From positions 1 through 33,789 of IMG/VR virus record IMGVR_UViG_3300027985_000039: 33,789 bases of DNA; one strand, given 5' to 3'. The stretch is from a virus. Both the position numbers and the translations under genes were made by a program. Below are positions 1-33,789 of the stretch, one piece after another; position 1 is the first letter of the stretch; each line of letters opens with the position of its first letter. The notes beneath the pieces are model-generated. The model saw only the letters and a program-made list of their open reading frames with translations. It was not told the DNA's origin and did not search any database.

Positions 1-2
1 TA

Positions 3-1076
3 TCTAAAGATGAATTGTATTTGCTATACAATTCAGAATATCCCGGACACAAACACCGGGAAGTATATGAGGAACTTATTGATAAGTTATACTCTTTAGA
101 TGTTTCAAGAGATATAACAGAAGAGCTAATCCACAATCTTGTGCAACGTGATTTTGCTAATCAATTGCTTAATAAAGTCTTGCCTGTTGTAACAGGACAA
201 GATCAAGGAGACAACTTTGAATCAGTAAAGCATATCCTTAGCCAGTATGAGTCATACATTCCCCAAGTTATGGACGAAAGCCCATTTACTGAAATGGATA
301 TTGATTCAATACTGGATCAAGCAGAACAAGATGGACTACAATTTAGACTTAAGTGTTTACGTAATGGGTTAGGAAGTTTATCGGGAGGTACGTTGGGGCA
401 TTTGTTTGCTCGACCAGAAACCGGAAAGACTTCCTTTTGTCATTCAGAGGTGGCGTATATTGCATCCCAACTTACAGACAATGACTGTGTGTTGTGGTTC
501 AATAACGAAGAAGCTCCGAGTAAAATTATCAGGCGTAAGTATTCTGCAATTACAGGCATGTCTGAGGATGAACTGTCAGCCAAACGAGACATTGCCAAAG
601 AAATCTATCAACGAGAAGGAGGGTATCGGATTAAGCTGGTTGACGAGGCTGTCATTTCAATCGAACAAATTGAGAAGCTGTGTCTAGAATATAGACCAAG
701 ATTGGTCATTATAGACCAAGGTGATAAAGTTCACTACAAAGGCTCAAAGGATGCTGGTAATGGTGCAGAAAAATTAAAGGCTATATACGACCAACTGCGA
801 GAAGTGGTAAAGCGTTGCAATAAACTCTGGAAGATGGATATGCTTACAGTTGGGCAAGCAGATGTAGATGCCCAGAATAAAAGGGTGCTTACACTTGCCA
901 ACTTAGATTCAGGTAAGACAGGTAAGGCTGGAGCTTTTGACTATGTGATTGGTATTGGGCATGAACTAGGAAAGGATAATGTGAGGTACGTTACCTTCTG
1001 TAAGAATAAACTAAAAGGTAATCATGCAACATATCTAGTAACCTTTGACAATTTGACTGGGAGGTACAATGATTAA
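3..1076 (+). CDS. DnaB/RecA-fold replicative helicase-like ATPase, 5' end outside window
   Basis: Probable replicative DNA helicase ATPase domain of the DnaB/gp4 type, which unwinds DNA ahead of the phage polymerase. The frame is open to the left edge, so the true start is probably outside; a TTG at 15 is the first in-window start option and residue numbers count from it. Walker A is ARPETGKT at residues 132-139 ([AG]xxxxGK[ST]). Walker B is LVIID at 230-234. A later conserved Gln lies in TVGQAD near 278-283, where RecA-fold helicases place a sensor glutamine. No zinc-finger primase domain is visible in this part. The stop overlaps the next gene by 8 bases, and DNA polymerase follows, supporting a replication role. 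The ATPase fold is clear. Helicase against another RecA-like role (for example recombinase) is less certain. Confidence 0.8.
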   Translation, partial: SKDELYLLYNSEYPGHKHREVYEELIDKLYSLDVSRDITEELIHNLVQRDFANQLLNKVLPVVTGQDQGDNFESVKHILSQYESYIPQVMDESPFTEMDIDSILDQAEQDGLQFRLKCLRNGLGSLSGGTLGHLFARPETGKTSFCHSEVAYIASQLTDNDCVLWFNNEEAPSKIIRRKYSAITGMSEDELSAKRDIAKEIYQREGGYRIKLVDEAVISIEQIEKLCLEYRPRLVIIDQGDKVHYKGSKDAGNGAEKLKAIYDQLREVVKRCNKLWKMDMLTVGQADVDAQNKRVLTLANLDSGKTGKAGAFDYVIGIGHELGKDNVRYVTFCKNKLKGNHATYLVTFDNLTGRYND

Positions 1077-1317
1077 TCCTTGGAATTGGATCAAGCGAAT
1101 CTTTATTAGATATCCTCGCATAGTAACCTTTAAAAGTGTCAATCCAAAAAGAAAGAGTACGGGTTACGCAATCGAAGTACGTCCTGGAGAATTTTTAGTA
1201 TCACAATTAAATCAGAAGCATGATCTTACCAACACATATGGGTCTATTGAGTATGTAAATAAATACTGCGTAGTTCAGAATCCAGATGATTTGCAACTCT
1301 TTTATAAGCGAGCATAA
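1069..1317 (+). CDS. Hypothetical protein, 82 aa
   Basis: I do not recognise this protein. It is short and rather basic at its N-terminus, with several aromatic residues, and shows no signal peptide, zinc-binding cysteine pairs or clear membrane segment. The ATG has a good ribosome binding site (GGGAGG about 5 bases upstream). The gene overlaps the upstream helicase-like gene by 8 bases and its final base is the first base of the next start codon, so it is translationally coupled on both sides. That tiling supports it being real. A role in replication is suggested only by its position between helicase and polymerase. Confidence 0.7.
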   Translation: MINPWNWIKRIFIRYPRIVTFKSVNPKRKSTGYAIEVRPGEFLVSQLNQKHDLTNTYGSIEYVNKYCVVQNPDDLQLFYKRA

Positions 1318-2489
1318 TGCGAAATGTAGCCATTGACTTTGAGTGCACTAAATTACCGTATTCTTTTCCTTGGCAACCACAAGCATATGCTGTTTGTTTT
1401 TCAGCAGCAGACGAAGCCGGAGTGACTCGGACATGGTTCTTAAATCATGCAGCCGCAACTAAATCTATTGCTCAGTGCGTGAGAGAGATACAGGAATATC
1501 TCAACTCATTCGATAGAGTAATAGCGCATAATCTTAAGTATGAGTTACACTGGCTAAAACAGCTAGGCATCAATGTAGAAGAACACAAACTCTGGTGTAC
1601 TATGGTAGTGGAGTATCTTATACGGGGACAACAGAAGATGCAAGGTTTATCTTTGGATACCCTGTGTAAACTCTACAAACTACCCGCTAAGAAAGATCGG
1701 GTCAAAATCTATTGGGAAGCTGATATAGAGACAGATCAAATCCCTGCGGATATCTTGTCAACCTACTGCGAACAAGATGCCTTGAATGCTATGCTATTAT
1801 TCAAGCATCAGACTAAACAGGTTGGAAAGATGTTGTCACTACTATCACTAGAAATGGAAGTCATCAGATGCTACCATGAGATGGAATTCAATGGGATGCG
1901 AGTTAATCTCCTGCGTACATCTAGATACCAACGAGTAGCTGTAGCGAGACTTCAACAGATGGATTGTGAGTTAAAGGAATTACTTGGTATACCTGAGATC
2001 ACGAATCAGTGGTTATCCCGAGGATTATTTGGTGGAACTTATCTAGAATCTAGACAAGAACCTGTTATAGTTGATGGGCAACCATACAGATTCAAGACTG
2101 GTCTTCGTAAAGGTGAAATTAAAGAAAGGACAGTTGAGTATGAAAAGCGAATCAATGGTTTTGGCTTCAATCCAAAAGAGTGCGGCATTCCTGAAACAGC
2201 AAGCGCTGGTATTTATTCAGTCAGTAAAGAAAGCCTACCTTTACTTAAGGCAAAAACTCAGGAACAAAAACGTGTCATTGATTTGATGTATGCCCGTGCT
2301 AGACTAGAAAAATTGAAGTCGTCTTATTATGATAAATTTCCAGTTCTAGCAGTAGCAGGAATGATTCATGCTAATGTCAACCAAGCACTAACTAAAACAG
2401 GAAGGACGTCTTGTAATGATCCTAATCAACAGAATTTACCGCGCGGTAATAATGGACCAGTCAAGAAGTGCTTTGTCACGAGATTTTAA
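1317..2489 (+). CDS. Family A DNA polymerase, N-terminal part (3'-5' exonuclease and thumb)
   Basis: N-terminal 390 residues of a family A (Pol I/T7-like) DNA polymerase. Proofreading exonuclease motifs are visible: Exo I with D7 and E9, Exo II AHNLKYE with N72 and Glu76 where Asp is usual, and Exo III with Y150 and D154. The thumb and start of the palm follow, ending with the family signature GRTSCNDPNQQNLPRG (362-377) and then VKKCFVTRF. Frame TAA at 2487-2489 stops it about 10 residues before where motif A (DxSQxE) should begin; motif A is found in a separate reading frame at 2728. The two parts together make about 632 residues, a normal length for a phage enzyme of this type without a 5'-3' exonuclease. 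The proofreading domain may work alone, or the halves may assemble or be joined by RNA splicing; sequence alone does not decide. Confidence 0.9.
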   Translation: MRNVAIDFECTKLPYSFPWQPQAYAVCFSAADEAGVTRTWFLNHAAATKSIAQCVREIQEYLNSFDRVIAHNLKYELHWLKQLGINVEEHKLWCTMVVEYLIRGQQKMQGLSLDTLCKLYKLPAKKDRVKIYWEADIETDQIPADILSTYCEQDALNAMLLFKHQTKQVGKMLSLLSLEMEVIRCYHEMEFNGMRVNLLRTSRYQRVAVARLQQMDCELKELLGIPEITNQWLSRGLFGGTYLESRQEPVIVDGQPYRFKTGLRKGEIKERTVEYEKRINGFGFNPKECGIPETASAGIYSVSKESLPLLKAKTQEQKRVIDLMYARARLEKLKSSYYDKFPVLAVAGMIHANVNQALTKTGRTSCNDPNQQNLPRGNNGPVKKCFVTRF

Positions 2490-2727
2490 ATGAGTCCAAT
2501 CTATGAGTATCAATGCGAAGATTGTTTGGTAGTATTTGAACTCTTTAAAATTAAAAGTACCCCTATTGGAAAAAGCTGCCCTATTTGTATGTCTAGCCGA
2601 ACGCACCTCATACCTAGCCGGTCGGGGTATAGAAGGGATCATACATTAATTGAGGAATAAATTAATATGAGAAATATTTGGGTCACATCAGATACGCACT
2701 TTAATCACTCAAATTTTCTAAACTGTC
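2487..2727 (+). other. Insertion splitting the DNA polymerase gene
   Basis: This stretch separates the two halves of the family A polymerase. It holds one complete small zinc-ribbon gene and the first 23 codons of a metallophosphoesterase gene. The polymerase is nearly complete when it is removed: from the Phe in KKCFV to the catalytic Asp there are 10 residues, against 12 in E. coli and Taq Pol I. Removing 2488-2725 exactly would put the halves in frame (TTT TTC ATG ATT) with a T before and a G at the end of the removed piece, as group I introns require. However, I see no recognisable group I catalytic core (P3/P7-type segments), and the piece codes for protein nearly throughout. A recombination insertion is as likely as an intron. 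Confidence 0.7.
2490..2660 (+). CDS. FmdB-like zinc-ribbon protein, 56 aa
   Basis: Small zinc-ribbon protein of the FmdB/CxxC type. It starts with MSPIYEYQCEDC, close to the family's usual opening, and has two CxxC knuckles at C9/C12 and C30/C33. The ATG directly follows the stop of the polymerase N-terminal part (TAAATG), so translation would be by re-initiation; only a weak ribosome binding site is visible. Role unknown; such proteins bind zinc and sometimes nucleic acid. It looks complete, unlike the metallophosphoesterase fragment behind it, and appears to have arrived inside the polymerase gene as part of one insert. Confidence 0.75.
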   Translation: MSPIYEYQCEDCLVVFELFKIKSTPIGKSCPICMSSRTHLIPSRSGYRRDHTLIEE

Positions 2728-2738
2728 ATGATTCTTGA
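2667..2738 (+). pseudogene. Truncated metallophosphoesterase (first 23 codons)
   Basis: The frame encodes MRNIWVTSDTHFNHSNFLNC and then a stop after three more residues. SDTHFxH is the N-terminal metal-binding signature of calcineurin-like phosphoesterases (Asp and His ligands). These enzymes are normally 150 residues or more, so this is a remnant: homology ends where the polymerase C-terminal part begins, with which its last 11 bases overlap in another frame. It has a good ribosome binding site (TGAGGA about 9 bases before the ATG), so a 23-residue peptide may still be made, and its translation could help ribosomes reach the polymerase ATG at 2728. Alternatively the resemblance is partial and this is only a leader peptide. 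Confidence 0.6.
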
Positions 2739-3456
2739 TGTTGACTTAAGCCAAATCGAATGGAGGGTCGTGGCTGCTCTCACTCAAGATGAAGTAATGA
2801 TGAATGAGATCAGAAATAGTGTAGATCAACATTCTGCTGCGTGTGTTGATCTAATGGAACTTCCACTAACCAAAGAGAATAGAACTGATGCTAAAATATT
2901 TAATTTCAGAGCTATCTATGCAAATCCAGAGACTGCGGCATATGCTTACTTCATGGACAACAAAATGCCAAGCTTCACTATGCACAAGTGGCAAAGTATC
3001 ATGGATGCCTTTTATGCAAAGTATTCTGGGATGTTCAAAGCCCACGAAGAGTGGGTTCACACAGTACGTAGAACAGGAGAAATCATTGGCCCAACAGGAA
3101 GGCGCTGGCTCTTCACAAAACAAAATAAAAAGGGGTACTGGGACTATTCTGTAACTCAAATTAGAAACTACCCCGTACAAGGGACAGCAGGTGATTTAAT
3201 CAAACTAGCTCTGGTATATATACGCAAGAGATTACTGGCTGCCTACCCTCAAGCTCTCATGGTGATGACTGTTCATGACAGCATCATATTTGATTTACCA
3301 GATGCAATAGTTAAACCTGTTGCAAAGATTTGTATTGACACATTTCAAGAACTTCCTATACTTGCAGAGAAACATTTTAATTGGCTTATTCCAGTTCCTA
3401 TTACTGGTGAGGCCGATGCTGGCCCCTCATGGGGGAGAATGGAGCGTATCATTTGA
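2728..3456 (+). CDS. Family A DNA polymerase, C-terminal palm/fingers part
   Basis: C-terminal polymerase domain of the split enzyme, 242 residues. Motif A is DVDLSQIEWR with catalytic D6 (residues 4-13). Motif B is RTDAKIFNFRAIYA (52-65), containing the dNTP-binding Arg, Lys and Tyr; the usual Gly after Tyr is Ala. Motif C is TVHDS (181-185), where HDE is usual; the catalytic Asp184 is kept. The first residue I can place is only five residues before the catalytic Asp, so this piece cannot be an independent enzyme and must act with the N-terminal part at 1317. The ATG has no ribosome binding site (TTCTAAACTGTC precedes it), so it is either coupled to the upstream fragment or is not a true start and is joined by splicing. 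Confidence 0.9.
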   Translation: MILDVDLSQIEWRVVAALTQDEVMMNEIRNSVDQHSAACVDLMELPLTKENRTDAKIFNFRAIYANPETAAYAYFMDNKMPSFTMHKWQSIMDAFYAKYSGMFKAHEEWVHTVRRTGEIIGPTGRRWLFTKQNKKGYWDYSVTQIRNYPVQGTAGDLIKLALVYIRKRLLAAYPQALMVMTVHDSIIFDLPDAIVKPVAKICIDTFQELPILAEKHFNWLIPVPITGEADAGPSWGRMERII

Positions 3457-4016
3457 AAGCACAGATTACAGCTATCGAACTAAACGTACAAGAAAAGTTT
3501 GCTAACGGTAAATCCTACAAGGGGCATAGATTTACTTATCAGCCTGAACCCTTTAAAGGAAAAGCTAAACCGCCGGTAACTAAGTTCTTGTTTGGGAATA
3601 GCGATCCAGCTAAAGACCTATTGAATATTCAAGTAGGAGATTGGGCTCAGATCGACTTCTCATCAAACGGAGAGTTTAAAAACATCTCTAAAATTACTAA
3701 GATTGATGCCCCCCCAAGTAGCACAGATCAAGGAACAGCAGATCAGGGCACTAAGTATCAGCCCAAATCTGATAATAGCGAGGCTATTGCTCGTGCTGTG
3801 GCACTAAAAGAAGCAAGCAGTATTGTGATTGGGCTAGCACAAACAGGAAATGCTTATTCAGCCGCTAATTTAAAGAAGCGTGAGTTTATTATTGAAGAGA
3901 TACTGCAGACAGCTCGTGAACTACTGCCATTTTTGAAGAATACCGAAACAGTATCTGGCATTGAAAATCAAGATGTCGACGCTGTGGATGTGGAACAGGA
4001 AGAGTATGGGGACTAA
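3453..4016 (+). CDS. Probable single-stranded DNA-binding protein, 187 aa
   Basis: Likely the phage single-strand-binding protein, coating DNA exposed at the fork; this is inference from position and architecture. The first 85 residues are rich in beta-strand-forming residues with spaced Lys and aromatics, as in an OB fold. A low-complexity linker follows, with a small repeat (TDQGT/ADQGT), then a helix, then an acidic C-terminal tail ending in EQEEYGD, the usual feature by which SSBs recruit partners. I chose the TTG at 3453, which has GGAG about 9 bases upstream and overlaps the polymerase stop (ATTTGA); an ATG at 3429 is possible but lacks a ribosome binding site. No family motif is decisive. 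Confidence 0.65.
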   Translation: MKAQITAIELNVQEKFANGKSYKGHRFTYQPEPFKGKAKPPVTKFLFGNSDPAKDLLNIQVGDWAQIDFSSNGEFKNISKITKIDAPPSSTDQGTADQGTKYQPKSDNSEAIARAVALKEASSIVIGLAQTGNAYSAANLKKREFIIEEILQTARELLPFLKNTETVSGIENQDVDAVDVEQEEYGD

Positions 4017-4176
4017 GCAGCGAGAGTATAAACTACTATGTATGAGGTGTAAAGGCGAGGGTAATGTCCTCATTGAAACTACCATATCTCCTACCTATGT
4101 GGTGACTGATATGTACTTCAAGTGTAGTGAATGTAACTACACAGAACACCAACAAAGGACTATGAATATTGGCTGA
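4006..4176 (+). CDS. Small zinc-ribbon protein, 56 aa
   Basis: A 56-residue protein with two CxxC knuckles (C12/C15 and C40/C43) and a beta-rich middle, a typical single zinc ribbon. I start it at the ATG at 4006, preceded by AGGAAG; the same frame extends upstream to 3961 but that would lie wholly within the previous gene. It overlaps its neighbours on both sides by about 10 bases. Zinc ribbons this small often bind nucleic acid or modulate a larger enzyme; the actual role is unknown. Its neighbours are the SSB-like protein and a PD-(D/E)XK nuclease. Confidence 0.75.
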   Translation: MGTKQREYKLLCMRCKGEGNVLIETTISPTYVVTDMYFKCSECNYTEHQQRTMNIG

Positions 4177-4924
4177 TTTTTTAGCAGAGGGAGGACATTG
4201 GTATCAATCTGATGGGACTCCTCTCTATGAGATTGAAAAGGCTAAGGGTGGTGGGCTTCGGCCTACCACTCTACGAGATGCAAAGAAACTTAATCTATTT
4301 CCATCTGTTACTGGCATCATCAAAGAGATGGCAGCACCAAATCTCACAAGCTGGAAGATTCGACAAGCTGTTGAAGTAGCATACGAGAATCCTCATTTTG
4401 CTACTGAAACTAATACTGATTATGCTAATCGTATTATAGCTATGGCAGAAGCCCCGGTGAAAGAAAAAGCCACATTAGGCGGTGAGATTCACTGGGCAAT
4501 AGAACAAGCACTGTGTGGTAATGAGTTTGATGTAAACTACACACCACATGTGTATGCCGTTACAGATTATCTTCAATCATTATCCGCAGAGTGGGTAGCA
4601 GAGCAATCATTTGCTCACGCTGGCTTTGGAGGGAAGATAGACGCATATTCCGAGAATATCGTAGTAGATTTCAAGACCAAAGATTTTACACAAGCTAAGT
4701 TACCCAAGGCATATGAGAATCACTGGATGCAGTTAGGGGCATATCGTCAGGGACTAGGCAAACCTGATATGCGTGGAATTATTATCTTTATATCCATCTC
4801 TGATCCGGGATTGATTCATCCAGTGGAAGTGACTAACGAAGAACTTACAACGGGATACGCTATGTTTGATTGTTTAAAACAACTATGGTGTATCAGGAGG
4901 AACTACAATCCAATTGCATCCTAA
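4169..4924 (+). CDS. PD-(D/E)XK exonuclease, RecB/Cas4-like
   Basis: Nuclease of the PD-(D/E)XK superfamily (PDDEXK_1, RecB/Cas4-related), 251 aa, probably acting in recombination or host DNA breakdown. Visible motifs: LGGEIHWAIE (103-112) with H108, the position of the helix-borne His/Glu seen in RecB-type nucleases; FGGKID with D158; VVDFKTK with D167 and K169; and QLGAYRQ (188-194), the QxxxY motif typical of this branch. There is no iron-sulphur cysteine cluster, which separates it from true Cas4. The start is a TTG overlapping the stop of the preceding gene, with AAAGGA upstream. The reaction class is secure. Substrate polarity and partner are not known. Confidence 0.85.
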   Translation: MADFLAEGGHWYQSDGTPLYEIEKAKGGGLRPTTLRDAKKLNLFPSVTGIIKEMAAPNLTSWKIRQAVEVAYENPHFATETNTDYANRIIAMAEAPVKEKATLGGEIHWAIEQALCGNEFDVNYTPHVYAVTDYLQSLSAEWVAEQSFAHAGFGGKIDAYSENIVVDFKTKDFTQAKLPKAYENHWMQLGAYRQGLGKPDMRGIIIFISISDPGLIHPVEVTNEELTTGYAMFDCLKQLWCIRRNYNPIAS

Positions 4925-5270
4925 AGATTTTAATTCATTGGTAGCGTCGATTAAACGAACATTCTCTAGGTCTACTATTTATATTGAAGTGCTGAATGCC
5001 GCTAAGTGCCCTCGTAAAAAGGGGCCACAAGGGGGAGCTCGCTATCGTTGTGCTATCTGCAAGAAAGACTTTGGAAGAAGAGAGGTGCAAGTAGATCATA
5101 TTGATCCTGTTATTCCTATTGGGCAAAAAGCAAAGGATATGACATTCGATCAAATCATTAGCCGATTGTACTGTGATGCTACGAATCTTCAAGTCTTAGA
5201 TAAAAAGTGCCATAAACTTAAATCTACAGAGGAGAACAAACAACGTCGTGCTAGCCAAAGAAAGAGCTAA
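4914..5270 (+). CDS. HNH endonuclease-like protein, 118 aa
   Basis: HNH (beta-beta-alpha metal) nuclease domain. Key features are a CAIC knuckle (C46, C49), the DH pair (D61, H62) in VQVDHIDP, then TNLQVLDKKCHKLKS with N91 and C99/H100 finishing the motif and the second zinc knuckle. It lacks extra DNA-binding repeats typical of homing endonucleases. It is coupled to the PD-(D/E)XK gene (11-base overlap) and starts with TTG behind AGGAGG. Possible roles are junction or branched-DNA cleavage during replication, or host DNA nicking. It could equally be a resident free-standing homing endonuclease, but tight operon overlap argues for an integrated phage function. Confidence 0.8.
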   Translation: MHPKDFNSLVASIKRTFSRSTIYIEVLNAAKCPRKKGPQGGARYRCAICKKDFGRREVQVDHIDPVIPIGQKAKDMTFDQIISRLYCDATNLQVLDKKCHKLKSTEENKQRRASQRKS

Positions 5271-5490
5271 ATTAATTGTTGACAGATTCAGGGAATCATT
5301 AATTCATGGGAAAAAAGAGAATATCGAAGAGCTTATATGCTTCCATATCCAAGCTGCAGAAGAAGCGGTCATCCAACGATATCTCGATGAGCAAATACGC
5401 TTGGAGCAAATTAAGGAAGCCCGTCGCGCCAACCTCGAAAAGGCACGACAACAGAAGAACAAGAAGCGAACTAGAAAGGATAGCCATTGA
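5248..5490 (+). CDS. Hypothetical charged helical protein, 80 aa
   Basis: Unrecognised 80-residue protein. It is highly charged, predicted mostly helical, with a long Glu/Lys/Arg-rich segment from about residue 45 to the end that would suit a coiled coil, and a strongly basic C-terminus. It starts with GTG, with GAGGAG upstream, and overlaps the HNH gene by 23 bases and the next gene by 4 bases. A competing frame from 5306 exists but does not tile with the neighbours and has no comparable start context. Confidence 0.6.
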   Translation: MLAKERAKLIVDRFRESLIHGKKENIEELICFHIQAAEEAVIQRYLDEQIRLEQIKEARRANLEKARQQKNKKRTRKDSH

Positions 5491-6239
5491 AAATTCTTAT
5501 CTTGGATATTGAGACAGCGCCTAATATTGCACATGTATGGAGATTATGGAAAGAGAATGTTAGTGTAGATCAGCTTCTACAGCCACATGACGTTCTGTGT
5601 TGGGCAGCAAAATGGTTAGATTCAGACGAAGTAATGTTCTTCTCCAGATTTCATCATGGCCAAGATGCGATGATTATGGAGATTTATGGGCTTCTTAATG
5701 AGGCAGATGCGGTTGTCACTTTTAATGGTAAGAAATTTGATATCCCGCACCTTAATAGAACCTTTCTTTTGCGGGGGATGGCTCCCCCTAAACCCTTTAA
5801 GAATATTGATCTACTTGATACTGTCAAGAGTAAATTTAGATTCCCTTCAAATAAACTTCAGCAACTTGCTAGGGAACTCCTGGGTGACACTAAAGAAGAG
5901 CATTCAGGGCATAAATTATGGGTTAAGTGTTTAAATGATGATCCTGAAGCATGGACAAAGATGGGGGTGTATAATCGAAAAGATGTAATCCTTACTGAGA
6001 GGATATACTATATTCTTAGGCCGTGGATTTCTGGGCACCCTAATCATGCTCTATATGTTGAAACAACACAACCAGTATGCCCCAACTGTGGCTCAGTAAA
6101 GATGTGGAAGCAGGGGTATGCGTATACAGCAGTTAGTAAGTTTCAACAGTATCAATGTGTATCTTGTGGTAAATGGACAAGGGGAAGGGAGAATTTGATT
6201 GATCGAGCTAACGTCAGGTCAGGTATAGCAGATGGATAA
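5487..6239 (+). CDS. DnaQ-like 3'-5' exonuclease with C-terminal zinc ribbon
   Basis: RNase H-fold exonuclease of the DnaQ/YprB type (RNase_H_2-like), 250 aa. The DEDDy set is visible: D7 and E9 in LDIET, N80 and D85 in FNGKKFD, and Y162 with D166 in VYNRKD. After about residue 190 a zinc ribbon is fused, with CPNC (C198, C201) and CVSC (C224, C227). The enzyme probably trims DNA or RNA 3' ends. It sits beside a polymerase whose own proofreading domain is on a separate polypeptide. Start is TTG overlapping the preceding stop (ATTGA). The exonuclease fold is convincing; substrate is unknown. Confidence 0.8.
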   Translation: MKILILDIETAPNIAHVWRLWKENVSVDQLLQPHDVLCWAAKWLDSDEVMFFSRFHHGQDAMIMEIYGLLNEADAVVTFNGKKFDIPHLNRTFLLRGMAPPKPFKNIDLLDTVKSKFRFPSNKLQQLARELLGDTKEEHSGHKLWVKCLNDDPEAWTKMGVYNRKDVILTERIYYILRPWISGHPNHALYVETTQPVCPNCGSVKMWKQGYAYTAVSKFQQYQCVSCGKWTRGRENLIDRANVRSGIADG

Positions 6240-6570
6240 AATCACTGATGGGACTAAACATGACGGGGATAAGACTCGGCTCTCTCTTGTCATGGATGGG
6301 TTCGCAAGGGCTCTTGAAGAAGTTGGCAAAGTAGGAACATTCGGAGCCAAGAAGTATTCAGATAATGGATGGATGACTGTCCCAAATGGAAAGGCTAGGT
6401 ATAAGGACGCACTACTACGGCATTGGCAAAAGGACGCAATAGGTGAGGTATTTGATTCTGATAGCAATCTTAGACACGCTGCTCATCTGGCATGGAATGC
6501 ACTAGCATATCTGGAACTTCAATTACGAGAGGAAATGATTGATGAAGATAAACATCAAGAGGATGAATAA
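6232..6570 (+). CDS. dATP/dGTP diphosphohydrolase-family protein (DUF5664)
   Basis: 112-residue protein matching the phage family annotated as dATP/dGTP diphosphohydrolase N-terminal domain (DUF5664, MazG-like helical fold). Recognisable features are TFGAKKYSDNGW (residues 36-47) and the helix with RHWQKD, then DSDSNLRHAAHLAWNALAYL, with acidic residues and histidines that could hold metal. Proteins of this kind are proposed to hydrolyse purine dNTPs to monophosphates. It lies directly before dUTPase and within the nucleotide gene block, consistent with pool control. ATG overlaps the preceding stop. Family placement is from memory of the motif and should be regarded as probable. Confidence 0.7.
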   Translation: MDKITDGTKHDGDKTRLSLVMDGFARALEEVGKVGTFGAKKYSDNGWMTVPNGKARYKDALLRHWQKDAIGEVFDSDSNLRHAAHLAWNALAYLELQLREEMIDEDKHQEDE

Positions 6571-6985
6571 ACATGCAATTAAACCCACATATGGCAGCAA
6601 TGGTGCTGCTTGCTTTGATTTGTATGCTTGTTTGGATACTCATCCGAAAGAGGTAGTTCCGGCACGTAAACGTGTTGCTATTCCTACTGGATGGGCATTT
6701 GAAATTCCAGAAGGATATGAGTTGCAGATTATTCCTCGGTCTGGATTGGCCCTCAAAGAAGGAGTCACAGTACTAAACACTCCTGGGTGTGTTGATTCAG
6801 ACTACCGTGGAGAAGTAATGGTGATCCTATATAATACCGATAATTGGCCTTACTACGTATCTAATGGGGAGCGTATTGCTCAAGCTAAAGTTGTGCCTGT
6901 ACCTAAAGTGGAGTTGATTGAGGTGGATGAGCTTTCTATGACGGAAAGGGGCGCTGGTGGATTTGGCTCTACAGGAAAGGTTTAA
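6542..6985 (+). CDS. dut: dUTP diphosphatase (dUTPase)
   Basis: Trimeric dUTPase, hydrolysing dUTP to dUMP and pyrophosphate, keeping uracil out of phage DNA and feeding dTMP synthesis. All five motifs are visible in order: I AACFDLYA (22-29), II PRSGLA (65-70), III NTPGCVDSDYRGEV (79-92, with the catalytic Asp), IV GERIAQ (109-114), V RGAGGFGSTG (136-145). Length 147 aa is typical. I chose the ATG at 6542 with AGGAAA upstream; a TTG one codon earlier is possible. It overlaps the preceding gene by 29 bases and its stop shares a base with the next ATG. Confidence 0.97.
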   Translation: MKINIKRMNKHAIKPTYGSNGAACFDLYACLDTHPKEVVPARKRVAIPTGWAFEIPEGYELQIIPRSGLALKEGVTVLNTPGCVDSDYRGEVMVILYNTDNWPYYVSNGERIAQAKVVPVPKVELIEVDELSMTERGAGGFGSTGKV

Positions 6986-7164
6986 TGATGTTACGTACTA
7001 TATTGGCGGATAAGTATACACCGGCAGAGCTGGTAGACAAGCTAAATATTACAGTAGAAGAATTGTTTGATCTGTTAGAAGATTATATCATGGATGAGTA
7101 TAAAGAAGATGGAACCTTTGAAGATGAATGGAGAGAGATAGAAGATGAGTGCGACTGCGATTAA
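6985..7164 (+). CDS. Hypothetical acidic protein, 59 aa
   Basis: A short gene (59 residues) filling the gap between dUTPase and the next gene. The product begins MMLRTILADKYTPAELVDKL; residues 12-38 could form a small helix-turn-helix-like pair of helices (PAELVDKLNI then VEELFDLL). The C-terminal half is very acidic and ends ECDCD. The ATG overlaps the dut stop (TTTAATGATG), with AGGAAAGG upstream, and the 3' end overlaps the following gene by 20 bases. The perfect tiling and phage-like composition support it. Function unknown; an acidic small protein in a replication operon may be a host-modulating factor. Confidence 0.75.
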   Translation: MMLRTILADKYTPAELVDKLNITVEELFDLLEDYIMDEYKEDGTFEDEWREIEDECDCD

Positions 7165-7363
7165 GACTTGTACCTGCGGGATGTGCGGAATTGAGCTGTA
7201 TACTGATGATATTGAGTTGCATATTGATCGGGACGAAATGACCGAAGATGAGTTGCAGTCTATTCTCAATGGGCAACATAAACAGTATCTAGTTCTATGT
7301 GATGATTGTATGATGTTGTTTACTGCGTTGGACGATATGGATAATGGCGGAGTTATTCATTAA
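7145..7363 (+). CDS. Small zinc-binding protein, 72 aa
   Basis: A 72-residue acidic protein with CTCGMC (C9, C11, C14) near the N-terminus and CDDC (C52, C55) in the second half, enough for one zinc knuckle. Between them is a charged helical segment. It overlaps the upstream small gene by 20 bases; its last base is the first of the ribonucleotide reductase ATG. Position directly before nrdJ could mean an accessory role in nucleotide reduction, but nothing in the sequence proves that. Confidence 0.7.
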   Translation: MSATAIKTCTCGMCGIELYTDDIELHIDRDEMTEDELQSILNGQHKQYLVLCDDCMMLFTALDDMDNGGVIH

Positions 7364-9018
7364 TGGGAAAATTTCAATGGAAAACCTCATATGCTGAGGA
7401 CATCTTTAGACTTAAGTATGCACAGGGGCCAAATGATACATGGCCAGCATTAGCTAGGAGAGTTGGTTCTGCAGTCTGTGGTCCCCTATTTCTTGGGGAC
7501 CGACCTCTACTGCACCCTGATGAGATTGATGAGTTAGTTCAGCGCATTACCCAGATGAAGTTTATTCCTGGAGGGAGGTATCTTTATTATGCTGGGAGAA
7601 CTGCACGATTCTACAATAACTGTTACTGCCTCAAGGCAGAAGAAGACACGCGTGAAGAATGGGGAAGACTCTTACGATGTGCAAGTGATGCTCTCATGTC
7701 CGGGGGTGGTGTCGGTGTGGACTACTCCATCTTACGAGAATCCGGTCGAGTACTTAAAAGAACTGGTGGAATATCTTCAGGTCCGATACCCCTCATGCAA
7801 AGTATTAATGAGGTGGGTCGCAATGTAATGCAAGGAGGAAGTAGACGTTCTGCTCTCTATGCTAGCCTTAATTGGCAGCATGGGGACATTGAGCCATTCT
7901 TACACATAAAAGACTGGCCAACTCAAATAGTTGAACTTAAAGCTAATGACTTCAACTTTCCAGCTCCACTTGATATGACAAATATCTCAATCAACTGGGA
8001 TACAGACTTTGCTGATCTTTGTCTTCCTTCAGAATCCAGCAGTTATAATCTGCCTAAAATCTGGTATGAGTCAGTTAGGCAGATGATGCGAACAGGAGAG
8101 CCGGGTCATAGTTATAATTTCTGGGAACAAGAGGATCATACACTAAGAAATGCGTGTGCGGAATTTATCAGCGATACAGATAGCGACGTATGTAATCTTG
8201 GTAGCATTAATCTGGCAGCGCATGATTCTTTGGAAGACTTTGCAATCACTGTTGACCTGGCTGCAAAGTTTCTAATTTGTGGAAGTATTCGTGCTGAACT
8301 TCCTTATGAGAAAGTCTACGCTACTCGTGAAAAGAATAGGCGTATTGGTCTTGGTCTTATGGGGGTCCATGAATGGCTACTACGTAATGGGAAAGGGTAT
8401 GAAGTAGATGGTGAACTCCGACAATATCTTGCAATCTATCGAGATGGATCAACTAGAGCGGCTACAGAGCACGCTAAAAGACTTTACTGCTCACCTCCAA
8501 AGAGCTTCCGAGCTATTGCACCCGCAGGAACTATCGGTATACTTGCTAGCACTACAACTGGTATTGAACCACTATACTCAGTCGCCTACAAGCGACGAAA
8601 CCTTGTCGGAAAAGACCAGTGGAAATACCAGTACTACGTTGACACCACCGCAGATCGACTCATCAGAGAAGGGGGACTTGATCCAGACTCTATCGAAACA
8701 GCTAGCGATCTCGCCCGTAATCCTGAACGACGAATAAAGTTTCAATATGATATACAACAGTATGTGGACATGGGTATCTCAAGTACAATCAATCTCCCTG
8801 CATGGGGTACTCAGTTCAATAATGAAACCAAGGTTAAAGACATGGCAGAGGTACTGGCTAAGTATTGTCATGGTCTTAGGGGTATCACTATGTATCCCGA
8901 CGGTGCTAGAGGTGGCCAGCCTATCACCGCAGTTAAGTATTCGGATGCCCTCAGCAAACGAGGACATATCTTTACAGAAAACGAAGAGTCCTGTATTGGC
9001 GGAATCTGTGGAATTTAA
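7363..9018 (+). CDS. nrdJ: Class II (adenosylcobalamin-dependent) ribonucleotide reductase
   Basis: Single-chain class II ribonucleotide reductase, converting ribonucleotides to deoxyribonucleotides with B12 as the radical source, in the cytoplasm. The catalytic loop NACAE gives N263, thiyl-radical C265 and E267. The reducible cysteine pair is probably C87 (NNCYC) with C277 (DVCNLGSINLA). The tail ends in a CxxxxC redox pair (C544, C549), which passes electrons from thioredoxin or glutaredoxin. AGTIGILASTTTGIEP is the conserved late active-site/phosphate-binding stretch. At 551 residues it is compact, with no obvious ATP-cone. No small subunit or activase gene is nearby, fitting class II. B12 would have to come from the host. 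Confidence 0.92.
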   Translation: MGKFQWKTSYAEDIFRLKYAQGPNDTWPALARRVGSAVCGPLFLGDRPLLHPDEIDELVQRITQMKFIPGGRYLYYAGRTARFYNNCYCLKAEEDTREEWGRLLRCASDALMSGGGVGVDYSILRESGRVLKRTGGISSGPIPLMQSINEVGRNVMQGGSRRSALYASLNWQHGDIEPFLHIKDWPTQIVELKANDFNFPAPLDMTNISINWDTDFADLCLPSESSSYNLPKIWYESVRQMMRTGEPGHSYNFWEQEDHTLRNACAEFISDTDSDVCNLGSINLAAHDSLEDFAITVDLAAKFLICGSIRAELPYEKVYATREKNRRIGLGLMGVHEWLLRNGKGYEVDGELRQYLAIYRDGSTRAATEHAKRLYCSPPKSFRAIAPAGTIGILASTTTGIEPLYSVAYKRRNLVGKDQWKYQYYVDTTADRLIREGGLDPDSIETASDLARNPERRIKFQYDIQQYVDMGISSTINLPAWGTQFNNETKVKDMAEVLAKYCHGLRGITMYPDGARGGQPITAVKYSDALSKRGHIFTENEESCIGGICGI

Positions 9019-9034
9019 CAAGGAGATTGATGAT

Positions 9035-9478
9035 ATGAACAAAGATCAGTTGAGAGAATTGATTACTGAAGTTTTGAAAGATGCTGGATTGTATAGCGCT
9101 GAAGCAGTAGAGTTGCTGATGCTTACTGCCGCAGTAGAAAGCAAATTGGGTTATTATATTAAGCAGATTAAAGGGCCAGCACTAGGAGTATTTCAAATGG
9201 AACCAAGAACCCACGATGATTTGTGGGATCGTTTCTTGGCAAAACGAACTGGACTTTCCAATGAAATTCTTAAGTACGGAGTGCAATGTAAAGCAAAGGA
9301 ACTCAAGTCTAATCTTGGATATGCGATCTTGATGTCTCGTGTGTACTACTTGCAATTTCCAGAGCCCATTCCTACCGACCTTGATGGGTGGGCTAAGTAC
9401 TGGAAGAAATACTATAATACGGAACTTGGGGCAGGTACTGTTGATAAGGCTATTAAAGCCTATAAGGAATTGTGCTAA
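9035..9478 (+). CDS. Probable lysozyme/transglycosylase-like protein (endolysin candidate)
   Basis: A 147-residue protein with TAAVESKLGYYIKQI (31-45), followed by GPALGVFQMEPRTHDDLW (47-64). This resembles the lysozyme-like transglycosylase pattern, in which a Glu (here E35) follows a helix and is trailed by a G-x-FQ-type segment. It would cleave peptidoglycan, either for host lysis or at virion entry. There is no signal peptide, so as an endolysin it would need the holin encoded at 13541 on the other strand. The ATG at 9035 has AGGAG 9 bases upstream; the same frame stays open back to 8747 but that part overlaps nrdJ. It could instead be a structural hydrolase-like protein without activity. 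Confidence 0.6.
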   Translation: MNKDQLRELITEVLKDAGLYSAEAVELLMLTAAVESKLGYYIKQIKGPALGVFQMEPRTHDDLWDRFLAKRTGLSNEILKYGVQCKAKELKSNLGYAILMSRVYYLQFPEPIPTDLDGWAKYWKKYYNTELGAGTVDKAIKAYKELC

Positions 9479-9954
9479 TGGCAGACAAAATTTATATTGC
9501 TGGGCCTATGAGAGGGTATCCGCAATTCAATTTCCCAGCATTCGATGAAGCATACCATTCATTAGTGGAGCAGGGATTTATACCTATCTCACCAGCAGAT
9601 TTGGATAGGGTACATGAAGGTTGGATTGACTTTCCTCCAGAAGATGTGTCCCCCAACCTTGAGATGGCTAAACGGTGTATAGGCAGAGATGTTGCTGCTA
9701 TTATGGAATGCCAAGCTATCTACCTAATGAAAGGATGGGAAAATAGTAGCGGAGCTAAAGTAGAGTTGGCTTTGGCAGCATTTCTAGGACTGGGAATTTA
9801 CTATGAAGACTATGCTAGCACTCCTCGTATTGCTAAGTTTATTGGGGTGTCAGTTCAAGATTCAGGAATCAGACACCTCCCTATTACTCGCAGAGAATCA
9901 CCAACTAAAGATACAGTTGACGAACTCTTTGCTGCAGTATCAGGAATTAGTTAA
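9478..9954 (+). CDS. Nucleoside 2-deoxyribosyltransferase-like protein (DUF4406)
   Basis: Rossmann-like protein of the DUF4406/nucleoside 2-deoxyribosyltransferase type, 158 aa. It opens with KIYIAGPMRG, the nucleotide-binding segment of the family, and later has GWENSSGAKVELALA, in which the Glu is at the family's catalytic position. These proteins exchange or cleave bases from deoxynucleosides, or bind nucleotides. It belongs with dUTPase and ribonucleotide reductase in nucleotide metabolism. The ATG shares its A with the preceding stop (TAATG) and AAGGAA is upstream. Its last 152 bases are overlapped by a lipoprotein frame. Confidence 0.75.
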   Translation: MADKIYIAGPMRGYPQFNFPAFDEAYHSLVEQGFIPISPADLDRVHEGWIDFPPEDVSPNLEMAKRCIGRDVAAIMECQAIYLMKGWENSSGAKVELALAAFLGLGIYYEDYASTPRIAKFIGVSVQDSGIRHLPITRRESPTKDTVDELFAAVSGIS

Positions 9955-10015
9955 TCAGTACAATGAATTAGGGTCTGTTTGTTATCAATATATTATAGAA
10001 CACCCTGAATTATAA
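9803..10015 (+). CDS. Small lipoprotein, possible spanin-like lysis protein
   Basis: A 70-residue product with a classical short lipoprotein signal: MKTMLALLVLLSLLGC, with lipobox LLGC and the modified Cys at residue 16. The mature part is about 55 residues, helical and Gln/Asn-rich, possibly a coiled coil. The frame starts inside the upstream gene and runs 61 bases past its end, which would be unlikely by chance with such a clean signal; GGGA lies about 7 bases before the ATG. It directly follows the lysozyme-like gene by one gene, so an outer-membrane spanin (Rz1-like) role is plausible. No C-terminal membrane segment is present, so it is not a unimolecular spanin. Rz1's usual proline-rich character is absent. 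Confidence 0.6.
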   Translation: MKTMLALLVLLSLLGCQFKIQESDTSLLLAENHQLKIQLTNSLLQYQELVNQYNELGSVCYQYIIEHPEL

Positions 10016-10020
10016 TAAAG

Positions 10021-10058
10021 AGCCCCCAACTCAATTAAGAGAAGGGGGCTTTTCTTTT
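10021..10058 (+). terminator. Rho-independent terminator between convergent operons
   Basis: AGCCCCC (10021-10027) pairs with GGGGGCT (10044-10050), a 7-bp stem with a 16-base loop, followed by a T-rich run (TTTTCTTTT). It sits 5 bases after the last + strand gene and 24 bases before the end of the - strand operon. On the - strand the same stem is followed by CTTTATTATAA, so it may act in both directions, though less strongly on that side. Confidence 0.9.
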
Positions 10059-10081
10059 ATAGCTCGATCAATTTTATGTGA

Positions 10082-11377
10082 TTAAAGTGTATAAGATAAT
10101 GTCTGCGCTAGTATCCGCTTATCACCTGATGCTGTCCAACTTCCAGCAGCTTTTGTCAAATTATTAAATATATTGACAACCCCAGATGAGTCTATAAATG
10201 CTACTGTTATTGCTACTGATCCCCCATTATTAATAGTACGAACCAGGAATGTTCTGTTAGACGTAGGTCTTAATCGTGTTGGGATACCAGTTAGTGTAAA
10301 CGATGTGGTGTTGCTTATTCCCTGTAAATCCTCAAGATGTAGGGTTACATTATTTCCTATAAGTGTAAAGTCTGCAGCCATAGCTGGGCTAGTGGTCATG
10401 CCCGTTGCTGTTAGTGTAACTGTACCTTCTTCATACGCATCTAGTACATAGGGGTCAGCATATGGTATTTGGCTAGAGGGAAAGAACAAATGCCCATATT
10501 TCAATTCCAATTCTTGTAGTATAGATTTTCTATTAGTGATATAATTAGTGTATACCCCATTATCAGTAATTAATTGATTAGGGTCTGGGTTAATTATGCT
10601 TGTTGAATACGCAGCATTATACACACTTGCTGTGCCATTTCCTTCATTAAAATCGCCACCAATAACCGTTGTGTATCTACATTCGGCGGTACTAGGGGAG
10701 TACGCCCAGGTATCACCGGACAGGTATAAACCAGCGCCGGCATTTTCCTGAGTCAGACCATTAATTATATTTGTCCATTGAGCGTGACCAACCTTTATCC
10801 CATCACCTCCATTGTAGTTACCCTGACAATTTAGCAACAATGTCATGTTCGTGTCTGGGGCCTCGTTGAACTCATGGTGAACATATATCCCGTGTCTTCC
10901 ATTGTACTCGGATTTAACATTCTCAACTACACAGGAATTAACATTATTTCCCAAAGCGTTTCCAACCCTAACACCATCATTTTCTGCCCCATGAATATAA
11001 CAATTAGAGAGTCGTGCGGAATTACTTAGCAGTTGTATCCCATCACCAGTATTTCCAACATCACAATATACCCCACCACCAGTCATCCATCCTGTTTGTT
11101 GAATCTGAATTGCTGGACCAGACAAAGAAGCATCTTTAATAATTCTTGTTGGTGATTGAGTTGTCGGTGAGTTACCAACTGATCCTCTTAATTCAAATTT
11201 AACACCTGCCGGAATATTAATTGTCTGAGTTATCCGATATTCACCAGCTTCAAGAATCACATGTTCATATTTGTCAAGAGCTGTTTGTATTGCTACAGTG
11301 TCATCAATAATTCCATCACCCTTAGCACCTGCTGGTTTAAAAGATAGATCAGATTGGTATTGTCCTCGTGTAGTCAT
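10082..11377 (-). CDS. Beta-helix tail spike protein with pectate-lyase-like fold, 431 aa
   Basis: Probable receptor-binding tail spike or capsular depolymerase. Residues about 13-35 (FKPAGAKGDGIIDDTVAIQ) match the opening of the pectate-lyase_3 right-handed beta-helix family common in phage spikes. The middle is full of short repeats such as GDGIQLL, NDGVRVG, RHGIYV and GDGIKVG, the rungs of a beta-helix. The C-terminal 110 residues are beta-rich and may trimerise. A consensus ribosome binding site (GGAGG) lies 6 bases before the ATG. It lacks an obvious T7-type fibre N-terminus, so it may attach through the neighbouring 664-residue protein. Enzymatic activity is not proven. Confidence 0.8.
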   Translation of the reverse strand: MTTRGQYQSDLSFKPAGAKGDGIIDDTVAIQTALDKYEHVILEAGEYRITQTINIPAGVKFELRGSVGNSPTTQSPTRIIKDASLSGPAIQIQQTGWMTGGGVYCDVGNTGDGIQLLSNSARLSNCYIHGAENDGVRVGNALGNNVNSCVVENVKSEYNGRHGIYVHHEFNEAPDTNMTLLLNCQGNYNGGDGIKVGHAQWTNIINGLTQENAGAGLYLSGDTWAYSPSTAECRYTTVIGGDFNEGNGTASVYNAAYSTSIINPDPNQLITDNGVYTNYITNRKSILQELELKYGHLFFPSSQIPYADPYVLDAYEEGTVTLTATGMTTSPAMAADFTLIGNNVTLHLEDLQGISNTTSFTLTGIPTRLRPTSNRTFLVRTINNGGSVAITVAFIDSSGVVNIFNNLTKAAGSWTASGDKRILAQTLSYTL

Positions 11378-11389
11378 TTATACCTCCAA

Positions 11390-13384
11390 TTATGATTGAG
11401 AACCAACTACTGTACCATCCGTATCAGATGTTGGAGCAGATGATTTTATTCTTAAATCTCCAGTTGAATCAACCCATACATGATGTTGTCCAAATCTTAT
11501 AGGCATAAGATAATTTCTATTAGTTACCCCATAAGAATAATAATTTCCATTTAATGTACTATTTTCTATAAAGTTATCTTCATAAGTTGAAACAAATAAT
11601 GCTATTGATGCAGTAGCTATAAGGTTTCGCATTTTGTTTTTATTACTATATGAACATATATATTCTCCATAGAAACTTCCCCCATTTACTGCTGATCCAT
11701 TACTATTACCTCCGAATAAGACTCCAAGACCAGAAGTAGATTCAAGATGATTTATTATTGTATTTTGACTTTGTCTTAATACTGATGACCCAGACCTTAG
11801 AGTAGCTTTTACGTGATTAAAAACTGCATTAGTAGCAAATTGTATAACTCTCATATTATCACGTGTTGTATTTTCAAATACAGCTCTATTTACTGTTACA
11901 TTTGATATTCCTTGTAATGACATAAATTGATACAGAGTTGTATCAAGCTCTCCACAATCTTTAAGATATAATGAATCTATTATAAGTCCATCAGAATAAT
12001 CTATTGGATAAATAGCTGGAGTATTTAATCCATTACAATAAAACCTTCCTATTCTTGTGTTATTTGAGTGTCTTGGAACATATCCATACTCTGTTGGTAA
12101 AGGATATGCAGGAGTACTAACTCCAACTGATCCATCAATTATAATTGTTCCAAACTGTATATTATCATTCCTTATTAAGTCAGATTCACCTATATTTCCT
12201 ACTCTACGACCCCTTACATATCCTATCCTATAATTTTTACAAGGACCTACTCCTGCATAAGGCTCAAGATCCAAGGCCATAAGTCCATAATTTTCTCCAT
12301 CAATCCAACCTATTTCTACATTATCTCCACCAACACCTGAGAAGATGTGCCTATAAACATTGTCACCATAAGCACTTTTTAAGTTTACATTACTTATAGT
12401 ATATCCGGGTTGTTGTCCTATAGCTACAACATCACCCCTTATATCAAATCCTCTTATATTACCTATCTCTATATCTTTTAAATTTCCACAAGATGCTTTT
12501 GCTATAACCTCTAATGCATTACTCCATTCACCTGTATCTGTAGATATATTCCCATATATTGTACAATCTCCTACTTTGGTTCTAGAACCTTGAATTCTTA
12601 TACAAGCATGTCCAGTCTCTAATCCTGAATTCTGTTGAAATATTGTAAGAAATCCATCTGTTATCAATTCACAATCATCAAATAAGGTAATATCATCTAC
12701 CCTAAATATACCAGCTGAAGCATATACTTTTTTACTTACTGCAAAGGCATTGACAAAGGCTTGTGTACAATCTTGTGATCCATCTATAACTGCTCCATTT
12801 AATCTTACATCTCTATTAGATAGTCCATCCCATAATACTGCCTTACCGCTATCTGGAGTTACAGAGCCCGCAAGACTACTTCCACCATCAAAATCATTGA
12901 CAGTAAAAAGCACTACTTGCCCAGCAGACAAAGGCTCTGTAAATGTTACAGTGTTTCCATCAGTCTCAATATAAGCATCAGAATTTTGTCTACGCCCATC
13001 AATATAAATAGCAAGACTATTGCTATCTACTGTGTAAGTAGGGAGCCCTGTAAATACAGTTTGTCCGTCAGTTGCAGTAGCTTCATGTCTAGCTTGGGTA
13101 ATATCAACAACAATCTCACCAGGAGTAAGGCCAGCAGCGGCTATAGCAGAATCAACGTAGGATTTATTGGCAGCATCTCTACTGCTACTAGGAGTGTCGA
13201 GATTCTGAATCCTATTAAGATTCATATCGAGATTGCCCTGCATACTATTAGGAGATTCAGATGTCCCCCCTCTCCCAAGACAATCCTCAATAGCAGAGGC
13301 TAGCGTATTCAACGCAGCATTAAGAGTAGCAGCGGAATAGACTGCGTTACCAGTTACAGTTGTATATACAGGTTTATCGGCCAC
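11390..13384 (-). CDS. Tail fibre/tail spike protein, 664 aa
   Basis: Large receptor-binding protein. The N-terminal 170 residues resemble a podovirus tail-fibre attachment region, with NLDMNLNRIQNLDTPSSSRD and AANKSYVD patterns seen in phage fibres, then a small beta domain (AIYIDGRRQ...). After about residue 180 the protein becomes a long beta-helix-like region with many short Asn/Gly/Ile rungs. Start is GTG, with GGGGG upstream inside the preceding small gene (overlap 11 bases). Base composition changes sharply: sampled 60-base blocks are near 48% G+C around 13081 but about 22-32% around 11461-11580. This suggests the distal receptor-binding part came from elsewhere. Confidence 0.82.
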   Translation of the reverse strand: MADKPVYTTVTGNAVYSAATLNAALNTLASAIEDCLGRGGTSESPNSMQGNLDMNLNRIQNLDTPSSSRDAANKSYVDSAIAAAGLTPGEIVVDITQARHEATATDGQTVFTGLPTYTVDSNSLAIYIDGRRQNSDAYIETDGNTVTFTEPLSAGQVVLFTVNDFDGGSSLAGSVTPDSGKAVLWDGLSNRDVRLNGAVIDGSQDCTQAFVNAFAVSKKVYASAGIFRVDDITLFDDCELITDGFLTIFQQNSGLETGHACIRIQGSRTKVGDCTIYGNISTDTGEWSNALEVIAKASCGNLKDIEIGNIRGFDIRGDVVAIGQQPGYTISNVNLKSAYGDNVYRHIFSGVGGDNVEIGWIDGENYGLMALDLEPYAGVGPCKNYRIGYVRGRRVGNIGESDLIRNDNIQFGTIIIDGSVGVSTPAYPLPTEYGYVPRHSNNTRIGRFYCNGLNTPAIYPIDYSDGLIIDSLYLKDCGELDTTLYQFMSLQGISNVTVNRAVFENTTRDNMRVIQFATNAVFNHVKATLRSGSSVLRQSQNTIINHLESTSGLGVLFGGNSNGSAVNGGSFYGEYICSYSNKNKMRNLIATASIALFVSTYEDNFIENSTLNGNYYSYGVTNRNYLMPIRFGQHHVWVDSTGDLRIKSSAPTSDTDGTVVGSQS

Positions 13385-13541
13385 GTTTGCCCCCTTTAGG
13401 TTTTATCTTACCTTGGCTAATCTTAATAGCTACAGCTTGTTTAGACGCCTTTTTCTTAGCATCTTTTCCAGTATAGCATTTACCGTGCTTGCCGTACTTC
13501 TTCCCGGTCTTACCTTTGTCTTTGCATGATTGTATAGGCAT
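13374..13541 (-). CDS. Lys/Gly-rich micro-protein, 55 aa
   Basis: A 55-residue frame fills the gap between the holin and fibre genes. About one third of residues are Lys and about a sixth are Gly, with two cysteines (C6, C22), giving a very high positive charge. The ATG shares a base with the stop of the upstream holin gene and the 3' end overlaps the fibre gene by 11 bases, so it is tightly coupled within the late operon. I do not recognise it. Its composition would suit nucleic acid or membrane-surface binding. Confidence 0.7.
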   Translation of the reverse strand: MPIQSCKDKGKTGKKYGKHGKCYTGKDAKKKASKQAVAIKISQGKIKPKGGKRGR

Positions 13542-13969
13542 TATTTTATCCTCGCTACGTTCTTTACTTTCTCATAACTCCGATACCCAGCTATACCAAG
13601 CATAGCGACAACAAGAGACAGAAGCTGTTCTATATCCAACATAGGTGGCTGGGGTGGAACCTCAGTTCCTAGTACAAATGAAATAGAAGTATTAATCCAA
13701 ATCAGCATAGGCTGTAGAATAAACTGATAGGCAATACCACCAACACAAGTCCAACCTAGAGCTGGTCGCCATCCAGATACAAATACAGACGGATTCTCTG
13801 CTTCTTTCAGATTAATATCAGTCTGAGCTGTTAGCCTCTCATGGAGCCGTTGCTCAATCATATTAGCGTACTTTAGACGCTCTTCATCAGATGTAAAGAG
13901 TTTATCCAGCCCATCCATAATACTAGACGCGATGCTACCAACATCTATATTAACTAGACTATTACCCAT
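13541..13969 (-). CDS. Holin, 3-TM (GTA holin) family
   Basis: Probable holin that makes lesions in the inner membrane for lysis. The 142-residue product has a soluble amphipathic N-terminus, the family signature SGWRPALGWTC (65-75), then hydrophobic stretches about 70-90, 90-101 and 114-130. This matches the GTA_holin_3TM family. I start it at the ATG at 13969, with GGAGGCG upstream, instead of the one at 13990. It overlaps the preceding membrane protein by 8 bases. The matching endolysin is not adjacent; the only candidate is on the other strand at 9035. Confidence 0.85.
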   Translation of the reverse strand: MGNSLVNIDVGSIASSIMDGLDKLFTSDEERLKYANMIEQRLHERLTAQTDINLKEAENPSVFVSGWRPALGWTCVGGIAYQFILQPMLIWINTSISFVLGTEVPPQPPMLDIEQLLSLVVAMLGIAGYRSYEKVKNVARIK

Positions 13970-14234
13970 TACTCGCCTCCACCTTTTCATGTTGAATCAT
14001 ATGTTCAATAGCTGCTGTATTTTTCTGTATCTGCGCGTAAGCTTCGCTAGCCTTATAAGTAAAAGTGCCAATAGCACCAAGAATAAATAAGCTAGCAGTT
14101 ACTAAAGTACCAACTACCCACTTTCCTATACGGGTGAGCCATTGAATATTATTATTTAGAACAGCTATTGATTGAATGTACTCTTCATGAACTTCACAAA
14201 CTAGATTAGTTGAATCTCGTTTTTGTACAACCAT
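13962..14234 (-). CDS. Small membrane protein, one TM, possible lysis accessory
   Basis: A 90-residue protein with one clear membrane segment (about 39-60, WVVGTLVTASLFILGAIG), a hydrophilic helical N-terminus and a helical C-terminal tail. The ATG overlaps the stop of the big internal virion protein (TAATG). Its position right before the holin suggests a second holin, antiholin or inner-membrane spanin subunit. The lipoprotein at 9803 could be its partner if it is a spanin, but it lacks the long periplasmic coiled coil of a typical Rz. Confidence 0.7.
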   Translation of the reverse strand: MVVQKRDSTNLVCEVHEEYIQSIAVLNNNIQWLTRIGKWVVGTLVTASLFILGAIGTFTYKASEAYAQIQKNTAAIEHMIQHEKVEASNG

Positions 14235-17200
14235 TAGCGATCCCCCCATCCGATGTAGGTATCTCTACCAAAGAAGAATTTGTCATACGAGGAATCGTAT
14301 ATTTGAGCATCCTGCATGCGATACAGAACCTCACGAGCATCCTCACTAAGTCCTCTGCGGATCATCTCTTGAGAATAGGACATCATAAATTCTCTTCCCA
14401 AGAGTGGGTTTACTTCAGCGATTTGTTTAAGAGTGTCATCGAGCAATGCAGTTGCATACTTCGTATTACCCTCATATGAGAGCCTAGCGATACGATCTTG
14501 CCTACCACGAAGCCATTCTTTCCACGCATCTTTCTGCTTCTGTGTAAATTCGATACGCTCAAATCTCTCAGCTCTTTGAGCAGGGCTAAACCCTGTTCCA
14601 AGCATGAGAATCTGCGTAAGAGTAGGTTCGTTTTCAATAAGTCTGCGTTCTGTGTCTTTCCATTGCCCAGTTAGATAAGTTTCCGCCGCTTGGAGGGGAT
14701 GCTGTAATCCGGGCAATCCCCTTGTCGCTCTAGCAGCATTTCCAAGGAGATATTGTGCTGTAAATGCTTCATCGTTCCTCCACATTTCAATAAGACTTCC
14801 AACACTGTCAATATTGTTGTGGATAAGCATCACAGCAGTTTGATATCCCGGCCCAAACAGATAGTCATCTACTTTCTGAGTACCATAATACTCAGTGAAT
14901 ACCCTAGCTAAAGAAGCACGACTCGCGATATTCCATTCACCATCTGTAATAGCAGACAGAGAGCCTTGATTTATCATCCTATCCCAGAACGCCCTCGCAT
15001 CATCATAGCGTTTCTTTCCAATAGCTTTAGTGACCGTCTTGGCCATATCATTATCAGCCAGAAATCTAGCGATAGCATCTGAATTTTCTTGAATAGCACG
15101 TCTAGAGATACCCACCATTTTAGGGGAAGCAACATCAATACCAAGTTCTTCAAGACGCTCCGCTCCCCACTCAAGACCAGAATCTACTGCAATGCCGACG
15201 TCGTATACCCAAGGCATTCCTTGAATACCAAATGCTCCTACCCATGCTGCCCATACTCCTAGCTGTTCCCCACGATTACGAAAGTTCTTCGCCCCAAACA
15301 AAAACTCTGCTTGTTGAACTAGGAACTGTTTAAATTGAAAAGGAACACCCAGAATCCCACGAGCAAGTAATGGTTGATTTACACGAGACATATTCAATGC
15401 TGTAATAGAAGCCGCCTCGTTTACCATCTGGAGCATTCTAGGAGAATCTTGTGCTACAGTCTCAACTCCACGAGCTATTTGTTGGGACAAAATTCTGTAT
15501 TCTGTAAACCATGCAAGAGCCCGAACCCCGCCTTCTCCAAGATGATAAGGTATCAGATTTGTACAGACTTTACGTAAAGCCCTAGAGCCAAAGAGTTTAT
15601 CGGTGCCCTTGGCTGCGATTCGCTGTAATTCTACATAGTCAAATCCAGCAATAAAACCAGAATCGTCTATTAATTTATAAAGACGTGACCCTTCAGCAGT
15701 CTTACCGATTTTCATAATCTCTGGACCTAGTGCTTGAACAACATCTTTGGTTGCTCTAGCCGCCATAATAGGATTCTTACCTATGACATTTAGAGCAGCA
15801 GTACCCTGAACGACAGCTTGAGATATATTCCAAAGACCCAGTTTCGCCGTCGCTGTAAAACCCTTTACTTTAGCAAGTCCCTGTGTTAGAGACACCGGCC
15901 CCACTAACCTATTAAGTCCCCATGTATCTGACATCTTATCAAGAATATTATCAAATGCTTTTCCAATGTTTGTAGTAGCAAACTTATCTAATGTCGTAGT
16001 AATGAAATTTTCCATAATACGATCAGTATTTGACATAGTTCCTGCTACACGCTGAATCTGGGAACGCACTAGATTAGCTTCAAGTGTAGTTCTCCCATTA
16101 GACGATACCATAGATCGTGCCGCCCGAAATGGAGACTGAAAATCATGCGTATCAGTAAGCAGTTCTCCAAACTCATCTAGATACTGCTGTTCTAGTTTTC
16201 CAATATAATCAGCGTTAGAGGCATAACTCGCCGAAGATTGGAGATATTTCTGTATAGCTTCATCAGCCGGAAGTATATCAGCAGTTCCTTGGCCTGTCCA
16301 ATCTTTCAGCCGCATTCCACGCTTCATCATATATGGATTACGTTTATGCGAAAAGAATCTTCCAGTCTGCTCAAGCGAATCTACAATATCTTTATCCAGA
16401 CCTAACTTGAGCAAAGCAGCTTTCATAGAATCTAGTTCTGATCTACTAAGAGAATCCAAAATATTATGAAGATTTTCTCCATATGCTACGTCTGTAGAGG
16501 AATCATTTTTACGCGCAGCAATAAATAATTGTTCCACTTCATCATCAGCTAGAGCATGGCTGCTGTGGAGTTCGCCTACAGCTTTATTAGCTTTAACTCT
16601 AGTAGGCGCAGTAGATACTCTTGCTGCTCTATATGTCCCATCTTTAAGTTTAGCTACTCGATTGACAGCCCATTGGTCTTTGTATATAACAGGGACATAG
16701 CCTTTACGATACCCAATCATATCATACATCTCTGGAACGTCGCTCAGTCTAGCAGCTACTTCACTTTCAGACAAGACTACATGAACTTGTTTTCCTTCTT
16801 TACCGAGCATTTCAACTACTCGATAGCCATCTTTATAAAGATCAGGATGCCATTTCACATATTCAGGTTCAGCACCAGCTACAGTTTTAAATCTAGCATA
16901 CGATTGTCCTGCTCTTCCTTTAATCTCTTTTACTAAACGACTTGCTTCGTCACTAGACTTGAGCAATTTAAACCCACGCGAGTTAGCTTGTCGAACCGCC
17001 GCAGTATTATTCAACCAATACATATGATCCATGAGCATGCGTGTACCAAAGTACGCTTCCTGCACAGCATCGCTAACTTCAAATATCTCACCAGCAGCCG
17101 TCTTCAGGCCATTGAAAGTTGGTGTAAATACTTCTTCTGCGTCATTACTTGCAGCCAGCACTCTATTAAGGTCAGACATCTCATCCTTTTTCATTCCCTT

Positions 17201-17812
17201 AGTTAGAGTCTTCCAGATTCCACGTGCATGCTTACCATATTTATCCGCAGTATACTTCAACTCCGTCGGTTTAGTTACGAGGTCTTTAGACAACTGGTCA
17301 AACGCATACTTAGGATTTGAGAATAGATGCCACACACCCGATTTGATTGTCTGTTTATCCCAATTAGTAGTTGTCGGGAGAAGATCAAATTGAGTTGGCG
17401 ACAGTTTAGCATTAATAATATCTGCTGCTTGGTGTACTTTCTTCCATTGTGCTAGCATTTGCTGTGGTAGAGCTACACCAGATATAATACTGGATGTATT
17501 CAAAGCATGGGTAATAGGGGAGTCACCCGGAGGCAACTCACCCTGCATATGTTTCCCAAAAAAGTTAGAAAGTTGATCTATGGTTCCACTGGTTGTTGCT
17601 ACTTCAGTTCTCGCAGCATCTATTGCAGAATCTATAACCTTACGTTCAGCAAACAATTCACCAGATTTCAGAGCAGACAGATTAAAGTCCGATTGTAGCT
17701 TACCGACAGCTTCGGCTCCGCCTTCCAGTTCCTTCAGACCGTTTAGAGTTTCTGGTCTGATTCTGAAAGAAGTGCCGTCCTCGATAAGTTTCAAGAGTTT
17801 AGCCAATGCCAT
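14234..17812 (-). CDS. Large internal virion protein, 1192 aa
   Basis: Probably a DNA-ejection (core) protein like T7 gp16 in position and size, expelled into the host at infection to form part of the channel. I see no transglycosylase motif such as that at the start of T7 gp16. It is mainly helical, with a moderately hydrophobic stretch around residues 650-720 containing LGLWNISQAVVQGTAAL. It follows the 1029-residue protein, sharing the TAATG junction, and precedes the lysis genes. Assignment rests on size, order and composition; I recognise no family signature. Confidence 0.65.
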   Translation of the reverse strand: MALAKLLKLIEDGTSFRIRPETLNGLKELEGGAEAVGKLQSDFNLSALKSGELFAERKVIDSAIDAARTEVATTSGTIDQLSNFFGKHMQGELPPGDSPITHALNTSSIISGVALPQQMLAQWKKVHQAADIINAKLSPTQFDLLPTTTNWDKQTIKSGVWHLFSNPKYAFDQLSKDLVTKPTELKYTADKYGKHARGIWKTLTKGMKKDEMSDLNRVLAASNDAEEVFTPTFNGLKTAAGEIFEVSDAVQEAYFGTRMLMDHMYWLNNTAAVRQANSRGFKLLKSSDEASRLVKEIKGRAGQSYARFKTVAGAEPEYVKWHPDLYKDGYRVVEMLGKEGKQVHVVLSESEVAARLSDVPEMYDMIGYRKGYVPVIYKDQWAVNRVAKLKDGTYRAARVSTAPTRVKANKAVGELHSSHALADDEVEQLFIAARKNDSSTDVAYGENLHNILDSLSRSELDSMKAALLKLGLDKDIVDSLEQTGRFFSHKRNPYMMKRGMRLKDWTGQGTADILPADEAIQKYLQSSASYASNADYIGKLEQQYLDEFGELLTDTHDFQSPFRAARSMVSSNGRTTLEANLVRSQIQRVAGTMSNTDRIMENFITTTLDKFATTNIGKAFDNILDKMSDTWGLNRLVGPVSLTQGLAKVKGFTATAKLGLWNISQAVVQGTAALNVIGKNPIMAARATKDVVQALGPEIMKIGKTAEGSRLYKLIDDSGFIAGFDYVELQRIAAKGTDKLFGSRALRKVCTNLIPYHLGEGGVRALAWFTEYRILSQQIARGVETVAQDSPRMLQMVNEAASITALNMSRVNQPLLARGILGVPFQFKQFLVQQAEFLFGAKNFRNRGEQLGVWAAWVGAFGIQGMPWVYDVGIAVDSGLEWGAERLEELGIDVASPKMVGISRRAIQENSDAIARFLADNDMAKTVTKAIGKKRYDDARAFWDRMINQGSLSAITDGEWNIASRASLARVFTEYYGTQKVDDYLFGPGYQTAVMLIHNNIDSVGSLIEMWRNDEAFTAQYLLGNAARATRGLPGLQHPLQAAETYLTGQWKDTERRLIENEPTLTQILMLGTGFSPAQRAERFERIEFTQKQKDAWKEWLRGRQDRIARLSYEGNTKYATALLDDTLKQIAEVNPLLGREFMMSYSQEMIRRGLSEDAREVLYRMQDAQIYDSSYDKFFFGRDTYIGWGDR

Positions 17813-20800
17813 TATTTACCCTCCCGTTGGAGTAATTCAATTGTAGGGGCATATGTTCCCCCAGCTTCTTTGGCAGCTTTCAGTTGTTCAAGTGATAGTA
17901 GCTCAACATGAGATAGATCGCCAATAACGGCATCTGTAGATGCGAGCAGCTCACTCAGTGCGGTATGCTCTACATCACCAAGTTTTAAGATGTCCCTGAC
18001 CATCTCTACAAACTGAGTCCACAGAGTAGTTTCAGGTTGCGGCATTTTAATGCTGTGCAAAATTTCTTGAGCATCTGGATCAGTCAACCCTTTAGCAACC
18101 ATCTCGTCTACACTTGTCATTAATTTATTATTTTGTAAATAAGTAATGATCGCTTTGTGGCTACGCTCTTTTCCTCCGATTATAATTTTGTCAGTCGATT
18201 CAGGATCAAGAGCTGAGACATATTGCTTGATTGCGTCTTGGATCGAAGTCAATCTATTTTTTAATGCCAGATCAGCCCCGCTTGTAGCTTTTTTAATAGA
18301 AGCCAGCCTTTTAAAGGTTGCAGCATGCAGAGATTCATGAATAATGGTAACGTCAGTGAGCCCTGTTTTTCCTTTCCCCAAGTCCATACCATTAATTAAG
18401 ATATTACCAACTCTCTGAGATTCTCTTGCTCCTGTCATGACTCCATATGCCCCTTCTACTTTCGCTTTTAAAGCTGCAGAGGCATCTTCAGTAACTACAT
18501 GAATAGGAACAGTCGGTATAATACCTCTAATTCTAGAAGCGATCTTCCGCAGTATTGGGTCTTCAGATGAAGTAGCAATATGCTCTAGGACCGGCCCAGT
18601 TCTATTATTGGTATTAATCAGATGATTTAATTGATCTGGCCTAGACATAGCTTTCAGATCAACCCCAGCACCTTTACGTAAAATATGAGTAGTGGTTTCA
18701 GCAGCAAGCGCAGAAGGAATAACAGCGGCAGCAGGAGTAGGTTTAACAGTATTAGGTAGAGGCGCCCCTACATGCTCTTGACGCAACTTCTGCATTTCTT
18801 CAAGGAGTGCTTGTCTACGCGCAACATTTGGATGATCTGGGGCAGCTTTAATATCGTCAGAGATGCGTTGAATTAGATTATCCAAGTCAGTCATGACAGG
18901 TTCTCCCTTGCCAAGAGCAACCCTAATATCCGTTATTTGTTGCCTAATACGAGCCAGTTTAGCGAATGATACAACTTTTTCTCCGGTTTTGGACAATACT
19001 TGCCCAGGAATAGTCTGGAAAAGCTCAGTCGCTAGCTTGATGGCATAATCCGTTACAGGAGACTCGTCAGTATACCATGCTTGAACTTTTTCCAATGACC
19101 CAAGCTGTCTAACTTTAGCTGCTATAAATGCCTGTTGATCCGCTGTTAGCCCTTTACTTACCTCTGACACAGTTCCCTTAGAGTCAATCACAGTAGTTTT
19201 AGCAGGAGTCTGTTCAACGACTTTAACTTGTTCTCCTGAAGAAACTACCACATTTTCTCCCACCTTAGCTTCTTCAACCAATGGTGCGACATTAGTAGTA
19301 ATGTCTTCAAACGCAGGAGCCTCTTTAGCTCGATCTTCTGTAGCCTTAGCTACTGCCAATTTATCTGCCTTAACTTGTCGAGCCTTCTCTAGTGCTGCCA
19401 GTCTTTGCCTTTGTTTAGCTAGAGTTTTAGTGTGCTCTAGCACTTGTGCTTCAATTTCTTTAGCTACAGATAAGGGGCGTTGAGCAGCTCTCGCGTCTTT
19501 AAGGAGTAGTTGTAGCCCATCAGAGTCAACCCCTAATGCTGAAATAATTTTCTGAGCTCTTCTAGATGCTTGATTATCAGACACATCCATAATGAGTTGG
19601 GTGATCTTTTGTCGTGCTCCTACATCACCTGTAATCACAGCATCTTTAGCTAAATCCGCAACAGGAGAACCAATCAAATCTTTTCTATTTAAAATAGCAG
19701 CAGATGTCCCTTTATTCTTGCCAGTTACCCCCCGTAGAATCTGAACCATCATCTCGTCAGATTCAGTAAGAAGAATCTCCCCATTATCAATAGACTTCAA
19801 CAGATGGTCTATATCAGAACTTGAATTAGCAATCTTTTGAAAAGCTGCTCTGGTTCGGTTAACACCACCCTTCATAATAAAAGCAGCAGTCTCTTTTCCA
19901 TACTTTCCTTCTAGCATCCCTTTAGTAGCTTTAGTAAGTGCCTTGCCTCCCCGCCATGCTGGTCCAATGACAGGAAGAGCCATTAAACCACGAGCCCACC
20001 AAGGGAGTTTTTCATCTTCTCCTGTTATAGTATTGACAACCACATCATCACCAGTTGCCGCCATGTAAGCCCCTGCAGCATTTCCGACTACGGGAATAAA
20101 AGATACAAACATATCCTCAGCGATGCCAAGTACTGCCTTTCCCCCAGCCCTTTCCACATCTGTTACTGTACCAATCAGAGCCGTATTCTGTTGAAACTGC
20201 TTATTAAAAGAACTGCTGCGCTCAAACACGGCATTTAATGCGGCAGGAGTGACCCCGGCTAATTGCGAATAAACAGGATCGGCCAACATTGGTTCCAGTA
20301 CTTGTTTGAATTCTTCTTGTACTTGTTTATCTATTTCTTCCCACGTTTTATTTGTGGATAAACCAAGTTCATATGCACGAGCCTGCATGTTAAGTTTTGT
20401 ACGGTCAATATAGGACAATTCTGATGTGTCAACATTCTCCAACCAGATATCGCCAAATGGTTTCTTCTGCTCAACAGACTTCTTATATAGAGCCCGTAAA
20501 TCTTGGGCATCTCTAGCTATAGCTGTAAATTGAGCATCTCCCTTAGCTGGAAGCAGTTCCATTGACAGAGACTCTTGCAAATTTTTCTGTAGGGCATTAA
20601 TCTGAGTTTGCCGATTATCTGCGCGTTCTTGGTCAAAGCTTGGATGATCCAAAGGATTAGTATTCTCATTACGAATCCCATAAAGAGCATCTACATCATT
20701 CTGCATCAACCTATCTGTAGCAGTCATATTTTTTACTTGTAGATCAGTTGCTCTGAGATCAGTAAATGCTTTATCCTGCTTTGCATACTGATTATTACTG

Positions 20801-20901
20801 ACGGCCAGTTCATTGACTTTTTGGCGCATTTGTGCCAATTCATTCTTGATCTGTGTATCATCAGCGATTAATCCAGAACTAAAATCAAAATCCTCAGCCA
20901 T
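17812..20901 (-). CDS. Internal virion protein with zinc-metallopeptidase motif, 1029 aa
   Basis: Large, mostly helical internal virion/ejection protein. Near the C-terminus it carries TIIHESLHAA, an HExxH zinc-peptidase motif at residues 855-859 (bases 18325-18339), followed 74 residues later by SVDEMVAKGLTDP with E933, similar to the third-ligand helix in peptidase domains of large polyvalent phage proteins. Residues about 270-340 include glycine-rich hydrophobic helices that could insert in membranes. Residues 480-520 are a coiled coil. It could cut a periplasmic or host protein during entry, or process virion proteins. It sits between the 540-residue and 1192-residue internal proteins in T7-like order. 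Catalysis is inferred. Confidence 0.7.
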   Translation of the reverse strand: MAEDFDFSSGLIADDTQIKNELAQMRQKVNELAVSNNQYAKQDKAFTDLRATDLQVKNMTATDRLMQNDVDALYGIRNENTNPLDHPSFDQERADNRQTQINALQKNLQESLSMELLPAKGDAQFTAIARDAQDLRALYKKSVEQKKPFGDIWLENVDTSELSYIDRTKLNMQARAYELGLSTNKTWEEIDKQVQEEFKQVLEPMLADPVYSQLAGVTPAALNAVFERSSSFNKQFQQNTALIGTVTDVERAGGKAVLGIAEDMFVSFIPVVGNAAGAYMAATGDDVVVNTITGEDEKLPWWARGLMALPVIGPAWRGGKALTKATKGMLEGKYGKETAAFIMKGGVNRTRAAFQKIANSSSDIDHLLKSIDNGEILLTESDEMMVQILRGVTGKNKGTSAAILNRKDLIGSPVADLAKDAVITGDVGARQKITQLIMDVSDNQASRRAQKIISALGVDSDGLQLLLKDARAAQRPLSVAKEIEAQVLEHTKTLAKQRQRLAALEKARQVKADKLAVAKATEDRAKEAPAFEDITTNVAPLVEEAKVGENVVVSSGEQVKVVEQTPAKTTVIDSKGTVSEVSKGLTADQQAFIAAKVRQLGSLEKVQAWYTDESPVTDYAIKLATELFQTIPGQVLSKTGEKVVSFAKLARIRQQITDIRVALGKGEPVMTDLDNLIQRISDDIKAAPDHPNVARRQALLEEMQKLRQEHVGAPLPNTVKPTPAAAVIPSALAAETTTHILRKGAGVDLKAMSRPDQLNHLINTNNRTGPVLEHIATSSEDPILRKIASRIRGIIPTVPIHVVTEDASAALKAKVEGAYGVMTGARESQRVGNILINGMDLGKGKTGLTDVTIIHESLHAATFKRLASIKKATSGADLALKNRLTSIQDAIKQYVSALDPESTDKIIIGGKERSHKAIITYLQNNKLMTSVDEMVAKGLTDPDAQEILHSIKMPQPETTLWTQFVEMVRDILKLGDVEHTALSELLASTDAVIGDLSHVELLSLEQLKAAKEAGGTYAPTIELLQREGK

Positions 20902-20914
20902 TATAAGCTCCTAG

Positions 20915-22537
20915 TTAATCGGTAGGCAGACCTTGTGTAAAGATATCATTAGGCTTGTACTTCTTATTGTTTAACTCTTCCATATCTGCTGGAGTAATCC
21001 CCATATCAATGAGTACTTGTTCCCATTGGTTTATAGTTTCAATAAAACCTTTTTGCAGTTTTGGATCAACTTCTTTAGATCGTAACCACCTGTCAACGGC
21101 GGGGCTACTTTCTATCTCTTTGAGTAAGCGCATAGCTCCGTAGTAATTTAATCCAGTTGCTGGACCTATACCAGTAAGCCCTTTCATATGCCCGCGCATC
21201 TCTCCAACAAGCCAATTAATATCCCCAGTCATATCCGCTGGATTTGTAATAGGCTGCATCTGTGTAAGCCTACCCTCAACCGATCCAATAGACTGCCCAG
21301 AAATTAATCCCTGCAACGCAGCCCCTATGGGGGTCTCTGCCGCACCGGGAAGATTAGAAAAACCAGCAGAGATAACAGATGCTGACACCAACTGTTGAAA
21401 TGCTTCTGAATTACCATATGCGGCTACAGCAGATGTTCCCATACCAAGCACAGCATCATTGGCAATAACTTTCATGGCAGATTCTTGATAATCTCTACGA
21501 TACTGCGATAATACTTTAATATTTTTCCCAGAAAGTAATCCCGTAGCGATCTCAACGTGTTTAGCAATCATATTATCGTAAAAATCTGGTTGATTCAGTT
21601 TCAACTTATATTCTTGAAATTCTGTGGCTTGTGCTAATTGAACAATTCTACTTTTATACTCAGCAATTGCAGCTTCTGGCGGACCTTTTAGCCACTGGCC
21701 CCCATTCTCAGTCATTAGATTGGAAAGCACCCCACTGCTCAATTTGGTAAATGCAGCAGAATACGTTCCTTGTTCTTCTCTGGCCACTAATGCAGTATGG
21801 TCTATGCCTGCCTGTTTGAAATCAATAGTAGCTTTCTGAATATCAGTTTGGAATTTAGTTTGGCTCAAGTTGCCCAAAGTATTAACTAATGTGTACAGAT
21901 ATTCTGCCGCAGTAGTTTTAGTTTTCTCAGGATTCTGGGATACTGATCCATCAGCATTTTTGCCCTCAAGCCCAAAAGCTAAAGTAGTAGCCTGTGTAGA
22001 GCCGATAGTCTCTTTAATCTGCGCGAGATAAGTTGCTTGCGCGGCTTCTGTATCCACATAACTACCCAATACATCTCCATCAACAGAAACAGTATTAATC
22101 CCAGTAGCTGGATCAAGTACCTGTTTTACCCTGTCTTGGCCAAATACATTAGATGATAATGCGCCTATCTGCGTAAAACCAGACTTTTGCTCTTCAGCAG
22201 TTAATTGTAGATCACTAGCTAACTGTAAATAATTTGAGTATAGCCTATCCCTCACTCCTGCATAGGTTTTGGAATTAAGATTCCCGCTGTCTGAAAGTTG
22301 CTGCATATCGGCTTGGCCCATATTCATAACTTTCCTAACAACATCATTAACTCTGGATGGGCCGCCAGCCTTTTGCTGGTCAGCAAGTTTAGCCAAAGTT
22401 CCTACAATAGGATTAACAAGTTCTGCAATAGGAGATGGCTTAACGGTAACTGATGCAATTCCGACTTGCGGACGCTCAGTAATTGGCACAGGTTTAATCT
22501 CTGTAGACACCCGCGCTGTAGTCTTTTGTTCTGCCAT
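20915..22537 (-). CDS. Internal virion protein, 540 aa
   Basis: Probably an internal core/ejection protein occupying the T7 gp15 position. The N-terminus is low complexity with Pro-Ile/Val pairs (KPVPITERP, VKPSPIAE); the rest is helical and Gln/Ala-rich. I see no catalytic motif. It lies between the gp14-like protein and the peptidase-motif protein, separated from them by only 12-13 bases on each side, with a good ribosome binding site (AGGAGAAT) before the ATG. Function is inferred from gene order and composition. Confidence 0.65.
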   Translation of the reverse strand: MAEQKTTARVSTEIKPVPITERPQVGIASVTVKPSPIAELVNPIVGTLAKLADQQKAGGPSRVNDVVRKVMNMGQADMQQLSDSGNLNSKTYAGVRDRLYSNYLQLASDLQLTAEEQKSGFTQIGALSSNVFGQDRVKQVLDPATGINTVSVDGDVLGSYVDTEAAQATYLAQIKETIGSTQATTLAFGLEGKNADGSVSQNPEKTKTTAAEYLYTLVNTLGNLSQTKFQTDIQKATIDFKQAGIDHTALVAREEQGTYSAAFTKLSSGVLSNLMTENGGQWLKGPPEAAIAEYKSRIVQLAQATEFQEYKLKLNQPDFYDNMIAKHVEIATGLLSGKNIKVLSQYRRDYQESAMKVIANDAVLGMGTSAVAAYGNSEAFQQLVSASVISAGFSNLPGAAETPIGAALQGLISGQSIGSVEGRLTQMQPITNPADMTGDINWLVGEMRGHMKGLTGIGPATGLNYYGAMRLLKEIESSPAVDRWLRSKEVDPKLQKGFIETINQWEQVLIDMGITPADMEELNNKKYKPNDIFTQGLPTD

Positions 22538-22549
22538 ATTATTCTCCTA

Positions 22550-22999
22550 TTAAGGTTGCAAAGCTCGCTGCACGAGGGACAGATTATCACTTCCGTATGG
22601 AGTTAGTGCTGCAGCACCAAAGTTTCCAATAGCTTGCCCAATAGCAGCATTAGCTGATGCCACAGTTTGATCTCTAGACACATCAATCTGCTGATTTTGT
22701 AAAGTTAACTGTTGTGACAAAATATCAGTTTGATTATTTAACTGCGTGCCTATTGCAGTTAATCCAGACTCCACGGACGAGGACGAGGTTCCTTGTGCAG
22801 CAGATGACGCTACTAAAGCAGCTCGTCTAATACGCGCAGCACGCTGCTGTTCCACTTGAGTCTGTCTAGCCTGTAATGCTGCCTGTTCTTTTTGTATTCT
22901 AGCTTGGCGCCTAGCATCTCCACGCGCTTCAATACTGCTAACCACAGCCGCGCCAGTGCCTATGGCAGATAATGCTAGTGCCGCAACAGCAATAGTCAT
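22550..22999 (-). CDS. T7 gp14-like internal virion protein, 149 aa
   Basis: Small internal virion protein like T7 gp14 in character: an N-terminal hydrophobic Ala/Val-rich segment (2-21), then a long Ala/Gln/Arg coiled coil (about 25-75), then a Gln/Asn/Ser-rich tail. Proteins of this type form the outer-membrane portion of the DNA ejection channel. I start at 22999, the ATG following GAGG; an ATG at 23023 lies within the preceding gene. The start overlaps the previous stop (ATGA-type, 4 bases). Confidence 0.7.
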   Translation of the reverse strand: MTIAVAALALSAIGTGAAVVSSIEARGDARRQARIQKEQAALQARQTQVEQQRAARIRRAALVASSAAQGTSSSSVESGLTAIGTQLNNQTDILSQQLTLQNQQIDVSRDQTVASANAAIGQAIGNFGAAALTPYGSDNLSLVQRALQP

Positions 23000-23337
23000 T
23001 CTAACCTCATTTCTGCGTACCAAACTTCTACGCCAGCTATAGTTAACGCTTTCATTTCAGTAAATCCAAACATCATAATATATTTAGGATACGTAATACC
23101 ATTAGCTATGAGAGCAGTCGTCATTATCTTAGTATATCCTGCCTCTCTTAATTGCAACTTTATACTTTCCCATGCAATTAGCATTTGCTTATATGTATTA
23201 TGTGTCCATAGATACTGTTTACTATGAACTTCTACTGCATCTGGAACTGCTGGAGAAAATATAATAATGATTTCTCCAACAGCTCTATCGCCCAGATAAA
23301 CCGTAGTGTGCGTTTGCTTAAGTTCTTGGATTAACAT
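22996..23337 (-). CDS. GNAT-like small virion-associated protein (T7 gp13 position), 113 aa
   Basis: A 113-residue protein with the alpha/beta arrangement and closing KIMTTALI...MFGFTEMKAL segment that recalls a shortened acetyltransferase fold, as found in T7 gp13-type internal proteins. It sits between the nozzle protein and the gp14-like protein, where podoviruses of this type have such a gene. It overlaps both neighbours (20 bases and 4 bases). A working acetyltransferase is not shown; the role may be in assembly of the internal core. Confidence 0.6.
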   Translation of the reverse strand: MLIQELKQTHTTVYLGDRAVGEIIIIFSPAVPDAVEVHSKQYLWTHNTYKQMLIAWESIKLQLREAGYTKIMTTALIANGITYPKYIMMFGFTEMKALTIAGVEVWYAEMRLE

Positions 23338-25729
23338 ATAAGTCTGACTGCCATCCTAGTAAATGAAAATCATATCCAGCATCACCTTCAAACCTATAAG
23401 CCAATGCTTGACCAAATCCTCGAATACGATGCTTTGACATAACTACACGTTGTCCAATAAGCTGCCCATTCTCGTAGACCATATTGTACCTATTAGGCTT
23501 ATATGCTTGGTAGGCAGGACCAAAATCTTTTCCAGCAGATTCATCAGTAGCCCAGTTCCAAATCACCCTAGCATTACAGCTACCGGGATTCGTATATGTT
23601 CTTGTCTCTGAATCAAACCCATCCTCAACTCGTTCAAATGCAGTATGCAAATATGGGAGTTGCTTTTGGTGTCCAATATCCGAGAATAACTGCGGAACAG
23701 TTTCAATAATTCCAATATTAGTTTCGGCATCAGCGGAACTCTTGTTAAAGTCTACAAGAGTATCTGCTTCCATAATGCCAAAACTCCAATCGACGCTATT
23801 TCCATTACGTTTTACAAACACTAATCCAGTATACACCTGATTATCTGATTGTGTTGGAGCAGTATATACGATATCTCCATCGACGATAACAACTTCCCCT
23901 AAAACAGTCACTTCTTCTGTCTGCAACAGATTTACGGCAAATGGGGCCATACTGGAAATAGATACGGATGCTCCGCTAGGATCAGCAGTAAGTTCGTAAG
24001 TATACCATGCTTGCATCTTCGTATCAAAGATTAAAAAATCACGATACTTAATAGGTTGTGTATATTTATTTAGTGTATAGAACCACGATGGAGTATCAAT
24101 ATTTAAACCAAAGATAAGTTGAAATGTGTCCGAATTATACGACACATCTACTGATTGTCTTTGAAATCTAGGAATTGACGTCCAGTAGCTCTTAATCTTA
24201 TCTGAAATAGAAACAATAGTAGGTTTAGCACTAACTTGATCTAGAGTTATAGCATAGATGCCGCCAGACCCAGCATAGACAATAGAATCCTCTACATATG
24301 TCCAACCAAAACGGCTTAAGCATCCGTCATCCGTGATCTTGTTTATACTATACGATGTAGCTTTAAAGTAGTTATCTGCTCCCGATATAAACCAGATACC
24401 ATTAGTAGCTAGAATCAGAATCCCACCCTTATAATCAGCAACCCCAACAATTTCATTAATAGCTGGAATCTTTATTACACCCCCATCAGTATCCACAACA
24501 TCTGGATCATCAGGATTCCTAGGGTCCGCAAAAGTATACATACTGTAGTAGTTGCGTTCATCTTCAATACTCTGGCTAAAATATATAGTATTTGGATTTC
24601 CTGTTGGATTGGCTAACCAAAGTCTTCCGCCAGCCATAGAACCACAAGCATATCCAGAAGGCAGACCATCATTACCAAACCACTCTACCTGCTTCACATT
24701 AGAATAGTACTCCTGATCTGGATCAATTTGGTTATAAGCCTGCCCTTCTGCCCATAATGGATACTTCTGATTTCTATTAATGACATCATCAGAATAGACT
24801 ATACCCACCCCATCTATTGTCTGACCTATTCTAGATTGAACAGCGCGCCAATAATCAACATTAGGGGGCTTATTAACAAGAGTACTAGTATGGGTTACAA
24901 CACACTCATAATCGGTCCATGTAGTGACTTGGGTAAGGAAGCCCTCACCATCCATTTGCCAAACGGTGCTAGGAACACTGACATACTGCCCATCAGCTAA
25001 AGCCCAAGCATCTGGGGCATCTGCTGCTGGAGCTTTCCCTTCAAGAACCCACACATCTTTCCAGTTTGTTCCTTCACCGGGCTCATTTTCAGCTACGGGT
25101 TGGTGTGTAAGAATCGCCCTATAGGTATAATCGTTATGTGTTACACGATCATCTCCTTTTATGGTATTAGTCAAATCTCGTATACGAATACTTTCGGAAT
25201 AGAATGCAAATGCGTCATCAGATTCAATATACTTCAGATACAATAAAGGAAGATAGGGATTTAGCACATAGACGCGTTTTCCATCTGAGACAAACATACT
25301 TTTAACATGTTGATACTTCTTGTTTAACTCATTTGGGAATTGAATACGCTGCCGATAAGACGCTATATTATAAAGAATAGGAAGAGTCTCTTGGTTATAA
25401 ATATATACATACTGCCCAATATGTAGAATCCAAATTCTAAATGCTGTTCCATCATCTTTGATAATTCGTAAATCAGTTGCTGCTGGTGCAGGCTCTACAT
25501 ATGTGCCTGCATACTCTGAGAGATCGGTGCTGTCCGCCATGTATAAATTATCTGAGTTAAGTGCTGGCAGAAAATCAATACCTTTACGTTGGCGAACAGT
25601 ACCTTTCTCAGTAATTTTTACATTCTTTAGGATGCGGGCGTCTTCAGGAGCAGCATTCAAATCACTAGCTTCTGTATTCAATCCGCCTTTGAATGTAAAA
25701 TATGTTGCAGATTGTCGCCGCTCACCCAT
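23318..25729 (-). CDS. Tail nozzle / tail tubular protein B-like, 803 aa
   Basis: Likely the tail nozzle (T7 gp12-like), forming the channel below the adaptor. The N-terminus has FKGGLNTEASDLNAAPED and VRQRKGIDFLP, patterns common in nozzle proteins, followed by a long beta-propeller-like region with Trp/Tyr-rich strands. Length, 803 residues, is close to T7 gp12 (about 794). Start ATG shares a base with the stop of the small upstream gene. Its position between the adaptor and internal virion proteins matches T7-like order. Confidence 0.8.
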   Translation of the reverse strand: MGERRQSATYFTFKGGLNTEASDLNAAPEDARILKNVKITEKGTVRQRKGIDFLPALNSDNLYMADSTDLSEYAGTYVEPAPAATDLRIIKDDGTAFRIWILHIGQYVYIYNQETLPILYNIASYRQRIQFPNELNKKYQHVKSMFVSDGKRVYVLNPYLPLLYLKYIESDDAFAFYSESIRIRDLTNTIKGDDRVTHNDYTYRAILTHQPVAENEPGEGTNWKDVWVLEGKAPAADAPDAWALADGQYVSVPSTVWQMDGEGFLTQVTTWTDYECVVTHTSTLVNKPPNVDYWRAVQSRIGQTIDGVGIVYSDDVINRNQKYPLWAEGQAYNQIDPDQEYYSNVKQVEWFGNDGLPSGYACGSMAGGRLWLANPTGNPNTIYFSQSIEDERNYYSMYTFADPRNPDDPDVVDTDGGVIKIPAINEIVGVADYKGGILILATNGIWFISGADNYFKATSYSINKITDDGCLSRFGWTYVEDSIVYAGSGGIYAITLDQVSAKPTIVSISDKIKSYWTSIPRFQRQSVDVSYNSDTFQLIFGLNIDTPSWFYTLNKYTQPIKYRDFLIFDTKMQAWYTYELTADPSGASVSISSMAPFAVNLLQTEEVTVLGEVVIVDGDIVYTAPTQSDNQVYTGLVFVKRNGNSVDWSFGIMEADTLVDFNKSSADAETNIGIIETVPQLFSDIGHQKQLPYLHTAFERVEDGFDSETRTYTNPGSCNARVIWNWATDESAGKDFGPAYQAYKPNRYNMVYENGQLIGQRVVMSKHRIRGFGQALAYRFEGDAGYDFHLLGWQSDLYVNPRT

Positions 25730-25905
25730 TAGTCTTGTTCCTTCTTAGTTCGTCTACGTTTATTGTAATCCAATTGCTGCGCCACGTATCTTGCCAATGC
25801 TTTTTGTGCCATAATGTATTTCAAATAAATACCCGGCAAATAAACATTCTGATTCAGTCTGACACGAAATCCTCGGTCATGGTTTTCGATTACAGGGAAT
25901 TCCAT
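25729..25905 (-). CDS. Hypothetical basic protein, 58 aa
   Basis: This 58-residue frame fills the gap between the tail adaptor and the nozzle gene. The product begins MEFPVIENHDRGFRVRL and ends in a basic tail (NKRRRTKKEQD). It starts two bases after the adaptor stop (TAATTATGG) and ends with TAATG shared with the nozzle gene. GAGGGT upstream can serve as ribosome binding site. It is not recognised; a small tail-assembly factor is possible because of its position. Confidence 0.7.
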   Translation of the reverse strand: MEFPVIENHDRGFRVRLNQNVYLPGIYLKYIMAQKALARYVAQQLDYNKRRRTKKEQD

Positions 25906-25907
25906 AA

Positions 25908-26654
25908 TTAACCCTCAATTACACGATTAGTGGCCGTCTCTGATCTAGTGACAGAAACATTCTTACGACCATAATTAATTTTATCACCGGGCTTATTCTC
26001 TTTATTTACACGTTGGGCCCACCGTTTTGCCTTAGCTAGCCCTTTGATGTACTTTGTTCCATATGCTCTAGCAGCAATCTCATCTCCTTTTTGGGTTCTA
26101 AATGCTTCTTCCAAGACCCCGTACAAGAGCACGGTATGGAGAGGATGTGGTAAGCTTGGGATATCGTCATTCTCAATTGGCGCTGTAGGAGCACTAGCAG
26201 CCCATACATCAGTGAGAGCGCTAACAAGATTCCCGTCATAAGCATCAAAGATAATGTGTTCATCATCATAGGAAGACCAATATTTAGGATTACGATCATT
26301 ATAAGCGCCAGCCGTGTCCACATTGTCATCGTCAGAGTTCCTTTTCGCTAAATGCTCTCGCATACGCTCAGGACTCATCCAGTACACAGGCTCTTTATCA
26401 TAATAGATAATATCACTCAGAAGCTGTTCTACACCATCAGGCAACTTCATCAAATTATCAGTAGTGGTGGCTTCTAATTGAATAGAGCTACGCTTATGAT
26501 ACCACGGAAAATCTTCGATGATCGCGTCATATACGGTTTGTACTAGATTAGCTATCTCCTCAGCTTCAATAGTTTCATCAATAGATGTAACGGAATCTCC
26601 ATTGGTAGCGGACAATACTCGTTGCACTATTTGCAAATATGTGAGATTAGCCAT
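25908..26654 (-). CDS. Head-to-tail adaptor / tail tubular protein A-like, 248 aa
   Basis: Probable adaptor ring protein joining portal to the tail nozzle (T7 gp11/P22 gp4-like). It begins with a helix bearing YLQIVQRVLSATNGD, then IANLVQTVYDAIIEDFPW, a pattern typical of these proteins, followed by a beta region and another helical section (LPHPLHTVLLYGVLEEAF). At 248 residues it is a little longer than T7 gp11 (196). It follows the head-fibre-like gene by one base and is followed by tail genes, consistent with the role. Confidence 0.8.
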   Translation of the reverse strand: MANLTYLQIVQRVLSATNGDSVTSIDETIEAEEIANLVQTVYDAIIEDFPWYHKRSSIQLEATTTDNLMKLPDGVEQLLSDIIYYDKEPVYWMSPERMREHLAKRNSDDDNVDTAGAYNDRNPKYWSSYDDEHIIFDAYDGNLVSALTDVWAASAPTAPIENDDIPSLPHPLHTVLLYGVLEEAFRTQKGDEIAARAYGTKYIKGLAKAKRWAQRVNKENKPGDKINYGRKNVSVTRSETATNRVIEG

Positions 26655-26655
26655 G

Positions 26656-27243
26656 TTATTCTTCTTTCATAAGAACTACATTAATACCAGCTTCAACCAC
26701 AGTGAGATTAACTGCTTTATCCGCAGCTACAAACAAGGACACGGTGTCTCCTGCAATCAATGGTCTAAAAATGGACATTGATACAGAGCCCACATCCCCA
26801 GCATTACCAGATAATCGCAATGCTCTACGCACCGACATATGATCATTTGTATCATCCCAAGAGAATCTAAATGCCGCTAGTGTAGTCAATACACTCATCT
26901 TAAATGAAAGCCATACATTAAGGCGATAAGTTCCGGTCACTGGTATAATTAGTTTATCATTCGTGGCATCGAAGGTCATATTATTGATTTCGCCAACTGT
27001 CCAAATGCCAGAATCTACTTTTACATAATCTGTTGCAGTATTCAATGTAGCATCAGAAGCTGCGCTTAATGCTTGAATAGTAGAATTATTTATTACCTCC
27101 ATCTCGCCAAATACTGAACCTCCCGGCAGTTTCCAGTCGCCACTTCCTAATCCATCTGCAATATAAACATGTCCTTCATCTGCAGAAGAGACACCTTTAG
27201 GTTCATGGATTTGCGGATCAGTAATAGATACGTGTTCGGCCAT
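26656..27243 (-). CDS. Head fibre/decoration-like protein with C1q-like jelly roll, 195 aa
   Basis: A 195-residue virion protein. The N-terminal part (ITDPQIHEPKGVSSADEG, then HVYIADGLGSGDW) is a pattern I associate with small phage capsid fibre proteins. The C-terminal 130 residues look like a C1q/TNF-type beta sandwich (TGTYRLNVWLSF...LIAGDTVSLFV), which usually trimerises. It could decorate the head or form a short appendage. It is the first gene after the internal terminator, so its level may be lower than that of the capsid. Confidence 0.65.
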   Translation of the reverse strand: MAEHVSITDPQIHEPKGVSSADEGHVYIADGLGSGDWKLPGGSVFGEMEVINNSTIQALSAASDATLNTATDYVKVDSGIWTVGEINNMTFDATNDKLIIPVTGTYRLNVWLSFKMSVLTTLAAFRFSWDDTNDHMSVRRALRLSGNAGDVGSVSMSIFRPLIAGDTVSLFVAADKAVNLTVVEAGINVVLMKEE

Positions 27244-27253
27244 AATATCCCCA

Positions 27254-27288
27254 GAAGAAAAAGGGGGAGCAAGTTACCCTACTCCCCC
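27254..27288 (-). terminator. Rho-independent terminator inside the structural operon
   Basis: On the - strand GGGGGAG (27288-27282) pairs with CTCCCCC (27269-27263), a 7-bp G+C stem with a 12-base loop, followed by TTTTTCTTC (27262-27254). It lies between the capsid module and the head-fibre/tail genes. Partial read-through would set the ratio of capsid to tail transcripts, like the T7 late terminator behind its capsid gene. Confidence 0.88.
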
Positions 27289-27296
27289 ATAATTAA

Positions 27297-27719
27297 TTAA
27301 CCCTGTACTGCGAAGTACAATGTGCCGGCACAAATGCCGCCAGCTTGTGCCACTGTAACCGTAATCAAATCGCCCTTATCTGCATACAAGTTTGCGGCAG
27401 TTGCAGACAAACTCCCAGTAAGGTCGTATACAATATCAGCAACAGTGGTAATATCAGTAGCTGCGAGCATAGACGCATCACTATTACTGTTATTTACAAC
27501 AGTTACATCAGTTGTAGCGGCACCGATGGCATCTACCAATTGCATAGAAACCAATTTGCCGTCAGCCGGTGCAGAAACATATACGACAGCAGAAGTAGAA
27601 GCATTTCCAAAACTCAAGGGAATTGCCTGTACTCGATCCATCATATTATCCATACTATCGAACGATGTGTCTACAGATACACCCTCATAGCGAGAAACAC
27701 CATTAATCGTATCAGCCAT
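27297..27719 (-). CDS. Small virion/decoration-like protein, 140 aa
   Basis: A 140-residue beta-rich protein, Ala/Val/Thr-rich, without cysteine-rich or catalytic motifs. It begins MADTINGVSRYEGVSVDTSF. Gene order directly after the major capsid and tRNA genes and right before the terminator suggests an abundant head protein, such as a decoration or cement protein. GGGGAG about 10 bases before the ATG is a good ribosome binding site. No family is recognised with confidence. Confidence 0.65.
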   Translation of the reverse strand: MADTINGVSRYEGVSVDTSFDSMDNMMDRVQAIPLSFGNASTSAVVYVSAPADGKLVSMQLVDAIGAATTDVTVVNNSNSDASMLAATDITTVADIVYDLTGSLSATAANLYADKGDLITVTVAQAGGICAGTLYFAVQG

Positions 27720-27746
27720 TATTTAATCTCCCCAATTCATTTAAAA

Positions 27747-27822
27747 TGGAGCCCATCCTAGGAATCGAACCCAGCTCTGTAGTTTACAAGACTACTGTAT
27801 CACCACTAAATACTTGACGGGC
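27747..27822 (-). tRNA. tRNA-Thr (anticodon UGU), CCA encoded
   Basis: A complete cloverleaf on the - strand, 76 bases. Acceptor stem GCCCGTC/GATGGGC (7 bp with one G-U), D stem GTAT/ATAC, anticodon stem GTAGT/ACTAC with loop CTTGTAA giving anticodon TGT, variable loop AGAG, T stem CTGGG/CCTAG with canonical loop TTCGATT, discriminator T and an encoded CCA. It reads ACA codons. Position 8 is A where U is nearly universal, a deviation. It lies 7 bases behind the capsid stop and 27 bases before the next start, so it is probably cut from the late mRNA. Confidence 0.93.
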
Positions 27823-27829
27823 TAGTTAA

Positions 27830-28741
27830 TTACGCGGTCAGCAGAGTAACCAAAGTTTCAGGACGATACAGACCAAGCCCGTAACGAGAAGTCACATGGT
27901 AGATATCACGTTTCTTTTCCCAATCACGAGACATTTCGACTTCAGGAGCCAGTCTCATAGCGCCGATAAAGGTATCGGGAGTCATGAAGATATTACCGAT
28001 CAAAGCACCACCGGCTACATGATCCAAAGCAGTAGCTTCATCCAGCATGTTCGACTCATAGAAGTCAAAGCCCAGATAACGCCCAATAAACTTAGTCCCA
28101 CCAAAACCCTCTTTAAGATTAGACTGCGGTCCATAAACATCCTGACGAATAACATTGTCAATCTGCACAAGCTGATACGAAACCGTAGGATCAACAATTG
28201 CGATACGACCATTCTTCGGAGCAAACGCTTTATCCAAAGACAGTTTAGCCTGAGCAATGTCTTTCAGAGTAATGGCATTGGATGTGCCAGTAGCGACAAA
28301 ACGATGGGGCTGCCCATTAATCGTATTTGCATCATTGGAAGTCTGTTTCTTGTGGAGTTGGAAAATATCATACTCCAGACGTTCTTTGATAGCCCGCTGC
28401 ACCTGCTCAGGAAATTTAGAAGTAAGCAGTTCCATATAGTAGATATCCTGCTTCAGTTTATCTACAACAGCAATACCAGACTGCACATATTTATCAATGG
28501 TAAGATTAAACTCACCAACAGTGGGATCATCTACAGTAATAACAGTATTCTCTTCGTAATCACGAGTAGACATAGATGCCAGAGTAGGGATATTAAGCTG
28601 GTCGCCATCAGGAAATTCCGTGATCCACGACATCAACTCCTGCCCCATAAGTTCTTCTTGCAGTTCCTCTTGGATCATTTTTGCCCAAACTTCAGAGCGA
28701 ACTACTGTATTATTTACATCCCATGCTTTAGTCAACGACAT
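27830..28741 (-). CDS. Major capsid protein
   Basis: The main head protein, probably HK97-fold, 303 aa. The order scaffold, this gene, then tail genes, the strong ribosome binding site (AAGGAG 8 bases before the ATG), and typical capsid features support it: a helical N-arm, central VVDKLKQDIYYMELLTSKF spine-helix-like stretch, GRIAIVDPTVSYQL segment, and a C-terminal RYGLGLYRPETLVTL that is frequent at capsid C-termini. It begins 14 bases after the scaffold gene. An open reading frame on the opposite strand covers it but is an artefact. Confidence 0.9.
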   Translation of the reverse strand: MSLTKAWDVNNTVVRSEVWAKMIQEELQEELMGQELMSWITEFPDGDQLNIPTLASMSTRDYEENTVITVDDPTVGEFNLTIDKYVQSGIAVVDKLKQDIYYMELLTSKFPEQVQRAIKERLEYDIFQLHKKQTSNDANTINGQPHRFVATGTSNAITLKDIAQAKLSLDKAFAPKNGRIAIVDPTVSYQLVQIDNVIRQDVYGPQSNLKEGFGGTKFIGRYLGFDFYESNMLDEATALDHVAGGALIGNIFMTPDTFIGAMRLAPEVEMSRDWEKKRDIYHVTSRYGLGLYRPETLVTLLTA

Positions 28742-28755
28742 AATTTATTCTCCTT

Positions 28756-29553
28756 TTACTTCCAAAAATTTGGGTTAGCCGCAGCAGCTTGATGAATTTT
28801 CAATTGAAAACTACGGCTTTTATAGAGTTCTGGATTTTCTTTCTTAATCAACTTTACTTTTTCCCAAGTCAATTGTCCAGTATCAGCAGCGACAGCACCC
28901 ACATTAAGTTTTGTCCCACCAGTACCGGGCATTGGGTTATCCAATTTAACTTGGCTTTTCAGAAAATGCACGACACCTTCTGGATCAATCGAGCCCAACT
29001 CATTAATAATTTTTTCTCGCTCTGAAGACTGCCCAACATACTGCAGAATAGCCCTCTTAGCATTTGCCTCAGAACCAAATCCACCTTCTGCTGCCAGCAA
29101 CTTAAAGGCTTTGTCTTGATTTTGCTGATAAGTAGCCCGCACTTCATTATCTTTGTCGTGTTGGCGCTGTGCATCAAGAGCCTGCTGAATGAGCTTCTGG
29201 ATATCTTCCTGAGTATGTTTTGGGGAGTCGTCCCCTTTTGCTGGTGTAGTAGACGGGTCAACGAGCAGCGCCATAAGATCATCTAGCTTTTTAGACTCAC
29301 CAAGTTTAGTTTTCAACACTTCAATATCGCTACGCTGTCCTTGATTTTCCAATTTCAGTGTTCCGATAAAAGTGTCTTGGTGTGCAGTCTTTTTAGCTAA
29401 TGCTTTTAGTGCGTCTTCTGCGTTTTGATACCGTTTACCTTCACCAATGTTTGCTTCTGCAAAGGCAGCATAGTCGAACTGGTCTGTTCCTTGATCTGCC
29501 AATTGTCCTGTGGTGTCATCTGACACTTCTTGCCCAAGTACGTTATGACTCAT
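28756..29553 (-). CDS. Scaffolding protein
   Basis: Probable capsid assembly scaffold, 265 aa: highly charged, Gln/Lys/Asp-rich and helical, with coiled coils around residues 60-95 and 115-150, an acidic N-terminus (EVSDDTTGQLADQ) and a basic C-terminus (IHQAAAANPNFWK), the usual place for capsid contact. It lies directly before the capsid gene. Overlaps the small upstream gene by 11 bases. It has no protease motif, so head maturation is likely to be without scaffold cleavage by this protein. Confidence 0.85.
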   Translation of the reverse strand: MSHNVLGQEVSDDTTGQLADQGTDQFDYAAFAEANIGEGKRYQNAEDALKALAKKTAHQDTFIGTLKLENQGQRSDIEVLKTKLGESKKLDDLMALLVDPSTTPAKGDDSPKHTQEDIQKLIQQALDAQRQHDKDNEVRATYQQNQDKAFKLLAAEGGFGSEANAKRAILQYVGQSSEREKIINELGSIDPEGVVHFLKSQVKLDNPMPGTGGTKLNVGAVAADTGQLTWEKVKLIKKENPELYKSRSFQLKIHQAAAANPNFWK

Positions 29554-29806
29554 CCGAGTCCTCCTCTGTGATTAATTCTAACAACCAACGAAGCTCTTTA
29601 TTCCTTCCGTCAAGGAATGGCCTCTTTACACTATACATTGGATCATCCATTATATCTTCTCGTAATCCAGTTTCTTTCATTCTGCGCTGGATTACTTTAG
29701 ACAAACCATCTAGGATGATCTTATCAGCAGCTATCGCTCGTATAAAAGCATCATAGTCTGTATCACCTAATAGTTTACGCAGGTATATTTTCTTGTTGTC
29801 CCGCAT
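29543..29806 (-). CDS. Hypothetical protein between portal and scaffold, 87 aa
   Basis: A helical, charged 87-residue protein beginning MRDNKKIYLRKLLGDTDYDAF and ending in an acidic tail (LITEEDSDES). It overlaps the portal gene by 32 bases and the scaffold gene by 11, so it belongs to the head-assembly operon. No known family is recognised. A small protein in this position often assists portal or scaffold assembly, but that is inference. Confidence 0.75.
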   Translation of the reverse strand: MRDNKKIYLRKLLGDTDYDAFIRAIAADKIILDGLSKVIQRRMKETGLREDIMDDPMYSVKRPFLDGRNKELRWLLELITEEDSDES

Positions 29807-31526
29807 TCTGCATCTCCGCCCCTTGTCCTAGAGCCTGTTGAAGTTGTTGCGCAAGTTGCTGAATCTGCATCTGGTCTAGCACACCCAAGCCTTGTCCAAC
29901 AATACCATACTTCTCAAAACCTAGTTCTTCTTCAAGTGCTTTAGCCGCATTGAGTCCAGATACGTGCGGAGACATGCTTGGCGAAGAAGTAAGTTGTAGA
30001 AATGTTTGTAGTTCCTGAAGACGTTTCATACGAGCAGCAAAGTGTTTAGCTCCTACAGGACGCAGTTTACCAGAAGCAACTACATCCTCTCGTGTGATTT
30101 CTGTTAGAGTGAGTGCTCTAGTATCATCATTAAACACACGAGCAACATCGACTACATCCAAATTACGAATGGTAATCTCAAACATCAAATTCAACAGATG
30201 AGCAATAAGTTCTTCAAAACGATTTAATTTGCTCTGAAATACTCGATCTGCTCCCTGCTGAAGCACATTAATTTCAAAGGCTGTTTTTTCTCCGGGAGTT
30301 CTAAAGCCCATCATTTCTCTAGGAGAACCCGCCATTTGTTCCATCAATCCATGATAAATTGCAATCTCTGTGTTAGCTTGAAGAACTGTAGCATCAGGGC
30401 GAATAACGTCTACATCACCATCTACCCCAACAAAAACTTGCGCTCCCGGACCCCACTCAAAGGGCTCTACCTCATCACCTTTAATCTTAATTACTGGATG
30501 CACAATCTGGTCAAAAGTATCAGCTTTCAGATTCTCAAGATGGTCACACCTATACTGCATCCCGACTAGATTATCAAGTGGACCTTGAGCATAGAGATTA
30601 TCAGGAAGTACACGCCAACCCACATGACCAAAAGGTTTCTTCCCACTCCATGTTGGCATTGGTATATCAGCTAATACGAAAGCGCGTTCTGCTACAATGA
30701 TACAACGATTCTTAAGAACTTCTCCAGTCTCACGAATAAAGAGATCACCATAGAACTCTAGAAGCTCTACATACTGAGAATCAAAATAATCACCATATGA
30801 TTGAAATCCATCAATCTCATATCCAGATTGGCGATAGAACTCCGTCCAGTCTAGTCTGTCTCCTCTACGGAGTTTGATGGTGCTATCTACTGCTACAGGG
30901 TCATAGGGAACTAAAGGAGCTGTATCGTTATGCTCCAGCAAATCGCTTAATGTGATATAGCGTCTACGAATAAATGGTGAGTCATCAAATGATGGTGCTT
31001 GCTTATCAATTACACAATCTAAGGGTGAAATCCTAACGGCTTTAGGACCAACATAAACTGTCGTAGCCTCTTTTGTGCGAGGATCAATAGCTTTTGTATG
31101 CACCCAATCTACACCAACAAAAGCATTCCCATACATAACCCAATCATTAACAAGTGTCTCGACAACACCTCGAAATCCGCCAGCTAGAAGTTTAGTGCCC
31201 AAGTAAGCTTCAATTAGATTTCCCTTTTCGTGAGATTCAGCATCTGAACCTTCCCAGACAAACCAATCGTCTGCCGGCATCAATGCCGCAATATAGAATG
31301 CTTGAAGATTATCTGCTATCTGTGTCAACTTAGGAATAGTAGTTTTATTCTTCCAAGGAAGAGAACCAACCTCTGTGTCTTCTGTTGATGTAGCAGTAAC
31401 ATATCTTCTGGCTTCCATTCCCTTTTCAAGCCAACGTTGTCGTTCATTTGATAATCGTTGCCAAGTATCATCAATGACCTTGGCTTTATCTTGCCGAGGA
31501 TCGGTTAGCTCTACAGTTGTGGACAT
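29775..31526 (-). CDS. Portal (head-to-tail connector) protein
   Basis: Portal protein through which DNA enters and leaves the head, 583 aa, close to T7 gp8 (536) in length. The N-terminal half has the pattern SLPWKNKTTIPKLTQIADN with DDWFVWEG, and a mid region GFRTPGEKTAFEINVLQQGA (with TAFEI) shared by podovirus portals; the C-terminal part is Gln-rich (LQQALGQG...). It lies directly downstream of terminase, sharing TAATG. It is followed by scaffold and capsid, as expected. Confidence 0.88.
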   Translation of the reverse strand: MSTTVELTDPRQDKAKVIDDTWQRLSNERQRWLEKGMEARRYVTATSTEDTEVGSLPWKNKTTIPKLTQIADNLQAFYIAALMPADDWFVWEGSDAESHEKGNLIEAYLGTKLLAGGFRGVVETLVNDWVMYGNAFVGVDWVHTKAIDPRTKEATTVYVGPKAVRISPLDCVIDKQAPSFDDSPFIRRRYITLSDLLEHNDTAPLVPYDPVAVDSTIKLRRGDRLDWTEFYRQSGYEIDGFQSYGDYFDSQYVELLEFYGDLFIRETGEVLKNRCIIVAERAFVLADIPMPTWSGKKPFGHVGWRVLPDNLYAQGPLDNLVGMQYRCDHLENLKADTFDQIVHPVIKIKGDEVEPFEWGPGAQVFVGVDGDVDVIRPDATVLQANTEIAIYHGLMEQMAGSPREMMGFRTPGEKTAFEINVLQQGADRVFQSKLNRFEELIAHLLNLMFEITIRNLDVVDVARVFNDDTRALTLTEITREDVVASGKLRPVGAKHFAARMKRLQELQTFLQLTSSPSMSPHVSGLNAAKALEEELGFEKYGIVGQGLGVLDQMQIQQLAQQLQQALGQGAEMQNAGQQENIPA

Positions 31527-33049
31527 TATCTAACTCCTCCCCATTTGGGATGATAAACAACATTTGACAATTTCTTTTCAGCCATTCGTCTAGATGGTGC
31601 TGTTGCTATCTCTACACAAGATGCTAGAGCATCTGACATGTCATCATGTGGTGGCTTACTTGAAGATAATTCATCTTCCAATAGTTGGCAGTTACCTCCA
31701 CGATAATGAAGAACCATACCTTCAGCATACCTAGGTTCAAGATTCGTCATTATACGAATAGCTTTATTGGTAATCTGATTGACGGTATCAATTGTGTAAT
31801 AGACACCGCGCTTGCGATTATAATCTCGTATCTGTTCTACTACAAGACCTTGTTGCGCGTTTATCTCGGCACGAAGACGAATCCATCTCCACTTACCATA
31901 TAATGCTTCAAGGTTCTCGGCCATAACAGATATCTTGTTTGTCTTGAATCGTTCTACGTCCAATACATATATGCGATGGTCATAATCAATACCAATAACT
32001 ACAATTGCTGTATAGTCTGCCTTTGCTGTAATAGAAGCGGCAAAATCGATTGCAGCATAGATATTCAGTGGTTGCCCATTAACACACCAGCGCCCCTCAA
32101 ATATTTTGAGGTGTTCTCTGTCGTAGTATTGAAAATTACTTATCCGTTTATTTAGTGGGTCAGATGGATCGTTGTAGTACTGAGCATAGAATTGAGACTT
32201 ATCGATGTACTGGGATCGAATCTTAGAGAGAATCTTTAAATCAAACCCAAACCACTTGCCGTCATACCGCTGATGTCGTGGCCAAAGAAATTCACCATCC
32301 TGCTCTACCACTTTCATTGAATAAGTATAAACAGGTTGTTCATCTATGATCTCGCCAACTTCATTGAAGATTGGCTCTGTAAGACTTGTTAAATCTCCCC
32401 AGAGATCATCTGGATGGTATCTCGTTCCTACTGCTTTAATAAATCCACCCGGATTTAGAATAGAGTTGAGAAGTGAATACCAAGTTTTGATCTTTTCCCT
32501 CTCTGTCTTTGTCTCGCTATTTTCCAGAACTACAATATCATCGAGCAATACAACATCCGCATGGAATCCTGTAATAGTGGTATTACTTCCAACAGCTTTA
32601 ATAGAAGGATCACGAATGTTCTCGCATAGCCTATCTGGATGGTCTACTGCAATCTCATCTGCCCTCCAAATTGTTCTCATACCAATTTCAGGAGCTAGAA
32701 GTTCTGGCCAGTATTTTCTTACAATTTCGCAATCTAAAATATTCTTGATAAAGGCTAACTGCTTCTCTGCTAGTGGCGCTGTGGCGGTTGCGTATAGAAT
32801 AGTTGTAGTTGGATTATTAACTACATGCCATGCTGCCCAATATCCTAGTATTGCTGATTTCTGATGGCCACGAGGCCACAAGACGAGTTGGTGTGGGTGT
32901 GCCTCCATCAAGTATTTCATCATATCATGGTGGCAATGCCCAAAGACACGATAGGGAGCAACCAATCCAATAAAAGCTCGAAGATCACTCATTGCCAAAT
33001 CTCGTATCTCTAATTGAGCTGGTGTGAGCCCACTTCGTTTATATCCCAT
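31526..33049 (-). CDS. terL: Terminase large subunit
   Basis: DNA-packaging motor ATPase and nuclease, 507 aa. The ATPase shows a Walker A-like WPRGHQKS (58-65), lacking the standard GKT but with Lys64, a deviant form common in terminases; Walker B VVLLDD with D170/D171; and a coupling region VGTRYHPDD (208-215). The nuclease part has IDFAAS (D335), D345 in ADYTAI and HDDMSDALA (468-476), the RNase H-like metal site. It cuts concatemeric DNA and pumps it through the portal. It is preceded by an HNH protein and the small subunit, and overlaps the portal start by one base. Confidence 0.95.
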   Translation of the reverse strand: MGYKRSGLTPAQLEIRDLAMSDLRAFIGLVAPYRVFGHCHHDMMKYLMEAHPHQLVLWPRGHQKSAILGYWAAWHVVNNPTTTILYATATAPLAEKQLAFIKNILDCEIVRKYWPELLAPEIGMRTIWRADEIAVDHPDRLCENIRDPSIKAVGSNTTITGFHADVVLLDDIVVLENSETKTEREKIKTWYSLLNSILNPGGFIKAVGTRYHPDDLWGDLTSLTEPIFNEVGEIIDEQPVYTYSMKVVEQDGEFLWPRHQRYDGKWFGFDLKILSKIRSQYIDKSQFYAQYYNDPSDPLNKRISNFQYYDREHLKIFEGRWCVNGQPLNIYAAIDFAASITAKADYTAIVVIGIDYDHRIYVLDVERFKTNKISVMAENLEALYGKWRWIRLRAEINAQQGLVVEQIRDYNRKRGVYYTIDTVNQITNKAIRIMTNLEPRYAEGMVLHYRGGNCQLLEDELSSSKPPHDDMSDALASCVEIATAPSRRMAEKKLSNVVYHPKWGGVR

Positions 33050-33058
33050 AACCTACCT

Positions 33059-33280
33059 TTATTTCCGAGAACGATTAGCAGACTTAGAGCGCATCCTCAA
33101 ATTCTTTTTACCATTATCCATTGGATTGCGATTCTTGTGGTCTACGTCTTTGCCGTCACCCTTCTTAGCTTTACCTGCAGCTACCATCTTACGTCTAGCT
33201 TTATTTCTAGAAGAGCGTCTTTTTATTTGGTCAGCTTTACCCTGGTAGTTGTCATACTCTTTACGATAATTACGAGGCAC
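33059..33280 (-). CDS. Small HNH-like protein next to terminase, 73 aa
   Basis: A 73-residue, very basic protein with a minimal HNH-like motif: KDVDHKNRNPMDNGKKNLRM (residues 44-63), with the DH pair, a middle Asn region, and a final NRS near the end. Similar tiny HNH proteins lie beside terminase genes in many phages and in some of them act in the packaging cleavage. It lacks the cysteines of a zinc knuckle, so the fold is small. It overlaps the small subunit gene by 11 bases and is 9 bases before terL. Confidence 0.75.
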   Translation of the reverse strand: MPRNYRKEYDNYQGKADQIKRRSSRNKARRKMVAAGKAKKGDGKDVDHKNRNPMDNGKKNLRMRSKSANRSRK

Positions 33281-33752
33281 TGTTACCTCCTTGGAGAACT
33301 CTCAGCATTCTTTCTTTCTCATCTTTAGTATCTGCGGCGGCTTTGGCAATCTGTTTAACTTCTCTCTCTACTTCAGCTTTAGACGGCCTGCCGGCCCCCG
33401 GCCTACGTTTATATTCCTGAGTCGCGAGAAACTTCGCGGCTTGAAAGGCTTCCTTTTCTTTTGAGTTGGCAAGTCCTACAATCTTCTTAATACACTTAGA
33501 CTTAATCTTTAACTCAACTTCCAAAACCCAATCAGCTATAAAGCCAACAAACTCTTGGTAGTTCTGTTTGATCCTTTCCCATTCCGCCCATGAGCCAACA
33601 AGCGCTATGGCGGCTTGGTACTCTGTAACATCCTCGATCTCGACGAATCTCTTGTGGAATTCGTCCAGATCATAAATCCCTTCAGGATTATTTTGAAGAA
33701 AGAGAGACTTTGCGGCGGGTCTGCCCGTCGCTGGTTGCTGAAGTTGTTTCAT
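33270..33752 (-). CDS. terS: Probable terminase small subunit
   Basis: Probable DNA-recognition subunit of the packaging machine, 160 aa. It is helical, with a C-terminal part that is strongly basic (KRRPGAGRPSKAEVEREVKQ), and two long helices in the middle suited to oligomerisation. The ATG follows AAAGGA at about 7 bases. It is the first gene of the - strand operon in this window and comes just before the HNH and terL genes, where small subunits are found. The assignment relies mostly on position. Confidence 0.7.
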   Translation of the reverse strand: MKQLQQPATGRPAAKSLFLQNNPEGIYDLDEFHKRFVEIEDVTEYQAAIALVGSWAEWERIKQNYQEFVGFIADWVLEVELKIKSKCIKKIVGLANSKEKEAFQAAKFLATQEYKRRPGAGRPSKAEVEREVKQIAKAAADTKDEKERMLRVLQGGNSAS

Positions 33753-33789
33753 CTTTCAATCCTTTATATTATTTGATTCTTTACTAAAG

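Follow-up and report, generated by a model that had tools for sequence, protein, structure and literature searches.

The window, a stretch of 33,789 bases from an IMG/VR record of a virus of bacteria, carries a family A DNA polymerase in two separate reading frames, and this raises the question of whether the enzyme is assembled from two chains or whether a single gene has been interrupted. The first-pass annotation had offered two assembling subunits, a very small unusual intron and a recombination event as explanations. The comparisons described below favour a replicative polymerase of two chains encoded by separate cistrons, with a probability of roughly 85 %; judging from the sequences, the two chains would assemble non-covalently. 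Such an enzyme is a natural template for split-polymerase tools.

The two polymerase genes and the DNA between them

The N-terminal half (positions 1317-2489, plus strand, 390 aa) comprises the 3'-5' exonuclease, the thumb and the beginning of the polymerase domain, as far as the turn that precedes motif A, as assigned by a PHROG DNA polymerase match (E 7e-53) and alignment to Klenow. The C-terminal half (2728-3456, plus strand, 242 aa) comprises the palm and the fingers and bears motifs A, B and C, as assigned by Pfam (E 2e-33), AlphaFold, Foldseek and the conserved catalytic residues. This domain assignment bears out the expectation that the exonuclease and thumb lie on one chain and the catalytic Asp of the palm on the other. 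The Pfam DNA_pol_A matches of the two halves are consecutive, covering profile positions 55-147 and 154-380, which confirms that one family A polymerase is distributed over two ORFs in two frames. The N half ends with ...VKKCFVTRF* and the C half begins with MILDVDLSQIE. The frame of the C half is shut upstream by an in-frame TAA at 2719-2721; from the ATG at 2728 it is open through motif A, which is uninterrupted and has no coding gap. With the fused relative L167 (VKRLFLPRYDQILNVDLSQIEW at the break site) as the reference, the two chains are short by about one residue, so the halves are indeed nearly full length, with about one residue missing rather than the two estimated earlier.

The family A motifs are present in the window: the motif A Asp, R...K...F...Y of motif B and HD of motif C. 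Residues D6, R52, K56, F60, Y64, H183 and D184 of the C half are invariant or nearly so. In the N chain the acidic exonuclease residues D7, E9 and D154 are kept, and residue 76 of motif II (HNLKYELHW) is a Glu, a position occupied mostly by Asp in the aligned relatives; going by sequence, this substitution may alter proofreading. The polymerase lies in a replication module between a DnaB-like replicative helicase gene upstream (3-1076, plus strand, PHROG E 2e-32) and an exonuclease gene downstream (4169-4924, plus strand, PHROG E 1e-11), and the window also carries ribonucleotide reductase, terminase and head genes. A small HNH endonuclease-like gene is located 3' of the exonuclease gene (4914-5270). 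The large-subunit ribonucleotide reductase ORF (7363-9018, 551 aa) matches reductase profiles in part only and may be short or divided.

Both halves align to the E. coli Klenow fragment, and the C half starts a few residues before the motif A Asp. In the AlphaFold model of the fused L167 protein (mean pLDDT 90.3) the break falls in a four-residue turn (382-385), followed by a strand (386-392) in which the catalytic Asp 391 lies. The window C half modelled alone reached a mean pLDDT of 93.7 and in Foldseek matched pol theta and Bst pol I in their palm and fingers (TMq 0.8). In these models the position of the break would allow two chains to re-pair two beta strands. Inteins commonly occupy the active-site motifs of polymerases, and a split intein joining the chains by protein trans-splicing could be imagined for this position; it is hardly credible for the window, where no extra residues are present at the break and the chain ends lie within one residue of fused relatives.

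The gap is filled by two short ORFs on the plus strand, and no endonuclease gene was found between the halves. The first (2490-2660, 56 aa) follows the N-half stop directly (TAAATG) and encodes a zinc ribbon of the Zn_ribbon_8/FmdB type (Pfam E 3e-8, just under the cut-off) with a counterpart in L007, the nearest relative. The second is a mini-ORF of 23 codons (2667-2738, MRNIWVTSDTHFNHSNFLNCHDS*), preceded by GAGGAA at 2652-2657, whose stop overlaps the start of the C half. In tblastn it matched phage genes, most of them with a metallophosphoesterase annotation (best hit E 0.09, 64 % over 22 aa), so by its sequence it is probably the N-terminal remnant of a truncated phosphoesterase. L166, a relative from the clade of the window, has an intact ORF between the halves with a weak match to calcineurin-like phosphoesterases.

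A truncated gene in the gap, together with the missing ribosome binding site of the C half and the origin of the sequence from one metagenomic contig, would also be expected if the polymerase was non-functional, broken by deletion damage or by an assembly error. This was considered unlikely: the polymerase catalytic residues are kept and frame breaks elsewhere in the polymerase genes of relatives are very rare (see below). Moreover, L007 shows the same order of N half, the same zinc ribbon, further DNA and C half, which argues against an assembly artefact.

Relatives divided at the same site and the case against an intron

With the window halves as queries, DNA-level and single-sequence searches gave no relatives at the DNA level in phages and none in IMG/VR; the relatives described here came from profile searches. 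In the first census, in which some contigs were fetched twice, the halves lay in separate ORFs at 146 of 151 loci. In the enlarged set there were 129 split and 81 fused full-length forms, each counted once. Split forms had served to seed the query profiles, so the census is biased towards these and its percentages cannot be read as frequencies in the population.

Dozens of relatives carry two distinct genes at the break site, frequently with a ribosome binding site of their own or with an overlapping stop and start, which lends support to the option of two assembling subunits. In L003 the halves overlap (TAATG) with no insert, and in L087 and L008 they are 1-2 nt apart or overlapping, with the Shine-Dalgarno sequence for the C half of L008 located within the N-half tail. 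One small gene separates the halves in L001 and MEP402, and about 3.6 kb with six genes in L002.

A direct comparison is that of the phages ICP2 and ICP2_2013_A_Haiti, whose sequences flanking the break on either side are 84-87 % identical. In ICP2 the gap holds an HNH-type ORF, and the ICP2 record (HQ641345; L158:2393-4961) annotates the polymerase as a join across that ORF. ICP2_2013_A_Haiti has no HNH ORF, yet the stop, the Shine-Dalgarno sequence and the separate ATG are kept. Since the Haiti phage is split without an insert, the insert is not what separates the two ICP2 genes; with regard to the annotated join, the Haiti comparison favours two genes. Like the window, ICP2 has a family A polymerase in two parts, but its break lies about 15 residues further upstream and it belongs to a separate split clade.

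Split family A polymerases have been described in MEP401-type OM43 phages, for which an intron was suggested as possible (PMC10580990). These phages resemble the window in that their family A polymerase is divided into two ORFs directly ahead of motif A and a small gene separates the halves, and in the window too the break falls between SRx/TRx and the motif A strand. They differ from it in belonging to a separate clade of the tree and in carrying an unrelated gene in the gap.

The option left open in that work was also weighed for the window, in the form of a small self-splicing intron of about 238 nt interrupting one polymerase gene. Removal of 2488-2725 does join the two frames, as had been pointed out in the first-pass annotation; the T and G at the ends of the removed segment, taken there as a sign of splicing, carry little information. 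A related polymerase gene, that of L172, does contain a true group I intron, which carries an HNH ORF (L172:5383-5934, Intron_gpI, site SSKDP|NGQN) and lies roughly 15-20 codons upstream of the break; joining across it restores SSKDPNGQNFPREG, and L172 is classed as intron-interrupted and not as split. The same Rfam search, which detected the L172 intron as a positive control (E 4.7e-8), gave no group I core in the inserts of the window, L007 or ICP2 with E values up to 10, in agreement with the absence of a recognisable core noted earlier. The Rfam gathering score was not relied on, as it would miss the L172 intron (37.8 vs 50 bits). In addition, the window insert encodes a conserved zinc ribbon, and the insert-free ICP2_2013_A_Haiti, L003, L008 and L087 are still split instead of having one continuous gene. 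The very small intron is therefore not supported and is considered very unlikely; these comparisons argue against the intron reading for OM43 phages as well, and constitute new evidence on that point. In L065 (5812-6500) the N half stops at SSSKP and is followed by an HNH_3 ORF, by eye at the upstream position where L172 has its intron; L065 may hold a second group I intron.

The history of the two-chain arrangement was traced in a tree of 43 rows, which needed five changes between split and fused forms (5 %-95 % range over bootstrap trees, 5-5). Placing all splits in one clade was rejected (p-AU 7e-61); a single clade was rejected too for the window-group splits with L008 included (p-AU 3e-4). 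L007 is sister to the window (100/100), and the two fall in a group of 19 rows in which most polymerases are fused (98/94). This group lies apart from the split clades of the MEP401 type and the ICP2 type, and the window represents a new, distinct split lineage that carries a zinc-ribbon gene in the gap. On this phylogeny the polymerase seems to have been split several times at nearly the same spot, for which the tree provides new evidence, although some of the changes could be re-fusions and not new splits. An essential replicative polymerase has thus apparently been broken repeatedly at the same turn beside its catalytic aspartate. The split is probably older than the insert of the window. 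Recombination, the third of the explanations offered earlier, accordingly fits the content of the gap, with its truncated phosphoesterase and variable genes, but not the split itself.

Translation of the C chain

No Shine-Dalgarno match precedes the ATG at 2728, as the first-pass annotation had observed for the C-terminal half. A Shine-Dalgarno sequence of at least 4 nt was found for 105 of 142 unique C halves of split polymerases that have an ordinary start codon, compared with 26 % at random positions. The window is among the three of these 142 that lack both a Shine-Dalgarno sequence and a longer upstream ORF with its end near the start. Its C chain is therefore probably made by reinitiation at the stop of the mini-ORF, which overlaps the C-half start, and the translation of the two may be coupled. 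Strong Shine-Dalgarno sequences precede the C halves of L166 (about 5990-6030) and L154 (about 1135-1182), which lack a usable in-frame ATG, GTG or TTG; these C halves possibly start with ATA or ATT.

A single chain could also result if ribosomes bypassed the 238 nt in the manner of T4 gene 60. One known case of bypassing is a gene that an endonuclease has split (PMC5009743, PMC3014915), and small interruptions of bypassable look occur in relatives of the window. For the window itself this explanation is highly improbable: a matched pair of take-off and landing codons was not identified, an intact gene lies inside the gap, relatives have up to 3.6 kb at the same place and the C half begins with ATG.

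Homing endonucleases and interruptions at motif A

The gap between the halves contains HNH-type endonuclease genes in L007, L083, L059, L035, L371 and ICP2, which belong to three split clades; those of L035 and L371 were assigned by likeness to the L059 ORF. In L059, L035 and L371 the cassette interrupts the palm gene within its first codons. The order is the old truncated start (e.g. ATGCTACTACAAGCAGA), TTGACT-N17-TATACT, the endonuclease ORF, a Shine-Dalgarno sequence, a new start and the old gene. The new start is coded differently (ATGTTACTCCAAGCGGATGCAAAACAACT...), and the old gene resumes from GAGTGG. L007 is arranged on the same principle, with an endonuclease of another family: the HNH ORF opens with MIVDADL, the old start, and a new MIVDCDLSQI comes after it.

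By the example of these relatives, the polymerase was probably split by a homing endonuclease gene that inserted itself into the conserved motif A codons or close to them; such insertions probably created the older splits too, and in the window the endonuclease would since have gone from the gap. More tentatively, and with less than an even chance of being right in all its parts, motif A of phage family A polymerases could be a homing hotspot at which cassettes re-encode the palm start and so produce a two-gene polymerase, some alleles keeping an interruption of 1-6 nt, which ribosomes would have to hop in making the catalytic subunit, and the window representing a later stage with the endonuclease lost and other genes moved in. 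If so, one insertion would suffice, the re-encoded start supplying a ribosome site, an ATG and the motif A codons. Homing endonucleases as the likely driver can be tested, as intact, split, endonuclease-bearing and interrupted alleles coexist among the relatives.

Comparable cases are known from other phage genes. The split gp43 of Aeromonas phages 25 and 44RR, a family B polymerase, and the split NrdA of Aeh1 are active as two chains (PMC2988022). Like the window polymerase they are phage enzymes in two chains, theirs being tied to homing endonucleases, but they represent another enzyme or polymerase family and another break site. In the T4 topoisomerase genes 39/60, insertion of the mobA endonuclease splits an essential gene, and a 50-nt segment is bypassed (PMC5009743, PMC3014915). 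As in some relatives of the window, an interruption is also present in the downstream half, whereas the window has neither an endonuclease in the gap nor an interruption.

These interruptions in the palm-half genes of relatives are 1-6 nt long, in contrast to the 50 nt of T4, and lie inside the polymerase active site, at one spot of motif A at or just before the E-W codons (GARTGG). They were found in L059 (930-990), L213, L336, L424, L035 (7002-7045), L371 (1140-1180), L397 (3910-3950), L083, L086, L004 and L007, and several adjoin an endonuclease cassette that re-encodes the gene start. The interruption is +1 in L007 and L004, +2 in L086 and L371, and +4 in L083 and, in a form shared by four contigs, in L059, L213, L336 and L424. 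The +6 interruptions place a stop between identical codons, CTG TAA CTG in L035 and CTT TAG CTT in L397; according to a review, no natural in-frame stop hop is known (PMC5009743). The two scans, both confined to certain codons, also allowed in-frame inserts, and among the matches listed every polymerase interruption breaks the frame or adds a stop. Elsewhere in the polymerase genes, frame breaks were found in none of 303 loci for C halves and in one of 296 for N halves. Sequencing error is unlikely as the source of the interruptions since frame breaks elsewhere are almost absent. No second copy of the C half was found in ten interrupted records, several of about 45 kb, the completeness of which was not established. 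The interruptions are candidate small ribosomal bypass or stop-hop sites, by analogy with T4 mobA/gene 60. Past the junction, the L336 protein is identical to that of an intact relative, with only synonymous change in the gene. Since the protein is kept in this way, the interrupted alleles appear to work, and their sequences suggest that they do so perhaps via short ribosomal hops.
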